64,000 bases of DNA from Methanothrix thermoacetophila PT (lineage in GTDB: Archaea > Halobacteriota > Methanosarcinia > Methanotrichales > Methanotrichaceae). This document shows, in pieces, positions 1 to 64,000 of the stretch. Position 1 is the stretch's first letter; each line of letters starts with the position of its first letter. The notes beneath the pieces are model-generated. The model was not told the DNA's origin and made no database searches. It saw nothing but the letters and a program-made list of their open reading frames with translations. The DNA lies in assembly GCF_000014945.1 (NCBI RefSeq), contig NC_008553.1:1178001-1242000 (forward strand), given 5' to 3'. A program made the position numbers and the translations under genes.

Positions 1-858
1 ATAGAGCAGCTTCTCGCCTCCATAATCGCGGGAGGGCATGCGCTTCTTGAGTCCAACCCGGGCCTTGGGAAGACCCTGCTGATAAAGACCACAGCGAAGA
101 CCATGAGCCTGAGCTTCAGCCGGATACAGTGCACACCTGATCTGATGCCGGCTGACATCACAGGGACCACGATCATCGAGGAGGTCGACGGGGAGAAGAG
201 GTTCAGGTTCGAGCCCGGGCCGATATTCGCAAACATAGTCCTGGCGGATGAGATAAACAGAGCCTCGCCAAAGACGCAGTCTGCGATGCTCGAGTCGATG
301 CAGGAGAAGCAGGTAACTGTTGGGAACAGGACCTACAGGCTCGACGATCCGTTCTTCGTCCTGGCAACGCAGAACCCGATAGAGATGGAGGGTACGTTCC
401 CGCTTCCAGAGGCGCAGCTCGACAGGTTCCTCATGAAGATAAAGCTTGATTACCCATCGCCCGAGGAGGAGTTCCAGATCATGGAGCGATACACTGGACG
501 GGTGGAGCCAAGGGTTCAGAGCGTTGCGAGCAAGGAGGAGATCCTGGGGCTGCAGCAGATAGCGAGGGAGGTGCCGATCTCCGAGGATCTCAGAAAGGCT
601 GCAGTGCAGCTCGTGGTTTCTACAAGAAACTGGAATGGGGTGAGATACGGGGCCAGCCCGAGAGCCAGCATAGGTCTCGTCCTCGCAGCCAAATCAAGAG
701 CTCTGCTCGACGGCAGGAACTACGTCTCCAGGGAGGATCTCCATGTCATGGCGTATCCTATCCTGAGGCACAGGCTCATACTGACATTCGAGGCTGAGCG
801 GCGGGGCCTGACCCAGGACCAGGTGATCACCGACATACTGAAAGAGTTGAAAATCTGA
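1..858 (+). CDS. MoxR-family AAA+ ATPase (5' end cut off by window)
   Basis: The reading frame is open from base 1, so the N-terminus lies outside the window; 285 residues are present. MoxR ATPases are chaperone-like AAA+ proteins that usually mature a partner complex together with von Willebrand-type proteins. Visible are Walker A NPGLGKT (fragment residues 19-25), the Walker B segment LADEIN, the sensor-1 block ATQNPIEMEG and the C-terminal lid. An ATG at 103 would remove Walker A and is not the start. The stop is one base before the DUF58 gene, the classic MoxR-DUF58 pairing. The client is unknown. Confidence 0.93.
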   Translation: MEQLLASIIAGGHALLESNPGLGKTLLIKTTAKTMSLSFSRIQCTPDLMPADITGTTIIEEVDGEKRFRFEPGPIFANIVLADEINRASPKTQSAMLESMQEKQVTVGNRTYRLDDPFFVLATQNPIEMEGTFPLPEAQLDRFLMKIKLDYPSPEEEFQIMERYTGRVEPRVQSVASKEEILGLQQIAREVPISEDLRKAAVQLVVSTRNWNGVRYGASPRASIGLVLAAKSRALLDGRNYVSREDLHVMAYPILRHRLILTFEAERRGLTQDQVITDILKELKI

Positions 859-859
859 T

Positions 860-1714
860 ATGGACACGGAGTTCTTCGAGGAGCTTGAGCGTTTCAGTTT
901 GCTGGTCAAAAAGAGGGTATCCACAGCACATATTGGGTCCAGAAGGTCCATACGGTTCGGCCACGGGATAAGCCCTGTCGGATACCGCGAGTACAGGAAG
1001 GGGGATGACTTCAAGCTCGTCGACTGGAAGGTGTATGCAAGGACGGAACGGCTCTATGTCAGGGAGCATGAGGAGGAGCGGAGTCTTCTGGTTCACATCC
1101 TCCTTGACTCGAGCGGCAGCATGCGCTTCAACAGAAAGTTCGAGCTTGCATCGGAAATCGCTGCAGGCTTTGCGTTCATTGCAGCACAGGAGAACGAGAA
1201 GTTCTCAGTCTCCACCTTCGCAGAGGAGCTCAGGGCGGGGGAGCCTGTGAGGGGTGTCGGAAACCTCCTGAAGGTGATAGATCTCCTGGACGGCACCAAG
1301 CCATCTGGCGGCACGGATATACTGAAGGCATCAGACCAGTTCGACAGGATGATCTCGACGACCAGCCTTGTTGTTCTCATATCAGATATGCTGGACGATC
1401 TCGATAAGGTGGAGACCGCGATCTACAGATTGTCACGCCATGATCTCATCGTTGTGCAGATACTCTCGCATGAGGAGCGCGATCTCGGAATAGCCGGAGA
1501 TGCGAGGTTCATCGATATGGAGAGCGGAGAATCTCTCATAACAAGGGTGAGCCAGAGGCTCAGAGACGATTACAGATCCAGGCTCGAGGCGCACAACTCC
1601 AGGATATCAGAGGTCTGCGATTCTGTGGGGTCGAGTCGGTTTCTATTCGATTCGGAGATGCAGGTCTTCGATGCATTCTCAGAGATACTGAGAGCCGGAG
1701 TGCTTAAGGTCTGA
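860..1714 (+). CDS. DUF58 family protein with VWA-like domain
   Basis: A 284-residue protein directly behind moxR. The DUF58 signature GYREYRKGDD is at residues 41-50, followed by VDWKVYART. A MIDAS-like metal-binding loop DSSGSM is at 83-88 and marks a von Willebrand A-type fold. Many DUF58 proteins begin with two membrane spans; this one has none and looks soluble. By family association it is the adaptor or client partner of the MoxR ATPase; the biochemical role is not known. The start ATG lies one base after the moxR stop, so translational coupling is likely. Confidence 0.92.
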   Translation: MDTEFFEELERFSLLVKKRVSTAHIGSRRSIRFGHGISPVGYREYRKGDDFKLVDWKVYARTERLYVREHEEERSLLVHILLDSSGSMRFNRKFELASEIAAGFAFIAAQENEKFSVSTFAEELRAGEPVRGVGNLLKVIDLLDGTKPSGGTDILKASDQFDRMISTTSLVVLISDMLDDLDKVETAIYRLSRHDLIVVQILSHEERDLGIAGDARFIDMESGESLITRVSQRLRDDYRSRLEAHNSRISEVCDSVGSSRFLFDSEMQVFDAFSEILRAGVLKV

Positions 1715-1854
1715 GGAGCGGTAGTAAGCATCTGAACGCACCCAAAAATCGCACTCTGTTTCTGCTTCAGCGGTTTCTTGCTCAAAAAAGATGCTGCTCG
1801 CATCGAGAATGCATGCGAGCCCTGTATGCCCCAGTGCTCTCCTTTACTGAAGTA

Positions 1855-2130
1855 TCAGCAGAACAGACTCCTCACGACCTCTGTCAGTATCGGCCCTGCT
1901 GTGTCTATTATCTTCGCCTCGAAGATCCAGCCTCTCTTCTCCGGCAGCTCACCTGTCACCATTATCGCACATCCCTCATACTGGCTCAGATCTAGCTCAT
2001 GTGATGCAGCAAGCTCCTCTGCGGAGACTGCAGGTTTCACTATCTGAGTCAGCTTCACGGTGCAGCAGTGCTCCCGCGGCATCATGATATTCAATCTGCC
2101 ATTTTCGACAATCCCCAGAAACCGATCCAT
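1855..2130 (-). CDS. Small hypothetical protein
   Basis: A 91-residue protein of unknown function with no signal peptide or membrane span. The centre and C-terminus (CAIMVTGELPEKRG, then AKIIDTAGPILTEVV) are rich in beta-strand residues and could form a small barrel, but I cannot assign a family. The ATG at 2130 is chosen because GGGGGTGAT sits just before it; a TTG 15 bases upstream would place that Shine-Dalgarno inside the gene. A TATA-like box and a perfect 12-bp palindrome lie upstream. It stands alone between a plus-strand operon and a repeat-filled gap. Confidence 0.7.
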   Translation of the reverse strand: MDRFLGIVENGRLNIMMPREHCCTVKLTQIVKPAVSAEELAASHELDLSQYEGCAIMVTGELPEKRGWIFEAKIIDTAGPILTEVVRSLFC

Positions 2131-2149
2131 GTGTATCACCCCCAAGTAA

Positions 2150-2180
2150 CATACATGTATGAAAGGTATGGTTTAAAAAA
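2150..2180 (-). promoter_or_regulatory. TATA box plus palindromic operator candidate of the small gene
   Basis: On the minus strand GTTTTTTAAACC (2169-2180) is a plausible TATA/BRE region. The perfect 12-bp palindrome CATACATGTATG (2150-2161) sits between it and the Shine-Dalgarno, at about the expected transcription start. That placement suits a repressor site; this is inference. Confidence 0.4.
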
Positions 2181-2198
2181 CCTTGCGATGATTTCTGG

Positions 2199-2290
2199 GG
2201 ACCTGTCCGAATAAAGATTAGGTGTTTATGATGTGTAGAAGAGAGGAATATCCAGATTTCTGGCCACAGCTCTTATCCAGACATGTGTCC
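2199..2290 (+). mobile_element. MITE-like element, family 1, copy A
   Basis: A 92-bp non-coding element opening GGACCTGTCCGAATAAAG and closing CTTATCCAGACATGTGTCC, so the ends are imperfect inverted repeats. The interior (TTAGGTGTTTATGATGTG) recurs in the copies at 37351 and, inverted, at 16190. No open frame is conserved between copies. It abuts copy B. Confidence 0.7.
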
Positions 2291-2393
2291 AGAATTGGAC
2301 GTGTCCGGATAAGGAGGGAGTCTATTTGATGAGCATATCTTCAAGGCTCACGATTCAAACACATGGCCTTTATTTGGACAGACCCAATTCTGG
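2289..2393 (+). mobile_element. MITE-like element, family 1, divergent copy B
   Basis: GGACGTGTCCGGATAAGG (from 2297) and an inverted partner ending TTTATTTGGACAGACC frame a diverged interior. The whole is bracketed by a perfect 10-bp inverted repeat, CCAGAATTGG (2289-2298) and CCAATTCTGG (2384-2393). It follows copy A directly, so two elements sit back to back in the 638-base gap between the small gene and nnr. Confidence 0.55.
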
Positions 2394-2449
2394 GGCGACA
2401 TAAAGCGCGAACCACTGTGTAGAGCTTCAGGCATTCTATTTTTTGTGTA

Positions 2450-2573
2450 CGCTCTTATCTATTTGATGACTTGCCCGAAGGAGCAGTGGTCATGCTATGC
2501 GTTCGTGTCGAATGAATGTGGTCATCACCAACCACATCGCATGGCCCTACAAGTTGCTACCCACATATGAGCG
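2450..2573 (+). mobile_element. MITE-like element, family 2, with perfect 8-bp target duplication
   Basis: A 124-bp element opening CGCTCTTATC and closing ATATGAGCG. It is flanked by a perfect direct repeat TTTGTGTA (2442-2449 and 2574-2581), the mark of transposition with an 8-bp staggered cut. The interior (ACTTGCCCGAAG, TCATGCTATGCG, CTACAAGTTGCTAC) matches copies at 16259, 20471 (inverted) and 55642. It encodes no protein. Confidence 0.8.
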
Positions 2574-2768
2574 TTTGTGTATTGCCCAAATGCGGCCCGT
2601 ATCACTGAGATCAGCAGCATGTGACATGTGGGATTCACCTGGTGTTTGCTGTGTACGCCAGTATCTGGCAGATATCTCATACAGACGGCTCGGTGGTCCG
2701 AACATAGTATCATTTTTCAGACATGGCCATAACGATATCCTTAACAGCATCGCCGCTAATGACGATGC

Positions 2769-4157
2769 ATGCGCTATATTTCAGCTGAGGAGATGGGCGC
2801 GATAGATGCGAACTGCGCGTATCTCGGTATATCCACGCTCCAGCTCATGGAGAATGCGGGAGCAGCGCTTGCGAATGAGATCAGGGCAATCGGTGGAAGG
2901 AGAATCGCCATAATCGCCGGCAGGGGGAACAACGGCGGCGACGCTTTTGTGGCTGCACGCCACCTCGACGATCTCGATGTGACTGTATTCCTCATAGGGC
3001 GCGCGAGGGATATATCCACAGAGGAGGCCAGGAGAAACTGGGATGTGCTCAGGCGCCTCGAGTTCGATCTGAGGGAGATCAAGGATGTGAGTGAGATAGA
3101 TCTCAGCGGATACGATGTTGTCGTCGACGCCCTCTTCGGCACAGGTGTTCGCGGCCCGATAAAAGGCCTTGAGGGGGATATCATAGATCTCATTAATTCC
3201 TGCGGAAAGCATATCGTATCGGTCGACGTGCCGAGCGGAATGGGCACCGGAAAAGAGGTCTCCCCGGATATCACGGTGACATTCCACCGCCCGAAGATCG
3301 GGATGAGGGGCGATTTCAGGGTCGTGAGTATCGGCATACCGAGAATGGCCGAGTTCCTCGTCGGCCCCGGTGATCTGAAGCTTCTGGGGAGAAGGGGGCC
3401 TGAGAGCCACAAGGGCGACAGCGGAAGGATACTGGTGATAGGCGGCGGGCCGTACACGGGCGCCCCAGCGCTCTCTGCGATGGCCGCCCTCCGCGCGGGC
3501 GCGGACATAGTCACAGTCGCGGCTCCGAAGAGCGCCGCTGATACGATCTCCTCGTTCTCGCCGAACATGATCGTCAGGCCTCTGACATCAGACCGATTGT
3601 GCATGGCTGACATTGATATCCTGAAGGGCCTGATACCGAGACATGATGTGGTCGTCATCGGCATGGGTCTGGGAAGGGACGAGGAGACGCTGAAAGCGGT
3701 ATCGCAGATACTCCCGCTTTGCGATAGGGTCGTGATAGATGCCGACGCGCTACAGCCGGATATGCCGCTGAAGGGGATAGTGACGCCGCATGCCGGAGAG
3801 TTCAGGCGCATAAGCGGGCTGGATCTCCCGAAGGGGAAGGAGCGGATTGAGATTGTGAAGAGGTTCGCCCGGGAGATGGGGCTTGTCGTTCTTCTCAAGG
3901 GAAGGATGGATATAATCACGGATGGGGAGATCGTGAGGGGGAACACCACAGGAAACCCGGGTATGACTGTCGGAGGGACGGGGGATGTTCTTGCAGGCAT
4001 AACAGGGGCGTTTTATGCGCGTGCGGATGCCTTGAGGGCGGCTGCAGCTGCTGCATTCGTCAACGGCAGGGCCGGGGATCTCGTCTACCGCGAGAGGGAT
4101 TTTGGGATGGTGGCCACGGATCTGATCGACAAGATTCCCGAGGCGATGATGGTCTGA
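2769..4157 (+). CDS. nnr: Bifunctional NAD(P)H-hydrate epimerase / ADP-dependent dehydratase
   Basis: A 462-residue metabolite-repair enzyme, the usual length for the fused form. The N-terminal YjeF_N half (about 1-210) epimerises R/S NAD(P)HX; GRGNNGGDAF at residues 51-60 is its nucleotide-binding signature. The C-terminal ribokinase-like half dehydrates S-NAD(P)HX using ADP; NPGMTVGGTGDVLAG near residue 400 is its catalytic and ADP-binding signature. Together they rescue damaged NADH and NADPH. The gene precedes moaC by 49 bases. A long open frame antisense to it has no start signals and is a composition artefact. Confidence 0.95.
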   Translation: MRYISAEEMGAIDANCAYLGISTLQLMENAGAALANEIRAIGGRRIAIIAGRGNNGGDAFVAARHLDDLDVTVFLIGRARDISTEEARRNWDVLRRLEFDLREIKDVSEIDLSGYDVVVDALFGTGVRGPIKGLEGDIIDLINSCGKHIVSVDVPSGMGTGKEVSPDITVTFHRPKIGMRGDFRVVSIGIPRMAEFLVGPGDLKLLGRRGPESHKGDSGRILVIGGGPYTGAPALSAMAALRAGADIVTVAAPKSAADTISSFSPNMIVRPLTSDRLCMADIDILKGLIPRHDVVVIGMGLGRDEETLKAVSQILPLCDRVVIDADALQPDMPLKGIVTPHAGEFRRISGLDLPKGKERIEIVKRFAREMGLVVLLKGRMDIITDGEIVRGNTTGNPGMTVGGTGDVLAGITGAFYARADALRAAAAAAFVNGRAGDLVYRERDFGMVATDLIDKIPEAMMV

Positions 4158-4206
4158 ATCCAGCTCGAATACAGAAGTCTGCAATCTCCACGTCTGGAGG
4201 TATTAT

Positions 4207-4656
4207 ATGATAAGAGACAACAATGGCATGGTTGACATCACCGACAAGCCTCCTGTCAGGAGAACCGCAACAGCATCCGGTCTGATAAAGCTCAGACGCA
4301 GCACGATCGAGGCTATTGTGTCTGGGAGGGTGAGCAAGGGAGATGTCCTCACGACAGCCAGGATATCCGCGATAAATGCCGTGAAGGAGACCCCGCGCCT
4401 GATACCTATGTGTCATAACATCCCTATCACAGGGGTCGATACTGAGGTTTCCCTGGAGGATTCAGCGGTTCGCGTTAAGGTGAAGGTGACATCTGTCGGC
4501 AGGACAGGAGTCGAGATGGAGGCGCTCACAGGCGCATCTGTGGCCCTTCTAACAATATGGGATATGGTCAAATCCCTGGAGAAGGATGAGCATGGATGCT
4601 ATCCAGATACATCGATCGAATACATACGAGTCGAGGAGAAGGTAAAGGATCTGTGA
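4207..4656 (+). CDS. moaC: Cyclic pyranopterin monophosphate synthase MoaC
   Basis: A 149-residue protein that converts the MoaA product to cyclic pyranopterin monophosphate, the second step of molybdopterin synthesis. Family hallmarks are MVDITDKP (residues 8-15), PMCHNIP (about 67-73), GVEMEALTGAS and DMVKSLEKD with the catalytic lysine region. The ATG at 4207 has GGAGGT five bases upstream. moaA is at 54 kb in this window, not adjacent. The cofactor would serve the Mo/W formylmethanofuran dehydrogenase encoded 1.6 kb downstream. Confidence 0.96.
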   Translation: MIRDNNGMVDITDKPPVRRTATASGLIKLRRSTIEAIVSGRVSKGDVLTTARISAINAVKETPRLIPMCHNIPITGVDTEVSLEDSAVRVKVKVTSVGRTGVEMEALTGASVALLTIWDMVKSLEKDEHGCYPDTSIEYIRVEEKVKDL

Positions 4657-4770
4657 GCAAAAGCCGTTCATGATCTGATGCATTTGCTGTGTCAACCTAG
4701 CATCTTTCAGTCCGTCCGGCCAGCGTGAGGGCTTCGGTGATGCGAATGCGCCAATGTCAGATTCCACATC

Positions 4771-5697
4771 CTACGAGCCGTGCTCATATCCTCTTCTGGA
4801 TATGGGAATCCTGCTGCCATCCCTCTCGAGCCAGATGCCAGTTTCCACAGCACGACCTATCACAGTGAGCTCGCAGGCTTTTCTCGCATCATCGATCATA
4901 TCCTCTCTGACAGTGAGGAGAAGCTCGAAGTCGCCTCCCGCCCTGAGAACCATCTCCAGAGCCTCATCATCGCTCTCGGCGATCGCTCTGACCTCCTCTG
5001 CGATGGGTATGCGCTCGCATTCAACCAAGAACCCCGTGCCTCCAGCCTCGGCTAGATCGTGGAGTGAGAGTGCGAGCCCGTCGCTGTTATCCATCATCGC
5101 TGTCACGGCTCCTGTCCCTGCGAGAGCGATGCCCTCCCTCACCCTGGGGCACGGCTCCAGAAGCCGGCGCGCGAGATCGATCCTGCCGATCTTCAGCGCC
5201 TTCAGTCCAGCCCCGGCACCGCCGAGAGAGCCTGTGGTGCATAGCAGATCCCCTGGTCGCGCGCCCCTTCTCCTCAGGATTCTCTCTCGAGATACTCTCC
5301 CGAGAGCGGTGCCACATATCGTGAGCTCTCTGTGTGCGTCTGTATCGCCCCCGAGCACCTCTGTGCCATGCGCCTTCACACAGTCCCTGATTCCCTCGAA
5401 TATCTCTTCTACGAACTCGAGATCTGTTTCAGGCGGTATTCCAGATGCGATCAGAACTCCGAGTGGCTCTGCGCCCATCGCCGCGATGTCGCTAAGGTTG
5501 ACAGCAGCGCTCATCCAGCCGATCTGCCACGGTGTGGCCTGGTCCGGAAAATCGGTCTCTCTGTGGAGCATGTCTGTGGTTACCACAAGATAATCGCCAT
5601 CAAGTTCGACGACCGCGCAGTCGTCATGCTCCAGCCCGCCAAGCACCTCCGTTATTTTAGATATCAGTGAGCGCTCCCCGATGTCAGAGAATCTCAT
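4771..5697 (-). CDS. thiL: Thiamine-monophosphate kinase
   Basis: A 308-residue ATP-dependent kinase making thiamine diphosphate from thiamine monophosphate. Visible family features are MRFSDIGERSLI at the start, HDDCAVVE, the Mg/ATP motif GGDTDAHREL, CTTGSLGGAGAGL and DNSDGLALSLHDLAEAGG. I use the ATG at 5697, where the family consensus begins and GGGG lies about ten bases upstream; an in-frame ATG at 5748 would add 17 unconserved residues. It lies downstream of the zinc-ribbon gene on the same strand. Confidence 0.94.
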   Translation of the reverse strand: MRFSDIGERSLISKITEVLGGLEHDDCAVVELDGDYLVVTTDMLHRETDFPDQATPWQIGWMSAAVNLSDIAAMGAEPLGVLIASGIPPETDLEFVEEIFEGIRDCVKAHGTEVLGGDTDAHRELTICGTALGRVSRERILRRRGARPGDLLCTTGSLGGAGAGLKALKIGRIDLARRLLEPCPRVREGIALAGTGAVTAMMDNSDGLALSLHDLAEAGGTGFLVECERIPIAEEVRAIAESDDEALEMVLRAGGDFELLLTVREDMIDDARKACELTVIGRAVETGIWLERDGSRIPISRRGYEHGS

Positions 5698-5766
5698 GCC
5701 AGAAATTCCCCACACAAATCCTTCAGTTTCGAGACTCCTGATGATCATCTTTAGAGATGACCTGCC

Positions 5767-5979
5767 TCAATCCCTTCCGGCATCTCTGCTCGCAGCCCCC
5801 TTCTCGTACTCTGATCTTATCGCCTCAATCATCGCGCTGTCTGCCTCCACAACAAGCGCGCCGATGTAGCCGCACCTCTTGCAGTGGTAGAGCTTTCCAG
5901 CGTAACCGCCTGCCTCGTAGTAGATATCAGAGCTCCCGCATACAGGGCAGACCTCGATCAGATGTTCCTTTCTCTCCAT
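5767..5979 (-). CDS. Small zinc-ribbon protein
   Basis: A 70-residue protein with two CxxC pairs, CPVCG (residues 11-15) and CKRCG (33-37), forming a probable zinc ribbon. The acidic and helical C-terminus (SAMIEAIRSEYEKG) has no recognised fold. Such mini-ribbons often bind nucleic acid or a transcription or translation partner, but nothing here fixes the role. It ends 69 bases before thiL and may be co-transcribed with it. Confidence 0.75.
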   Translation of the reverse strand: MERKEHLIEVCPVCGSSDIYYEAGGYAGKLYHCKRCGYIGALVVEADSAMIEAIRSEYEKGAASRDAGRD

Positions 5980-6288
5980 GTGTCATTCCTGAGTGCATTA
6001 TGTGATCGCTTGGTTATTACACTTTGCTGGCAGGAGACTCGTGCTGTTGGTGGTCCAACAACAGCTGAACGGTGCAACTTGAATCTGCTGCCTCGACGGT
6101 TCGATGCTGCAGGCCAGAAGCTGCGGATCTCCGGGACTTGAGAATGGGTCACGCTCAAGCACTGGCAGTCCTGTTCTCGTTCTTCACATCCAGATGAATG
6201 CTTGATTCTGGATCCGATCTGGTAAGCATCCAAACCGCTCACTTTTTAGATGAGTATTGTGTATCGGTTAACATGCGGGTGATCCGGT
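5980..6288. other. Intergenic region upstream of fwdD
   Basis: This 309-base gap separates the divergent zinc-ribbon and fwd genes, so it must hold both promoters. I see no convincing gene or repeat-family copy in it. The only structure noted is a weak inverted repeat CTGTTG/CAACAG near 6050-6075. An AT-rich stretch near 6241-6262 is the best candidate for the fwd promoter. Confidence 0.4.
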
Positions 6289-6660
6289 TTGAAGGCTGTC
6301 ATGATCTCCGGAAGGACCCTCGCGCAGGGAGCTGGCTGCGAGGATAAGATGTCTCCACTGTACATCAACGAGGTCTCATGCTGTTATCTCTCTGAGGAGG
6401 ACTACAGGGCACTGGGGCTCTCAGATGGTATGAATCTGCTTCTGACCAGCCCACATGGAAGTGCGGTGCTGAGGGCTGGTGTGGACAGGGGACTGCCACA
6501 GGGCATGGTTTTCATACCCATGGGGCCGTGGGCGAACATGCTGACAGGCACAGATACAAAGGGCTGCGGGATGCCCGGATTCAAGGGTGTGGAGGTGGAG
6601 GTCACACCCACAGATGAGAAGGTGTTGGATATCCGCGAATTGATGTTGAGAGGTCGATGA
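6289..6660 (+). CDS. fwdD: Formylmethanofuran dehydrogenase subunit D
   Basis: A 123-residue protein with a molybdopterin-dinucleotide-binding beta-barrel, corresponding to the C-terminal domain of larger molybdopterin oxidoreductases. FPLG-type turns such as SPHGSAVLRAGVDRGLPQG and PMGPWANMLTG are typical of FmdD/FwdD. With FwdB it holds the tungsten or molybdenum pterin. The start is TTG at 6289, preceded by GGGTGAT; an ATG four codons later is possible. It opens the fwdDBAC operon and overlaps fwdB by four bases. Confidence 0.92.
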   Translation: MKAVMISGRTLAQGAGCEDKMSPLYINEVSCCYLSEEDYRALGLSDGMNLLLTSPHGSAVLRAGVDRGLPQGMVFIPMGPWANMLTGTDTKGCGMPGFKGVEVEVTPTDEKVLDIRELMLRGR

Positions 6661-7955
6661 GATTGCAGATCGAAGATGTGCTCTGCACCTTCTGCGGCTG
6701 CCTCTGTGATGATATAAAGGTCGAGGTGGATGAAGGCAGGATAGAGAAGGTCCGTGGGGCGTGCAGGCTGGGCTCCTCGAAGATCATGGGGCATAACAGG
6801 ATAAAATCGCCCATGATACGCGTGAACGGAGAGCTGAAGGAGATTAGCTACGAGGAGGCATACAGAAGGGCGGCCGAGATTCTGATCAACGCCAGACATC
6901 CACTCCTCTACGGATGGGCCTCCACCACATGCGAGGCTCTGAAGAAGGGAATTCTCTTAGCGGAGGAGATCGGCGGGGTTGTCGATACCACAGCGACTGT
7001 ATGTCACGGCCCATCGATCATAGGAATTGAGGAGAAGGGAGCCGTTGGCTCCACTCTTGGCCAGATAAAGAACCGCGCAGATCTGATAGTATTCTGGGGG
7101 TGCAACCCATCAGAGGCGCATCCAAGGCACACGCTCAGATACTCATCAAATGCATGCGGCAGGTTCACACCTGATGGGAGAAAGGGCAGAAAGGTTCTGG
7201 TCGTTGATGTGAGGGAGACGAGAACCGCCAGGAACGCTGACAGATTTCTGAGAATCCAGCCGGGGACGGACTACGAGATAATATCCGCGCTGCGCATGAT
7301 CATCGGAGGAAAGGCAGATTCTCTGCCGGAGGATGTAGCGGGCGTCTCCAAAAAAGAGCTCATCGAGATCGCGGAGATGATGAAGAGCGCGAAGTTCGGC
7401 GCGATATTCTTCGGTCTTGGGTTGACACACAGCAGGGGCAGATACAAGAACGTCGACAATGCTCTTTCCCTGGTGTCGGAGCTCAACAGCCACACGAAGT
7501 TCGTGATAATGGCTATGAGGGGGCACTACAACGTCACCGGCGCAGGACAGGTACTGGCGTGGTCCTCCGGGTATCCAATGGCTGTTGATTACGCCCGTGG
7601 TGCGCCATACTACAATCCCGGAGAGACATCGTGCTGCGATCTCCTGAGCAGGCGTGATGTCGATGCAGCCCTGATCATAGCCTCAGATCCGGCATCGAAC
7701 CTGCCCAGGGGCTGCGTCGAGGCTCTCGCGGAGATGCCGGTGATACAGATAGATCCATTCGAGAATCCGACGACGCTATTCGCGGATGTTGTGATACCAA
7801 GCGCGATCGCAGGCATCGAGGTCGAGGGGACTGCCTACAGGATGGATGGCCTCTCGCTCCGGCTGAGAAAGCTTGTTGATGTGGAATACCCGGGAGATGT
7901 GGAAATACTCCAGGCGATTCTCGATAATGTCAGGAGGCTCAGAGATGATAATTAA
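6657..7955 (+). CDS. fwdB: Formylmethanofuran dehydrogenase catalytic subunit B
   Basis: The 432-residue Mo/W subunit reduces CO2 to formate or oxidises formate to CO2 at a bis-pterin centre. The N-terminus carries a [4Fe-4S] site with Cys10, Cys13, Cys17 and Cys36. The metal ligand is Cys116 in the motif VCHGPS; it is cysteine, not selenocysteine. The sequence cannot decide whether the metal is tungsten or molybdenum. The start overlaps the fwdD stop as ATGA. Formate would pass through an internal tunnel to FwdA, as established for the family. Confidence 0.95.
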   Translation: MRLQIEDVLCTFCGCLCDDIKVEVDEGRIEKVRGACRLGSSKIMGHNRIKSPMIRVNGELKEISYEEAYRRAAEILINARHPLLYGWASTTCEALKKGILLAEEIGGVVDTTATVCHGPSIIGIEEKGAVGSTLGQIKNRADLIVFWGCNPSEAHPRHTLRYSSNACGRFTPDGRKGRKVLVVDVRETRTARNADRFLRIQPGTDYEIISALRMIIGGKADSLPEDVAGVSKKELIEIAEMMKSAKFGAIFFGLGLTHSRGRYKNVDNALSLVSELNSHTKFVIMAMRGHYNVTGAGQVLAWSSGYPMAVDYARGAPYYNPGETSCCDLLSRRDVDAALIIASDPASNLPRGCVEALAEMPVIQIDPFENPTTLFADVVIPSAIAGIEVEGTAYRMDGLSLRLRKLVDVEYPGDVEILQAILDNVRRLRDDN

Positions 7956-9645
7956 AGGGGGCATCGTCTACGATCCTGCCAACGGGATCTTCGGCGAGGA
8001 GATGGATATATGCATAGAGAACGGCCGGATAGCTGAGGACGCCGGCGGGGAGGTGATTGATGCCAGAGGTCTTCTGGTTATGCCTGGCGGTGTGGATGCG
8101 CACTCGCATATCGCAGGGCCGAAGCTGAACACTGGAAGGATAATGCGCCCCGACGACTCCAGGATGGGAACTGAGCCGAGGACGAGGGTCTGCAGGCCGT
8201 CGACGGGATATACGGTGCCTAACTGCTACGCCATAGGCTACAGGTACGCCAGGCTTGGATACACCACCGCGTTCGAGGCCGCGACGCCGATAATAGAGGC
8301 CCGCCACACGCATGAGGAGCTGGAGGAGATCCCAATCGTTGACAAGGGCGCCCTTACGCTCTTCGGAAGCAACTGGACCGTGATGGAGTGCGTGCGCGAG
8401 AACGATATGGATATGCTCGCTGCATACGTTGCGTGGGGCTTGAGGGCCGCGCGCGGATACGGCGTTAAGATCGTGAATCCGGGCGGCGGCGAGGCATGGG
8501 GTTTCGGATCGAACGTGAAGAGCGTGCACGATCCGGTGCCGCACTTCGATGTAACTCCAGCACAGATTATACGAGCGCTTGCAGAGGTCAACGAGCGTCT
8601 CAGACTTCCACACTCGATACACCTGCACTTCAACAATCTGGGCAGGCCTGGGAATTACACCACAGCGATCGAGACCCTTGAGCTGCTGAAGGACATAAAG
8701 CCGAGCAGGATGCGGCAGGTTGTGCATGTCGCGCACATGCAGTTCTCAGCGTATGGCGGCACAGGCTGGAAGGACTTCGAGTCGAAGGCATCTGCGATAG
8801 CGGAGTACTTCAACCAAACAAATCATGCTACGATGGATCTCGGCCAGATAATATTCGGCCCTGCCACAACAATGACCGCTGATGCGCCGCTGGAGTATGC
8901 GAACGCCAGGATCGGGCACCAGAAATGGTCGAACCACGATATAGAGCTAGAGGAGTCCAGCGGTGTGGTGCCGTGGGTTTACACGAGAAAGATGCCTGTC
9001 AACGCGGTCCAGTGGGCGATAGGGCTGGAGCTAGCGCTTCTCACAAAAGATCCTTGGAAGGTGGTCATGACAACAGACCATCCGAACGGCGGGCCGTTCG
9101 TCAACTACCCTGAGATAATATCGCTGCTGATGAGCAGGGAGAAGCGCGAGGAGGAGATGAAGACGCTGCACGAGGTGGTGAGATCAAGAAGCACCCTACC
9201 ATCGATTGAGAGAGAGATGGATTGGTCAGAGATCGTGATAATGACGAGAGCTGCACCTGCGAGAATTCTTGGCCTGGAGGACAAGGGGCATCTTGGCATC
9301 GGCGCTGATGGAGATGTATCGATATACAACATCAGACCAGATGAGATCGACCCGTCGAAGGATCATGCAGTGGTGAAGGCAGGCATGTCCAGGGCGAAGT
9401 ACACGATAAAGGGCGGTGCTGTTGTAGTAAGGGACGGCGAGATAGTCGCAGCGCCACAGGGAAGGACATACTGGGTGGATGCCGCTGTTCCTGAGAGCGA
9501 TATGGATCGCATGCTGTCTTCTCTCAAAGAGAAGTTCGAGAGGTACTACAGCATAAGGATGTCGAACTACATGGTGCAGGACGCGTATGTACCGAATCCG
9601 GTTGTGGTGAATGCTGGAATGCAGCCTCTGAAAGAGGTGATCTGA
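7945..9645 (+). CDS. fwdA: Formylmethanofuran dehydrogenase subunit A
   Basis: A 566-residue amidohydrolase-type subunit that condenses formate with methanofuran at a binuclear metal site. Metal ligands are visible as DAHSH (His53, His55), HLHFNN, and TDHPNGGPF; Lys175 in GVKIVNPGG is the candidate carboxylated lysine. The start is the ATG at 7945, with AGGAGG ten bases upstream and an 11-base overlap with fwdB; the longer in-frame extension to 7873 lies wholly within fwdB. It is the third gene of fwdDBAC. Confidence 0.95.
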   Translation: MIIKGGIVYDPANGIFGEEMDICIENGRIAEDAGGEVIDARGLLVMPGGVDAHSHIAGPKLNTGRIMRPDDSRMGTEPRTRVCRPSTGYTVPNCYAIGYRYARLGYTTAFEAATPIIEARHTHEELEEIPIVDKGALTLFGSNWTVMECVRENDMDMLAAYVAWGLRAARGYGVKIVNPGGGEAWGFGSNVKSVHDPVPHFDVTPAQIIRALAEVNERLRLPHSIHLHFNNLGRPGNYTTAIETLELLKDIKPSRMRQVVHVAHMQFSAYGGTGWKDFESKASAIAEYFNQTNHATMDLGQIIFGPATTMTADAPLEYANARIGHQKWSNHDIELEESSGVVPWVYTRKMPVNAVQWAIGLELALLTKDPWKVVMTTDHPNGGPFVNYPEIISLLMSREKREEEMKTLHEVVRSRSTLPSIEREMDWSEIVIMTRAAPARILGLEDKGHLGIGADGDVSIYNIRPDEIDPSKDHAVVKAGMSRAKYTIKGGAVVVRDGEIVAAPQGRTYWVDAAVPESDMDRMLSSLKEKFERYYSIRMSNYMVQDAYVPNPVVVNAGMQPLKEVI

Positions 9646-9646
9646 G

Positions 9647-10420
9647 ATGCGCACCATCACCATAAAGCTTCCGCAGTACCATGGCGTGCCGGTGGAGGCG
9701 GAGAGGATATCTCCGGATGTTCTTGCAGGTCTCAGCATCAGGGAGATTTCTGAGATCGAGGTATGGCAGGGCAACAGGAGATTGCGGCTTTCGGATATCT
9801 TTTTGATCTCAGGCGATACTGACCCGGACAAGCCGGAGAACACGAGAGTCGTCGTAGAGGGCGATCTCTCAAAGGTCAAGCGTCTCGGTGAGGGCATGTC
9901 TGCCGGAGTTATGGAGATCATCGGTGACGCTGGAATGCACGCGGGAAACAGCATGCGCGGCGGAGTTCTGCGTATAAAAGGAGATGCAGGTGACTGGCTC
10001 GGGAGGGAGATGCGCGGAGGCAGGATCGAGGTCGATGGGAACGCGGGCAACTACGCTGGCGCCGGCTACCGCGGTGAGCGATGCGGCATGCGCGGCGGGG
10101 AGATAATTATAAAGGGGAATGCAGGTGCATTCCTTGGCGAGCATCTCTGTGGCGGGACGATCGAGGTCATGGGAGATGCTGGCGACTTCCCGGGGTGCGC
10201 GAATCAGGGTGGCATAATCCGCATACATGGACATGCTAACCTCCCCGGGGCTGAAATGGTCAAGGGCAGCATAACCGCAGGGAGCGCACGCGTGCTTCCC
10301 AGCTTCGCATATGAGGATATCGTGGAGCTGGGTGATATGACTTACAAAAAATATGTCGGAGATCTGGTTGAAAATGGCAAAGGTGAGCTCTATATTGCTT
10401 CTGGCCAGATCGGTAAATAA
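9647..10420 (+). CDS. fwdC: Formylmethanofuran dehydrogenase subunit C
   Basis: A 257-residue structural subunit with the GltB-type beta-helix repeat, GxxGxxxGxxMxxG. Repeats are visible from about residue 85 onward (GEGMSAGVMEI, GDAGMHAGNSMRGG, GDAGDWLGREMRGG, GNAGNYAGAGYRG). It clamps FwdA to FwdB in the complex. The start lies one base after the fwdA stop. No fwdF or fwdG polyferredoxin or fwdE gene follows, so electron-transfer subunits must be encoded elsewhere. Confidence 0.94.
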   Translation: MRTITIKLPQYHGVPVEAERISPDVLAGLSIREISEIEVWQGNRRLRLSDIFLISGDTDPDKPENTRVVVEGDLSKVKRLGEGMSAGVMEIIGDAGMHAGNSMRGGVLRIKGDAGDWLGREMRGGRIEVDGNAGNYAGAGYRGERCGMRGGEIIIKGNAGAFLGEHLCGGTIEVMGDAGDFPGCANQGGIIRIHGHANLPGAEMVKGSITAGSARVLPSFAYEDIVELGDMTYKKYVGDLVENGKGELYIASGQIGK

Positions 10421-10457
10421 TAAATCATGTCAGCATATACAGCTTTGAGGTGTCGAG

Positions 10458-11597
10458 TTGATCGATCGCAGCAGGATCTATGAGATTCTGGACGGATATG
10501 AGATGGATGATGTGAGAATAGGCATGATCGCATCTCATTCCGCCCTCGATGTCGCTGATGGCGCTGTGGAGGAGGGCTTCAGAACCCTGGCTGTCTGCCA
10601 GGAGGGGCGGGAGAGGACCTATGTAAAGTACTTCCGGGCGGAACGGGCACCGGACGGAAGGATAATCACGGGAATGATAGATGAAGTGGTGGTCTTAAAG
10701 AGGTTCAAGGATATCCTCGACCAGCAGGATATGCTTCTCAGAAAGAACGTCCTTTTTGTTCCCAACAGGTCATTCACATCTTACTGCGGAATAGATTCGG
10801 TGGAGGACGAGTTCGAGGTCCCGCTCGTGGGCAGCAGGAATCTCCTGAGATCGGAGGAGCGGGGCGACAAGATGGACTACTACTGGCTCCTGGAGAAGGC
10901 AGGCCTGCCATACCCGGAACAGATAGAGCCGGATGAGATCGACTGTCTTGTCATAGTAAAGCTGCCACATGCCGTCAAGACGCTTGAAAGGGGTTTCTTC
11001 ACAGCGGCATCCGCAGAGGAATACTACGAGAAGTCGGAGCTTCTTCTCCGCCAGGGGGTCATAGACAGCGATGGCCTCGAGCTCGCCAGGATCGAGAGGT
11101 ACATAATAGGCCCGGTGTTCAACCTGGACTTCTTCTACTCGCCTCTCAGGGATCGCATCGAGCTTCTCGGGATCGACTGGAGGTTTGAGACGAGCCTTGA
11201 TGGGCATGTGAGGCTTCCGGCACCACAGCAGCTCAGGCTGAACGAGAAGCAGATAAACCCTGAGTACACAGTCTGCGGCCACAACTCCGCGACGCTGAGA
11301 GAGTCTTTGCTGGAGAAGGCTTTTGATCTCGCTGAGAAATATGTTGCAGCGACGAAGGAATACTATCCTCCTGGAATAATCGGCCCGTTCTGTCTCCAGA
11401 CCTGCGTTGACAAGGACCTGAACTTCTACATCTACGATGTGGCGCCCCGCATAGGCGGAGGAACAAACATACACATGGCCGTGGGGCATCCGTATGGAAA
11501 CGCGCTCTGGCGGACGAACATGTCTACTGGAAGGAGACTGGCTAAAGAGGTGAGGCTTGCGATAGAGAGTGATTCACTCAGGAAGATAGTGACCTGA
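10458..11597 (+). CDS. purP: ATP-grasp FAICAR synthetase, PurP type
   Basis: A 379-residue ATP-grasp enzyme of the PurP family, which in archaea makes FAICAR from AICAR, formate and ATP, replacing folate-dependent PurH. Family features are IGMIASHSALDVADGA near residue 22, LVGSRNLLRSEER, YPEQIEPDEI, and the C-terminal VAPRIGGGTNIHM. The start is TTG at 10458, with GAGGTG six bases upstream. Some methanogens carry PurP paralogues of unclear role, so the exact reaction is slightly uncertain. It lies 37 bases after fwdC. Confidence 0.88.
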   Translation: MIDRSRIYEILDGYEMDDVRIGMIASHSALDVADGAVEEGFRTLAVCQEGRERTYVKYFRAERAPDGRIITGMIDEVVVLKRFKDILDQQDMLLRKNVLFVPNRSFTSYCGIDSVEDEFEVPLVGSRNLLRSEERGDKMDYYWLLEKAGLPYPEQIEPDEIDCLVIVKLPHAVKTLERGFFTAASAEEYYEKSELLLRQGVIDSDGLELARIERYIIGPVFNLDFFYSPLRDRIELLGIDWRFETSLDGHVRLPAPQQLRLNEKQINPEYTVCGHNSATLRESLLEKAFDLAEKYVAATKEYYPPGIIGPFCLQTCVDKDLNFYIYDVAPRIGGGTNIHMAVGHPYGNALWRTNMSTGRRLAKEVRLAIESDSLRKIVT

Positions 11598-11674
11598 TTC
11601 GATCCATGAAATCCTTGATGTCTAGTCGAAGCGCAGGGAACACGCCAATCGGGGACGAGTTGCAGGTGAATACC

Positions 11675-12097
11675 ATGCCCGGATCCGGAGAGCATTCGCG
11701 GAAGCTCAGACGCACACTGGATAAGCTCGCAAAGGAGGGGGAGAACGTCCAGCTCGTGTACCCGGCGCTGCTGGAGCGGCACTGCGACAGGAACACGCTG
11801 GCCCTGGCGAGGCTCGGCGGCGATGTGAGGATATCGAGCTGGGTGATCGTCACAGATAAAAACCTGCACTTTGTGAGAGCCGGCATACTCTGGGACAGCG
11901 TGCAGAGCATACCGCTCGATCGCATAACCGATATCGAATACGTCGACGAGTTTCACACCAATACCATCAAGATCCGGGTCGGGGAGCTCTCAGAGAACCT
12001 GGTATTTTACGATGAGCTCGAGGGGATACGCTTCTATCAGTACATGAAGTTCAAGAGATGGAAGGATACGTCTACGTCGTTTCACACTGTCTCCTGA
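11675..12097 (+). CDS. PH-domain-like protein
   Basis: The 140-residue product has a helical N-terminus and then a pleckstrin-homology-like beta-barrel of the prokaryotic type: SWVIVTDKNLHFVR followed by WDSVQSIPLDRITDIEYV and a helix at the end. Such domains help membrane or protein association, but the role is unknown. The ATG at 11675 has GCAGGTGA just upstream; an ATG at 11606 would add 23 residues and cannot be excluded. It overlaps the next gene by 40 bases, suggesting coupled translation. Confidence 0.7.
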   Translation: MPGSGEHSRKLRRTLDKLAKEGENVQLVYPALLERHCDRNTLALARLGGDVRISSWVIVTDKNLHFVRAGILWDSVQSIPLDRITDIEYVDEFHTNTIKIRVGELSENLVFYDELEGIRFYQYMKFKRWKDTSTSFHTVS

Positions 12098-12507
12098 ACC
12101 CGCTCGTCAGGGTCAGGGGGCTCAGGCAGCCCGAGCTCTGTCACAGAGGCCCATTCATACAGCTTCCCTGCCCTGAGGTGATCTACATGGGTCTGGATAG
12201 GTGGGCTGTGACGAGGAACCAGCTTGATGTGCCAGAGTACAGGCGGTTCTGCAGGGAGCTGATGTTATCCTCGCTGGATGCAATGGAGATGCTCTCCAGG
12301 CGTTACAGGATAGCGATCGTGGGGGTTGCAGGAAGCCCGAGCTGTGGCGTGTTCACCACGACCACCGGCTATCAGGGAGGCAGGGTGCGGGAGTCAGAGC
12401 ATGAGGAGATCCGCGGCATGGGCATCTTCATGGAGGAGCTGAGGCGCGCCATGAGCGAGAGAGGAATCGATGTGGAGTGGCACGAGGCGCGCAGCCGCGA
12501 GGATTGA
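12058..12507 (+). CDS. DUF523/TudS-like protein
   Basis: A 149-residue protein related to DUF523 and thiouracil-desulfurase (TudS) proteins. The three cysteine-bearing motifs are SHCLLNPLVRVRG (residues 9-21), LPCPEV and SPSCGVFTTTTG, arranged like the ligands of a [4Fe-4S] cluster in TudS. That suggests sulfur removal from a thiolated substrate, but the substrate is not inferable. The start ATG lies inside the 3' end of the PH-domain gene. There is no signal peptide. Confidence 0.75.
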   Translation: MEGYVYVVSHCLLNPLVRVRGLRQPELCHRGPFIQLPCPEVIYMGLDRWAVTRNQLDVPEYRRFCRELMLSSLDAMEMLSRRYRIAIVGVAGSPSCGVFTTTTGYQGGRVRESEHEEIRGMGIFMEELRRAMSERGIDVEWHEARSRED

Positions 12508-12544
12508 GCGGGCGGGAGGATCTCGACAAATCATCCGGTGGGCC

Positions 12545-12554
12545 GTTATATATC
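12545..12554 (+). promoter_or_regulatory. TATA box of the metal ABC transporter operon
   Basis: GTTATATATC is centred about 25 bases before a likely start near 12574, leaving a leader of about 13 bases before the ATG at 12587. No clear metalloregulator palindrome is seen beside it. Confidence 0.5.
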
Positions 12555-12586
12555 TTCGAGGGCGTTTGAATTATGGGGCATTAAGC

Positions 12587-13435
12587 ATGCGCTCAATCGG
12601 TTTATGTCTGGCTCTGGTGCTGGCGGCTTCACTTATCCTCTCCGGCTGCATCGAGCAGCCTCGCGTGGATGGTGGTGATAAGCTTCTCGTGGTCGCCACG
12701 ATATCGCCGCTGGGAGAGTTTGTCAAGGCGGTCGGTGGGGATCGCGTTGATGTGATGGTGCTGCTCCCACCCGGGGCTGATCCGCATACATTCGAGCCCA
12801 CGCCGGTGCAGATGAAGCATATAGAGAACTCAGATCTTTATGTGAAGAACGGCGCCGGTCTGGAGCTGTGGCTGGACAGATTCTCCTCAGAGGGACTTAA
12901 GGTCGTTGATAGCTCAGAGGGGATCGAGCTGATATATCTGAACGGCACCCCAGACCCCCACATCTGGCTCTCGCCCCGCTGTGCCATGATCCAGGTCGAG
13001 AACATCTGCCGGGCACTGATCGAGGTGGATCCCGATGGCAGGGAGATCTACGAAAGCAACAGAGATGCGTACATAAATGAGCTCAAAGGCCTCGACGAAT
13101 ATCTGAAGAACATACTTTCCAGCGCGAAGGGGCGCATCTTCGTCGTGGATCATCCTGCATGGAGCTACCTCGCTAGGGATTACGGTCTGGTGCAGGTTGC
13201 GATAGAGGAGGGCGAGAGGGAGCCCGGGCCGAGGCGCATCGCCTACATAATAAAAACCGTGAGGGATAACAACATAAAAGCGATACTCGTCGAGCCTGAG
13301 TTCAATCCCAAGATGGCAGAGGTGATCGCATCAGAGGCAGGATGTGAGGTCGTGGAGATCGATCCACTGGCAGGTAATTATATAAATAATATGAGAGCTG
13401 TGGGAGATACCATAGCGGAATCTATTGGAGCATGA
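12587..13435 (+). CDS. Zinc/manganese ABC transporter substrate-binding lipoprotein
   Basis: The 282-residue protein is a cluster A-I solute-binding protein. It has a signal peptide with lipobox LILSGC (Cys21). Metal ligands typical of ZnuA/MntA are His67 in DPHTFEP, His125 in DPHIWLSP and His189 in VDHPAWSYL, with an acidic residue expected in the C-terminal VEIDPLAG. There is no His-rich loop, so zinc versus manganese cannot be decided. The start is the ATG at 12587, which begins the signal peptide. It overlaps the ATPase gene by four bases. Confidence 0.93.
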   Translation: MRSIGLCLALVLAASLILSGCIEQPRVDGGDKLLVVATISPLGEFVKAVGGDRVDVMVLLPPGADPHTFEPTPVQMKHIENSDLYVKNGAGLELWLDRFSSEGLKVVDSSEGIELIYLNGTPDPHIWLSPRCAMIQVENICRALIEVDPDGREIYESNRDAYINELKGLDEYLKNILSSAKGRIFVVDHPAWSYLARDYGLVQVAIEEGEREPGPRRIAYIIKTVRDNNIKAILVEPEFNPKMAEVIASEAGCEVVEIDPLAGNYINNMRAVGDTIAESIGA

Positions 13436-14187
13436 TGTCAGCTGTCTCTATTGAGGGTCTCACGGTCAGGCTAGATGGCAGGATCGTGCTCGAGGACGTC
13501 TGGCTGGAGGTGGGGGAGAGGGATTTTCTTGGCCTGATAGGGCCGAATGGAGGCGGCAAATCGACGCTTCTGAAGGCGATCCTCGGGCTTGTGAAGCCCA
13601 CCTCCGGGCGGGTCAGGGTCTTCGGCAGGGACCCAGTTGCTGCAAGGCCTCTTATCGGATATCTTCCGCAGCACAGCATCTTCGATCAGAGGTTTCCTGT
13701 GAGAGTACTGGATATCGTTCTCATGGGAAGATACCCGCGCGTGGGCATTCTCAAGCGATACAGAAATGAGGATATCGAGGCCGCGAAGAGGGCGCTCGAT
13801 GCCGTCGGCATGTTAGGCCTGGCTGACCGTGAGATCGGAGCTCTCTCAGGAGGCGAGCAGCAGAGGGTCTTCGTCGCCAGGGCGATCGTATCCGATCCGA
13901 AACTGCTCCTGCTCGATGAGCCGACAGCTGGCGTGGATATAACACAGCAGAGGGAGTTCTACGATCTCTTAAAAGATCTGAACAGCAGAATGGCCATAAT
14001 AATGGTATCTCACGATCTCTCCGCCATATCAGCTCACGTCGAGAAGGTCGCATGTCTGAACCAGAGGCTTTACTACCATGGATCAAAGGAGCTCACAGAG
14101 GAGGATCTCGTCCAGGCATACGGATGCCCAATAGTAGATATAATCGCGCATGGGATTCCGCACAGGGTCTTGAGGGAGCACAGGTAG
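13432..14187 (+). CDS. Metal ABC transporter ATP-binding protein
   Basis: A 251-residue ABC ATPase with Walker A GPNGGGKST near residue 36, Q-loop YLPQ, signature LSGGEQQRV, Walker B LLLLDEP and switch histidine in MVSHDLS. It belongs to the ZnuC/MntB type and powers uptake through the permease that follows. It starts with ATGATG at the stop of the binding protein and ends right before the permease ATG, so three subunits are translationally linked. Confidence 0.95.
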   Translation: MMSAVSIEGLTVRLDGRIVLEDVWLEVGERDFLGLIGPNGGGKSTLLKAILGLVKPTSGRVRVFGRDPVAARPLIGYLPQHSIFDQRFPVRVLDIVLMGRYPRVGILKRYRNEDIEAAKRALDAVGMLGLADREIGALSGGEQQRVFVARAIVSDPKLLLLDEPTAGVDITQQREFYDLLKDLNSRMAIIMVSHDLSAISAHVEKVACLNQRLYYHGSKELTEEDLVQAYGCPIVDIIAHGIPHRVLREHR

Positions 14188-15006
14188 ATGAACGACCTGA
14201 TAGGAGAGATGATGCAGTATGAGTTCATGAAGACCGCTCTGGTCGCAGGGCTGATGCTCTCCATTCTCTGCGGGGTTGTTGGAGTGTATGTGGTTTTGAA
14301 CAGGATTGTATTCATTGGTGATGGTGTCGCACACGCTGCCTTCGGAGGCATTGGCCTGGGATATCTGCTGGGGATCGATCCCTTCTTCCTCGCTCTGGTA
14401 GCAGCTGTTCTAGCCGCAGCGGGCATCGGCGCTGTGAGCAGGTTTAAGGTCTCAGAGGACACCGCGATTGGAGTATTCCTTGCGATGGGGATGGCGCTTG
14501 GTGTTCTCCTGATGAGCATGAGCACCGGCTACTCCAGAGATCTATTCGACTACCTCTTCGGAAATATACTCGCAGTATCCTGGATCGATGTGAAGATAAT
14601 GATCGTATTGACAGTGATAATAACAGTGCTGGCACTCGCGCTTTATAAAGAGTTTCTGATACTCTCATTCGATCCGCATTATGGGGAGGCGCTGGGCCTG
14701 CCGGTGGGCAGGCTGAAGATGCTGCTCCTGTGCATGGTGGCATTCACTGTTGTCATGCTGATAAAGATCGTGGGGATAATAATGGTGATAGCCATGCTCA
14801 CAATACCGGCTGCCATAAGCAGACAGCACCTATGCAATCTGAAACTGATTATTGCTCTCTCGGTTATACTGGGCATGATATTTGCGACCGCCGGCCTTCT
14901 GGTATCCTATGCTTTTGATCTCCCATCGGGGGCGACGGTAATACTCATAGCAGCTGCTGCATTCTTTGCAAGCACTGCTGTATCACAGAGAAATGCATCC
15001 GTATGA
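14188..15006 (+). CDS. Metal ABC transporter permease (ABC-3 family)
   Basis: A 272-residue integral membrane protein with about eight hydrophobic spans and the ABC-3 signature region VYVVLNRIVFIGDGVAHAAF (residues about 30-49). It forms the channel of a ZnuB/MntC-type importer. The ATG immediately follows the ATPase stop. The operon ends here; a new TATA box at 15031 serves the next gene. Confidence 0.94.
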   Translation: MNDLIGEMMQYEFMKTALVAGLMLSILCGVVGVYVVLNRIVFIGDGVAHAAFGGIGLGYLLGIDPFFLALVAAVLAAAGIGAVSRFKVSEDTAIGVFLAMGMALGVLLMSMSTGYSRDLFDYLFGNILAVSWIDVKIMIVLTVIITVLALALYKEFLILSFDPHYGEALGLPVGRLKMLLLCMVAFTVVMLIKIVGIIMVIAMLTIPAAISRQHLCNLKLIIALSVILGMIFATAGLLVSYAFDLPSGATVILIAAAAFFASTAVSQRNASV

Positions 15007-15030
15007 GCATCAGTGGCATGTGTGAATCAA

Positions 15031-15039
15031 CTTTATAAG
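15031..15039 (+). promoter_or_regulatory. TATA box of the anchored surface protein gene
   Basis: CTTTATAAG is centred about 26 bases before the ATG at 15063, which implies a leaderless or two-base-leader mRNA. Sequence just downstream of this box, through codon 14, is copied at 16362. Confidence 0.55.
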
Positions 15040-15102
15040 TTCATGTAATCTATACAACCAGGATGCTCCGTTTCATCCTGCTCGCATTGGTTCTCATACA
15101 AT
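15038..15102 (+). repeat. Source copy of a 65-bp duplicated segment
   Basis: These 65 bases run from just after the TATA box through codon 14 of the surface protein. They recur at 16362-16426 with two substitutions, inside a family-2 element. Confidence 0.85.
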
Positions 15103-16034
15103 GTGTGACATGCCAGGAGTTCATGCTCTTTGCGGATGATTCCTACAAGGCTGCTGGCTCCCCTGATATACAGATCTCAGCTGTGAATCCCTTTATTGAT
15201 GCCGGAAAGCCCGCCATCCTAAGACTCATTGTGGCAAACGATGGCAGGCTCAATGCGCTCATCCCCACAGGATTCTCCGGCTCTGAGGATCCGGAGAAGG
15301 AGATGGGGGAGGAGATGAAGGCCGCGGATGCCCTGAATGTGGTTGTGGAGGTATCTTCTGATGGAGCTCTGAGACCAGCCATTCAGAGGAGGAGCGTGCC
15401 TCTGCTCCAGGCCGGAAGCCATGCTGTTCTTGAGTTTCCTGTTGCGGTGGATTTCAATGCATCGAGCTGTGTGCTGAATGTGAATGTCACATATGAGCAT
15501 CAGATGGATGCTAAGATTTCAAAGGGAACGCCGGTGCAGCTGTACGTTCCGGGAAATGCGAGCAGGCAGATACCTCTGGAGGTTCGCAGGAGCGATCGCA
15601 TCACAGTGCTTCATACTGATGGTGTGTTACAGGCAGGCTCAAACAGAAGTCTCGGGATCGTCATCAAAAATCAATCTCCATGGCTGCTGAGGAACTGCAC
15701 CCTGAGGCTGATCGCATCCAGTCCCATTCAGTCCTCGCAGCCTGTATGGGTTGGAGAGCTGATGCCAGGCGAGCCAGTGCTGATATGGGTACGGTCAGAT
15801 GTGGAGATGAATGCCAGCATCGATCAGTACTGGCTCTCGTGCGTGGTTAACCATGATGATGGTGTGGAGCGTCTGACGTTCCCTGTGAGCGTCTCTAGAG
15901 GCCGCTCTCCAATTACATGGATCGCAGCTGCTGCACTCCTATCGCTGATTATCATCGCAGCGCAGTATCTGATGCGCACCGGTGGCATACGAAGAAGATC
16001 TGGCCTCAGGGCCGCAAGGAGACGTCGCAGGTGA
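15063..16034 (+). CDS. Exported, C-terminally anchored surface protein
   Basis: A 323-residue protein with an N-terminal signal peptide (about 1-18) and one C-terminal membrane span (about 288-304), followed by a strongly basic tail ending RAARRRRR. The outside part contains two beta-sandwich-like segments (QISAVNPFIDAGKPAILRLIV and LQAGSNRSLGIVIKNQSPW regions) resembling CARDB/COG1361-type domains of archaeal cell surfaces. Several N-x-S/T sites suit glycosylation. Function is unknown; it is probably an envelope component. Confidence 0.78.
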   Translation: MLRFILLALVLIQCVTCQEFMLFADDSYKAAGSPDIQISAVNPFIDAGKPAILRLIVANDGRLNALIPTGFSGSEDPEKEMGEEMKAADALNVVVEVSSDGALRPAIQRRSVPLLQAGSHAVLEFPVAVDFNASSCVLNVNVTYEHQMDAKISKGTPVQLYVPGNASRQIPLEVRRSDRITVLHTDGVLQAGSNRSLGIVIKNQSPWLLRNCTLRLIASSPIQSSQPVWVGELMPGEPVLIWVRSDVEMNASIDQYWLSCVVNHDDGVERLTFPVSVSRGRSPITWIAAAALLSLIIIAAQYLMRTGGIRRRSGLRAARRRRR

Positions 16035-16079
16035 GCACAAGGTCCTACCTGTGATCCACAGTTTAGACATATAATGGCT

Positions 16080-16192
16080 GCAGCATACTGATTAATGATA
16101 TTTACAATTCTGAGGGCACGTATCTCATACGGATAAGGACTTGCTTCATGAAACGCAGCATACTGATTAATGATATTCTCAGTTCTGAGGGG
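16080..16192 (+). repeat. Direct repeat pair (37 bp, 76-base period)
   Basis: GCAGCATACTGATTAATGAT occurs at 16080 and again at 16156, each copy running on into a similar TTCTGAGG. The second copy leads straight into family-1 element C. It looks like a small local duplication. Confidence 0.7.
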
Positions 16193-16467
16193 CCTGTCCG
16201 GACGAGAGCTGTGGCCAGAGATCCGGATCTTCCCCTCTTCTGCACATCATAAACACTACGCTCTTATCCATACGATCTGGAAAGACAATGGCCCCAGCAT
16301 GCGTTCTTGGAGAATGAATGAGTGCTTCCAACAACCAGACTACATTTCCTCTAAGTTGTTGAGTTCATGTAATCTATACAACCAGGATGCTCCGTTCCAT
16401 CCTACTCGCATTGGTTCTCATACAATAACACACAAGAGCAAACACCTAATCCTATTCGGACACATTC
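16190..16467 (-). mobile_element. MITE-like element, family 1, copy C, split by a family-2 insertion
   Basis: The left part (16190-16258, GGGCCTGTCCGGACGAGAGC through CATAAACACTA) and the right part (16440-16467, AAACACCTAATCCTATTCGG) join into one inverted family-1 element when the intervening family-2 element is removed. The junction repeats are AAACACTA and AAACACCTA. Confidence 0.7.
16259..16439 (+). mobile_element. MITE-like element, family 2, enlarged copy inside a family-1 element
   Basis: Opens CGCTCTTATCC and closes ACACAAGAGC. The interior matches the 2450 and 55642 copies up to CTAAGTTGTTG. A 65-bp segment copied from the 5' end of the surface protein gene (16362-16426) then precedes the terminal ACACACAAGAGC. 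Flanks AAACAC(C)TA look like a target duplication. Confidence 0.72.
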
Positions 16468-16643
16468 TGAGAGTGTAACATCAATCCTTCTGTTTTATCT
16501 GAACGGGAATGAGCTCAGGGTTCGAAGATAATCGCTGCTGCATCATGTCGTGGGCTCAAATCACCAAATGTTTTGCTAGAATCTCGAAATATCCCGGCAC
16601 AGTATCTCATAACTCCTGCGGGGTCAATGCTGTTGGTCTCAAT

Positions 16644-16665
16644 GATGCTGCGCAAGCGCAGCATC
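16644..16665. other. Perfect 10-bp hairpin
   Basis: GATGCTGCGC and GCGCAGCATC are exact inverted repeats separated by AA. It is too far from any stop codon (610 bases after the surface protein) to be a clear terminator. Function unknown. Confidence 0.5.
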
Positions 16666-16728
16666 CTGCTACCAGATCGTGGCGCTGGGTTACAGGTGGA
16701 ACTGCTTCACAACGAAAACTAAGGGGGT

Positions 16729-16794
16729 GGCAAAAGTCGGGAGGGTGTAGAAGGGAGTAGCAATGAGAAGAGGGTAACAAATTCGACTTTTGCC
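16729..16794. other. 11-bp inverted repeat bracketing a purine-rich segment
   Basis: GGCAAAAGTCG (16729-16739) and CGACTTTTGCC (16784-16794) are exact inverse copies. A further GAGTCGAAT follows at about 16812. The enclosed strand is strongly G/A rich. It could be a relic of another small element or a structured transcript end; the rest of the 16468-16908 stretch shows no gene. Confidence 0.45.
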
Positions 16795-16908
16795 GTTTAA
16801 TACTTAGTCTAGAGTCGAATATAAAGTTTTCGGTATACTCGGGTAACAAATATTGGAGATGATATAGTCGATGCAGGATTTATATCAATCGTTCAGGTTC
16901 ATCGGGAT

Positions 16909-18009
16909 TCATATTATCTCCAAGTATATCAGCGGCGCCAGTGCGATGAGCGTCAATCCGGTGATGATCCGGATCGCGACGCGATGCTCGTGCCTGAAAC
17001 GCTCGACGCTCTCAGGCTGCATGCCGAGGGCGATGGCTCCACCCAGCAGCATCACGGGAAGAACCACGCCGAGGTTGTACAGAAAGAGGTATGCGATCGC
17101 TGATGATGCGTAGCCCTTTGTGTAGATCATGGTGATGATCGCCACGTAAACCGCACCGACGCATGGGGCCTTGACCATCGAGAACAGCATTCCGAGCAGG
17201 AAATATGCTGCGAGGCTCTGAGCACCTGCCGCGGCCTGGAAGTAACTCAGTATCCAGTCAGTCCTGAAGAGAGAGCGCCCACTGGAGCCCAGACGCCTCG
17301 CATCCTCAAGCTGCAGCATCCCGAGCAGGATCAGAAGCATGCTCAGCACCAGCCTGAGCATCGATGCAGTATCGGTGTTCTGCATCACCCTGAAGAGACC
17401 CATGCCGACTATGAGGTACACAGAGAGTATGCCCAGGGAGAAGAAGATGATCATCGAGAGCATATCCCTTCTGCGACCTGTGCTCGATAGAACTGTCGTC
17501 GCAAGGAATGCGAGTATTGCTAGAAGGCAAGGGTTGAACCCCGCAAGAAGGCCGGCGATCAGGACCGTAAGCGCTGTGGATAACGTGATGCTCTCAAAGA
17601 GCTCCGATGGGTATGGCATCTCGGAAGAAGCGTTTGTACGAATTCTGCCTTCGAGAGCAGATATTATCAGCTCCCTCAGCCTGCTCTCATTTCCATCATA
17701 ATCTCTGTACCCTATAACAGAGCCGTCGATTATTATCGATGGGATGTCTTTGACTCTGAACTCTTTTATGATCTTTCTCCCTTCCTCACTGGTGTATGTG
17801 TGCTCCTGGATGTGCACATCCTCGTAACTGGAGAGCACATCCTCCAGCACACTGTGGGCAGCGGCGCATTTGGCGCATCCAGGGGCTGTCAGTATCAAAA
17901 CGTCCTCGCATGCTGCTGGATACACGAAGAGGAAGAGAGCGAGGGCTGGAACAAGCGTCCTCAAAGCATTACGAATGGTGTTATCTGCTGCAGATCTGCG
18001 GGAGTGCAT
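16909..18009 (-). CDS. Thioredoxin-like domain fused to CcdA/DsbD membrane domain
   Basis: A 366-residue protein. An N-terminal hydrophobic segment (about 17-33) leads into a thioredoxin/glutaredoxin-like domain with CAKC at 45-48 and the cis-Pro region VKDIPSIIIDG. About six membrane spans of the CcdA/DsbD type follow, with the paired cysteines in FNPCLLAIL and KAPCVGAVY that relay electrons across the membrane. Likely role: passing reducing power from cytoplasmic thiols to an external redox site. It is the last gene of the arsR-permease operon, 37 bases after the permease. Confidence 0.88.
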   Translation of the reverse strand: MHSRRSAADNTIRNALRTLVPALALFLFVYPAACEDVLILTAPGCAKCAAAHSVLEDVLSSYEDVHIQEHTYTSEEGRKIIKEFRVKDIPSIIIDGSVIGYRDYDGNESRLRELIISALEGRIRTNASSEMPYPSELFESITLSTALTVLIAGLLAGFNPCLLAILAFLATTVLSSTGRRRDMLSMIIFFSLGILSVYLIVGMGLFRVMQNTDTASMLRLVLSMLLILLGMLQLEDARRLGSSGRSLFRTDWILSYFQAAAGAQSLAAYFLLGMLFSMVKAPCVGAVYVAIITMIYTKGYASSAIAYLFLYNLGVVLPVMLLGGAIALGMQPESVERFRHEHRVAIRIITGLTLIALAPLIYLEII

Positions 18010-18046
18010 GTTCTGTTACCCTGTTAATTTGCTGCAGATTCTCACA

Positions 18047-19099
18047 TTAGGAGACCAGAGCTCCATAGATCATGCCGATGAGCGTCGAGATCATCACCAC
18101 CAGCGCGATATACACTCCGGCCTTTCTGGGACCTATGACCCTCGCAATCACAATCATGTTCGGGAGGCTCAGGGATGGGCCGGCGAGGAGAAGCGCCAGC
18201 GCGGGACCCGGGGCTGTGACGCCTGAGCTGTAACCGAAGAGCGTCCCGACTATGGGGACCTCGAGCAGTGTTGGCATGTAGAGCACGGCGCCTATGAGGG
18301 AGGCTGTTAGGCACGATATAAAGCTGTTCGACCCCATGATCATCTTTATCAGATCCATGGGCAGGAAGTATCCGATCACACCCACCACGAACGTGCCCGC
18401 GAGAAGCAGCGGGAATATCCTCTTCGCGAGCCACCAGGTCTCGCCGAGGAATGTGCGTCTCTCCAGAGGCGTGTAGTACCTCCACATAATGTATGCCGCG
18501 ATAAGTATCAGCGCTGAGAGTATCGCGATCTTCGGCACTGCAACTATCGCGCTCGATGTGGCTACGAGAAGTATGGCGATGAGCACTCCTATAAAGAGCA
18601 GAGTGGTCCTGCTCACAGAGCCGTCCTTTGGGCTGGGATTTCTGGAGGAGCTTCTTCTCTCTCCTGGAAACACAAATGACATCACGAGCCCTATGAGCAC
18701 TGCCATTGTTACAGCTGCGATTGCTCTTGCAATCCCTATATCCAGACCCAGAACCCTGGCGGTCAGAACGATCGCCATCAGGTTGATGGCCGGGCCGGAG
18801 AAGAGAAATGCGATGGCAGGGCCTATGCCGGCGCCCTTCCGCTCTATTCCTGCGAACATCGGGAGTATCGTACAGCTGCAGACTGCGAGCACAGTGCCCG
18901 ATATCGCCGCGACCGGATAGCAAACCCATTTAGAAGCGTCTGCGCCGAAGTACTTCAGGATTATTTCCTTCTTCAAGAGCGCGGATATAGCTCCAGCTAT
19001 GAAGAACGCCGGAATCAGACATGTAAGCACATGCGCCGAGAGGTACTCGAGAAGGCTCTCAAGACCCGCGCTCAGAGCTGCGTAAATGATATCCTGCAA
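18047..19099 (-). CDS. Permease of the DUF318/ArsP type
   Basis: A 350-residue membrane protein with about eight spans in two similar halves. The family signature VCSCTILPMFAGI is near residue 73, and a second re-entrant motif is in GAVLYMPTLLEVPI. ArsP-type members export organoarsenicals; others are linked to thiol or metal stress. The ATG touches the end of the ArsR-type regulator gene, so both are co-expressed. The substrate is not known; metal, metalloid or a thiol compound are candidates. Confidence 0.87.
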   Translation of the reverse strand: MQDIIYAALSAGLESLLEYLSAHVLTCLIPAFFIAGAISALLKKEIILKYFGADASKWVCYPVAAISGTVLAVCSCTILPMFAGIERKGAGIGPAIAFLFSGPAINLMAIVLTARVLGLDIGIARAIAAVTMAVLIGLVMSFVFPGERRSSSRNPSPKDGSVSRTTLLFIGVLIAILLVATSSAIVAVPKIAILSALILIAAYIMWRYYTPLERRTFLGETWWLAKRIFPLLLAGTFVVGVIGYFLPMDLIKMIMGSNSFISCLTASLIGAVLYMPTLLEVPIVGTLFGYSSGVTAPGPALALLLAGPSLSLPNMIVIARVIGPRKAGVYIALVVMISTLIGMIYGALVS

Positions 19100-19417
19100 T
19101 CAATCACCTTCGGACTCCACGAGACTGGAAAGATGTGCAATAGCTATCGCATCTGCGGTCTCGAGAAGCTCTACGACCCGTCTGTTCTTTATGCTGTAGA
19201 TCGTCCTGTTTCCCTCGATCCTGCGATCGAGAAGCCCTGCATTGTAGAGAATGCTCAGGTGCTTCGATATCGTTGACTGGGATCTCTCAAATGCAGGGAG
19301 TATCTCGCACACGCACCTCTCCCCATCAGAGAGGAGCAGGAGGATTTTTATTCGGATCGGGTCGGCGAGCGCGCCGAATATGCGGACCTGCATCTCCAGC
19401 CTTGGAACAGAGAGCAT
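19100..19417 (-). CDS. ArsR-family metal/redox repressor
   Basis: A 105-residue winged-helix repressor. The recognition helix is in SQSTISKHLSIL (46-57) and the metal or thiol sensing motif is CVCEIL, with Cys35 and Cys37, as in ArsR/SmtB alpha-3 sites. I start at the ATG at 19417 because a TATA box lies 26 bases upstream, giving a leaderless mRNA; a longer frame to 19498 would include the promoter. It probably represses its own operon of permease and thioredoxin/CcdA protein. Confidence 0.88.
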   Translation of the reverse strand: MLSVPRLEMQVRIFGALADPIRIKILLLLSDGERCVCEILPAFERSQSTISKHLSILYNAGLLDRRIEGNRTIYSIKNRRVVELLETADAIAIAHLSSLVESEGD

Positions 19418-19436
19418 GGATGGGGCTTTGCGAGGG

Positions 19437-19467
19437 CTGTATATAAGTTTATCGAAATATGGCGATA
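19437..19467 (-). promoter_or_regulatory. Promoter and operator candidate of the arsR operon
   Basis: On the minus strand AAACTTATATACAG (19437-19450) holds the TATA box. Directly upstream is the inverted repeat TATCG-N8-CGATA (19450-19467), a likely ArsR-type operator covering the BRE side of the promoter. Confidence 0.55.
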
Positions 19468-19642
19468 TATGAACAACCAACACGACCGGTGTTCTCACTC
19501 ACAGACCGGTATGATGCAGTTCCGTATGTCAGAAATCGCGACTCCGTAAAACATGGGGCTGGAATGAAATCCGTGTTCTGTGAGACATGCGAATGCCGGT
19601 TATACGGACACAAAACAACGCTTCTGATCCAGGTGACCTAAT

Positions 19643-20386
19643 CTACGTTTGTTCTTCCTTCCTGCTCTTCAGCTCCTCCAGGTTCTGCATGTAGAGCCTC
19701 ACGAGGGAGCTGTCGAAGTACAGCGGCAGCAGGTACTCAAAGAGCTTGTCGGTGAGCATGCCAGCCCTCTCAGCAGCGCTCTCGACTCTGTAGAGATCGT
19801 TGAGTATCTCCTCATCGATGTTATCGCTAAGCCTCTTCCTGATCCTGGTGTTTGTCTCCTTTATGGTGGTGATCGCCTCTTCCAGCTCATGCGATATCCT
19901 GTCCATGAACTCATCGAGGTTCAATTTATCGGCTTCAAGATCTGAGACACACTTTGCGATCTCCATCTCAGTTCTTCTTCTCTCCATCAGAGTGCTCCAC
20001 TCATTCAGAATTCTGCTCGCAGTGGAGGGGAGCTGACGGAGATCTTCAGAGCTCTTCACGACATAATCCATGGCACCAGACTTCATTGTCTGCACAGCAA
20101 GCCTCTCAGATCCAACGCCTGTCAGTATTATGAGAGGAAAGCCTACATCCTCAGGAGTAGCAGCGCCTCTCGTAAGATCGAGACCTGTGCCGTCCGGCAG
20201 CCTGTAGTCGGCAATGACGATATCTGGCAGGGAGTCCTGGTTTTCATCAAGAAATCTCATAGCATCTGCGAGGGTCGAGACCCGCGATACGCTCCAGGCC
20301 GAGCCGTTCTCCTCAAATATCCTCTGGATGAGCACAGCATGAGCATCGTTATCCTCAACCAGAAGAACCCTCCGGAGCTTATCCAT
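19643..20386 (-). CDS. Response regulator with C-terminal HisKA-like helices, no kinase domain
   Basis: The 247-residue protein begins with a receiver domain: acidic Asp12, phospho-acceptor Asp60 in IADYRLPDG, and Lys111 in YVVKSS. After residue 140 comes a long helical region with DEFMDRISHELEEAI, in which His166 sits as in a histidine-kinase H-box, but no ATP-binding domain follows. It may take part in phosphorelay or act as a dimerising decoy. Methanothrix-type archaea use related two-component systems. There is no neighbouring kinase here; it is monocistronic. Confidence 0.85.
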   Translation of the reverse strand: MDKLRRVLLVEDNDAHAVLIQRIFEENGSAWSVSRVSTLADAMRFLDENQDSLPDIVIADYRLPDGTGLDLTRGAATPEDVGFPLIILTGVGSERLAVQTMKSGAMDYVVKSSEDLRQLPSTASRILNEWSTLMERRRTEMEIAKCVSDLEADKLNLDEFMDRISHELEEAITTIKETNTRIRKRLSDNIDEEILNDLYRVESAAERAGMLTDKLFEYLLPLYFDSSLVRLYMQNLEELKSRKEEQT

Positions 20387-20470
20387 GGAAACTCACCAAA
20401 TTTCTGTAACCCCTCTTCTCTAGCAATGCGTGCCCTTTCATAAAAACTTTTTGTTGAATTAATCGCTCTT

Positions 20471-20593
20471 CGCTCTTATGTATTCAGCAACTTGAGGGAC
20501 ATGCACGCCAGTTGCTGAATGCACTCATTCGCTCGCCATTAGCGCATAGCAGGACTGGTGCCTCTGCGGGCAGGTTATCAGATTGATAAGAGC
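20471..20593 (-). mobile_element. MITE-like element, family 2, inverted copy
   Basis: Read on the minus strand it runs from GCTCTTATCAATCTGATAAC through GTCCTGCTATGCG and CCTCAAGTTGCTGAAT to ACATAAGAGCG, matching the 2450 and 55642 copies. CGCTCTT is repeated at 20464. No target duplication is clear. A perfect 11-bp internal inverted repeat, ATTCAGCAACT/AGTTGCTGAAT, spans 20482-20520. Confidence 0.72.
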
Positions 20594-20608
20594 TACCACG
20601 AGATGCGC

Positions 20609-21235
20609 TCAGAAGTCGATCCCGCTGAATCTTGACTGAGGCTGGCCGCTCTCCTGTATCTTGAGCAGCTTCTCAACATCAAACCTGCCCTGGAAGCTTG
20701 TGTGATCGCGAACATTCTTCTCGAAGATCTTGTGCCATGCGGCATCTGTTGTCCATGTGCCGTTGAAGCTCGCGGAGACATCCATCGCGATGGCATCGCA
20801 CGGGTTTCTTGATCCGAAGAATGTCCTCTGTATCCGGTCCATCTCTGTCACCGCGAAGCTCTCCTGTATCTCAGCTCCTATTCCGCCATAGATCGACCTG
20901 GATTTTATGAGCTTGAATCCAACGAGCGGGACCGAGCCGAGATACGTCATGCGCGTCGAGTCGGTGAGGTTTGTGGGGGCGGATCCGCCGGATGGCGCTG
21001 TGGCAATCTCATGTGTGGAGTCCATCTCGAAGTCGCCCTCTCCATACATCACATTGTAGTATTCCAGTCCGGATCTCCTGTCCACAGCAGAGGTGCTGAT
21101 ATCGATGAGCCCTGTGCCTGCGACCCTGAGAACGTTCGTGTACTCCTCATGGTATTGATTTCCGGGAGAGCCACGCGCAGCAGAAGCTATGATGGCGAGA
21201 ATGAGCAGAATTCTGATAAGCGTCGCTGCGTTCAT
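20609..21235 (-). CDS. Secreted protein of unknown function
   Basis: A 208-residue protein with a clear signal peptide (about 1-22, cleavage near ASAARGS). The mature part is polar, rich in Ser, Thr and Gly with an N-x-S/T site, and ends SRFSGIDF. I recognise no domain. It has no membrane anchor. Both sides are flanked by MITE-like repeats, and no operon partner is evident. Confidence 0.72.
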   Translation of the reverse strand: MNAATLIRILLILAIIASAARGSPGNQYHEEYTNVLRVAGTGLIDISTSAVDRRSGLEYYNVMYGEGDFEMDSTHEIATAPSGGSAPTNLTDSTRMTYLGSVPLVGFKLIKSRSIYGGIGAEIQESFAVTEMDRIQRTFFGSRNPCDAIAMDVSASFNGTWTTDAAWHKIFEKNVRDHTSFQGRFDVEKLLKIQESGQPQSRFSGIDF

Positions 21236-21302
21236 GCTACTCCCCGGATTCCTTGCAAGTATTTCGGATGTTTATGTTTAAATTATCTTTGATCCAGATG
21301 CG

Positions 21303-21486
21303 GAACATATCTGAATAAGATGCGGGAGCCAAAATATCTGCCTTACAGATCATGTTTGGGACATGTCCGAATAATGATTAAGCGTTTCAGACATCGAAAA
21401 GCAGTAAGCCCAAATCTCTGGCATTAGCTCTTATCCGGACATGTCCCTTGTTCGTCACAATTACTTTTGCTTATTCGAACAGGTCC
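21303..21486 (+). mobile_element. MITE-like element, family 1, copy E, interrupted by copy D
   Basis: GAACATATCTGAATAAGATG (from 21303) to TTATTCGAACAGGTCC (to 21486) matches the intact element at 37251 once the 88-bp copy D is removed. GATGC occurs just outside both ends. Confidence 0.68.
21359..21446 (+). mobile_element. MITE-like element, family 1, copy D, nested in copy E
   Basis: Near-perfect terminal inverted repeats GGACATGTCCGAATAA and TTATCCGGACATGTCC. Flanks CATGTTTG and CTTGTTCG agree at 6 of 8 positions, consistent with an aged 8-bp target duplication. The interior matches the inverted copy at 43741. Confidence 0.75.
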
Positions 21487-21589
21487 GGATGCTGTGTTCA
21501 TCGCGGATCGAACACCATGATTCCAGTAGTCATCTGAACTGAGGCCCGAAACCATTTAAATCCATGCGCGATACGATGCATGGAGGCGT

Positions 21590-22168
21590 TTGGCTTTGCT
21601 CGAGATACTGAAGCGATCACTCTACGATGCGCCTGTGTTCAAGAGAGGGGACTACAACTACTTCATTCATCCTATAACAGATGGGGTTCCAGAGACGAGA
21701 CCTGAGCTGATAAGGGAGGTAGTCTGTCACATAATCAGGATCGCCGATCTGGATGTCGACAAGATAGTCACCGTTGAGGCGATGGGGATACCGATTGGCG
21801 GAGCGCTCTCACTTGTGACAGACATACCGCTCGTGATAATTCGCAAGAAGATGTACGGTCTGCCCGGGGAGATAGAGGTCAGCCAGGTCACGGGCTACTC
21901 CAAATCGAAGATATATCTCAACGGTATAAAAAAAGGAGATCGTGTGATATTTGTTGATGACGTTGTGAGCACCGGTGGCACGGCCATCGCGGTTATGAAG
22001 GCGCTGGAGGCTGCGGGCGCTGTTATCAGGGATGCGGTTGTGGTGATCGAGAGGGGCGCTGGCGCTGAGCGTGTGAGATCAGCCGGTTACCCGCTTAAAA
22101 CGATGGTGAAGGTGGACGTGGACGAGAAGCGTGTATTCAGGGTAGAGGAGGTCTCATTCAGGTCTTGA
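21590..22168 (+). CDS. hpt: Purine phosphoribosyltransferase (archaeal hypoxanthine type)
   Basis: The 192-residue enzyme transfers phosphoribosyl from PRPP to hypoxanthine or guanine in purine salvage. The PRPP-binding signature is [14 protein letters not shown] near residues 120-133. The N-terminal [16 protein letters not shown] is typical of the archaeal HPRT-like proteins, some of which resemble APRT. The start is TTG at 21590, with GGAGGCG right upstream and a TATA-like ATTTAAATCC about 30 bases before. It overlaps the DUF357 gene by four bases. Confidence 0.88.
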
Positions 22169-22482
22169 ACGAAGATCTTGCTTCTGACCTCAGGGACGAG
22201 ACCGAGAAGTGGCTCGTGAGGGCTGATGAGAGGCTCTCGGGATGCAGAGGGGACGAGAGTTTTCTGAGCAACATAAAGGCCTACATCAGCGACTCGAGGT
22301 ATTTTTTAGAGAAGGGCGATCTTATCAGGGCATTCGAGGCCGTCATCTGGGCATGGGCATGGCTCGAGATCGGCGAGGAGCTGGGAAGGATAGAGAGCGG
22401 ATCGGCCCATCAGCATCTGAATGCAGATCTGAAACGGAGTGGGCATGTCGATTCATACGACAGGCCCGCGACGGACAGCTAA
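22165..22482 (+). CDS. DUF357 family protein
   Basis: A 105-residue, mainly helical protein of DUF357, a small archaeal family built on two to three helices ([24 protein letters not shown] region). The function is unknown. It starts with TTG overlapping the hpt stop and ends four bases into the convergent pyrC gene. The conserved spot behind purine salvage hints at nothing specific. Confidence 0.82.
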
Positions 22483-23777
22483 TCAGAGATCGCCTCCGTG
22501 CGCGTCTCCTGGCGCATCTCGATATTCCTGCCGTAGCCGGGGCTCACCTCGATATCGCCATCGAACACGACGCTGCCCCTCACAAGGGTCATCACCGGAA
22601 AGATCGCCTTCTTCCTTTCATACGGTGTCCAGTCCGCCCTGCTGTGGAGCCGCTGAACATCGATTCGTTCCTGCCTTTTCGGATCGAAGATAACCAGATC
22701 CGCATCTTTTCCGATGGCTATCTCCCCCTTGGATCTCAATCCAAGTATGGATGCTGGCCTTGCTGAGAGCGCGTCAACAACCCTCTCCAGGGTTATCATG
22801 TTGCTCTTCACAGCGTATAGCATGAGGGGGAGCATCGTCTCCACGCCCGGGACGCCGGGGGGCGCATGCCAGATATCATCCCTCTTCTCCTCAGGGAGAT
22901 GGGGTGCGTGGTCTGATGCGATGACATCTATATCCCTCCGCCTCAGGCCGTCCCAGAGGGCATCGCAGTCAGCTGTGTTGCGCAGAGGCGGGTTCGTCTT
23001 GAGGAATGTGCCGAGCCTCCTGTAATCCCTCCTGCTCAGGAAAAGGTGGTGCGGAGCGACCTCGCAGCTCACCTTCCTGTTCCTTCTCCTCTTTACGAGC
23101 TCCAGTCCATCAGCCGTCGAGATGTGACAGATATGAATCCTGCATCTGGATACGCTCAGAGCCCGGTCGATCGCAGAGACCTCAGCTATCGGCGGTCTCG
23201 CTCTTGAATGGACATCGGGATCGCAGATCCCTCCAAGCGGCTCCGAGTATCTCCGTATCACCTCCCCATCCTCTGCGTGCACAGTCGCGAGCACGTCGAG
23301 CCGCTCGACCTCCTTTAAAATTCTGGCTAGACGTTCCTCGCTCATCTCGTACATGAAGATCTCGCCGATCGCAGCCGCCCCCTCTCTGAGGAGTGATTCG
23401 ATATCGCCCGGACCGCCGTTGAGGCAGAAGTCCACGATCGACCTTCGCTTCGCCAGATTCAGCTTCTCTTTATACGACTCCGCGTCCATGACCGGAGGAT
23501 CTGTGTTGGGCTGGTCGACCACTGTCGTCACACCGCCAGCAGCCGCGGATATCGAGCCGCTCTCCCAGTCCTCCTTGTGCGTGTACCCAGGATCCCTGAA
23601 GTGGACGTGCATGTCGATAACCCCAGGTATGATGATCATGCCGCTGGCGTCGATTCTCTCTGCGGCTGTGTTGTATCCACCGAGTGCTGCGATCCTTCCG
23701 TTTTTGATCCATATGTCCGTGTTCAGCAGCCTGCCACCAGTGTAAACCCTGCCGTCTTTTACCAGAAGGTCCATCAT
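22479..23777 (-). CDS. pyrC: Dihydroorotase
   Basis: A 432-residue amidohydrolase that cyclises carbamoyl-aspartate to dihydroorotate in pyrimidine synthesis. Metal ligands are visible in [16 protein letters not shown], in HAEDGE and HICHIST, and in ASDHAPH. The length suits class I enzymes. It starts with ATGATG at 23777, preceded by GGAGAAT. It stands alone, convergent with DUF357. Confidence 0.95.
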
Positions 23778-23856
23778 GCAGCATTCTCCAGCATTGGAGT
23801 TCTCGTGACATCCTCTCCAGCCTGAAAGACCGGAGTCTGCGCCCTGTTACTCCATA

Positions 23857-24339
23857 TCAAAGCTTGTATCCGAATCTCCTGAGAAGGCTCCGCCTCTCCG
23901 CGACCTTCTCTGGCCCCTCGACACCCTTTGGAGAGCTTCCATCTATCACCCCAAGTATGCCGCTGCCCTGTTCTGTCGACGCTACCACCACCTCCACCGG
24001 ATTGGCTGTGGCGCAGAAGATGCCGCAGACCTCCTGAACGCTTTTTATGGCGTTTAGGACGTTTATCGGGAACGCGCCCTGTATCAGGATGACAAATGTG
24101 TGCCCGCAGCCGAGCGCGAGGGAGTTTCTCTTTGCAGCTTCCTTCAGAGCATCGTCGTTCCCCTCAAGCCTAACGAGACAATCACCGCTTGCCTCGGAGA
24201 ATGCAATTCCGAACCGCGCGCCTGGCACGCTTCCCGCAATCGCCTCATAGAGGTCCTCAGCCGTCTTGATGAAGTGGCTCTGGCCGAGTATGAGGTTGGA
24301 GCCATCGGGTATCTCCATTCTCACCGTCTTCAGTTCCAT
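23857..24339 (-). CDS. Adenosine-specific-kinase-like protein (PF04008/DUF355)
   Basis: A 160-residue protein matching the compact family sometimes named adenosine-specific kinase. Typical segments are FGIAFSEASGDCLVR, GCGHTFVILIQGAFPINVL and FCATANPVEVV, the last being the family hallmark. The assigned activity rests on limited structural data. The ATG at 24339 is chosen since GGTGGTGATC lies just upstream; a further 10 codons upstream are unconserved. Confidence 0.85.
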   Translation of the reverse strand: MELKTVRMEIPDGSNLILGQSHFIKTAEDLYEAIAGSVPGARFGIAFSEASGDCLVRLEGNDDALKEAAKRNSLALGCGHTFVILIQGAFPINVLNAIKSVQEVCGIFCATANPVEVVVASTEQGSGILGVIDGSSPKGVEGPEKVAERRSLLRRFGYKL

Positions 24340-24393
24340 TCGATCACCACCACCTTGGATGACAACCATTGACTTATCGGTTGCGGACCTGAA

Positions 24394-24642
24394 CTAGCGC
24401 TTCTTCCGCAGCCCCTTTCCACGCCTTTCAGTGCTCTTCGATCTCAGTGCAACTGATGTGAAGTAGTATGCGGCCATGAATATCAGCGATGCGATCAGCG
24501 CCTCGATCGCGGACTCGATGGCGCCCAGGCCATGGCCGAAGTACGTAAAGAGATCGTAGATGGTGAAGAAGACTGCCCCAATCAGCAGGGTCTGGAACGG
24601 TAGAGCCATAGCCCTGAATCTAAGCAGTATATCCTCTATCAT
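24394..24642 (-). CDS. Small two-span membrane protein
   Basis: An 82-residue protein with two hydrophobic spans (about 17-34 and 42-64) and a very basic C-terminus (STERRGKGLRKKR). Function unknown. Its start lies 23 bases inside the end of the larger membrane protein gene, so the two are translationally coupled and may form one complex. Confidence 0.7.
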   Translation of the reverse strand: MIEDILLRFRAMALPFQTLLIGAVFFTIYDLFTYFGHGLGAIESAIEALIASLIFMAAYYFTSVALRSKSTERRGKGLRKKR

Positions 24643-25522
24643 ATCTGTGTAAGTCCTTTCCAGTTCTGCTCATATAAAGCCTCGTCCACCAGATCGTCGT
24701 CAGGGGTGCTATGACGAGAACGCTGAAGATGCCGCCTGCCGTGGACCACAGACCCTCAAGACCTGTTCCCTCAAAGAGCATCCCAATTATGCTGAACGCC
24801 ATAGATAATCCCACAGTCACAAGCCAGAGCAAGAAAACATCGAAGATATTCTCTCTGAAGAAGCGCATGCTTGCCCTGATCCCTGAGATCGCGCTGAGTG
24901 AATCGACCACAATTGCAGGAGAGACAACAGCGAGTGCCATGGATATCACTATGAGTATCAGGCAGATTGCCAGAACCCAGGCGATCACAAGAGCTACGAG
25001 CCCCGGATCTATCTGCTCCGGGCTCTGTGCGATGCTTGAAAGAGCCTCCAAAGATATGAACGGCACAAAGAGCGCGCTGACGACCAGAACACACAGGGCG
25101 TAGATGATCAGGCTCAGCAGGGATACTGAGAAGAGTCGGATGCAGTATCTCTTTCCCGCTTCCCACATCTCCCCCAGGGAGGAGAAGCCGGTCGCATTTG
25201 CGCTTCGAGCCATGCCAGTTGCACCTGCCGTGAAGAATGCACTGACAAGCAGCGCAAGTACAAAGAACAGCACTACATACACTCCGATCGTTATGCCATT
25301 CTGATCGAACGCCTGCATGATCTCCTCTGGAGGCACATCCTCGATGTTCATAAAGGCCTCGGGCATTGTTCCAAGGATGGAGACGAACAGCAGTATGAAC
25401 AGTAACCCTACAGCAATAACATCGAGCATGAAGGGGACACATATAATGAGATTGTTCTTCCAGGTGGAAAATCCCCTCCCTATAACCGACCCAATTTCCT
25501 CGTACATGCTTTCCTCGTACAT
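24620..25522 (-). CDS. Multi-span membrane protein (GDPD-like membrane domain type)
   Basis: The 300-residue protein has six or more hydrophobic spans in long helices with the layout of DUF7847/GDPD-type membrane domains: a soluble N-terminal helix with GRGFSTWKNN, then paired spans. Function unknown. A 15-bp tandem duplication at the 5' end gives the repeated MYEES/MYEE N-terminus. The start could be ATG 25522 or 25507. A TnpB element ends about 30 bases upstream, so the native promoter may be displaced. Confidence 0.72.
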   Translation of the reverse strand: MYEESMYEEIGSVIGRGFSTWKNNLIICVPFMLDVIAVGLLFILLFVSILGTMPEAFMNIEDVPPEEIMQAFDQNGITIGVYVVLFFVLALLVSAFFTAGATGMARSANATGFSSLGEMWEAGKRYCIRLFSVSLLSLIIYALCVLVVSALFVPFISLEALSSIAQSPEQIDPGLVALVIAWVLAICLILIVISMALAVVSPAIVVDSLSAISGIRASMRFFRENIFDVFLLWLVTVGLSMAFSIIGMLFEGTGLEGLWSTAGGIFSVLVIAPLTTIWWTRLYMSRTGKDLHRYDRGYTA

Positions 25523-25553
25523 GCTCAAAACATTGTCTTCGCATACTAGTGAA

Positions 25554-25574
25554 CTACCCTACTCTGGAGGGTAG
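25554..25574 (-). other. Terminal hairpin at the tnpB 3' end
   Basis: CTACCCT (25554-25560) and AGGGTAG (25568-25574) form a 7-bp stem that includes the TAG stop of tnpB. Such hairpins mark the right end of IS605-group elements, where TnpB guide RNA also forms. The left end of the element is not certain. Confidence 0.5.
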
Positions 25575-26741
25575 GGCTTCCCACTTCATCGCCAAAACTT
25601 GCATCACAGATATATGATGTAGAGGTTTTGACTCTATGGGCACTACGGGCTGTTCCATCCCTGCAATGAGTATGTTCATGGAAGCATTGTAGTCTCTATC
25701 GCATGAGAACCCACAATAAGGGCACTCATGAATTCTGTCCGATAACTCTTTCCTCACAATGCTCCCGCAAGTGGAACACCTCTGAGTAGTGTTCCTTGGA
25801 TCTACCTTGATCAGCTTTCGACCAGCACTTTCAGCCTTGTACGAAAGCATGAATATGAACTTAGACCAGGATGCATCATGGATGTTTCGATGTGTGCCTT
25901 TGTTGTAACCTTTCTCCTTCAGACCCTTGACATCCAAGTCCTCGACGCAGATTATATCGTAGTTGTTGACATAATGTCTAGAGAGCTTATGAAGGAAATC
26001 CAATCTCTGATTATTGATCCTTTCATGAACTTTATTCAGTTTCTCTTTGAACTTCTCGCGGTTATTAGAGCCTTTCATAGCTCTCGATAATCTTCTTTGG
26101 ATGTTCTTAACTTTGGTAGCTACCTTCTCTGCAAATCTTGGATTCTCTACAGAATTTCCGTCTGTGTCGACAGCAAACGACTTCAAGCCAACATCTATAC
26201 CTACTGATTTTCCAGTTGCAGGCAGTGTCTCTGGCTCTTGATCTGCCTGAACAATGGCAAACCATTGCCTACCTTCTCTCTTGATCAGGATAGCCTTGAT
26301 GCATCCTTGAACTTTGCGATGCATTTTGATCTTGATGTCGCCTATCTTGGATAAATGCAAACAGCCATGATCTTGATCCAGCTTGAAGCCTGACTGATTA
26401 TAGTACATGGTCTTGTACCATCCATACCCTTTGAAGCGGAGACGACCGATCTTGCGACCATTCTTCTTTGATGCTGAGAGTCCTTTAATGTTAGACCAAA
26501 GAGTGTAATTCACCATCTGGAGGACTTTGGAATATACTAGGTTCAGTTTTGGATTTTCAAGCTTCAGAACGGGTATCATGTTCTGAGTGTCATAGGTCGT
26601 GAGCTTGATGCCCTTCTCTTTAGCTTCGTTCAGCTCTTGAAGAAGCCGATTATAGAGCCACCTACAAGCATCCAGCGCTTCAGCTAACTTTTGCTGTGTC
26701 GCCTCATCAGGAAATATTGGATACTTGTAGCTGATAATCAT
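25554..26741 (-). CDS. tnpB: IS1341/IS605-type TnpB RNA-guided nuclease homologue
   Basis: A 395-residue TnpB with an intact RuvC core: Asp183 in GIDVGLKS, Glu267 in CVEDLDVKG and Asp350 in CDRDYNASMN. A zinc ribbon with Cys322, Cys325, Cys340 and Cys343 lies between the last two. No TnpA partner is present, so this is a TnpB-only element. Lower GC than its neighbours suggests transfer. The stop codon sits in a 7-bp hairpin. By family knowledge the guide (omega) RNA would overlap the 3' end of the gene. Confidence 0.93.
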   Translation of the reverse strand: MIISYKYPIFPDEATQQKLAEALDACRWLYNRLLQELNEAKEKGIKLTTYDTQNMIPVLKLENPKLNLVYSKVLQMVNYTLWSNIKGLSASKKNGRKIGRLRFKGYGWYKTMYYNQSGFKLDQDHGCLHLSKIGDIKIKMHRKVQGCIKAILIKREGRQWFAIVQADQEPETLPATGKSVGIDVGLKSFAVDTDGNSVENPRFAEKVATKVKNIQRRLSRAMKGSNNREKFKEKLNKVHERINNQRLDFLHKLSRHYVNNYDIICVEDLDVKGLKEKGYNKGTHRNIHDASWSKFIFMLSYKAESAGRKLIKVDPRNTTQRCSTCGSIVRKELSDRIHECPYCGFSCDRDYNASMNILIAGMEQPVVPIESKPLHHISVMQVLAMKWEALPSRVG

Positions 26742-26897
26742 TATTTCTCCATCTGAGACTCTAATACTGCATCGGAACTAAATAGTTATCGTTGAGCATG
26801 TCAGAAGCAGGGAGGGCTTCGCTCTCATCCGGGGACTTCCCGCTGCGCCCTCTCCTCTCCCAAGAGTTAAACCCCACATGAGACAGAGGGCACTCTT

Positions 26898-27050
26898 ATG
26901 ATTGTTCTCACAAAAAACGTGCCGATACAGGAGGTTGAACCATCCATGTCACGTTTTCATGGATACAGCACAGTCCACCAGAGACTTATGGGCACTCCGC
27001 CACTACCGAATCCGGCAGGGCTGTTTGAGCCCCACGATCTGAATCTATAA
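26898..27050 (+). CDS. Possible 50-residue protein or gene remnant
   Basis: A short frame ATG to TAA encoding MIVLTKNVPIQEVEPSMSRF at its start and ending EPHDLNL, with no signal peptide or recognised domain. No strong Shine-Dalgarno precedes it. It lies in the 314-base gap between tnpB and the convergent ATP-grasp gene. It could be a small gene or a fragment left by the TnpB insertion. The rest of that gap shows nothing. Confidence 0.3.
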   Translation: MIVLTKNVPIQEVEPSMSRFHGYSTVHQRLMGTPPLPNPAGLFEPHDLNL

Positions 27051-27055
27051 CAGAT

Positions 27056-27934
27056 TTAGCGCATTGGTACTCCAAGCGCAAGCCCCGCGATCGTTCGTCC
27101 CACATTCACGCCGAGCGCTGAGTATATACCCTTTCCAGACGGGGTCCCGTTGACCTCGATCACCATCATTCCATCTTCTGATTCGAGCATGTCGACTCCG
27201 CTGTACATGGTCCCGACCGCCCTGTTTGCATCTACCGCGATTCTCTCTATCTCATCGCTGATCTCGCACCTCTCCGCTCTCCCGCCACGTGCGAGATTGC
27301 TTATCCATTCGCCTGGTGGCGCGACCCTGTATATGGCGCCAGCAACCTCCTCCCCAACAACAAATGCCCGTATGTCTCTCTTCTCAGGCGTCTCAATGAA
27401 CTCCTGGAGGTAGAGGGCGCCTCTTCTGATGAGAAGATCTTTTATGAGATCCGCGTCCCCAGGCCGGAGTAGCGCTATATCCTTTCCCTTGTACCCGAAG
27501 AGCGGCTTGCAGACCGCACGCCCCATCCTCTCCACAGTCTTTAAAGCCTCATCGTAGCTGGAAGTCACAACTGTCCTGGGTGTTGGAACACCTGCACGCC
27601 TGAGCGCCATGGATGTTGCAAACTTGTTCGCAGCTCTCACAATCGCATCCGGAGGATTTATCACGGTCACTCCGAGATCTGCAAGCGACCTGAGCGCCTC
27701 AAACCTGAATGCAACATCCTGTGGCGCGCCCCTGCCCATGTCTCTGATTATGAGCGTGTCGAGATCGAAAAGATCCACGCCTCCCTTCCTGAAGCTCAGA
27801 TCAAACCCGATCTCGACCGCAAGCTCTGAGATATCCATCATCACCGCAGAGGCGCCGAGTTCTGCCAGGCCCATGGATATCGCCCTGGCGGTCCAGTCGT
27901 CCGGATTCGAGACCACGATACCAAGCGATTTCAT
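27056..27934 (-). CDS. RimK-family ATP-grasp ligase, MptN candidate
   Basis: A 292-residue ATP-grasp amino-acid ligase. Visible features are the substrate lid NPPDAIVRAANKFATSMALR, the ATP-binding CKPLFGYKGKDI, LYLQEFIE and Mg-binding EVNGTPSGKG at the C-terminus. In methanogens this size and type includes MptN, which adds glutamate to tetrahydromethanopterin to give tetrahydrosarcinapterin; CofF is the alternative. GGAGGT lies just before the ATG. A diverged copy of part of this gene lies at 30793. Confidence 0.82.
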   Translation of the reverse strand: MKSLGIVVSNPDDWTARAISMGLAELGASAVMMDISELAVEIGFDLSFRKGGVDLFDLDTLIIRDMGRGAPQDVAFRFEALRSLADLGVTVINPPDAIVRAANKFATSMALRRAGVPTPRTVVTSSYDEALKTVERMGRAVCKPLFGYKGKDIALLRPGDADLIKDLLIRRGALYLQEFIETPEKRDIRAFVVGEEVAGAIYRVAPPGEWISNLARGGRAERCEISDEIERIAVDANRAVGTMYSGVDMLESEDGMMVIEVNGTPSGKGIYSALGVNVGRTIAGLALGVPMR

Positions 27935-27973
27935 AGAACCTCCTGGAGGGCAGCTTTGGTCTTCCAGTGTAGC

Positions 27974-28489
27974 TTACAGCTGGTTCATTCCAAGAATTCC
28001 GCTGACTGGCCCGGAGACCCTGTACTCTGTTCTGTTGATCACAACCCTCTTCGATGACGTGTATCCTGATGTCTCAGAGCTCACCCTTCTCGCGATGAAC
28101 GATCCTGATTCGCTGAAACCGCTGCTGTCCATTCGGATGAACTCACCGTTTACCATCTCTCCTGCGAACTTGCCGCTCATATATATCGATATCAGAACGT
28201 CATCATAGAGAGCTGCAATGGCAATGCTCATCTGATCTCCTGAGACCATGCCTGAGATCACACCGCTCCATGCGTCTGATCTGCAACGCCCTGTGATCTC
28301 ACGGCCTGTCTGATTGATGGCCGCTGTTATCACGGTCTCGTTTAGGCTCAAGCTCCATATCCCATTAACATCGACCGCCTCCTGATCGAGCGGCACAACA
28401 CTGCCAGAGTAGACTATGGTCGTGTCCCTTCCCAGGGAGTGTGCAGATAAAAGGACGCATATCATGAGAGATATGATCAGAAACCTCAT
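27974..28489 (-). CDS. Secreted protein of unknown function
   Basis: A 171-residue protein with a signal peptide (about 1-20, ending SAHSLG). The mature part resembles a small beta-barrel (IWSLSLNETVITAAINQTG, then SGMVSGDQMSIAIAAL), with N-x-S/T sites. No family is recognised. GAGGTGGTGAT lies before the ATG. It sits between dph5 and the ATP-grasp gene with short gaps, so the three may be one transcript. Confidence 0.72.
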   Translation of the reverse strand: MRFLIISLMICVLLSAHSLGRDTTIVYSGSVVPLDQEAVDVNGIWSLSLNETVITAAINQTGREITGRCRSDAWSGVISGMVSGDQMSIAIAALYDDVLISIYMSGKFAGEMVNGEFIRMDSSGFSESGSFIARRVSSETSGYTSSKRVVINRTEYRVSGPVSGILGMNQL

Positions 28490-28498
28490 ATCACCACC

Positions 28499-29296
28499 TC
28501 AAAGCTCATATCCTGATAGCAGCTCTTCTGGGGCGCCTGCAAGCATCCTGAGCGCCTTCGCCTCCATGAAGTGCAGTCTTCCGGGGATGACCATCACATG
28601 CAAAGGCGGGCCGAAGCTGTACGTCTTCAGCTCCAAAAGCGTGCCGGCCCTGACGCACATATCCTCTGACCCAGCCCTCGCGATGCCAACCGCGAGATTT
28701 GACGCGAAATCCTCATCGCCGCTCCCGTTTGCGACCTCGATCAGGAGAGCAGCAGCCTCATTTATGCACATGAATCGTTCGTCCTGGATGTCCAGATATA
28801 GCAGCGTGTGCAGATCTCTTCTCAGATTATCCTTCACAGCATTATATGGGGTTGATGATACAATGCGCTTTCCCCTTACGATATGAGGGAACGGCACAGT
28901 GGCAGACCTGCCAAACCTGTAGTTCTGCAGACCTGTTATCCCGGGAACCGCAGATGCGATGTTCGATCCGTGTATAACCCTCGTATCAATGCCCATCTCA
29001 ATCGCTCTGAGCCGCAGGTCCAGATGCGTCGTGGAGATCATCGGATCTCCTCCGACCAGAAGGGCGACATTCCTATCCCTGGCGTGCTCGAGCCACTCAG
29101 GTTCGCCCTCTATCTCAGACCTCGAGAGCATCCTTATCTCACGCCCGTACAGCTGCTCCAGCCTCTCGATGGATGTGCCCATGAGCCTGGAGGTATAAAA
29201 TTCTGCATACACCGCATCAGCGCATCTCACAATCTCAAGGCCCTTCACGGAGATGTCCCGCTCGTCATACAGCCCGAGGCCCACAAAGAAGAGCAT
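28499..29296 (-). CDS. dph5: Diphthine synthase
   Basis: A 265-residue SAM-dependent methyltransferase that methylates the modified histidine of elongation factor 2. It begins [19 protein letters not shown], with [13 protein letters not shown] and the [20 protein letters not shown] block typical of the family. I start at 29296, since a TATA box lies 27 bases upstream; the longer frame to 29497 would run across the divergent thi4 promoter. It shares that promoter region with thi4. Confidence 0.95.
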
Positions 29297-29316
29297 GGAT
29301 GCTAATCCGCAGCATG

Positions 29317-29329
29317 GGTTTAAATATTC
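29317..29329 (-). promoter_or_regulatory. TATA box of dph5
   Basis: On the minus strand GAATATTTAAACC is centred 27 bases before the dph5 ATG, implying a leaderless mRNA. Confidence 0.5.
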
Positions 29330-29434
29330 TGCATATCTCTCTGCGCGGCCCGAGTGCAGGAAAACATGGGCATTGCTTCCCATGAGTGCTGGGAATTGCA
29401 TGCCATCCAGCCAACTTAACTGTGACCGTACGGG

Positions 29435-29447
29435 GAATATATTTATC
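29435..29447 (+). promoter_or_regulatory. TATA box of thi4
   Basis: GAATATATTTATC is centred about 31 bases before the thi4 ATG, implying a leader of about five bases. Confidence 0.5.
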
Positions 29448-29471
29448 ACAGCTGACACAACGCAGAGCAAC

Positions 29472-30260
29472 ATGGCTTTGGACGAGGTTAAGATCACAAG
29501 GGCGATAGTGGAGAGCTACCTGGAGAGCTTTCTCAAGTGCACAGATGTCGATGTGGCTCTAGTCGGCGCAGGTCCTGCGAATCTCGTTGCAGCGAAACGG
29601 CTCGCAGAGGCTGATGTGAGGGTCGTGCTCTTCGAGAAGCGTCTGTCTGTGGGAGGCGGCCTCTGGGGCGGCGGCATGATGTTTCCCAGGATTGTTGTCC
29701 AGAAAGAGGCATGCAGGATACTGGATGAGTATGATATTTGGTACCGCGAGTTCGAGGAGGGCTACTACGTTGCGGATTCGATAGAGGTCGTGGCGAAGCT
29801 GACCGCGGGCGCGATAGATGCTGGCGCAGAGTTGATAAATCTTGTATCCGTTGAGGACGTCATGATCCGCGAGGGCGACAGGATTGTGGGGCTGGTCATA
29901 AACTGGACCGCTGCGGATATGGCCGGTATACATGTCGATCCCCTTGCGATCAGGGCGCGGGTTGTGATAGACGGCACAGGGCATGATGCAGCTGTCTGCA
30001 GGGTCGTGCAGAAGAAGATCCCTGGCGCAATTGTTGGCGAATCAGGGGTGATCGGAGAGAAGCCGATGTGGGCGGCGCTCGGAGAGAAAATCGTCGTTGA
30101 TGCCACCCGAGAGGTATACCCAGGACTCATAGTTGCGGGTATGGCCGCGACAACAGTTGCCGCAGGGCCGAGGATGGGGCCGATCTTCGGAGGCATGCTG
30201 CTATCAGGAGAGAAGGCTGCCTCGATCGCGCTGGAGAAGCTCGCACAGTCGGTGGATTGA
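29472..30260 (+). CDS. thi4: Sulfide-dependent thiazole synthase (Thi4 type)
   Basis: A 262-residue enzyme making the thiazole precursor of thiamine from NAD and glycine. The FAD/NAD-type Rossmann motif GAGPAN is at 32-37, followed by LWGGGMMFP and GTGHDAAVC. His171 stands where suicidal yeast Thi4 has its sulfur-donating cysteine, so sulfide is the likely sulfur source, as in methanogen homologues. The ATG at 29472 is close behind a TATA box; the frame upstream is antisense to dph5. The UPF0146 gene follows without a gap. Confidence 0.94.
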
Positions 30261-30698
30261 GTGAGGGGCGCGCAGGAGATAGCGGAGTTCATACGCTCCC
30301 ATTACACTGGAAGGATCATAGAGATCGGAGTAGGCCAGTGTGGAGATGTTGCCAGGCTTATTCCAGATCTCATCGCAACGGATATACGTCCTGTGCACGT
30401 CGATGGCGTCAAAACGGTGCGGGACGACATCTTCAATCCATCAGAGGAGCTGTACCGCGGTGCGTCTCTTCTCTACTCCATACGCCCTCCGATCGAGGTG
30501 CAGATCGCGATGGGCGATCTCGCCCTCCGCATCGGTGCGGACGTTCTGATAAGACCCCTCGAGGATGAGATCGCGGATCTTGAGGGCTTTTCGAGAGAGC
30601 CGATATGCAGAGGAGCGGCGAGGTTTTATCTGTACAGAAACCGCAGGGCGATGGGCGAGGAGATCTGTGCTCCTCCTGCGCCAGGTCGTATAGCTTGA
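30261..30698 (+). CDS. UPF0146 family protein
   Basis: A 145-residue protein of UPF0146, an archaeal family with a Rossmann-like fold reminiscent of SAM methyltransferases (IIEIGVGQCGDVARLI near 19-34) but without a proven activity. The GTG start abuts the thi4 stop. The last ten or so residues (CAPPAPGRIA) are encoded by a repeat that recurs 74 bases downstream, so the C-terminus may have been altered by the duplication. Confidence 0.83.
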   Translation: MRGAQEIAEFIRSHYTGRIIEIGVGQCGDVARLIPDLIATDIRPVHVDGVKTVRDDIFNPSEELYRGASLLYSIRPPIEVQIAMGDLALRIGADVLIRPLEDEIADLEGFSREPICRGAARFYLYRNRRAMGEEICAPPAPGRIA

Positions 30699-30784
30699 TT
30701 TGAGCGCTCAGCCTACGAGAGCGGTTGTGCCTGAAAACACGTGCCCTCCTGCGCCAGGTCGTGTAACTGATTTGAGCGCTCAGC
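30668..30784 (+). repeat. Direct repeat pair around the UPF0146 stop
   Basis: CTCCTGCGCCAGGTCGT followed by TTTGAGCGCTCAGC occurs at 30668-30712 and 30742-30784. The first copy overlaps the end of the UPF0146 gene. Each copy contains the palindrome TGAGCGCTCA. Confidence 0.75.
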
Positions 30785-30792
30785 TTGGGCCA

Positions 30793-30922
30793 GATCTGAA
30801 TGCAACATCCTGAGGCGCGCCTCTGCCCATATCTATAATTATAAGCGTATCGAGATCGGGAAGATCCGCGTCCCCTTCCTGAAGCTCAGATCAGCCCTGA
30901 TCTCGACCGCAAACTCTGAGAT
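30793..30922 (-). pseudogene. Remnant copy of part of the RimK-type ligase gene
   Basis: About 130 bases clearly resemble 27702-27831, inside the ATP-grasp gene, in the same orientation: shared blocks include CTGAATGCAACATCCTG, CTTCCTGAAGCTCAGATCA and GATCTCGACCGCAA. They match the part encoding about residues 35-78. The fragment has small deletions, no start and no flanking gene sequence, so it is a dead duplicate. Confidence 0.72.
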
Positions 30923-31010
30923 TAGCAGCGTGACGAATTTGTTGCAAATTCAAAACTGATTGGGTTTCGCATCATCATGAGGTTAATTTACAGCAAATTC
31001 GTCAGGCATC

Positions 31011-32099
31011 TCAGCTCTCAGCCTGACCCCCGATCTCCACATGTTCAAGCATGCATGTGGGATCTGTCTCCAGGATATCGCCTCTGTAGTAGAAAGCCTT
31101 CTGCCTGCACCCGCCACAGAGATCGGCGTAGCTACAGCTTCCACACGCCCCTTTGAGATGCTTTTTCGAGTTTCTGATGAGAATAAGCTCCTGTGATGGG
31201 TTGTCTATCCATATATCTCTGAAGGATCTCTCCCTCACGTTCCCAGCGATTATATGAGGCATGAACTGGCATGGATGGACATCACCTCTGGGAGAGATAT
31301 TTGCGACCTTGGACCCTGCGCTGCATCCTCCAGCGTTCATGAGCAGCATCCTCGCCCGCTCTAGCCTCTCCGGATCGCTCTTCAGCATTTCCAGGAGATA
31401 GGCTCCATCTATCGGCGAGTCTGTTGTGAGTATCTCGATCTCCCTGTCGCTCAGCTCCAGCGCGGCCTCCATGAGCAGGCGTATCACAGATCTCCGCTGC
31501 TCGGGCGTGACGTCTCTCTCGGCAATGCCGCTGCCCCGGCCTGCCGGCACGAGATGATACATGCAGAACCTGGGGATCTCCAGATCGAGAGCGAGCTTCA
31601 GCAGCGCGGGGATGTCGTACCAGTTGTCCCTGGTGAGCGTGACCCTGAGCCCGGTCTTCAGCCCAGCATTCCTGGCGTTGATCAGCCCCTGAACCGCCCT
31701 GGCATGGGCACCCGGGACTCCCCTGAACCTGTCATGAACCTCAGGAGATGATGAGTCCAGGCTCACACCAACGTATCTTATTCCTGCCTCCCTGAGCAGC
31801 ATCGCGACCTCTGGAGTTATCAGAGTGCCGTTTGTGGATATCGCGCACCTCAGGTTTTTTTCTTTAGCGTGAAACGCATACGCCCAGAAGTTCCGGCTCA
31901 TGAGCGGCTCGCCGCCTGTGAGTATGAGCATCGGGATTTTGAGATCTGCAAGCTCATCTATCAGCCGTATTCCCTCATCGAGCGAGAGCTCATCCGTCAT
32001 CTCATCATTCGCATCTATGTAGCAGTGATCGCATCTCAAATTGCATCTCCGGGTCAGATTCCACATCACGACAGGTCTTGTCTCCCCGGAGAACCTCAC
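31011..32099 (-). CDS. ahbC: Radical SAM heme-pathway protein, AhbC candidate
   Basis: A 362-residue radical SAM/SPASM protein. The [4Fe-4S]-SAM triad is Cys19, Cys23, Cys26 in RRCNLRCDHCY; the C-terminal cluster cysteines lie in GACGSCSYADLCGGCR. In the alternative heme pathway AhbC removes acetate groups from didecarboxysiroheme to give Fe-coproporphyrin. Assignment to AhbC rather than AhbD rests on its place beside cobA-hemD, hemC and hemL and on the better AhbD match at 41664. Confidence 0.82.
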   Translation of the reverse strand: MRFSGETRPVVMWNLTRRCNLRCDHCYIDANDEMTDELSLDEGIRLIDELADLKIPMLILTGGEPLMSRNFWAYAFHAKEKNLRCAISTNGTLITPEVAMLLREAGIRYVGVSLDSSSPEVHDRFRGVPGAHARAVQGLINARNAGLKTGLRVTLTRDNWYDIPALLKLALDLEIPRFCMYHLVPAGRGSGIAERDVTPEQRRSVIRLLMEAALELSDREIEILTTDSPIDGAYLLEMLKSDPERLERARMLLMNAGGCSAGSKVANISPRGDVHPCQFMPHIIAGNVRERSFRDIWIDNPSQELILIRNSKKHLKGACGSCSYADLCGGCRQKAFYYRGDILETDPTCMLEHVEIGGQAES

Positions 32100-32191
32100 C
32101 AGATCGGGAGGCAGGCTCTCACAGGGCTGATCCGCAGCCCTGATCGCATCCCAGACCGTCGCTCTATCCGCAAGAATCTTCGAGATTATTA

Positions 32192-33667
32192 TCAGGATCT
32201 CACCCCGATCTCCCTTCTGGCAGCCTCGAGCATGCCCTCAAACGTGTATCTCTCAGGGATGAGATCGACCCTCACCCCGAACTCCCCGAGCACCTCAGCC
32301 GTCGGCGGGCCGATGGCGACAACAAGCGCAGAGTCCAGAGCCCTCCTGAGATGATCTTCCATCCCGAGCTCCTCAGACCTTCTCATCAGATACCTCACAG
32401 TGGATCCGCTGGTGAACGCGAAGACATCTATGAGCTCCGCCCTTCTTATGAGATCGTCCAGCCTGCTGTCCTCAGATCCTTTCACTTCGTACACAGGCAC
32501 ATCCTCAACCTCAATCCCAGAGGATCTCAATCCCTGGAGCAGCGCGGGAGATCCCTGGGCGCTCCTGAGAAGCAGCACACTTTTGAATCCTCCGAGAGCG
32601 TTGACAAGACCTCTCGAGCTGTACTCAGCCGGGATCACATCGACATTCACGCCCCTCTCTGAGAGAGCCTGCGCGGTCTTCGGACCTATGGCTGCGACGC
32701 GCTTCTTCTGGATCAGATCGACCAGATCAGATCTCCTGGAGATGATCTCCACACCGTTCGAGCTCGTGAAGACCACGCACTCCGTTTTCTCTATCCTCTC
32801 CTTTATGTCATGAGGAAGCTCCAGCGCCCTGAGTGAGATCGACGGAGCCGCGACGGGAATGAAGCCATACCTCTCCGCGAGTCTCACAGAAACATCCAGC
32901 TGTTTTTCAGCACGTAGAATCGCTATCCTTCTTTGTCGTAGATACCTCTCGAGATCGACCACATCTCCAACAACGAGAACCGCGGGCGATTTCACTCCAG
33001 AGGATGATGCACGCTCCGCTATGTCACCCAGCGTCCCCCTCACACACCTCTGATCTGGCCAGCTCCCGCGCTCTATCAGCGCTGCAGGCGTCTGAGGGCT
33101 CAATCCACCATCTAAGAGCATCGACGTGTTCTCCCTGATCCTGCCCACGCCCATGAGGACGACCAGAGTGCCTCCAAGCCTGGCCAGAGCGTGCCAGTCG
33201 AGCTCCTTATCCTTGCCCGGCTCTTCATGCCCTGTGACGACTGTTAAGGCGGTGGAGATCCCGCGGTGAGTCACAGGTATGCCGGCAAGCGCTGGCGCTG
33301 CTATCGCTGAGGTCACGCCGGGCACCACTTCAAAGGGAATGCCAGCTTCCCTGAGGGCGAGCGCCTCCTCCCCGCCGCGACCGAAGAGATACGGATCGCC
33401 CCCCTTGAGCCTCACAACTATCTTCCCCTCTCGAGCTTTTTCGATGAGAAGCTCGTTGATCTCCTCCTGGGAGAGCTTGTGTTTGCCAGGCGCCTTTCCG
33501 ACGTCGATGATCTCAGCTTTAAGATCCCTGAGCAGCTTCTCGTTCAGGAGCCGGTCGTGGAGAACAACATCCGCCTCCCTGAGCAATCTCAAACCCTTGA
33601 CGGTTATCAGCTCTGGATCGCCGGGTCCGGCGCCTACCAGATACACCTTTCCAGCATCACCGTTCAA
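32192..33667 (-). CDS. Fused uroporphyrinogen-III methyltransferase / uroporphyrinogen-III synthase
   Basis: A 491-residue fusion. The N-terminal CobA-type half (about 1-245) methylates uroporphyrinogen III to precorrin-2, with GAGPGDPELITVKG at 12-25 and RLKGGDPYLFGRGGEE. The C-terminal HemD half (about 246-491) makes uroporphyrinogen III; VVFTSSNGVEI and FAFTSGSTVRYL are its typical turns. The order here, CobA then HemD, puts consecutive steps in one chain feeding siroheme, heme, F430 and cobamide. The ATG overlaps the end of hemC by 11 bases. Confidence 0.95.
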   Translation of the reverse strand: MNGDAGKVYLVGAGPGDPELITVKGLRLLREADVVLHDRLLNEKLLRDLKAEIIDVGKAPGKHKLSQEEINELLIEKAREGKIVVRLKGGDPYLFGRGGEEALALREAGIPFEVVPGVTSAIAAPALAGIPVTHRGISTALTVVTGHEEPGKDKELDWHALARLGGTLVVLMGVGRIRENTSMLLDGGLSPQTPAALIERGSWPDQRCVRGTLGDIAERASSSGVKSPAVLVVGDVVDLERYLRQRRIAILRAEKQLDVSVRLAERYGFIPVAAPSISLRALELPHDIKERIEKTECVVFTSSNGVEIISRRSDLVDLIQKKRVAAIGPKTAQALSERGVNVDVIPAEYSSRGLVNALGGFKSVLLLRSAQGSPALLQGLRSSGIEVEDVPVYEVKGSEDSRLDDLIRRAELIDVFAFTSGSTVRYLMRRSEELGMEDHLRRALDSALVVAIGPPTAEVLGEFGVRVDLIPERYTFEGMLEAARREIGVRS

Positions 33668-34562
33668 TCTCTACAGCCTCCCTCACCAGCTCATCACCGC
33701 CCATCTCCAGGAGGCGCCTCCCGATCCTCTCAGCGCTCTCCAGACCATCTCTGGGGACTGTATCCTCAAGCCTGACGAACCTCTCCCCGTCCTTCGAGAG
33801 TATCTCCGCTGTGACATGTATCCTATCACCGAGATGCCGCGCAAAGACCGCCATCGGAACCAGGCATCCACCTCCGACAACCTCCATTATCCTCCGCTCA
33901 ACCATTGTCTCCTCCCTCGAGGGCCTGTGATCTATCAGGCTCGCCAGCGCGTCGCCTTCTGTGCCGGCGACGGATACGACAGCTATTGTCCCCTGGTTCG
34001 GTGAGGGAACGAAGAAGCCGGGATCGAGCACCTTGTAACCTAGGTGATATCCCATGCGCTGAACACCTGCCTCAGCTATGACTATGCCATCATACTCTCC
34101 AGCATGCAGCTTCCTGAGCCTGGTCTGGAGGTTCCCGCGAAGGCTTCTCACCACCAGATCTGGCCTGGCCCTTCTGAGCTGTGCCGCCCTTCTCATGCTG
34201 GACGTGCCGATGACAGCTCCGCTTTTGAGATCATCCAGGCCGGAGCCATCCTTTGTGAGCAAGATATCACATGGCGAGTCTCTTTTCATGATCGCTGCTA
34301 TCCTGAGCCTCTCAGGGCGCTTGCTGGGGAGGTCCTTCATGCTGTGCACCGCGAGATCTATCTCGCCGGAGAGCATCCGCTCATCTATCTCCCTCACGAA
34401 CAACCCCTGCCCGGAGATCATGTGCAGCGGCCTGTCGAGAAAGAGATCTCCGCTGGTCCTGACCGTCACTATCTCAGCCTCTGCGCCGTGCTCGATAAGG
34501 CGCTTCGCAACGATCTCTGTCTGCCGCAGCGCCAGAGGGCTGCCACGTGTACCGATTCTCAG
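33657..34562 (-). CDS. hemC: Hydroxymethylbilane synthase (apparent CTG start)
   Basis: The enzyme polymerises four porphobilinogens. Residue Cys233 in GGGCLVPMA carries the dipyrromethane cofactor; SMKDLPS and [13 protein letters not shown] are typical. The conserved N-terminus [15 protein letters not shown] is encoded well upstream of the first ATG/GTG-type start at 34469 and has no ATG, GTG or TTG before it. A CTG at 34562 overlaps the hemL stop as CTGA with AAAGG just before; I take it as the start (301 residues). An ATT four codons upstream is the alternative. Confidence 0.88.
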
Positions 34563-35818
34563 CCTTTGAGGAATAGCTTGAACGCCTCCAGTGTTTTATC
34601 TATGATCTCCTTATCGTGAGATGCTGATATGAAGTCCGTCTCGTACTGGCTGGGCGTGAGGAATATGCCGGCCTCGAGCATCCTCCAGAAGAATCTCAGG
34701 TATCCCTCTTTATCACACCTCAATGCCTCTGAGTAGTTTCTGGGAAGTGGGCCGAAGAAGACCTTGAACATCGAGGCCACCCCGGATACGCTGTAATCCA
34801 ACTTCAAATCCTCAACGATATCCGAGATCCCCTTCCTCAGATACGACCCCATCTCGTTGATCCTGTCGAGAACACCTCTCTCAAGTATATCCAGAGTCGC
34901 GAGGCCTGCTGCCATGGATACCGGAGATCCGTTGAACGTCCCGGCCTGGTAGATCCCACCCTGAGGGGCCACGTTCTCCATGATCTCTCGACGCCCGCCG
35001 ACGGCGCCTATCGGGAACCCTCCGCCTATTATCTTCCCAAGCGTGGTGATATCAGCCCTGACCCTGTAGTAGCTCTGTGCGCCCCCAAGTGCGAGCCTGA
35101 AGCCTGTTATGACCTCGTCGAATATCAGAAGGGCGTCATGCTCCTCTGTAATCCTTCGCACACCCTCCAGGTATCCGTCCATGGGGAGCACGGGCCCTAT
35201 GTTGCCCAGAACAGGCTCCATTATCACCGCTGCCACATCATCTTCTCTCAGTGCTGCCTCCATGGCCTGGATATCGTTGTATGGAACCAGCACGGTGTTC
35301 TTCGCAGTATCCGCGGGCACGCCCTTCGAGTCGGGCACGCCGATCGTAGTGGCTCCGGATCCTGCTTTAACGAGAACAGAGTCGTGAGCCCCGTGAAATC
35401 CGCCCTCGATCTTTACAATCTTATCCTTCCCGGTGAAGCCGCGGGCGATCCTCAGAGCGGCCATCGTCGCCTCTGTGCCTGTGCTCACGAACCTGATCAT
35501 CTCAATGGATGGGTAATGGGAGATTATGCGCTCTGCGAGCTCGACCTCCAGGGCGGTTGGCGTGCCATAGAGCCAGCCCCGCTCGATTTGTTCCTCGACC
35601 TTTCTCATCACTTCCGGGTTTCTGTGCCCGAGGATCATTGGACCGTAGGCAAGACAGTAGTCGATGAAACTGTTGCCGTCCTCGTCCCAGAGGTAGGGCC
35701 CCTCTGCCCTTTTAACGTAAAACGGATACGGCCTTATCGCCCTGACCGGACTGCTTACACCTCCGGGCATGAGCCTCTTCGCGCGCTCGTAGAGACTTCT
35801 GGAGGAGTTGAGATTCAT
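34559..35818 (-). CDS. hemL: Glutamate-1-semialdehyde 2,1-aminomutase
   Basis: A 419-residue PLP enzyme forming 5-aminolevulinate, the entry to all tetrapyrroles. Family marks are [11 protein letters not shown] near the N-terminus, [27 protein letters not shown], and [15 protein letters not shown] with the PLP-binding lysine. The ATG at 35818 gives the usual length; a TTG at 35848, overlapping larC, is an alternative. It heads the run hemL-hemC-cobA/hemD-ahbC on the minus strand. Confidence 0.94.
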
Positions 35819-35840
35819 GGTATCAGCGCTCACATGAGAC

Positions 35841-37019
35841 CTAATCAATCTTGCGACCTGCGATCCTCCATCCCTTCTCAGATGCGATCCTGATGATATC
35901 CTTCACTGGAATGTTCAGCTCCTCTGCGATGCGCCTGCAGACATCATGCTCCGGCTTCACGCTTATTATCTCTCCTCCAATGGATCCGATCTTAACAGGC
36001 ACGGATCTGCCCATGACCTCGACGCTCTCGATCCTCCGCTCTGCGATCAGCCTGTGGAGCGCGGGGAAGACCCTGACCCCCAGACTGCCGGTCTCCCTCA
36101 TCAGAACCGCGGAGAGCTTGCGCGCGTCGTTCTCTCTGGAGATTATGGATATCACGCTCCCGCTCCTGCCTTTCTTCATGACAGCCGGCACAACCGTCAC
36201 ATCGAGCGCCCCCTCTTTCATGAGCATGTCGATGAGACTTCCCAGGATCTCGCCCGTCACATCATCCACATTCGTCTCTATCTGTACCACACGATCGTGT
36301 TGCATGTGGTGAGGGATCTCCCCGAGGATTGCTCTCAGGAGATTCGGCATGCCTATCTCCCTGGAGCCTGCGCCGTATCCAACGCGCTCCGTCACAATCT
36401 CAGGATGATGATCCAGAAACGTATCTACCGAGGCTGCAAGTATCGCGGCTCCTGTTGGCGTGAGCAGCTCATGGGCAACAGGTCCTCCTCGCCATGGTAT
36501 CCTGTGGGAGCGGAGTATCTCCAGGGTCGCTGGCGCAGGAACCGGAAGCATTCCGTGAGATGTATCCGTGATCCCGCCACCGACAGATGGCGCGATCGAG
36601 AGGATCCTCTTCACATCGAGAGATTCCATCGCTGCACAGGATCCCGCAATATCGGCCAGCGCATCAAGAGATCCCATCTCGTGAAACCTCGCATTCTCTC
36701 TATCAACACCATGGACCTTTGACTCCGCAGATGCCATGATATCCAGAATCCTCAGCGCTCTTTCGAGAGCTCGCGATGTGAGTGCTGATGCCTTCAGTAT
36801 ATCAATGGCCCCACCGAGTGAGCGGAAGGATTTATCCGATATGACCTTGACCCGGATAGCTCTGATGTGATCAAACCTGCGTTCATTCACCTCAAGCCGA
36901 CATCCCACAGACTCCACAGCAGAGCGGACGTATTCGAGGTCTGCGCCCAGGTCGATGAGCGCCCCGAGTATCATGTCGCCCGAGGCGCCGCAGTAGGGAT
37001 CGAAGAGAAGTGCTCTCAT
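35841..37019 (-). CDS. larC: LarC-like nickel insertion protein (DUF111)
   Basis: A 392-residue protein of the LarC/UPF0272 family, from [20 protein letters not shown] at the N-terminus to the C-terminal MgMe domain. In lactate racemase systems LarC uses CTP to insert nickel into the pincer nucleotide cofactor. No larA, larB or larE is in this window, so its client in this organism is open. Methanogens need nickel for F430, but I do not infer that role. It is directly upstream of hemL. Confidence 0.9.
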
Positions 37020-37145
37020 GTCTTAATCCTGCGAATTTTTATCTGGAGATCATCTGATGTTTCATAAAAGTTGTGGCACCATGCACAATTCATGATTATA
37101 TGAATCAAAACAGCTCGCAGCTCTTGATGTTTGGATAGGCACTGG

Positions 37146-37170
37146 AACCCAGATGCAGCGTATCTGGGTT
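37146..37170. other. Perfect 9-bp hairpin upstream of larC
   Basis: AACCCAGAT and ATCTGGGTT flank a 7-base loop. It lies 126 bases upstream of the larC start, in a 554-base gap that also holds two family-1 elements. Role unknown. Confidence 0.4.
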
Positions 37171-37250
37171 TCACAGTCGATGGCGTCTGGCTATTTCGAG
37201 AGGGGTTCGATAAGAGCAATACATTGTGTGGCCGAACACCCGATCAGTTA

Positions 37251-37342
37251 GAACGTGTCCGAATAAGAGGCGGGGAGTCCAAAAATATAAGCCTTATAGA
37301 TCTTGTTTATCACAATCGCTCTTCGCTTATCCGGACAGGTCC
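37251..37342 (+). mobile_element. MITE-like element, family 1, copy F
   Basis: Opens GAACGTGTCCGAATAAG and closes CTTATCCGGACAGGTCC. It is the intact relative of interrupted copy E at 21303. It is preceded by ATCAGTTA (37243-37250) and followed by CTCAGTCA (37343-37350). Confidence 0.75.
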
Positions 37343-37350
37343 CTCAGTCA

Positions 37351-37439
37351 GGACGTGTCCGAATAAGGATTAGGCGTTTATGATATGCAGAATAGTAGAA
37401 GATCTAGATTTCTGGACATATTCTTATCCGGACAGGTCC
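37351..37439 (+). mobile_element. MITE-like element, family 1, copy G
   Basis: An 89-bp element, GGACGTGTCCGAATAAGG to CTTATCCGGACAGGTCC, close in sequence to copy A. It is separated from copy F by CTCAGTCA and followed by ATCAGTTA (37440-37447), identical to the sequence before copy F. Confidence 0.78.
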
Positions 37440-37573
37440 ATCAGTTACACCAAAAATTTTAAATCATATTGTTTTAATAAATATTTTCAGCGTTAGTTCT
37501 GCTACCGAATACAGGCAGATCTTCTGGCAGTGTTCGGAGCATGTCTTTGAAATGAGATGAGTGTGGTGAGATT

Positions 37574-38086
37574 GTGAACAGACTGACCATAATAATAGCG
37601 GTTTTTGCTCTGCTTGGATGCTCGGCTGCCCTTGACGCGAAGGTCATCATTCCAGAGGAGAGAACTCTTGTTGTCGATCCTGGAGAAGGTTACTACATCA
37701 ATACCGGCGATATCGATACGTCCTCTGGCATCTTCATGGAGAACTTCACGATATTTGGTGAGACCGGTAAAGCAGATGCGGTGGTTTTCACACCATATGA
37801 TGATATTCTGAAAATGTTGAGCAAGGAATCATTCCTGGATATAATGTCGGTGGCGCTGATGATCGAGGCCACAAAGGAGGCACAGGAGACCGGCAACTGG
37901 ACCACCTCCAGCTATTACGGAGCGCCTGTGGTCGTGCATAACATGACATTCACCTCTGGCACGCTCGAGGGCAGCGATGGATATCTTGCGGTATGGCACG
38001 CGGGAGGTGACAGCTACATAATGCTGTTATCCATGCTGGACAGCAACACAACATCACAGATCATCCGCACCGCCAGGATAGTCTAG
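37574..38086 (+). CDS. Secreted protein of unknown function
   Basis: A 170-residue protein with a signal peptide (about 1-20); LLGCSAALDA could be a lipobox with Cys16. The mature domain is compact (VVFTPYDDILKMLSKESFLD, then a helix and strands) with several N-x-S/T sites. I do not recognise the family, though such small exported proteins are common in Methanosarcinales. The GTG start at 37574 has GGTGAG just upstream. Long AT-rich stretches at 37447-37492 probably hold the promoter. Confidence 0.72.
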   Translation: MNRLTIIIAVFALLGCSAALDAKVIIPEERTLVVDPGEGYYINTGDIDTSSGIFMENFTIFGETGKADAVVFTPYDDILKMLSKESFLDIMSVALMIEATKEAQETGNWTTSSYYGAPVVVHNMTFTSGTLEGSDGYLAVWHAGGDSYIMLLSMLDSNTTSQIIRTARIV

Positions 38087-38574
38087 ATGTTCTCCCCCTG
38101 GTAGGCCCCGCTGTAGGCTCTCTCTGCTGCGCTCTTCATGGTGATGAAGACGAGCTGCATGAGCCTTGCGTTCTTTTTTATGCGTATCCCGTGCGGGTTG
38201 TGGACCACGAGAAGCGATTGCGATCGCCCATTGTATCCGGGATCCCATATCGCACTCTCGAGGGTCGCCCCGCATCTCAGGAGGCTCGATCTGGGAAGCG
38301 CGAACGCCATCATATCCAGAGGCACCTTCACGATCTCATTGAACGTCACCAGATACGCGCCCTGCTCCAGGAAGACCCATTCATCACCACCGAACTGAAC
38401 CGCCTCAGTCTCTGCGACTCTGCGCTCGCTGTTGTCGAGGTCGATAGAACCTGAGGACACGAACCGCTCTATGCTTCTGGCTGTCAGGTCCACCCCACAT
38501 ATCTGCGCCTGAATATCCCGATCAGCAAACGACTCGAGGTATCTCAACGCATCCTTTCCAGAGATCACCGACAT
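38083..38574 (-). CDS. dUTPase/dCTP-deaminase family protein
   Basis: A 163-residue trimeric-type nucleotide hydrolase. The active-site block LPRSSLLRCGA and the following SAIWDPGYNGRS are characteristic of the DCD/DUT superfamily; IKKNARLMQLVF is the C-terminal strand. Archaeal members may act as dUTPase, dCTP deaminase or both, and I cannot decide. The ATG at 38574 is used because the family begins there (MSVISGKDAL). It converges on the secreted protein gene with a four-base overlap. Confidence 0.87.
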   Translation of the reverse strand: MSVISGKDALRYLESFADRDIQAQICGVDLTARSIERFVSSGSIDLDNSERRVAETEAVQFGGDEWVFLEQGAYLVTFNEIVKVPLDMMAFALPRSSLLRCGATLESAIWDPGYNGRSQSLLVVHNPHGIRIKKNARLMQLVFITMKSAAERAYSGAYQGENI

Positions 38575-38678
38575 GAGAATCCCAAGGGTTAAATTCGATG
38601 ACGCCTTAAATATCATAGGGTCCTCCGGATCGGTCTGTTTGGGGGTACAGGCTGTTCGGAAGTCCCGGGGATGGAAGT

Positions 38679-39002
38679 GTGGATGGATTGATAATATTCG
38701 AGGTGGAGATCGAGGAACCCACCGTCATCAGGTCGAGAATAATCTGGCCGAATGCAGAGGGCCCGTGGATAGAGGGCGGGGTGGATGAGCTTGTAGTCCA
38801 TCTTATCTACGCAATGTGGTCTGCCTACAACACAGCCTGGGCACTCTCTCTCGTGATATCAAGCCGGTATGCAGATCTCGGCATCTCGATCTCAGAATCC
38901 CTCTCGAAGCTCATCTGCTCGCTGGGCGCTGTGGAGATAAGCGAGATACGGATGGATAAAAACGCCCTGGAGGAGCTCAGGAAGGACAGGATAGAGCCGT
39001 GA
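38679..39002 (+). CDS. Conserved-looking small hypothetical protein
   Basis: A 107-residue protein with an N-terminal beta-hairpin (IIFEVEIEEPTVIRSRI) followed by helices. No domain is recognised. The GTG start at 38679 has GGGG nine bases upstream; a TTG at 38688 is also possible. It is divergent from the dUTPase-type gene by about 100 bases. Confidence 0.6.
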   Translation: MDGLIIFEVEIEEPTVIRSRIIWPNAEGPWIEGGVDELVVHLIYAMWSAYNTAWALSLVISSRYADLGISISESLSKLICSLGAVEISEIRMDKNALEELRKDRIEP

Positions 39003-39128
39003 CCCTCTCCCCCAGGGCAGGTATGTGGCGGTAGTATTGCGGCACATATCAGGACCGTGTGCTTCTGCCACTGGGATCGACGGCACGTCACCCTCCGCCG
39101 GATGGTACCACACCAGTCTCTTCATGAT

Positions 39129-39239
39129 CTATTCTTTATTCATCCACATCTCAGAGCATGCGCTCCGTAATTCCAAAGCAAGAAGTAACACCGACGAGCG
39201 CTATTCTTTATTCATCACCATCTCAGGAGCATGCGCTCA
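39129..39239 (+). repeat. Direct repeat pair of about 38 bp
   Basis: CTATTCTTTATTCATC followed by CATCTCAG and GCATGCGCTC occurs at 39129-39165 and 39201-39239, differing by small indels. It fills the gap before the DUF6125-like gene. Confidence 0.7.
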
Positions 39240-39282
39240 GGATGCAGCGCAGTCGGGCGTCAGCTTCTTTTTGATGTGAGAC

Positions 39283-39804
39283 ATGGATCTGGCTGGTGGT
39301 TCTGTGAATGCGGAGCTGGATGATAGGGATGTTATAGAGTACTTCAAGCGCAGCTACAGAGCCGTCGACGGGCTGTGGTTCATGAAGGTCGAGGAGCGCT
39401 ACGGCTTCGATACTGCTCTGGAGATCGATGATGATGTCTGGAGGGTTATGCCGAAGATACAGGCGAGAGCCCTGAAGTCGATTATGAATGAGTCGAACGG
39501 CCTCGAATCTCTCGCTAGATGCTTCACGGCAAAGCTCTCCCTGGAGGAGTTCGAGTTCGCCAGCACATGTGATGGGCGATGCGCGAGGTTTGTGGTGACA
39601 AGATGCCCCTGGCATGAGATCATGGTCAGAGCCGGGAGGGCTGAGCTGAACGAGCGCGTCGGGTCCAGGATATGCTGGAGCGAGCTTGAGGTCTGGGCAT
39701 CTGAGTTCGGCGACGGTATAGTTCCGAGGAGAGACAGAAGGATCTGCAGGGGAGACGAGAGCTGCGAGATCGAGTTCGAGCTGAAGAATGGAGCGGAGCA
39801 TTAA
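39283..39804 (+). CDS. DUF6125-like protein
   Basis: The 173-residue protein has a helical N-terminus (DVIEYFKRSYRAVDGLWFM) and a C-terminal half with conserved-looking cysteines: TRCPWHEIMVRAGR, RICWSELEVW and ICRGDESCEIEFE. The last resembles the substrate or cluster-binding end of V4R-like and aminothiazoline-hydrolase-like proteins, to which DUF6125 is related. The activity is unknown. It stands alone. Confidence 0.65.
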   Translation: MDLAGGSVNAELDDRDVIEYFKRSYRAVDGLWFMKVEERYGFDTALEIDDDVWRVMPKIQARALKSIMNESNGLESLARCFTAKLSLEEFEFASTCDGRCARFVVTRCPWHEIMVRAGRAELNERVGSRICWSELEVWASEFGDGIVPRRDRRICRGDESCEIEFELKNGAEH

Positions 39805-39913
39805 CATCCGATCGATGCTGCTCTCTCGCATTGAGGGTACGTAGGTCCATTCGAACGTGCTTCTACTGGCGTAGACGCAGCGGCTACGTAGCTGTTCACT
39901 TCGAGTTGTGCGT

Positions 39914-39931
39914 ACAGACGAATGCGTCTGT
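39914..39931 (-). terminator. Hairpin just past the MBL gene
   Basis: ACAGACG and CGTCTGT form a perfect 7-bp stem with a 4-base loop, three bases beyond the stop of the minus-strand MBL gene. No clear T-tract follows, so termination is only a suggestion. Confidence 0.35.
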
Positions 39932-39933
39932 CT

Positions 39934-40920
39934 TCACATCCTCTTCTCGAAGAGGTCGATCTCGTCAAGAGATATCGCGGCGCACCCAGTGGTTCGGAGG
40001 TGGTGCGCGAGGAGCCTCGACCTGACGCCTGCAGGATGGTAGAAGATCACAGCCTCAGGCGAGACATGATCGAGCATTCTCATTATCCCGCGAAAATCCA
40101 GGTGGTCGCTCAGGCGTATCCTCTTCCATGAAACATCCGCCCTTCCGGTGAGCATGTACCTTTCAGGCGAGCGCACCCTTGGAAGGTTTTTTGGGGTGAC
40201 GATAGATACTCCATCACAATCTCGGAAGTCGATGATATCCCCTGCGTCAGGCATCAGAGCCTCTGTGAGCCTTCTCCCCTCCTCATCCATGCCGATCGGC
40301 TCGTTGAATCCCATCGCTCTTATCAGAGATACCGCACGCTGTGCCTTGCCGAATGCGTATGCGCCAAAGGATGATCCCGAGTTGAGCGCCTCCCAGAATC
40401 CGCTCAGATCATCATCGAATATGCAGGACGAGTCCCAGGGATCCCCGTAGTTCGCCTCTGCCACCAGAAGATCGCATTTTGGCAGGGATCTGTAGTCCTT
40501 CACATCCCCTGTCACGAGTACCCTCACGCCCAGACTGTTCTCCCAGTAGAACGCTGATGAGCCTATGGTGTGTCTTGTGGGGTACGTCCGCAGCTCGACG
40601 CCATTTATGTCCAGTACATCTCCGATCTCAAAGATACTGCCTGCATAGCTCCTCTCGTGCCTGATCTCGAGAGCCAGTGCGGTCTCCCGGGATGCTATCG
40701 CCCTAGGCGACCGCATCGCGGAGCTTCCATGATGATCGCTGTGCGCATGTGTTATGAGATAAGCATCAGGCTGTTCGCGCCCTGGAGACCTGCTGGTGTC
40801 AACAGAGAACTTGTGATCGTCGAAGAGCAGCGAGAGGTGTGGGGCTGGATTGCCATTGCCATTCAGCCTCCTGATGGGCCATACTCCGAGGTCTGTGAAC
40901 AGATCATGGACATGAGGCAA
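39934..40920 (-). CDS. MBL-fold exonuclease-like protein
   Basis: A 328-residue metallo-beta-lactamase-fold protein with the metal motif THAHSDHHG near residue 57, further ligands in TRHTIGSSAF and TGDVKDY, and a C-terminal LSDHLDF/IFYHPAG segment as in RNA-processing and DNA-ligase-associated exonucleases. That suggests nuclease activity on nucleic acid ends. It ends the run asd-ahbD-ahbB-trx on the minus strand, 18 bases behind the thioredoxin gene. Confidence 0.82.
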   Translation of the reverse strand: MPHVHDLFTDLGVWPIRRLNGNGNPAPHLSLLFDDHKFSVDTSRSPGREQPDAYLITHAHSDHHGSSAMRSPRAIASRETALALEIRHERSYAGSIFEIGDVLDINGVELRTYPTRHTIGSSAFYWENSLGVRVLVTGDVKDYRSLPKCDLLVAEANYGDPWDSSCIFDDDLSGFWEALNSGSSFGAYAFGKAQRAVSLIRAMGFNEPIGMDEEGRRLTEALMPDAGDIIDFRDCDGVSIVTPKNLPRVRSPERYMLTGRADVSWKRIRLSDHLDFRGIMRMLDHVSPEAVIFYHPAGVRSRLLAHHLRTTGCAAISLDEIDLFEKRM

Positions 40921-40938
40921 ACCTATTGCGACCGCCCC

Positions 40939-41235
40939 CTAGAGGATCGCATCTATCGCGCTACTCAGCTCCTCTTTGGATGTGACGCCCAGCCAGCGGC
41001 GCACCTCCTTGCCGTCCTTCTCGAGGATGATCGTCGGCACCACCATGATGTTGTACCTGTTCGCGAGCTCAATGTTTCTGTCCACATCTATCTTTTTGAT
41101 CTCTATCCTTCCGCCGTACTTCTTATCCAGCTCCTCCATTATCGGCGTCTGCATCCTGCAAGGACCGCACCACTCTGCGAAGAAATCCATCAGCACAGGT
41201 TTGTCCAAATCCTCAACCTCCTCAAATGATATCAA
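40939..41235 (-). CDS. Thioredoxin
   Basis: The 98-residue protein is a complete thioredoxin with active site WCGPC (residues 22-26) and cis-Pro in VVPTIILEKDG. It reduces cytoplasmic disulfides. It starts inside the last codons of ahbB (14-base overlap), so it is co-translated with the heme genes. A TrxB-type reductase lies at 55.9 kb. Confidence 0.95.
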   Translation of the reverse strand: MISFEEVEDLDKPVLMDFFAEWCGPCRMQTPIMEELDKKYGGRIEIKKIDVDRNIELANRYNIMVVPTIILEKDGKEVRRWLGVTSKEELSSAIDAIL

Positions 41236-41671
41236 ACTTGACTCCTATCTTGAAAATCTTGATGGTCGGGAGCACGAGCATCTCACACCCGGTCCTTCTC
41301 CTTATCTCCGAGATTATCTCATCAACACGCTCCTCAGGCGCGGATACCGTGAACCACATGTTATAACCGCTCTCGTTCGGTCTGAGATAGTTGTGTGATA
41401 CCTCATCGTATTCATTCACGACAGTGCTGATTTGATCCGCGTCCTCCGGAGATACCCTCATCGCGATGAGCACTCCAATCATGCCGAGACGTCTCAGATC
41501 CAGTATCGGGCCGATCCTGCGAATCAGCCCGATCTCCTTCAGCCTCGAGACTCTTCTTATGAGCTCCTCCTCCTCGATGCCCAGGCTCTCCGCGAGCACC
41601 CTGAAGGGTCTATCGACAAGAGGAAAAGACTCCTGGAGCGCTGCGAGGATCCTCAGATCGATCTCATCCAA
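41222..41671 (-). CDS. ahbB: Siroheme decarboxylase subunit, AhbB candidate
   Basis: A 149-residue Lrp/AsnC-like protein: a winged helix (LDEIDLRILAALQESFPLVD) then a ligand-binding domain with the active-site stretch VSHNYLRPNE. AhbA and AhbB form the heterodimer that decarboxylates siroheme. AhbA and AhbB are alike, so the choice is tentative, but the place next to ahbD supports it. The TTG at 41671 is preferred because GGAGGGGAT lies just before; it overlaps ahbD by eight bases. Confidence 0.83.
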   Translation of the reverse strand: MDEIDLRILAALQESFPLVDRPFRVLAESLGIEEEELIRRVSRLKEIGLIRRIGPILDLRRLGMIGVLIAMRVSPEDADQISTVVNEYDEVSHNYLRPNESGYNMWFTVSAPEERVDEIISEIRRRTGCEMLVLPTIKIFKIGVKFDII

Positions 41672-42641
41672 TGGATCCCCTCCAGGCGCATGTCGGATCC
41701 TCTCCCAGATAATCACCGGTGAGCGCGTATGCCCGAGCTCTGCAGCCGCCGCATATCCTTACGTAATTACAGCTTCCGCATCTGCCCTTCAGCCTTCGCT
41801 CCCTGAGATCGTTCAGAAGCGGTGAGCTGCTCCAGATCTCTGAGAAGGAACGATCGCGTATGCTGCCCGCGGATAGCGGGAAGTATCCGCACGGAAAGAC
41901 GTCACCAGTTCTCGAGATAAACACAAATCTTATTCCAGCGATGCATCCCCCAGCGGTGCGCGCCTGTGATCCCTTCTTTTCCATGAGCACCCTCCCGTAC
42001 TGCGGCGCACATGTGGGGCGTATCTCGATCGATCTCTCTTCCGATGCGATCCTCTCGAGAAGGGATCTCTGCATCTCCGGGGAGATACACTCCACGGCTC
42101 TGCCCCTGCCTGTCGGCACCATGAAGAATATGTGTGCAGCTGCCGCGCCCTCGCGCTCTGCCAGGTCTAAAATAGGATCCAGCTCATCGATGTTTGCTGG
42201 CGTGATTGTCATATTGATCTGGAACTCGACCCTTCCGCTCAGAGCCCGAATGCCGCGAAGGGCCAGATCAAAAGATCCCTCGCCTCTTGTCGCGTCGTTC
42301 GTCTTGGCGCTTGCGCCATCTAGACTTATGCTCACCCTTGATATCCCTGAGAGGAGGATCCTGTCCACGATCTCAGGTGTTATGAGCGTGCCGTTTGAGG
42401 CTAAAGAGACCCTGACTCCGGAGCCGGCTGCATATCTCGCCACCTCGAAAACATCCTGCCTCAGCAGTGGCTCGCCTCCAGAGATTATCAGCATCGCCCC
42501 CATCGGGGCGATCTCTTTTATCAGACCTTTTATCTCACCGGTGCTGAGCTCATCTCCAGATGGCGCAGGCCCAGCAGACGCCCTGCAGTAGCTGCAGCTC
42601 AGGTTGCAGGCTCCTGTGGACTCCCAGGCTACGAGCAGCAT
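41664..42641 (-). CDS. ahbD: Radical SAM heme synthase AhbD
   Basis: A 325-residue radical SAM/SPASM enzyme that oxidatively decarboxylates Fe-coproporphyrin to heme. The cluster triad is Cys12, Cys16, Cys19 in GACNLSCSYCR; auxiliary-cluster cysteines are in GRCGSCNYVRICGGCR. ISGGEPLLR and VSISLDGA are standard radical SAM motifs. The ATG adjoins the asd stop, and ahbB overlaps its end, so asd-ahbD-ahbB-trx is one unit. Confidence 0.87.
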   Translation of the reverse strand: MLLVAWESTGACNLSCSYCRASAGPAPSGDELSTGEIKGLIKEIAPMGAMLIISGGEPLLRQDVFEVARYAAGSGVRVSLASNGTLITPEIVDRILLSGISRVSISLDGASAKTNDATRGEGSFDLALRGIRALSGRVEFQINMTITPANIDELDPILDLAEREGAAAAHIFFMVPTGRGRAVECISPEMQRSLLERIASEERSIEIRPTCAPQYGRVLMEKKGSQARTAGGCIAGIRFVFISRTGDVFPCGYFPLSAGSIRDRSFSEIWSSSPLLNDLRERRLKGRCGSCNYVRICGGCRARAYALTGDYLGEDPTCAWRGSIG

Positions 42642-43670
42642 TCAGAGCAGACCCTTTTTGTGGAGAAGCTCGGCGTTCAGTATGCTCGCTCCCGCAGCCC
42701 CGCGGATCGTGTTGTGGCCCATGCAGATGTACCTGATGCCGGGCCTGATCCTTCCAACGGAGACTGACATGCCCCTTCCGGCGTTCCTGTCCAGCCTGGG
42801 CTGCGGCCTGTCCGGCTCATCCCTCACTATGATCGCCTTTCTGGGGGACGTCGGGAGGTCATCCAGCCCGGGATTGAAGTCCAGAAAGGCCTGCCTGACC
42901 TCAGCCGGCGTGGGATCATCTTTCATCCTGACCCAGACAGCCTCTGTGTGTCCGTCCATGACAGGAACACGATGGCAGCTCGCGCTTACAGTGAAATCAG
43001 CCGGAACTATCCTCTCCCCATCAAACCTTCCCAGGATCTTCTGGGCCTCTGTCTCAACCTTCTCTTCCTCGCCTGCGATGTATGGTATGATGTTGTCCAG
43101 GATCGCCATGGATGGCACTCCCTCGTATCCGGCGCCGCTGACCGCCTGCATCGACGCGACATGAACGCTCTCTATGCCGAACTGCATCAGGGGCTTGAGT
43201 GTGAGCGCGAACATGATGGTGGTGCAGTTTGGATTCGTGGTGATGTATCCCTCCCAACCCCTCCTCTCCTTCTGGATCTTTATGAGCTCTATGTGATCAG
43301 GATTGCATTCCGGTATGAGCAGAGGAACATCCGGAACCATTCTGTTTGTCGCGGTGTTCGAGGCGACGACGAATCCAGCCGCTGCAAACTCCGCCTCAAC
43401 CTTCTTCGCCTCATCAGATGGAAGTGCTGAGAACACTATATCTGCGTCGACCTCCTTCGGGTCGACCCTGACAACTGTCATGTCCGCGAACTCATCCGGC
43501 AGCTCGCTCTCAAGCCTCCATTTCGCAGCCTCGCGATACTTCTTTCCCGCGCTTCTGTCAGATGCTGCCAGGCTCGTGAGCTCGAACCACGGATGCCCCC
43601 TGAGTCCTTCGATAAAACGCTGTCCAACAGCGCCTGTTGCACCCAGGACGCCTGCCTTGATCTTTGCCAT
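42642..43670 (-). CDS. asd: Aspartate-semialdehyde dehydrogenase
   Basis: The 342-residue enzyme reduces aspartyl phosphate to the semialdehyde for threonine, methionine and lysine. The NADP motif is GATGAVGQRF at 10-19, the catalytic Cys149 is in TTNPNCTT, and SCHRVPVMDGH holds the active-site histidine. It belongs to the archaeal/fungal form. The ATG at 43670 is chosen, with GAGGGTGAT upstream; a TTG precedes it directly. It opens the operon with the heme genes. Confidence 0.95.
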   Translation of the reverse strand: MAKIKAGVLGATGAVGQRFIEGLRGHPWFELTSLAASDRSAGKKYREAAKWRLESELPDEFADMTVVRVDPKEVDADIVFSALPSDEAKKVEAEFAAAGFVVASNTATNRMVPDVPLLIPECNPDHIELIKIQKERRGWEGYITTNPNCTTIMFALTLKPLMQFGIESVHVASMQAVSGAGYEGVPSMAILDNIIPYIAGEEEKVETEAQKILGRFDGERIVPADFTVSASCHRVPVMDGHTEAVWVRMKDDPTPAEVRQAFLDFNPGLDDLPTSPRKAIIVRDEPDRPQPRLDRNAGRGMSVSVGRIRPGIRYICMGHNTIRGAAGASILNAELLHKKGLL

Positions 43671-43740
43671 CAACGATCACCCTCTGAACTGAGACGGCAT
43701 AGAAGATTCTTTGGTATATAATTACTGCTTCGGACATGGT

Positions 43741-43829
43741 GGACCTGTCCGGATAAGAGCCAAGGCCATAAATTTGGACCTTACTGCTTCTGCATGTCAG
43801 AAACACGTAATCCTTATTCAGGCACCTCC
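43741..43829 (-). mobile_element. MITE-like element, family 1, copy H
   Basis: Opens GGACCTGTCCGGATAAGAGC and closes TCCTTATTCAGGCACCTCC. It is an inverted match of copy D at 21359 (shared ACTGCTT, TGTCAGAAAC, TAATC). No target duplication is seen. It lies upstream of asd in a 660-base gap. Confidence 0.7.
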
Positions 43830-43872
43830 CCTATAACAACCCAAAAGCTTATATTCGTCAAATGTCGAAGAG

Positions 43873-44028
43873 ATGCTGACCGATATGTTCGAGAGAGATG
43901 TTTGCATGTATGGCTTCGCTCACATGAGCTGGTTCAGCGTGTATGATTGGGAGAAGCCGGAGCCGAATCCTGAGCCCAGGATGCCCAGGAGAAGGAGACC
44001 ATTCATCAGCGGCCCATGGGGCTGCTAA
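43873..44028 (+). CDS. Possible 51-residue protein
   Basis: An intact frame ATG to TAA. It starts MLTDMFERDVCMYG, has an aromatic stretch HMSWFSVYDW, a Pro/Glu run, a basic stretch MPRRRRP and ends SGPWGC. A TATA-like CTTATATTC lies 21 bases upstream, a little close but compatible with a short leaderless mRNA. The biased composition argues for either a real small protein or chance; there is no family match. Confidence 0.42.
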   Translation: MLTDMFERDVCMYGFAHMSWFSVYDWEKPEPNPEPRMPRRRRPFISGPWGC

Positions 44029-44052
44029 CTTCTGTCTTTTAATTCGCGCTGC

Positions 44053-44167
44053 ACTTGTGATATGTTCATGTACTTGTATCATTGAGATTCATCAGATCCT
44101 AAAACGCCACCATGTCACTTGTTCGCATGCCGATCTCTTCGTGTACCTGTATCATTGTGAGCGTTCA
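44053..44167 (+). repeat. Degenerate direct repeat upstream of the DUF2193 gene
   Basis: TTCATGTACTTGTATCATTG (about 44064) and TTCGTGTACCTGTATCATTG (about 44139) are near copies, each preceded by CACTTGT. The role, if any, in regulating the downstream operon is unknown. A TATA-like ATTATTATATCC follows at 44221. Confidence 0.55.
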
Positions 44168-44332
44168 GCCAGGTGAATGGAGATCTGCGAATGAGGTATG
44201 TTGGCAAATAACAAAACGAAATTATTATATCCTTAATTGGCTGTATTACTATTGGGGTTTGAGGTGGCTATACGTGTTTTGAATCGCAGATGTGCATAAC
44301 ACCTCAATCCCGTATTTGAAGGAGTGGTGGGC

Positions 44333-45832
44333 ATGTCAGATCTATACAAAAAAATGGTTGATGAGGCCATGATGGCCCAGCGTGCGGATGTCGAGACTGT
44401 GAAGAGGAAGAGAGGCCAGGACTTCGTCGTATCAGATACTAAGGCGTATGTCGATGTGGTCAACAAGATGAAGGCTGCGGATGGTCAATCGAAGGCAGTG
44501 ATAAAGCTCCACGTCGACTCGGTGAACGCGCACTACGATATACTGAGTTCGCTCACAAAGACAATACGTCCTGAGGACGATCCCTTTGTGGAGCACTACC
44601 AGACCCCGGCCATAATGGAGATACTCTACGAGGAGGACGAGAAGTTCAGGAAGAGCGTCGAGGCGTTCATCCAGGCTGTGGGAAAGGCGGAGGCGTTGAT
44701 TGGACTGGAGGTGGTCAGGAGATATGGCGGGTTCTACGGTCCGACATGTGTCGTCGATTTCGCACTGATACCGGGATCGACAAGCAACGTCGTGAACAGG
44801 ATACTCAAGACCGTCGATATACCGGAGCACCACAAGCAGGCGATACTCGCTGCGAAATCGTGGGGCATGAACACATCCTATGGCATAGGTGAGGTATTCG
44901 CGCACGAGATCGAGAAGGGTGCTACACTATCAGACGCGATCAGGAAAGAGATCGAGATGATTCAGACGGTGTACAGGACACCCATCGAGGCGCAGGCGAA
45001 GCTGATGGACGCAGCAGGGCACACGTCGTTTGATGTGAGAAAGTACATGCAGAGCTACAAGAGCAGGATGAAGAGCGCGGTCAAAGAGGCGATCGACGAT
45101 GGCGTGCACTACGGCAACATAGTCACAGTGCCAGCCTACTGCGTCGGAGACGTAGCGCACCACATCGCCCAGTCGACGTTCAACATGTGCAAGGATGACG
45201 TTGTCATGGCTACAATCGAGGCAACAACAGAGGTTATGGAGACCACGCTGAACAATGCCGTTGATAAATTCAAGAATGAGTACCAGCCGCTCGCGCTCGC
45301 CACTGGCGCATCCGCATGCGCTGTTGAGCACATCCTGGAGCTTGATGGCTTCAACGCGATAATGATCGTGGATCTTCTGACAAAGAGATTCCATAACTAC
45401 GTGCAGCTCTATCCCACAAGAAGCGCAGCAGCAGAGCTCCACAACTGCGACTTCATGGACATGATACTCAGAGGATGGAAGTACCTCGACAAGGCCATGC
45501 GCATGAGGAACGGCTCGAAGACGAAGATCGTCCCGAAGGTCCTGGGATTCGATGTCGATCTAGAACCCATACATAAAAATGAGGTCCTGATGAACCCGCA
45601 GAGGTACGCGTATCCTGGGTGCGCCATCTCTGTCAGATTCTCCGCGCTGATGAGACTTGCTGATTATCCGTGCCTGCTCACCAGCGAGCCCGTGACCGCC
45701 ACGATGATGACCAACATAATAGCCCTCCACAAGGAGAAGCCAGCATCGCCTGCAAGGGTATGCAAGGACTGTGCTGCTGCATCGCTGATAGACTTCAGGC
45801 ATCAGTACTGCCAGTGGAAGGAAGCCGTGTGA
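44333..45832 (+). CDS. DUF2193 family protein
   Basis: A 499-residue protein of DUF2193, a methanogen-centred family without known function. It is soluble, rich in helices, and ends with a conserved-looking cysteine cluster, VCKDCAAAS then HQYCQW, which could bind metal. A second cysteine-containing segment is VPAYCVGDVAHH. The ATG at 44333 has GGAGTGG eight bases upstream; a GTG nine bases earlier sits on that Shine-Dalgarno. A leader of about 80 bases precedes it. DUF2180 and an aquaporin gene follow with gaps of 8 and 3 bases. Confidence 0.85.
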   Translation: MSDLYKKMVDEAMMAQRADVETVKRKRGQDFVVSDTKAYVDVVNKMKAADGQSKAVIKLHVDSVNAHYDILSSLTKTIRPEDDPFVEHYQTPAIMEILYEEDEKFRKSVEAFIQAVGKAEALIGLEVVRRYGGFYGPTCVVDFALIPGSTSNVVNRILKTVDIPEHHKQAILAAKSWGMNTSYGIGEVFAHEIEKGATLSDAIRKEIEMIQTVYRTPIEAQAKLMDAAGHTSFDVRKYMQSYKSRMKSAVKEAIDDGVHYGNIVTVPAYCVGDVAHHIAQSTFNMCKDDVVMATIEATTEVMETTLNNAVDKFKNEYQPLALATGASACAVEHILELDGFNAIMIVDLLTKRFHNYVQLYPTRSAAAELHNCDFMDMILRGWKYLDKAMRMRNGSKTKIVPKVLGFDVDLEPIHKNEVLMNPQRYAYPGCAISVRFSALMRLADYPCLLTSEPVTATMMTNIIALHKEKPASPARVCKDCAAASLIDFRHQYCQWKEAV

Positions 45833-45840
45833 GGGATTGA

Positions 45841-46050
45841 ATGAGATGCTATCTCTGCGCCCTCGAGGGGAAAACCACCGAGGCGGTCGCGATATGCATA
45901 GTCTGCGGGATGGGCGTCTGCATGGATCATCTCGTCAGGGATGAGATCGAGGTCTGGGAGGGAGGGTATCCCTTCCCATCAAAGAAGCTGAAGAGACGGC
46001 TTCCCAGGATTCTCTGCAAGCCATGCTACGCTGTATACCACGAGGGATGA
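45841..46050 (+). CDS. DUF2180 small zinc-finger protein
   Basis: The 69-residue protein has four Cys pairs or His ligands: MRCYLCALEG, ICIVCGMGVCMDH and ILCKPCYAVYH. This is the DUF2180 pattern and suggests binding of two zinc ions. It has no known role. It is tightly linked to DUF2193, which suggests a joint function. Confidence 0.85.
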   Translation: MRCYLCALEGKTTEAVAICIVCGMGVCMDHLVRDEIEVWEGGYPFPSKKLKRRLPRILCKPCYAVYHEG

Positions 46051-46053
46051 GAT

Positions 46054-46791
46054 ATGTCCCTGGCAAAGAGATGTCTTGCTGAGGTCGTCGGGACAGCGAT
46101 TCTGGTCTACTTCGGCGCTGGAGCCGCGGCCATCACACTCATGATCTCGAAGGGCTCCAGCCCGCCGAACCCCTTCAACATCGGGATCGGCGCGCTTGGC
46201 GGCTTGGGAGACTGGTTCGCGATAGGGATGGCCTTCGCCATAGCGATCGCGGGCGTCATATACGCTCTCGGGAGGGTCTCGGGGGCGCACATTAATCCGG
46301 CCGTGACGATAGCGCTCTGGGCCACCAGGAGGTTCCCGAGCGGCGAGGTGATTCCGTACATAGTGGCGCAGCTGATCGGCGCCTCTCTCGGATCCCTGCT
46401 CTTCGCCGCAAGCGCCGGATCTGATGCTGTGATGGTCGGCGGTCTCGGAGCGACTGCGCCGTTCCCCGGCATATCATTCGGGCAGGCGGTGCTCGCGGAG
46501 GCGATAGGGACGTTCCTGCTGATGCTCGTGATCATGGGGGTGGCGGTTGACGAGCGGGCGCCACAGGGGTTCGCCGGGCTTATTATAGGCCTGACAGTTG
46601 GAGGGGTCATAACAACCACCGGAAACATCGCCGGCTCCTCTCTGAACCCTGCAAGAACGTTCGGGCCCTACCTGGTAGACCACATCATGGGCGGCCCTGT
46701 GCTCTGGAGCCACTACCCGATATACGTCATAGGCCCGGTGCTCGGTGCTCTTGTGGCAGCGTTTCTGTACGATATACTGGCAAAAGAATAA
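46054..46791 (+). CDS. aqpM: Aquaporin (MIP family, AqpM type)
   Basis: A 245-residue membrane channel with six spans and both signature loops, GAHINPAVT (NPA at 81-83) and GSSLNPARTF (NPA at 198-200). Archaeal AqpM passes water and possibly small uncharged solutes such as glycerol, CO2 or H2S. It is the third gene of the DUF2193-DUF2180 unit, three bases after DUF2180. Confidence 0.94.
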   Translation: MSLAKRCLAEVVGTAILVYFGAGAAAITLMISKGSSPPNPFNIGIGALGGLGDWFAIGMAFAIAIAGVIYALGRVSGAHINPAVTIALWATRRFPSGEVIPYIVAQLIGASLGSLLFAASAGSDAVMVGGLGATAPFPGISFGQAVLAEAIGTFLLMLVIMGVAVDERAPQGFAGLIIGLTVGGVITTTGNIAGSSLNPARTFGPYLVDHIMGGPVLWSHYPIYVIGPVLGALVAAFLYDILAKE

Positions 46792-46805
46792 AACTGAGAT
46801 TCTCA

Positions 46806-47660
46806 TCATTTTTTAATTTCGAATTCCTTCATCTCTCTTGCGTCATATCCTCCGATATCTGCATGGAGGCCATCTCTCACATAAACCCAGATGAAATATT
46901 TACCCTCAGGAACATCAGCACTCCAGACCCACACGCTCTGGTTCTGGTATCCTTGTGTCCCATCAACCCGTTTGCCATCCATGTCGAGAACCTCGAACTT
47001 GTACTGTAGGAATCCATTTGATGGGTTGGTGGCGCTGCAGGATATCTTCACCTTTGTCCCTGGCGTAGCAGGACTATCGGGATCTGTTGTGAAGTTCTCA
47101 ATTGCAGGCTTTGCTGCTGCAGCCGGCGCTGGAGGGCCACCACCATTTTGCGGTTCAGCGCCCTGTGTGGCGCGGCCGCCGAAGTAGAAACCGATTATGG
47201 AGGAGATGGCGCCGGTAAGCGCGAGGAGGATGTCCTTCAAAGTTGGAAGTATTTTGTCCAAAGTCGTATCCTGTAATTTGAAAGGGTTGGCGATGAGCAG
47301 GAATATAGCAGCACCGAGGATGACGCTCAGTGTCAATGCCATTGTGGCCCTGGCTACGCCCTGCATCCCACTGGACTGAACTACCAGAGCATCCTTTACC
47401 AGCTGAACCAGCTCGGCCTGGTTGCAACCCGACGAGAGCTTCTTCTCCAGCAGATTCCGGACATCTCTCAGATGATCATAGTAGCCCTTGATGTTCCACA
47501 GTATGGGAAGACTGGCGAATACGAACAGCAGGAGAATCACAAGCGCCGTGAGTAAAGGAGTGCTCATAGATAAACGCGCTGCCACAAAGGTCAAAACCAT
47601 TCCTGCCAGCAGCCCCAGGAGCAATATCAAAAAACCTCTTTGATTTTTGCACAGTGACAT
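46806..47660 (-). CDS. Membrane protein with C-terminal Ig-like domain
   Basis: A 284-residue protein. Two N-terminal spans (about 9-55), a soluble helix with Cys, then two more spans (about 105-125 and 142-165) lead through a Gly/Pro/Ala linker to a beta-sandwich domain (about 187-284) ending in FEIKK. No family is assigned; it could be a sensor or envelope protein. The ATG at 47660 is preferred because the TATA box is centred 26 bases upstream; an ATG at 47666 is the alternative. Confidence 0.72.
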   Translation of the reverse strand: MSLCKNQRGFLILLLGLLAGMVLTFVAARLSMSTPLLTALVILLLFVFASLPILWNIKGYYDHLRDVRNLLEKKLSSGCNQAELVQLVKDALVVQSSGMQGVARATMALTLSVILGAAIFLLIANPFKLQDTTLDKILPTLKDILLALTGAISSIIGFYFGGRATQGAEPQNGGGPPAPAAAAKPAIENFTTDPDSPATPGTKVKISCSATNPSNGFLQYKFEVLDMDGKRVDGTQGYQNQSVWVWSADVPEGKYFIWVYVRDGLHADIGGYDAREMKEFEIKK

Positions 47661-47964
47661 ATACATTTGTTTACTCGCCGATATATATAATTTATTCAGC
47701 GAGTATTCCTAAAAAAACCTCTGGTTTTGAGGCAAATGTGAGACAAATACGATATCAGCGAGAATCCGCCATTGTAAAAATAAGGGTTTATAGAATACTC
47801 CAGCTCAATAACAATCTCCTGAGATCTGCAGATGCCTTCTGACACATGATATCTGCGAAGCTCTCTCAATCATGCGTGAATAGTACAGACAGACCATTAG
47901 GCTTTTAGATAAAAATATATATTCAGAAAATCTGCTAGATGCTCCGGTCGATGGAGGCTTGGGA

Positions 47965-48282
47965 TTGAGTGGTGCAGGGTTGAGGCACTGCGGCCATCTC
48001 GAGGAGGGAGTTCTGGCCCTGATCGGCAGCGACGGTGTCGTGCAGTCCGAACTTGCGAGGCTTCTCGGTATAAGCAGCAGCAAGTGCTCGCGTATCGTGC
48101 GGAGCCTCGAGAGGAGGGGGCTTGTGAAAAGGAGCAGGACCGTTTTCAGGGGGAGAAGGACCTATCTGATAAGACGAAGGTCCCCGCCGGGGAGATCGAT
48201 CGACAGCTACTTAGCGGAGCTGTATGTCCTTTTCCTTGTGAACACTTCTCTTGAGACCAAAGATCGGAGGCGCTCTTCTTGA
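47965..48282 (+). CDS. Winged-helix transcriptional regulator
   Basis: A 105-residue MarR/Lrp-like DNA-binding protein: VQSELARLLGISSSKCSRIV is the helix-turn-helix, and the wing is RRTYLIRR. The C-terminal helix likely mediates dimerisation. The TTG at 47965 lies seven bases after GGAGGC; a TTG at 47959 is too close to it. The stop overlaps the UbiA gene start, suggesting that it regulates or is co-expressed with lipid synthesis. The 300 bases upstream show only an AT-rich promoter. Confidence 0.8.
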   Translation: MSGAGLRHCGHLEEGVLALIGSDGVVQSELARLLGISSSKCSRIVRSLERRGLVKRSRTVFRGRRTYLIRRRSPPGRSIDSYLAELYVLFLVNTSLETKDRRRSS

Positions 48283-49082
48283 CCCTCCTGGAGATCATGA
48301 GGCCCGCGAACTGCGTGATGGCAGGTGCTGCATCGCTCACGGGCATGTTGGTCTCAGGGGCGCTTTTGCAGTCATTGCACACTCCTGTTCTTGTCTTCTC
48401 CGCAGTGCTTCTCATCACCGGCGGAGGCAATGCGATAAACGACTACTTCGACAGGGAGATCGATGCTGTGAACAGGCCGGATCGGCCGATACCGAGCGGC
48501 CGGATCTCCCCGCGTGCAGCTCTGATATGGTCGGTGGCGCTGTTCATCGCAGGTTGTTTAATCGCAGGTCTGATAAATCAGAGCTGTCTTGCGCTGGCCT
48601 TGCTGAACTCATTTGTTCTCATAATATATGCTGCGAGGCTCAAGGGGCTGCCTGTTGCAGGCAACATCGCAATCTCGTACCTGACTGGCACCACCTTCCT
48701 GTTCGGCGGATTGGCAGCATCGCCGTCGAGCATAACAGCGTTTCTCTCCATACTCTCAGCACTCGCAACACTCAGCAGGGAGATCGTCAAGGATATCGAG
48801 GATCTCCCAGGAGATCTCGCACATGGCGCCAAAACGCTCCCCGCGTTCATTGGAAAAAGAAAATCATTCGTCCTGGCATCTCTGGTTCTGATTGTGGCGA
48901 TGCTGCTGAGCTATCTCGTGCCGCTGGGGATCGACTACCAGGCTGCGGTCAGCATCGCGAATCTTGCGTTTCTCCTCTCCATAAAAAGAATGCTCTGCGG
49001 CGATGCCTCCGGATCTCAGAGGTGGATAAAGATGGGAATGGGGATGGCGCTGGTGGCGTTTTTGATCGGGTATCACATATAG
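48279..49082 (+). CDS. Digeranylgeranylglyceryl phosphate synthase (UbiA family)
   Basis: A 267-residue prenyltransferase that adds the second geranylgeranyl chain to GGGP for archaeal membrane lipids. The two Asp-rich motifs are NDYFDREIDAVNRPDRP (about residues 53-69) and DIEDLPGDLAHGAKT. About eight spans are present. The TTG start at 48279 has CGGAGG upstream and overlaps the regulator stop. A second UbiA protein is at 51 kb; this one has the better DGGGP synthase pattern. Confidence 0.88.
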   Translation: MTLLEIMRPANCVMAGAASLTGMLVSGALLQSLHTPVLVFSAVLLITGGGNAINDYFDREIDAVNRPDRPIPSGRISPRAALIWSVALFIAGCLIAGLINQSCLALALLNSFVLIIYAARLKGLPVAGNIAISYLTGTTFLFGGLAASPSSITAFLSILSALATLSREIVKDIEDLPGDLAHGAKTLPAFIGKRKSFVLASLVLIVAMLLSYLVPLGIDYQAAVSIANLAFLLSIKRMLCGDASGSQRWIKMGMGMALVAFLIGYHI

Positions 49083-49167
49083 CATCCGGCATATGCTCAG
49101 CAGCAGGGGGGGCGATCCAAAGTGATTTTCTCTCTTTCAGAAGGGGTTTGTGCGCTCACATTCTTCG

Positions 49168-49935
49168 TCAAAGCCTCTCCAGTATCGATGCAAAGGCGAA
49201 CCTCTGCTTTACAGGACCGATCTTTATCCTGAGCCGCTCCCCTGGAGATGCGTTCTTCACGATAACAGCGAATCCTTGTATCATCGCTATCCCGTCGCCT
49301 GTGCGTCCGACGGAGTCCACCGTGACATCATAGATTTCGCCGGACCTGACAGGCGCGCTGAGCAGCTTCTTCCCTATCACGTAGATCTCAGCGCTCTCCT
49401 TTCTGGATGCAGGAGGAGTGTAAGCATGCACCGAGCTGAACTCGCGTTTAACCTCCTCAAGGTAATCATTGAACATATCTCCCTGGAATACCTTCACCAG
49501 AAAGCTGCCGCCCGGACGCAGGAGACGCTTCGCGATCCTGAGCGCCGCTCTGGAGAGATCTATAGATCTGGCGTGATCCACATCCCATATCCCTGAGAGG
49601 TTCGGAGCAGCATCCGATATCACCACATCCGCCTGCCCTCCGAGGGCAGCTGCGATCTGCTCCAGGGTCTCCTCCTTCGTGATGTCCCCCTGTATAGTGA
49701 CAATGCCCTCTAGAGGCTCTATTCTCTCCAGATCCACACCCACAACGATGCCGCCGGATAGCTCCCTGGCGACCTGAAGCCAGCCTCCGGGCGCTGCGCC
49801 GAGGTCGACAACTCTCGAACCTCTGCGGATGATGTGAAACTTATCATTTATCTGCTTCAGCTTGTACGCTGACCTCGCCCGGTAGCCCTCCTCCTTGGCC
49901 TTCCTGTAGTAATGATCTTTCTGGTCTCTGGCCAT
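49168..49935 (-). CDS. rlmE: 23S rRNA 2'-O-methyltransferase RlmE (FtsJ) with TRAM domain
   Basis: The 255-residue SAM enzyme methylates a ribose of 23S rRNA. It has VDLGAAPGGWLQVA (44-57), the catalytic K-D-K-E pattern (K in YKLKQIND, D in VISDAAPNLSG, K in SFLVKVFQG, E in SAEIYVIG) and a C-terminal TRAM domain for RNA binding (about 195-255), typical of archaeal forms. It follows DUF763 with a four-base gap. Confidence 0.95.
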   Translation of the reverse strand: MARDQKDHYYRKAKEEGYRARSAYKLKQINDKFHIIRRGSRVVDLGAAPGGWLQVARELSGGIVVGVDLERIEPLEGIVTIQGDITKEETLEQIAAALGGQADVVISDAAPNLSGIWDVDHARSIDLSRAALRIAKRLLRPGGSFLVKVFQGDMFNDYLEEVKREFSSVHAYTPPASRKESAEIYVIGKKLLSAPVRSGEIYDVTVDSVGRTGDGIAMIQGFAVIVKNASPGERLRIKIGPVKQRFAFASILERL

Positions 49936-49939
49936 AAAT

Positions 49940-51034
49940 TCACCGCGTGTGTCTGACGAATCCTGACAGCCGCTTCATCGCCTCGTACTTCTCCTTATCG
50001 CCCAGCTTCGCCTCCTGGAGCGCCTCTCTGAGATGCTCTATGCTCCGATCGTAGTTCTCTCTGTCTACAGGATACGGATATCCGTCCTTCCCGCCGTGGG
50101 CGAAGCTGTACCTGGCAGGATCCCTCCAGCTCGGCGGTGCCCCGAAAATCAGCTCTGCTATCAGGGTGAGTGCGCGTACCCTCTTCGGTCCCATGCCCCT
50201 GAGCATTACAAGCTCTTCGTAAGTTGATGGCTGCAGCTCATAGGCTGCCTGCAGGATCCTGAGGCCATCTCTCCCGATATCCACAGGTAGAATCTCATGC
50301 CTGGCAGGCATTCTCAGCGCCGGCGAGAAATCCTCCAGGCTCCGCTGTGCTGTGTATTTTTTGATGTGTGATGGTCCATCCCTTACGAGATCGAGCGTGG
50401 CCTGCCTGTTCTCCCTGCTCTCCTTTGATGTGAGATCCATAACCCTGGATTCGAGGCGCTGCGCGCATATCGCTGCGTGCGGCTCCTCGATCATGCTGTA
50501 TAACTTATCGGAGAGCCAGTGGTACCTGCGCGCGTATCTCTCGTTCATCCCCTGCTGGACCACTGCCCACTCCCCATTTGATGTCAGTATGAATGCATGG
50601 TGGTAGAGCCTGTAGCCATCCTGCACCAGGGCGTTGTCAACCTTTGCAGAGAGTCTGCTCGCCCTTATGAGATCCTCGATCTTCCTCTCCGACAGCGAGA
50701 AGATCTCCCCGTAGCGCATGATCTCCACAGGGGTTTTCAGAGATGTCGCTCCCTTTCCTCCTGCAACCACCACACCATCCTCAGGTCGGAGAGACGCCCT
50801 CAGCGCTCCGGTGGTTGTGGTCGTTGTGCCCGATGAGTGCCAGTCGAATCCAAGGACGCAGGAGAACGCCTGGAACCAGAATGGATCCGAGATCCTACGG
50901 AGGAGCTCCTGCTCACCATATTCGTATATGATCACCCTGGCTATCTCGCCTGCGAGAAGTCGCATTCTACTGAAGAGCCATGGTGGCGCTCTGCCATCGT
51001 GAAGTGGGAGATCCGCGGTTCCTGTTTGAGCCAT
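49940..51034 (-). CDS. DUF763 family protein
   Basis: A 364-residue protein of DUF763, found in archaea and some thermophilic bacteria, with no proven function. The N-terminal half contains GTADLPLHDGRAPPWLF and SSGTTTTTTGALR; the C-terminal half has a helix-hairpin-helix, LVMLRGMGPKRVRAL, which suggests DNA binding. The ATG at 51034 begins the family consensus; 51055 is an alternative. It is upstream of rlmE. Confidence 0.87.
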   Translation of the reverse strand: MAQTGTADLPLHDGRAPPWLFSRMRLLAGEIARVIIYEYGEQELLRRISDPFWFQAFSCVLGFDWHSSGTTTTTTGALRASLRPEDGVVVAGGKGATSLKTPVEIMRYGEIFSLSERKIEDLIRASRLSAKVDNALVQDGYRLYHHAFILTSNGEWAVVQQGMNERYARRYHWLSDKLYSMIEEPHAAICAQRLESRVMDLTSKESRENRQATLDLVRDGPSHIKKYTAQRSLEDFSPALRMPARHEILPVDIGRDGLRILQAAYELQPSTYEELVMLRGMGPKRVRALTLIAELIFGAPPSWRDPARYSFAHGGKDGYPYPVDRENYDRSIEHLREALQEAKLGDKEKYEAMKRLSGFVRHTR

Positions 51035-51213
51035 TATCCCTGGAGTATCTTTCATTCAGGATAATAACACTTCCGAAGAAAACCTATGATACGCTGATCA
51101 TCACGGGTTTCAGGAAGGATACACACTTCTTCTGAAACACGATCGATTCTCTCCTGACCGCATATGTTTCGTGGAGGCAGCAGATCCTCATCTTTGCCGC
51201 CCTTCGTCGGGCA

Positions 51214-52104
51214 TCAGATCATCACTCCAAGAAACACATCGAGCATCAGGGCTGCGAAGAGCACTGCCCTGTAGTTTGCGCCCTGGTAGAAGAGCATCTC
51301 GCCGCGCGATGGTGTTGGATTCCTGACGAAATCCGCGCACTGCATGAGCATCCATATGCCTGAGAGAATAGCAGTCGCATGATAGAGAGCGCCGAGGCCT
51401 GATAAGATTCCGAGCAGCAGCGACAGGATCACACCGATAGTCCAGAAGGCTGCCACCAGCTTCGATGTGAGTGGAATCCCGTAAGTGGCAGGGGTTGTGG
51501 GTATGCCCTTTGCCCTGTCTCCCGGGACATCGCGGGATGCATCGCAGTTCGTGAACCCCCAGTCTGTTATGCATATCATTAGACCCAGGATCAGGGCTGC
51601 AGGATGAAAGCCGGGACCGGGCATGAGGTATCCAGCAGGCGATATGGCGAGCCAGACGCCAACAGGGACCATGCCATATGCCAGCCCTACGAACATCCAG
51701 CTCAGCGGAGTCCTCCGCTTCGCCCATGCAGAGTAAACGGTTATGATCGCTGTGGCAGCTATGAGCATCACCAGGCTCTCAGGGTTTAGGTATGTCGCCG
51801 CGGCTGCCGCGAGCATCAGAAGGACGAGGGCGTAAATGCCGGCACCGCGCCTGCTGACCTTGGCTGATGGTAGGGGCCTGTCAGGCATCGCCACCCTGTC
51901 AACGTCGACGTCCACGTAGTCATTGAAGACGTATGAGCTGGTTATCGCAAAATACGCCCCGATCGTGGCTATCAGAAACGGTTCCGCTCCTGGAAGCGAG
52001 CCTGTGGTCGCATAAGCGGAGAGGAGAGCTGATGCAGCAGGAAGCGCGAGATCCATGGGCGCCAGAGGCGGACGGAGCAGCTCCAGGTACGCTCTCACAT
52101 CCAT
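51214..52104 (-). CDS. UbiA-family prenyltransferase
   Basis: A 296-residue membrane prenyltransferase with about nine spans and the two motifs NDYVDVDVDRVAMPDRP and DASRDVPGDRAKGIPTTP. It resembles chlorophyll/menaquinone-type UbiA proteins more than DGGGP synthase; the acceptor is unknown. The ATG at 52104 is chosen, as the frame upstream reads through a duplicated copy of the pgiA end. It lies 77 bases behind pgiA. Confidence 0.82.
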   Translation of the reverse strand: MDVRAYLELLRPPLAPMDLALPAASALLSAYATTGSLPGAEPFLIATIGAYFAITSSYVFNDYVDVDVDRVAMPDRPLPSAKVSRRGAGIYALVLLMLAAAAATYLNPESLVMLIAATAIITVYSAWAKRRTPLSWMFVGLAYGMVPVGVWLAISPAGYLMPGPGFHPAALILGLMICITDWGFTNCDASRDVPGDRAKGIPTTPATYGIPLTSKLVAAFWTIGVILSLLLGILSGLGALYHATAILSGIWMLMQCADFVRNPTPSRGEMLFYQGANYRAVLFAALMLDVFLGVMI

Positions 52105-52203
52105 ACTATCACTCCAGGATGTTCTTGAAGTCCCCAAGGCAATCGCAGAGAAAGGCCCAGGGCCGACTCACATCCATGCTATCACTCCAGGATGTTCTCG
52201 AAG
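52097..52203 (+). repeat. Duplication of the pgiA end and UbiA start
   Basis: A 36-bp segment, TCCATACTATCACTCCAGGA and flanks, at 52097-52132 recurs at 52168-52203 with two substitutions. The second copy is the end of pgiA. The first encodes the same terminal codons (FxNILE, stop) just before the UbiA start. Confidence 0.8.
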
Positions 52204-52907
52204 AGGCTCAGGTGATCCTGTGGTCTGGTCAGAAACTCCAGCCCGATGGGGTTCTTGAGAGAGGAGTACATCTCCCTGCTGCGGCTGAGCCCAAATCTCC
52301 TCAGGAGAGCCTCATCTGGTGCCTCCAGCCACCTGACGGGCGCGGGATCCCTGTACCTGGGGTTCTTCACGAACCCTTCCTTTGTGTAGTAGTATGCTCC
52401 GCCGCGCAGATCTCTGTATGGGCCGTATATGGAGGAGAAGCTCCTGCATACAAAGTTCGACATCTTCAGGCGCCTGTTTGAGCGGTTTATTGTGATATGA
52501 CCATATCCTGGAGGTATAACGATCTTATCACCCTCAGATGCTACGATGCACACGACAGAGCTCGCGTCCTCATTCTGGAGGAGGTAAAGCGCCTCTCCTT
52601 CAAGGACCTCATAGACCTCGGGATATGTCACATCCGTGCCTGGGACCTTTGGATGATAATGGCCAGCCGTCTTCACATACTCCCTCCCGAGCATTCTGGG
52701 AGGTATGATTGTTATGTCGTAGCGAAGATCATGCTCGATAAGAGTGTTTTGGTCAGCCCTGCTCAGGTAGAGGTCCCTGTACATGTAGTAGAGATCGATA
52801 TCATCAGCGGATGATGCCCATTCTGTATCGCAGAGAAGCTCGCGCATATCGCTCAACCGTCTGATATCAGGCTCCCACCGCCTGCCTCCAATCTCAAGAG
52901 TCTGCAA
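52182..52907 (-). CDS. pgiA: Cupin-type glucose-6-phosphate isomerase
   Basis: A 241-residue archaeal enzyme interconverting glucose-6- and fructose-6-phosphate. The cupin metal motif is GHYHPKVPGTDVTYPE, with His83, His85 and Glu97, followed by the second cupin motif VIPPGYGHITIN. It has no relation to bacterial Pgi. The ATG at 52907 is the first of the frame. It is followed by the UbiA gene. Confidence 0.95.
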   Translation of the reverse strand: MQTLEIGGRRWEPDIRRLSDMRELLCDTEWASSADDIDLYYMYRDLYLSRADQNTLIEHDLRYDITIIPPRMLGREYVKTAGHYHPKVPGTDVTYPEVYEVLEGEALYLLQNEDASSVVCIVASEGDKIVIPPGYGHITINRSNRRLKMSNFVCRSFSSIYGPYRDLRGGAYYYTKEGFVKNPRYRDPAPVRWLEAPDEALLRRFGLSRSREMYSSLKNPIGLEFLTRPQDHLSLFENILE

Positions 52908-53141
52908 TTAAACACCTCGCTTGCGTTCACCGCTCACGGAGAAGTTGTCGGGCTGTTTTCAGCGAATCGGTTCCCTAAACATCCATCTCCGACTATCCCA
53001 GAGCGCACGCAGATAAATTCTTTAGGGCGGTATATACACGAAGGGCGGAACTTCCCGCTTCATGTGGAAAAACTGCCCGAACCGGTTCGACGACAACTAT
53101 TTTAGTGAACCAGTCTGACTTCAGCAAGGAGATGTGGGACA

Positions 53142-53837
53142 ATGCGATCTCTTGTACCTTTTGTCATCCCGATGCTTTTGATGCTTGCCATGGGGGCAGC
53201 GGCTCATCAGCCTTTCTTTGAGGGTGTGGATATCACAGCGGGTGATCCCTGGGTTGTGGAGGACCCGACGATCTCAACTGCGATTTACGCGACTCTGGAT
53301 GCTCCTGAGGATGTGGATTACTATTCATTCAATGCCACCCGCGGCCAGACGATACTGCTGAGCATACTCATACCACAGATTGAGGGGCATGAGAATTTCA
53401 AGCCCCGGATGGCGCTGATGGGTCGTGGTCTCGCACCGGCCAGGCCTCCTGTGAGGGTGTACAAACCGGAGGGCTTCGGTACTGTGATGCTGAATCCGCC
53501 GGAAAACGCGACCACCTTCTTCGAACCGTTCACCCGCACCACATACTGGACCCGTCAAAAGGAGCTTGTGAGGATTCCGGCTGATGGCCGGTACCTTGTG
53601 GCCGTCTGGGATGATTCGGGGATGGTGGGTAGATACGTCTTCGTAATCGGCGATCGCGAGGTTCCTGGTGGAGATCTCGCATACCCGTTGAAGATTCGGG
53701 GATACTGGAGACCTCTGGCAGAGGCCGGCCAGAACAGATCCCAGAACGAGAGCGCCCCCATGAGACAGCCAGGCATGGAAGCAGTCGCGGCATCGATATG
53801 CATGGTGCTCACATTTCTGTTGAGAAGGGTGTGGTGA
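53142..53837 (+). CDS. Exported protein with C-terminal anchor
   Basis: The 231-residue protein has a signal peptide (about 1-21, ending GAAAH), a beta-rich domain with PPC-like features (DVDYYSFNATRGQTILLSIL, then YLVAVWDDSG) and a hydrophobic C-terminus (AVAASICMVLTFLL) closing in RRVW. N-x-S/T sites are present. Function unknown; domain type suggests an accessory or cell-surface protein. A TATA-like GGTATATACA lies near 53029. Confidence 0.75.
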   Translation: MRSLVPFVIPMLLMLAMGAAAHQPFFEGVDITAGDPWVVEDPTISTAIYATLDAPEDVDYYSFNATRGQTILLSILIPQIEGHENFKPRMALMGRGLAPARPPVRVYKPEGFGTVMLNPPENATTFFEPFTRTTYWTRQKELVRIPADGRYLVAVWDDSGMVGRYVFVIGDREVPGGDLAYPLKIRGYWRPLAEAGQNRSQNESAPMRQPGMEAVAASICMVLTFLLRRVW

Positions 53838-53902
53838 GATCGGGCCCGGTGCCACCCCACATTGGGCCCGCAGAGCGTCCTGTGATCTCGCTATGGAGAG
53901 AA

Positions 53903-53912
53903 AGTTTTATCT
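53903..53912 (+). promoter_or_regulatory. TATA box of tRNA-His
   Basis: AGTTTTATCT is centred about 32 bases before the tRNA. Confidence 0.4.
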
Positions 53913-53939
53913 CCGATCACAGACTCGATCTCCTCGCGC

Positions 53940-54011
53940 GCCGGGATAGGGTAGTGGTCATCCTGCGGGACTGTGGATCCCTCGAGCCGGGTTCGAATCC
54001 CGGTCCCGGCC
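53940..54011 (+). tRNA. tRNA-His (anticodon GTG)
   Basis: Seventy-two bases fold as a tRNA. Acceptor stem GCCGGGA/TCCCGGC; D arm GGGT...TCCT with GG in the loop; anticodon loop CTGTGGA with GTG; T arm CCGGG-TTCGAAT-CCCGG; discriminator C. There is no intron and CCA is not encoded. The outer anticodon-stem pair is C-T. The base before position 1 is C, not the G-1 expected of tRNA-His, so G-1 may have to be added after transcription. Confidence 0.9.
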
Positions 54012-54075
54012 TGAGAACATCGTTTTTCATGCGTTGTCTCATATCATCGATGCTGGATACAGTATCACTTACCGC

Positions 54076-54972
54076 TCAGCGGCCGGCATTCGCGTTTCCA
54101 TCGAAAAACGGTGCCCTCCTCTTCACAGCCTCCAGGATCAGCCTCTCGATCTCATCCGGATCCGTCGATTTTATCTCCAGGAGGTTGTCGTTTCTCAGGA
54201 GGCATGGCTTCAGTCTTCCATCCGAGGTCACCCTGAGCCGATTGCAGTGCGCGCAGAACTCAGTGTTGTCCATGGGCCTGACGATCTCAACAACCGCGCC
54301 GTTCAGAAAGTACTTCCTGCGCCTGTGCATCTCTCTTGTCAGGACCATTTCTGCCTCCGACTCAAGCAGCCTCTCCACCCTCTCCAGATCACCCTTTGGG
54401 CCATCCCCTAGGAGCTCGATGAGCTGCAGAATCACTCCTCTTTTCCGGGAGAACTCGATCATCTCCGGAATCTCGCGCTCGTTCTCCCTCAGAACCACCA
54501 TGTTGAGCTTTACAGGTCTCAATCCGGAGAGCTGAGCTGCCTCTATCCCATCGAGGACCCTCTCCAGGTCGCCCCCTCCTGCGCCTGTGATTCGCCTGTA
54601 CATATCAGGATCCAGCGAGTCCAGGCTTATGTTGACCCTCGAAAGTCCGGCTGCAGCAAGCCCTTCAGCTCTATCTTTCAGGTATACGCCGTTGGTGGTG
54701 ATCGAGATCTCGACCCCGGGTGCGACCTCCTTGAAGCCAGCTATCATCTCCTCGAGATCACTGCGCATCAGCGGCTCTCCTCCTGTTATCTTCACGCTCC
54801 TTATTCCGAGACGTGATGCAGCGTTTACTACATTCACCGCCATCTCCCTGGAGATCTCCCCTCCCGTCACCTCTCCCTCGTGATGGCAGTAGATGCATCT
54901 CAGATTGCATCTGGATGTGACAGATATGCGCAGACCTGTGACCTTACGTCCGTATGGATCGATCAGGACCAT
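54076..54972 (-). CDS. moaA: GTP 3',8-cyclase MoaA
   Basis: A 298-residue radical SAM enzyme for the first step of molybdopterin synthesis. The SAM cluster is Cys22, Cys26, Cys29 in RCNLRCIYC. The C-terminal GTP-binding cluster uses the cysteines of EFCAHCNRLRV and LKPCL. It lacks the GG tail, as many archaeal forms do. The ATG at 54972 has a TATA box 27 bases upstream (leaderless); the longer frame has no support. moaC is at 4.2 kb. Confidence 0.95.
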   Translation of the reverse strand: MVLIDPYGRKVTGLRISVTSRCNLRCIYCHHEGEVTGGEISREMAVNVVNAASRLGIRSVKITGGEPLMRSDLEEMIAGFKEVAPGVEISITTNGVYLKDRAEGLAAAGLSRVNISLDSLDPDMYRRITGAGGGDLERVLDGIEAAQLSGLRPVKLNMVVLRENEREIPEMIEFSRKRGVILQLIELLGDGPKGDLERVERLLESEAEMVLTREMHRRRKYFLNGAVVEIVRPMDNTEFCAHCNRLRVTSDGRLKPCLLRNDNLLEIKSTDPDEIERLILEAVKRRAPFFDGNANAGR

Positions 54973-54993
54973 TGTGCTGAAGAATCGACTGAT

Positions 54994-55003
54994 ACTATTT
55001 ATC
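54994..55003 (-). promoter_or_regulatory. TATA box of moaA
   Basis: On the minus strand GATAAATAGT is centred about 27 bases before the ATG, implying a leaderless mRNA. Confidence 0.5.
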
Positions 55004-55114
55004 GGATTTGCTGTGCATAAGTTGTATGGAAAACGTTCATGACCAGATGAACAGGGTGGCAAATCGCTCGGCGCGCAGACAGGCGCGTTAGTGTATGTTC
55101 TGCGATTACAGATC

Positions 55115-55507
55115 TCAGTAACCTCCGAGCCGCCCGAGGGAGCGCTTGAGGTAGCTGAGCAGCGCCATCGAGAGCATCATCGAGAGAGCGAGCGCTGATA
55201 TCGCGTCCTCCCATCTGATGTCGCTCATCTCCATGAGGTACACGACGCCGCCTGAGAGGGTTGTGAGGAGTGCTGTTGATAAAAGAGATACAAGAAGCGA
55301 CGCAGCCACCGATCCCACCTGGTATCGCTCAAAGAGCGCGACGAATATGACGAAGCTTATCGCGGTTATCACGAGTATCAGGGAGTGCGGAAGAGTCGGG
55401 CCGTACATGAAGACCTGAATGAGGCCAAATGCGAGAAGAACAATGGTGATCCCGAGCAATGTGGAGGCCAGGAACGCCCTCAGGACATAGCTGTCGCGCG
55501 ATATCAT
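55115..55507 (-). CDS. Four-span membrane protein
   Basis: A 130-residue protein with four hydrophobic spans and a short basic C-terminus (YLKRSLGRLGGY). I recognise no family. It lies between moaA and a repeat element, on the same strand as moaA, with 142 bases between them. Confidence 0.7.
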   Translation of the reverse strand: MISRDSYVLRAFLASTLLGITIVLLAFGLIQVFMYGPTLPHSLILVITAISFVIFVALFERYQVGSVAASLLVSLLSTALLTTLSGGVVYLMEMSDIRWEDAISALALSMMLSMALLSYLKRSLGRLGGY

Positions 55508-55641
55508 CTATAATTTGTTTGCTTTTATTGAATATAAGGATTCTCTTTTTCCCAGAATAGTCCTCTCGCATACAGAGATTCTGAGTGGAATTGCGATATG
55601 CCAAAAAGCCGTGGAGAAAGGGATGCTCAGAGTTCAGCATT

Positions 55642-55761
55642 CGCTCTTATCCATATGATGGCTTGCCAGAAGAGACACAGGTCTTGCTATGCACTTCTGG
55701 ATGCTGAATGATTTCAGCAACCAGCTTGTATGTCCTTCAAGTTGCTAGAGACAAAAGAGCG
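55642..55761 (+). mobile_element. MITE-like element, family 2, with perfect 8-bp target duplication
   Basis: A 120-bp element, CGCTCTTATCC to ACAAAAGAGCG, so CGCTCTT/AAGAGCG are perfect 7-bp ends. It is flanked by TCAGCATT at 55634-55641 and 55762-55769. The interior (TGGCTTGCC, GTCTTGCTATGC, CTTCAAGTTGCT) matches the other family-2 copies. AGCAAC/GTTGCT form an internal stem. Confidence 0.82.
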
Positions 55762-55908
55762 TCAGCATTTACGCCATCTATCAATCCTGTTATATAAGAT
55801 AGTTGGACGAAAAGAGCTTTTGTGGAAAGATGGCGTAGCCCACACAGTCATGCTCTGAGCGATCGTATTATCTACCATTAACCAGCAAACTAACTTTGGT
55901 GTCTTCCC

Positions 55909-56808
55909 TTGTATGACGTCATCGTTGTGGGTGCCGGTCCGGCGGGTCTGACTGCCGGCATGTACTGCGCCAGAGGTGGCATGAAGACATTGATACTGGG
56001 AAATGTCTACACCTCACAGCAGTCAATGGGCGGACTTTACGAGAACTACCCTGGATTTCCGGATGGCATTCAGGGCATCGAGCTCTCGGAGCGGATGCTC
56101 TCTCAGGCGCAGAAGTACGGGGCAGAGTACAGGCAGGAGATGGTCGAGAAGATAGTCCACCTGGATGACACGTTCAGGATCAAGACCGAGAGCTGGGAGT
56201 ACGTCTGCAGAGCCCTGATCCTTGCCACCGGTGCGAGCCACAGGAAGCTTGGAGTTCCGGGAGAGGAGAAGTATGTCACAAGAGGTCTATCATACTGCGT
56301 TTACTGCGATGGCGCCCTCTTCAGGGACAGAACGACGGCCGTTGTCGGCTATGGCAACGGCGCGGCCCGGGCGCTGCTGTACCTCTCGAACATATGCAGC
56401 AGGGTCCATCTTCTATGTCCGCGGGAGAGGCTTGTTGCCGAGGCTGTGTACCTCGATCGGCTGAAGGGCATCAATAACATAACACAGACCTTCGGCGTCG
56501 AGGTGACACGCATCACAGGAGATGAGTTCGTCAGCGGCATTGAGTTCGTGGTCGGGGGGACGCCTAGGTCTCTGAAGGTGGACGGCATATTCGTGGAGAT
56601 GGGGGTCTCTCCAAACACAAAGCTCGCGGAGGATCTCGGGCTTGAGCTGACCGAAGGAGGATTCGTGAAGGTCAACCGCCTCACACAGGAGACATCGATG
56701 CCGGGCGTGTTTGCAGCAGGAGATGTCACGGGAGGAAGAATGCAGGTTGCAACCGCGGTCGGCTCGGGCGCATCAGCAGCTATAAGCGCAATGCGGTATA
56801 TCAGGTAG
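55909..56808 (+). CDS. trxB: Thioredoxin-reductase-like flavoprotein
   Basis: A 299-residue pyridine-nucleotide-disulfide oxidoreductase of low molecular weight. It shows GAGPAGLTAGMYC (8-20) for FAD, the redox pair CVYC at 130-133, GYGNGAARAL in place of the usual NAD(P) GxGxxA motif, and GVFAAGDVTGG. Several methanogen homologues use F420H2 or ferredoxin rather than NADPH, so the electron donor is uncertain. Start TTG at 55909. Two bases separate it from the archaeosine gene. Confidence 0.92.
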   Translation: MYDVIVVGAGPAGLTAGMYCARGGMKTLILGNVYTSQQSMGGLYENYPGFPDGIQGIELSERMLSQAQKYGAEYRQEMVEKIVHLDDTFRIKTESWEYVCRALILATGASHRKLGVPGEEKYVTRGLSYCVYCDGALFRDRTTAVVGYGNGAARALLYLSNICSRVHLLCPRERLVAEAVYLDRLKGINNITQTFGVEVTRITGDEFVSGIEFVVGGTPRSLKVDGIFVEMGVSPNTKLAEDLGLELTEGGFVKVNRLTQETSMPGVFAAGDVTGGRMQVATAVGSGASAAISAMRYIR

Positions 56809-56809
56809 A

Positions 56810-57754
56810 ATGATGAAGAGCGCTCGATCCCCTGTTGCAGTCTGGCGCGGCAGGGATCTTTTTGATGGAAGGGTTGCCGAATCCACTACAGTGATACTCA
56901 GGACCAGGGGCTGCAGATGGAACAGGTGTGTGATGTGCGGATATGCACAGGAGGGGGTCGATGCGAGCGCTGAGGATATCATCGCGCAGTTCAGATCGAT
57001 ACTCGATAAAGTCGAGGGCGCGGAGCTTGTCAAGATATATACCAGTGGCAGCTTCCTCGATCCTGCTGAGGTTCCTGAGGCAGCGCGCCTTGAGATACTG
57101 AGATCGCTGAGAGATATGGATGTTAGGAGGCTTGTCATAGAGTCCAGGCCGGAGTACATCGATCGCCTTGCGCTTGAGCAGATTCTCAGTTTCTTGGATG
57201 CGGAGATAGGCATCGGGCTGGAGAGCTCAAGCGATCTTGTGAGGACGTATCTGATTAACAAGGGGTTCACGTTCTTCGATTTCACAGGAGCCTCTGATAT
57301 GATACACTCTCTCGGAGGCCGTGTTAAGACCTACCTTCTCCTCAAGCCCCCCGGGCTATCTGAGATGGAGGCGATCGCTGATGCAATGAGGTCTGCGAGA
57401 GACGCAGAGCCCTACTCGGATATCATATCACTGAACCTCTGTAACGTCCAGAGGAACACACCGCTTGAGAGGATGTGGCAGCGCGGCGGTTACAGACCCC
57501 CCTGGCTCTGGTCAGCGGTGGAGGTGCTCCGAGAGGCTTCGCTGAAAATTCCGGTGATATGCGACCCTGTGGGTGCGGGTGCGCGGAGGGGGCCGCACAA
57601 CTGCGGCACATGTGATGGTTATGTTGCGGCTGCGATAAGATCTTTCTCACTGAGCCAGAGCCGGGCAGATCTCAATGTGGATTGCAGCTGCCGCTCAGTC
57701 TGGAGGAAGGTTCTGGAGCTCGAGGATCTCTCCTTCGGAGTTCCACTGGTTTGA
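56810..57754 (+). CDS. raSEA: Archaeosine synthase radical SAM subunit (RaSEA)
   Basis: A 314-residue radical SAM protein whose triad is Cys35, Cys40, Cys43 in RGCRWNRCVMCGY, the spacing of this family. It converts the lysine adduct made by ArcS to archaeosine at position 15 of tRNA. C-terminal cysteines lie in HNCGTCDG and CSCRS. It starts with ATGATG next to trxB. No arcS is in the window. Confidence 0.9.
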   Translation: MMKSARSPVAVWRGRDLFDGRVAESTTVILRTRGCRWNRCVMCGYAQEGVDASAEDIIAQFRSILDKVEGAELVKIYTSGSFLDPAEVPEAARLEILRSLRDMDVRRLVIESRPEYIDRLALEQILSFLDAEIGIGLESSSDLVRTYLINKGFTFFDFTGASDMIHSLGGRVKTYLLLKPPGLSEMEAIADAMRSARDAEPYSDIISLNLCNVQRNTPLERMWQRGGYRPPWLWSAVEVLREASLKIPVICDPVGAGARRGPHNCGTCDGYVAAAIRSFSLSQSRADLNVDCSCRSVWRKVLELEDLSFGVPLV

Positions 57755-57878
57755 TCAGAGAACGTGTTGAGCCTGTGGCACACGCAGCAACAACCGCAGT
57801 TCGCTCAGGACCGCCCGTCGAGCAGGGCGCACAGGAAAGTGTTATGAGCCACCACGCTCTCCCAGAGTAGGGATTCAG

Positions 57879-58550
57879 ATGATCGTGGTATACTCTCTGG
57901 GCGGATCTGTTCTCGCAGCACAGGATTCCGCCGGCCTCAAAAGATATGCTGAAGCGTTAAGGACGATCGCAAGGGACAACCAGGTCTATGTGGTCGTCGG
58001 GGGAGGGGCCCTCGCGCGTGAGTACATAGGGAAGGCGCGCGACGTGGGCGCGAGCGAGGCCCTCTGCGATTCGATAGGGATACTGGCGACCAGAATGAAC
58101 GCAGCTCTCCTGGCCGCGGCACTCGATGGGTCTGCGCCCTTCAGGGTGCCTGAATCTTATGATGATGCTATCGAAGCATCAAAAACATACAGGATGGTGG
58201 TCATGGGTGGGGTATCTCCGGGACAGACAACAGACGCGGTCGCAGCCCTCCTGGCGGAGTACACCCGTGCGACACTTCTGGTCATCGCCACATCCGTGAA
58301 CGGCGTTTACACCTCAGACCCGGAGAAGGATCCGGGGGCTGTGAAGATCCCCAGGATGGGTGCAAAGGACCTCTCCAGGATGATGAGCCAGATCGAACTC
58401 AAAGCAGGCTCGAAATCCCCTGTGGATCCGCTTGCAGCCAAAATAATCGAGCGGAGTCACATCCCAACAGTCGTTGTTGATGGGAGGAATGTGGCCAATC
58501 TGATCAGGGCGATAGATGGCACACACGATGGCACCGAGATTCGCAGCTAG
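57879..58550 (+). CDS. pyrH: Uridylate kinase (archaeal type)
   Basis: The 223-residue amino-acid-kinase-fold enzyme phosphorylates UMP. Visible are SLGGSVLAAQD at the N-terminus, VVGGGALAREYI, MGGVSPGQTTDAVAALLAEY and TSVNGVYTSDPEKDP, as in archaeal PyrH. The start is the ATG at 57879. It ends directly against the convergent CBS-domain gene. Confidence 0.94.
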   Translation: MIVVYSLGGSVLAAQDSAGLKRYAEALRTIARDNQVYVVVGGGALAREYIGKARDVGASEALCDSIGILATRMNAALLAAALDGSAPFRVPESYDDAIEASKTYRMVVMGGVSPGQTTDAVAALLAEYTRATLLVIATSVNGVYTSDPEKDPGAVKIPRMGAKDLSRMMSQIELKAGSKSPVDPLAAKIIERSHIPTVVVDGRNVANLIRAIDGTHDGTEIRS

Positions 58551-59417
58551 CTATGCTGGAGTCAGCGATCGGATTATGTCCAGGGGGTTGACCAGACCCC
58601 ATGGCACCCCACCTTCGGTGACCACAATCTGGGCTGCACCTGTCTTGCCCATGATCTTTATCGCCTCGTATATCAGATCGTCCGAGTCAATCGTCAGATA
58701 TCCTCTGGTCATGATCTCTCTGACATCAACACATGTGCGGCCCTCTGCAATCGCTCTCACGAGATCCGACAGGCTCACAAGTCCTGGCGAGCTTTCATCG
58801 ACGAGCGCCTCACTCACGCCGTTATGTATCATGGTTCTGGCGGCGTCCTGGATCGATGAGGAGGGGCTGATCCTGACCGCGCGGCGTGCGATCTTTTTCA
58901 CGGGTATCCTCGGCACCGAGATCATCTCACTGACCTTGAATATCAGCCTGCTCATCGTATCGTCCCTGCCGGTGACCTCTCCCTTTATGTAGAGCCTGTT
59001 CACCGGAGTTGGCCCTATCTCGATCTCATCTCCTATGTTGAAATCTCTGACATTCCCTGTGATCCGAACCATGCCGCTACAGCTGTCGTGCTGCATGACC
59101 TTGTTGAATATGATCTCGCTCGCAGAGGCGCCCTCAACCTGGACGCCGTTCTTGATTATCGGCACATCAACGACATCGCCGCTGTTGTCAAGGCACAGCG
59201 CCTCATAGGCAGCTCCAGTCGCCTTGTATCCGCCCTTTGGCCCCGGGACCCCCTCCACGAGATTCAGCGCCTTGAGCGACTGCATCTGGTTGCGTATAGT
59301 GCCAGGGTTGCGGTCGATCAGCTCTGCGATCTCTTCTCCCTTTACAGCTCTTCCCTCACGTCGATGTATGTTGATCAACGCGGTTAGTATATCCCTCTGA
59401 ACTGGTGTTAGCTCCAT
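58551..59417 (-). CDS. Helix-turn-helix protein with CBS domains
   Basis: A 288-residue regulator. The N-terminal winged helix (about 1-65: ELIDRNPGTIRNQMQSLKAL) is followed by a beta-barrel region with GDEIEIGPTPVNRLYIKGEVTG and then two CBS motifs (about 175-288), which usually bind adenosine nucleotides. Such archaeal proteins may sense energy state and control transcription; the targets are unknown. A TATA box at 59444-59453 gives a leader of about seven bases. Confidence 0.86.
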   Translation of the reverse strand: MELTPVQRDILTALINIHRREGRAVKGEEIAELIDRNPGTIRNQMQSLKALNLVEGVPGPKGGYKATGAAYEALCLDNSGDVVDVPIIKNGVQVEGASASEIIFNKVMQHDSCSGMVRITGNVRDFNIGDEIEIGPTPVNRLYIKGEVTGRDDTMSRLIFKVSEMISVPRIPVKKIARRAVRISPSSSIQDAARTMIHNGVSEALVDESSPGLVSLSDLVRAIAEGRTCVDVREIMTRGYLTIDSDDLIYEAIKIMGKTGAAQIVVTEGGVPWGLVNPLDIIRSLTPA

Positions 59418-59441
59418 AGCAATACGGAGTTACCATCATTA

Positions 59442-60551
59442 TTACCTATTTAGATTTTTGGATGGCCCTTTTAATCGCATAGGGCATCTGTTAATTCCTT
59501 TATAAGGAAAATCTGACATCCTTTTCCAGATTCTGGATAGCGATTCTCTGAGACCGTTTCCATAACTCTTCGGGTAGCATGCGCACGGGTACACGTCGCC
59601 AGATGGTGTGACATGCATCCAGCTTCTCCCCGCGAAGCATCCTAAGCGTTTGAGCGCCGCAGGCACGGAGAATATCCTCGGCGGGGGTGCGTTTGAGACG
59701 AACATCTCCAGCGCAGAGAGATCTGAATCATCCAGCATGATATCTTCTGAGCCGGCGCACCTGCCTGTCGGCACGACCTCGAAGAACGTGAGCTCATGCA
59801 CGCCCATTTTGCGCGCGAGCTCGTGGAAGCTCTGTAGATGCATTATGTTATCATGCCTCAGCACGACGTACAGGTCTACCAGCAACCCTGCGCTCAGCGC
59901 ATGCTTTATAGCGTTCATCGCATCTCTGTACACACCCTTACGCCCACGGATGGCGTCATGCTCCTCCTCCAGGGGGCTGTCCAGGCTCACGTTCACCGCC
60001 TGGAGCCCCGCATCTCTGAGCTGCTTCGCCAGACCATCTGTGAATCCGGCGCCGGATGTGAACATGGTGGTCACCGCCCGATCATCCACGTAGCTCACAA
60101 GCTCTGGAAGCTCTCTGTACATACACGGCTCCCCGCCATCGAATATTATGAGTGTGGATCCGAGATCGAGCGCCTGATCTATGATCCTCTGGACATCCTC
60201 AGGCTCAAGACTGAGATGTTCTCCAGTATCCGGCAGCGCGCAGTGTTTGCATCTGTTGGGACACTCCTCTGTCACGGATATCGTGATCTGGTCAGGGGTT
60301 CTTCTGCCGAGGGATGCGAGTACCTGGCTCCTGACAAACCGATCGAACGCCCTGCTCGGAACAGGTGGCAACCATGTGGATATGTACAAAGACTCTCCAG
60401 CGAATGCAGGGATGTTTCCATCTATCATCGAGAGGGTAGATGAGATCGCAGGAAGCCTTGAGAGAAGACCATCAGCCCTGACCCGGATTCTCCCCGAATC
60501 GACAGATGCCGTCGCCTTTAAAATAGGAGTGTCGCAGAGCGTGTAGTTCAA
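59442..60551 (-). CDS. Radical SAM/SPASM-type protein of unknown function
   Basis: A 369-residue protein. The SAM-cluster cysteines are Cys97, Cys101 and Cys104 in EECPNRCKHC, with FDGGEPCMYREL and VNVSLDSP as further radical SAM motifs. About 90 residues precede the cluster, starting NYTLCDTPILKATASV, which is unusual. Cysteines in CFAGRS, YPCACYP and NRCPMR may bind an auxiliary cluster. Substrate unknown. The TTG at 60551 has GGTGATC upstream; it is five bases from the hisI stop. Confidence 0.82.
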   Translation of the reverse strand: MNYTLCDTPILKATASVDSGRIRVRADGLLSRLPAISSTLSMIDGNIPAFAGESLYISTWLPPVPSRAFDRFVRSQVLASLGRRTPDQITISVTEECPNRCKHCALPDTGEHLSLEPEDVQRIIDQALDLGSTLIIFDGGEPCMYRELPELVSYVDDRAVTTMFTSGAGFTDGLAKQLRDAGLQAVNVSLDSPLEEEHDAIRGRKGVYRDAMNAIKHALSAGLLVDLYVVLRHDNIMHLQSFHELARKMGVHELTFFEVVPTGRCAGSEDIMLDDSDLSALEMFVSNAPPPRIFSVPAALKRLGCFAGRSWMHVTPSGDVYPCACYPKSYGNGLRESLSRIWKRMSDFPYKGINRCPMRLKGPSKNLNR

Positions 60552-60555
60552 ATGA

Positions 60556-60921
60556 TCACCGCTTGTAGACCTCATCCGGATCGAAGATCCTCTTCCCGAC
60601 TATCCTCCCGTCCAGGGTCCTGTAGAAGCAGGATCTGTATCCGGTGTGGCATGCACCCCCTTTCTGCTCCACCTTCAGAAGGATTGCGTCCTCATCGCAG
60701 TCGACGAGTATCTCTTTCACAATCTGCTCGTTTCCTGAGGACTCCCCCTTACGCCACAGCTTCCCCCGCGACCTTGACCAGTAGTGCGCAACTCCGGTCT
60801 CGAGTGTCTTGGAAAGCGCGATGCTGTTTATGTACGCCAGCATCAGCACCTCTCCCGTCTTCCAGTCCTGTGCTATTGCTGGAATCAGCTTGCCCTCCGG
60901 GATCTCAACCATGCTCATCAT
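60556..60921 (-). CDS. hisI: Phosphoribosyl-AMP cyclohydrolase
   Basis: A 121-residue zinc enzyme of histidine synthesis. Family marks are [35 protein letters not shown] and the metal cysteines in [20 protein letters not shown] and YRSCFYR. The ATG at 60921 is chosen since a TATA box is 25 bases upstream; the longer frame to 61029 includes that promoter. No hisE domain is fused. It heads the radical SAM gene. Confidence 0.94.
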
Positions 60922-60941
60922 TCCAAGAATGGTGGATGTAC

Positions 60942-60950
60942 CGTATAAAG
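60942..60950 (-). promoter_or_regulatory. TATA box of hisI
   Basis: On the minus strand CTTTATACG is centred 25 bases before the ATG, implying a leaderless mRNA for the hisI-radical SAM unit. Confidence 0.5.
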
Positions 60951-61133
60951 CTTGGGTGCTGTTTCTTTCATATGCAAGTGCCCCTCCTCCAAGGCCATTC
61001 GCCCTCGAGGGCGCCATCAGGATTCGCATGAACCCGCGCTAACGCCTGTCTGGAATCGATCTCGATTCTGCCCGCAAGAGATATATCCAAAAAAACTTGA
61101 CCTTAAGCCAATTAAGTTTAACAGGTGATCGGC

Positions 61134-61814
61134 TTGGATGTTGCAATCGCGCTCGGCGTTCTTACGGGGCTGCTGATATTCGCACTGAAGGCCAGCATGG
61201 GATGCGGGCTTGCGCATCTCAGCTGCAGAGAGATCGTACTGGTCGCATCAGGCTATCTCCTGGTGGCCACTGCAATGGGCTTTGTAATCGATCGAATGTC
61301 CATAGATCTGATGGCAGAGATGATCAGAGCAGGTGTGGCGATGCACACAGTTCTGGCAATCTGCCTTGTAGCCCTCGGAATGCTCACGCTGAGAGAATGG
61401 AGGCGCTCCGGTACGGACATCTCACGCAAGACCTTCTGGGCACTCTCGATCCCATGCCCTGCATGCATGGTGGCGACGTTTCTCTCGTGCGGCGTTCTTG
61501 CGGATGTCATCAAAATCTCACCTGCGAGAATCGGCGCAGCTGTGGGCCTCATGCTGTTCGTAACGATCACCTCGATCTCGCTGCTTCTGAGACGTATTCG
61601 AGGAGGGCCGGATATCATCGGGCGGGTGATGATGCTCCTGGGAGGGTTTTACATCCTCTCGATAATGCTCCTCCCATCATACATCCAGCTGCAGAAGACA
61701 TCTCTGGACTGTATAGCACCTGAGATGCATTCCGAGCTCGTTCCATCTTATCTGATCTTGCTGTTATTGATATCCATAGGATACGTAATCAGGAGGAAAG
61801 GTGTGATTGTATGA
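61134..61814 (+). CDS. DUF2162 integral membrane protein
   Basis: A 226-residue membrane protein of DUF2162 with about six spans and cysteine motifs within the membrane: KASMGCGLAHLSC near the N-terminus and IPCPACMVATFLSCG in the middle. The layout recalls CcdA/LysE-like transporters. The TTG at 61134 follows AGGTGATC; a GTG at 61125 is inside that site. It overlaps the ExbB-like gene by four bases. The substrate is unknown. Confidence 0.83.
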   Translation: MDVAIALGVLTGLLIFALKASMGCGLAHLSCREIVLVASGYLLVATAMGFVIDRMSIDLMAEMIRAGVAMHTVLAICLVALGMLTLREWRRSGTDISRKTFWALSIPCPACMVATFLSCGVLADVIKISPARIGAAVGLMLFVTITSISLLLRRIRGGPDIIGRVMMLLGGFYILSIMLLPSYIQLQKTSLDCIAPEMHSELVPSYLILLLLISIGYVIRRKGVIV

Positions 61815-62455
61815 TCTATGAGACCACTGTCAGCCTTCTCTACATCTTCTCCACATCTCTTCTCTACCCGGACATGATCTGCCTGCTTGTTCTGTTCGGC
61901 TGGTCGCTCATCCTGGTTGGATCCGTGATCCAGGAGTACACATCCAGGAGGAGAGACGTTCACGAGCTGGAGGAGGTGACGCTCAGGGCAGCATCCCTCG
62001 CATCCTCCGGGAGAGAGAAGGAGGCTGCAGAGGTCCTAAGTGGGTACAGATCCCCCCAGCTGGCTGGCGTTTTGGGGGAGATCGCCGCTTCTCTTGAGAG
62101 CAACATACTCCGCGTCAGGCTCGAGAAGATACTTCAGGATGCTGAGCTGGATATGGCCAGGAGGCTCGAGCCTCTGCGCATTGGCATGAGGGTGGGGCCG
62201 ATACTGGGCCTGATGGGCACACTGATACCAATGGGCCCTGCGCTGGTGAGCCTCTCAAGGGGAGATGTGCAGTCGATGGCGGCGAGCCTTATAATAGCGT
62301 TTGCAACGACTGTTATAGGATTGGTTGTTGGTGGAATATGCTACTGCTCCCTTCTTATCAGAAACAGGTGGTACCATCAGGACCTGAGCGATTTGGAATA
62401 TTCCGCGGCTATTCTCAGGAGGGCTCTGGATGAGAGGCCGGATGGGCATTCTTGA
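61811..62455 (+). CDS. MotA/TolQ/ExbB-type proton channel protein
   Basis: The 214-residue protein has an N-terminal span, a cytoplasmic helical part and two C-terminal spans with GPILGLMGTLIPMGPAL and AFATTVIGLVVGG, the family pattern for ion-flux-coupled stators. It should energise a partner using proton or sodium flow. It is flanked by DUF2162 and DUF2149 with overlaps, so the three probably act as one complex. Confidence 0.88.
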   Translation: MIYETTVSLLYIFSTSLLYPDMICLLVLFGWSLILVGSVIQEYTSRRRDVHELEEVTLRAASLASSGREKEAAEVLSGYRSPQLAGVLGEIAASLESNILRVRLEKILQDAELDMARRLEPLRIGMRVGPILGLMGTLIPMGPALVSLSRGDVQSMAASLIIAFATTVIGLVVGGICYCSLLIRNRWYHQDLSDLEYSAAILRRALDERPDGHS

Positions 62456-62777
62456 TGAGATCGATGGGGACCCGATGGAGGGTGTCGCCAACCTCTTCGA
62501 TATCGCGATGGTCTTCGCTGTGGCGCTTCTCCTCGCGCTTGTCACTGCTTACAACATCTCAGAGCTTCTGGATCCAACGTCCAGCGTCACCGTTGTGAAG
62601 AATCCCGGCGATCCAGATATGCAGATAATAATAAAGAATATGAGCAGCATCCAGGTCCTTAACATGACGGAGCAGGTCGGAGGAGGTCAGGGGACCAGGA
62701 TAGGCACAGCCTACCGGCTCAAGAGCGGCCAGGTGATATACGTCCCAGAGGATGAGAGATCATCCTCTCCTGCATGA
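62430..62777 (+). CDS. DUF2149 protein (ExbD/MotB-like partner)
   Basis: A 115-residue protein of DUF2149 with a single N-terminal span (about 22-44: NLFDIAMVFAVALLLALV) preceded by acidic residues and followed by a polar outside domain. This matches ExbD/TolR in design, with Asp24 near the start of the span as a candidate ion-binding residue. AGGAGGG lies six bases before the ATG. It overlaps the ExbB-like gene by 26 bases. Confidence 0.83.
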   Translation: MRGRMGILDEIDGDPMEGVANLFDIAMVFAVALLLALVTAYNISELLDPTSSVTVVKNPGDPDMQIIIKNMSSIQVLNMTEQVGGGQGTRIGTAYRLKSGQVIYVPEDERSSSPA

Positions 62778-62940
62778 GCATCGAGAGCGCATGCGGATCT
62801 TTGATATATAGTAGCGGTGCAAACTCCGATATCCAGGAGGAAGTCACTGACCCACAAGCTGCATGGTGGAGAAGACCAACATATGCCAGCACAATCCGGT
62901 GGAGATTTCAGTGATGTGTGTAGGGGCGAGAGGTGAGCGA

Positions 62941-63681
62941 ATGAACGTCATTCTTCTCGGCACAGGGGTGGGGATACCGCAGGCAGATCGTGCGCAGTCA
63001 TCTCTGCTCATTCGTGATGAGGATGTGCTGCTCATCGACTGCGGGGCGGGCGCTATTCTCAGGCTTGGTGAGATCGGCATGAGCCCGCTTGAGATCGACA
63101 CTGTGCTTCTCACGCACCTCCATCTGGATCATGTTGCAGATCTCCTGCCACTCGCAAAGGCGAGGTACTTACTTGGAGAGCCCTGGCTCAATATCTGGGG
63201 GCCTGTCGGCACAGAGGAGCTGATGAGATCGCTGCAGTCCTTGTACCCTTATCTGCGTTCGATAAAGCTGGACGTCACAGAGATCAGCGCGGGATGCAGA
63301 TTTGAGATATGCGGATTTGGGGTGTCCAGTGCATCCGCGATCCACAGCGTTCCGGCGCTGTGCTACAGGATCGAGGGCTCCCGCACAGTCACATGCTCCG
63401 GGGACACCGAGCCGGCTGCAAGCGTCTCTGAGCTCGCATCAGGCTCCGACCTGCTCGTCCATGAGTGCTCGTTCCCGGATGGATTTGAGGTGACGAATCA
63501 CACAACTCCAGCAGCACTCGGCCGGATTGTGAGTGATGTCGGGGAGATCATACTCACACACTTCTATCCCCAGTGCAGAGGTCTGGAGGAGGACATGGCG
63601 CGCACGGTGGAGCAGCTCTCTGGAATCAGGACCAGAGCGGGAATGGACCTGATGAGCATTTATGCGAGTGCTGGAAAATAG
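62941..63681 (+). CDS. RNase Z-like metallo-beta-lactamase protein
   Basis: A 246-residue MBL-fold protein beginning MNVILLGTGVGIPQADRAQS as in RNase Z and ElaC-type phosphodiesterases. Metal ligands are THLHLDHVAD, HSVPAL, SGDTEP and LTHFYPQC. It lacks the long exosite arm of tRNase Z, so tRNA 3' processing is possible but not certain. The ATG at 62941 follows GAGGTGA. Confidence 0.85.
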   Translation: MNVILLGTGVGIPQADRAQSSLLIRDEDVLLIDCGAGAILRLGEIGMSPLEIDTVLLTHLHLDHVADLLPLAKARYLLGEPWLNIWGPVGTEELMRSLQSLYPYLRSIKLDVTEISAGCRFEICGFGVSSASAIHSVPALCYRIEGSRTVTCSGDTEPAASVSELASGSDLLVHECSFPDGFEVTNHTTPAALGRIVSDVGEIILTHFYPQCRGLEEDMARTVEQLSGIRTRAGMDLMSIYASAGK

Positions 63682-63781
63682 AGAGCATCAGGGCGCAAAC
63701 TCCAAAGGAGAGGAGGTCACAGAGAATCAGAATCTATCAGACCCAGAGACGCCGGTTTACAGAGCTGTTGTCCAGCGGCGC

Positions 63782-64000
63782 TCACATTCCCCCTCCGGGG
63801 CGGGTGATGAAGAGATCCCCAAAGAACTGCTCCTGCTCGAGCCATATCTGCTTCCTCTGAGCCATGAAGAGGAGCGCGAGGTAGTTCATTATCCGGTCGC
63901 CCTCGATCTCCTTGATCTCGACCATCTCTTTCATGCTCAGCATATCCTCTATCACAGGAGAGAGCATCTTTATCCTCTCCTCGACGTTCTCCTCATGGGA
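63782..64000 (-). CDS. scpA: Segregation and condensation protein A, C-terminal part
   Basis: Only the last 72 residues are in the window. The helical stretch NYLALLFMAQRKQIWLEQEQ followed by FFGDLFIT is the typical ScpA/kleisin C-terminal winged helix that binds the SMC head. The start lies beyond base 64000. Neighbouring smc or scpB genes would be expected further on. Confidence 0.82.
   Translation of the reverse strand, partial: SHEENVEERIKMLSPVIEDMLSMKEMVEIKEIEGDRIMNYLALLFMAQRKQIWLEQEQFFGDLFITRPGGGM

Follow-up and report, generated by a model that had tools for sequence, protein, structure and literature searches.

A survey of 30 archaeal genomes described 44 families of miniature non-autonomous DNA transposons (MITEs) that have partner insertion sequences (ISs), together with 19 MITE-like families that have none (PMC3852290). 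Among the partnered families are a 179-bp element of M. acetivorans, attributed to ISMac21 of the ISL3 family and flanked by 7-bp duplications, and a 165-bp element of H. walsbyi, attributed to ISHwa6 of the IS1595 family and flanked by 8-bp direct repeats (DR; both in Table 4 of PMC3852290). M. thermophila is unnamed in the main text of that archaeal survey (PMC3852290), and we found no paper in the literature that names or describes a family such as the one presented here in the genus Methanothrix.

We analyzed a stretch of 64,000 nucleotides (the window) from the genome of Methanothrix thermoacetophila PT, which is a single contig of 1,879,471 bp (C1); the window corresponds to C1:1178001-1242000. 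We are highly confident that a 124-bp element near the beginning of the window is one copy of a MITE family. It resembles the partnered archaeal MITEs in its length (100-200 bp), its lack of an ORF, its inverted ends, its duplications (7-8 bp) and its presence in several to many copies. In those partnered MITEs, the similarity to the IS is confined to the ends. Unlike them, the family described here has no partner IS that we could find in the genus, is present in more than 60 full-length copies, has ends composed of CGCTCTTAT and ACTTG, and occurs in one genus. It shares with the 19 orphan MITE-like archaeal families (PMC3852290) the inverted ends, the duplications and the lack of an autonomous IS, and it goes beyond that set in what is documented here: sites that are filled in one species and empty in another, subfamilies, modular variants and nested insertions.

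The kind of element is a known one; what is new, as judged against the literature, is the family itself, together with its confinement to a single genus, the modular variants and the missing partner. Our understanding of how MITEs work is unchanged. It does provide a clean, high-copy mobile family for a genus of thermophilic, acetate-using methanogens, in which insertions that differ between species can serve as markers for genome comparison. It is also a well-defined case of an orphan MITE, in that it has transposed since the species separated, yet no matching transposase was seen.

The element and its copies in the window

The ends of the element at 2450-2573, CGCTCTTAT...ATATGAGCG, and the perfect 8-bp duplication TTTGTGTA that flanks it were read directly from the sequence (Table 1), in agreement with the original prediction of a 124-bp element held in perfect 8-bp repeats. 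Related copies had been listed at 16259, 20471 (inverted) and 55642, and all three are indeed present in the window. The copies had also been described as non-coding, and there is no ORF in the 124-bp element or in its variants.

The copy at 16259-16440 is inserted in a family-1 (IS6-type) MITE and is flanked by an imperfect duplication (AAACACTA/AAACACC(TA)); the family-1 copy at 2219 of the window has no interruption at the corresponding spot. To the earlier description of the copy at 55642-55761 we add a perfect duplication, TCAGCATT, which had been missed.

Table 1. Coordinates of the element, its parts, its other copies in the window, and a resident IS of the same genome
Feature	Position	Strand	Basis
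Left target-site duplication TTTGTGTA	2442..2449	.	direct reading
MITE copy, 124 bp, without ORF	2450..2573	+	model match R1, 99.8 bits, E 1.1e-28
Left inverted end, outer block CGCTCTTAT	2450..2458	+	near-invariant columns, 51-copy alignment
Left end, inner block ACTTG, element positions 20-24	2469..2473	+	51-copy alignment
Right end, inner block CAAGT (ACTTG on the other strand, positions 20-24 from the right)	2550..2554	-	alignment
Right end, outer block CGCTCATAT on the - strand, 8/9 as left	2565..2573	-	reading and alignment
Right target-site duplication TTTGTGTA	2574..2581	.	direct reading
Worn copy, interruption of ~60 bp near the right end, ~60 bp longer	16259..16440	+	sequence and model match
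Full-length inverted copy, first base C to A, without clear duplication	20471..20594	-	sequence and model match
Left 8-bp duplication TCAGCATT	55634..55641	.	direct reading
Full-length copy, 120 bp, different subfamily	55642..55761	+	sequence and model match
Right 8-bp duplication TCAGCATT	55762..55769	.	direct reading
Nine identical IS copies of ~990 bp	L117, L121, L125, L129, L131-L135 (own genome)

Family size and end structure

Used as a BLASTN query, the element yielded 41 matches in its own genome, at approximately 74-98% identity to the query copy. A pattern of the left end, with up to 3 mismatches allowed, matched the genome 68 times, as against 0 matches for the reversed pattern, and a model built from 51 aligned copies gave 113 matches, about 65 of which are full-length. 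Throughout the 51 copies the ends are built in two parts: CGCTCTTAT forms the tip and ACTTG occupies positions 20-24, with the same offsets on both sides. With its 124 bp, its variants of 112-255 bp, and no transposase ORF, the family has the short, non-coding form of a MITE.

The copies divide into several subfamilies, and one full-length pair is identical although found at different sites. In a tree of 161 copies the species label changes 30 times, compared with a mean of 80.5 for shuffled labels; old subfamilies are common to several species, and within them are large species-specific groups.

Evidence for transposition

As the original prediction had proposed, we aligned the copies found across the genome and scored their 8-bp flanks. 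An exact 8-bp duplication is present at 25 of the 48 distinct full-length copies in the genome, and a duplication with at most one mismatch at 35 of the 48. When the flanks were reshuffled 1000 times, the mean number of exact duplications was 0.5 (maximum 4), and the mean with at most one mismatch was 0.8. The sister species gave exact 8-bp duplications at 29 of 44 copies (null, 0.5-0.7), and for all distinct copies pooled the count was 77 of 149. Duplication lengths of 4-7 and 10-12 bp showed no excess over reshuffled flanks; the few 9-bp flank matches are chance extensions of the 8-bp duplication. Within the duplicated 8-mers, the first and the last base are preferentially A or T (63 and 67 of the 77, respectively), and there is a weak leaning toward the symmetric AAYGCRTT. 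Sharing of flanks does not continue past the ends of the element, and most of the other copies do have flanking direct repeats, in both respects the reverse of what had been named beforehand as evidence against a mobile element.

Comparison with the sister species revealed sites that are filled in one genome and empty in the other. For the copy at C1:40026 we joined the flanks with one 8-mer and aligned them through the orthologous site in the sister contig JAKPCO010000089 (L233), which is empty and has a single TCTCCGTT. The reverse case is the element at L233:5268, which is missing from the M. thermoacetophila genome, where the site has a single GTTCTCAA. Other copies are nested in mobile DNA: some lie within IS6-type MITEs, and the copy at G003:C6:113949-114072 lies in an IS256-family transposase gene, which it splits. 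The filled and empty sites, the duplications and the nested copies therefore show that transposition has taken place since the species separated. The earlier view of a miniature, non-coding element that is presumably mobilized in trans is supported by the inverted ends, the fixed 8-bp duplication, the high copy number, the empty orthologous sites and the absence of an ORF.

In the mechanism that we propose, a transposase encoded elsewhere would recognize the two-part inverted ends, with CGCTCTTAT as the outer block and ACTTG at positions 20-24 as the inner one, and would join the element to a target cut with an 8-bp stagger, which host repair would then convert into the 8-bp duplication. We infer that the MITE is moved in trans by a DDE transposase, and that the six sequenced species either have lost the source IS or were never sampled for it.

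Modular hairpin variants

In a longer form of the element (140-200 bp), additional TTTCGACTTACCTTCGAC...GTCGAA hairpin units lie between positions 62 and 66. The number of these TTCGAC/GTCGAA units varies; we identified 27 distinct cases, 3 of them in the M. thermoacetophila genome, and one hairpin-bearing copy (C1:1323510) has the duplication ATTTGCTC. The BOX elements of Streptococcus pneumoniae have fixed end modules and a middle module that is present in zero to several copies, and the hairpin variants described here likewise keep their ends fixed and vary their middle units. This likeness is one of layout, and a relation in sequence is not expected; the mobility of BOX elements is less directly shown. 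As a separate observation, the copy at G000:C1:411534-411788 has an internal tandem array (CTTCTAGAAAGTAGAGTGCTTTTAGCCTCCCTACGCTAGGC...) that is expanded in its middle.

The hairpins raise the question of whether the family is a repeated regulatory or RNA element instead of a transposon. A 187-base hairpin variant (L223:3881-4067) folds far above its shuffles, with a z of -6.0, as that reading would have it. The short form, represented by the 124-bp copy, folds only weakly better than shuffles (z -2.2). The alignment of the short form has no consensus fold and the element has no Rfam match, and on these two grounds we rejected the identification as an RNA element; the 8-bp duplications, the empty sites and the nested insertions also speak against it, and we regard it as exceedingly improbable. 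For a family of transposons, later exaptation of single MITE copies is possible.

Distribution and genomic placement

The family is present in all six Methanothrix genomes, with at least 27 matches in each, and its end pattern was found in 0 of 232 genomes from the rest of the class. A stricter pattern of the left end was applied to 84,980 genomes, the element's own genome being left out, and it matched only contigs of three metagenome assemblies of Methanothrix. The end pattern was also found in no viral contig, and the element itself matched nothing among plasmids or phages; we rejected spread by plasmids, phages or viruses on this basis.

Copies are seldom found in genes. ORFs of at least 150 aa hold 5 of 64 copy sites, versus 61% of random positions near the copies and 77% in the window, where the intergenic statistics are drawn from the stretches around the copies and from the window. 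This avoidance of genes reflects selection, a preference for A+T-rich targets, or both.

Search for the partner transposase

A comparison of the MITE ends with those of complete ISs had also been proposed. We made it for five Pfam transposase families (PF01609, PF12762, PF00872, PF13610 and PF01610), which cover the IS4/IS5 superfamily, IS1595, IS256, IS6 and ISL3 and were searched in all six Methanothrix genomes. The five families yielded no IS with the MITE ends in the genus. The IS4/IS5 search (PF01609) identified three multi-copy ISs in the M. thermoacetophila genome, none of which has CGCTC ends, and the members of IS1595 (one match), IS256 and IS6 in the genus are likewise without MITE ends. 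The ISL3 transposase domain (PF01610) was found in none of the six genomes at E<=0.1. In 844 kb of sequence from the genus, we also searched for paired ends that lie 270-3500 bp apart, and only one nested case, on contig C12 of genome G003, has convincing ends; the other long pairs are weak and lack duplications. No autonomous copy was found in the 844 kb or among the five Pfam families, so the trans-acting enzyme is a putative one.

The G003:C12 element, of 1269 bp, has at first sight the makeup of an autonomous parent, in that the left end of the MITE (1-78) and its right end (69-124) flank a broken IS5-type DDE transposase with PF05598/PF01609 domains. Inside the MITE ends, however, is an inverted repeat of 12 bp without mismatches (GAGGATTCCTAT/ATAGGAATCCTC). 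In three genomes, a further four remnants of the inner IS begin or stop at this repeat with no adjoining MITE ends. On either side of the inner IS, the MITE sequence looks like an 8-bp duplication of TCGAATGA, which is itself internal to the MITE, and the composite as a whole has no outer duplication. We consider it very unlikely that this element is the parent and have rejected it as such; it is a nested IS5-type (ISH1-like) IS with its own ends, which are seen elsewhere. We note that one spot of the MITE, TCGAMTGA, has received two insertions, each in a MITE copy: an IS5-type (ISH1-like) IS with GGATTCCTAT ends (L127:1168-2436) and a small derivative that shares those ends (L174:1501-1720). 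Separately, an IS remnant in L151 has a degenerate MITE ~75 bp upstream; this pair was rejected as a composite, as the two are not joined.

A resident IS with ends of another kind might also mobilize the MITE, the example being an IS4-type IS with ends TGCTGTGTTGGATAA that is present in nine copies (Table 1). Its nine copies are identical and hence recent, and it too makes duplications of ~8 bp. Its ends, however, are unlike those of the MITE (p 0.12-0.22), and PF01609 has no match in genomes G001 and G004 despite the presence of at least 53 and at least 58 MITE copies, respectively. Mobilization by such an IS thus seems unlikely to us. As an element in its own right, this IS encodes its DDE transposase in a frame of 300 aa and has apparent 8-bp duplications, and it has undergone a recent burst.

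A partner from an undescribed or unscanned transposase family is a possibility that we entertain tentatively. It would be consistent with the outcome of the five Pfam scans, none of which gave an IS with MITE ends, and with the frequency of partnerless MITE-like families among archaea (19 in 30 genomes; PMC3852290); this is evidence of a negative kind only, and it covers some of the known transposase families. We are more doubtful of a reading in which the mover is an undescribed type of transposase, or one domesticated by the host, that is active in all six species, and in which the hairpins are BOX-like accessory parts that may regulate neighboring genes.

Similarity of the ends to ISL3 elements

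Alternatively, the lost partner may have been an IS of the ISL3 family, of which the MITE would have kept the outer bases and the 8-bp duplication; we advance this, too, as a tentative proposal. In other genera of the class, ISL3 elements are flanked by exact 8-bp duplications and have GGCTCTTCGCTRTTTNATGTGGGTAA as their ends; their positions 2-7, GCTCTT, are identical to those of the MITE. Most of these elements agree with one MITE end at 10-13 of the first 20 bases. When ISL3 ends were evaluated against random ends, the best single-end p values were 5e-4 to 2e-3, uncorrected, and after correction for the number of ends tested the similarity is suggestive only; ends of IS6, IS256, IS5 and IS4 type compared with the MITE gave p of 0.12 or more. 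A MITE that derives from ISL3 is also known from Methanosarcina acetivorans (PMC3852290, Table 4).

Other features speak against this assignment. The first base is G in ISL3 and C in the MITE, the inner blocks differ (GTGGGTAA in ISL3 versus ACTTGCC in the MITE), and the ISL3 transposase that a partner would supply (PF01610) is without a match in the genus. The same division is seen in the terminal repeat of the ISL3 elements of the class as a whole (GGCTCTTCGCT...GTGGGTAA), in which GCTCTT is common to the MITE and the inner block is different. The ISL3 elements of Methanosarcinia (L192-L220) have in common with the MITE the 8-bp duplication, the outer GCTCTT at 2-7 and the two-part layout of the end; they differ from it in having GTGGGTAA rather than ACTTG as the inner block, they have a transposase frame of ~405-417 aa, and they are absent from the genus. 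ISL3 elements were also found in other genera that belong to the MITE host's own family. Judging from the length of the duplication and from the outer bases, which are a weak pointer, ISL3-type would be our best single guess for the partner, one that we hold with some reserve and that is not a statement of membership. Given the two-part end and the ISL3-like outer bases, a search for the partner can be put directly to the test.

Other repeats and mobile elements

The window contains a second repeat family (2204-2320, and the region of 37371), with ends ACCTGTCCGAATAAG. It shares these ends with an intact 770-bp IS of the IS6 family in the sister genome G004 (L187, G004:C65). This IS (GGACCTGTCCGAATAAG...TTATTCGGACAGGTCC) has an open frame of 226 aa, and remnants of it are present in four further genomes of the genus. 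The repeat family with ACCTGTCCGAATAAG ends is most likely a family of IS6-derived MITEs. Hairpins with ends like those of an IS256 element of genome G001 (GTGTGCCGAAATTGCTGTAATTT) are found in L151 near 1590-1620 and in the region of G000:C1:1787983, and these are possibly a third MITE family.

Three copies of a set of matches follow one another at intervals of exactly 6885 bp in G000:C1:1641513-1657954 (L084), a pattern suggestive of a large tandem triplication. Finally, a 395-aa ORF on the minus strand of the window (25554-26741) resembles, by its translation alone, the TnpB/OrfB proteins of the IS200/IS605 group, and it may encode a protein of this kind.
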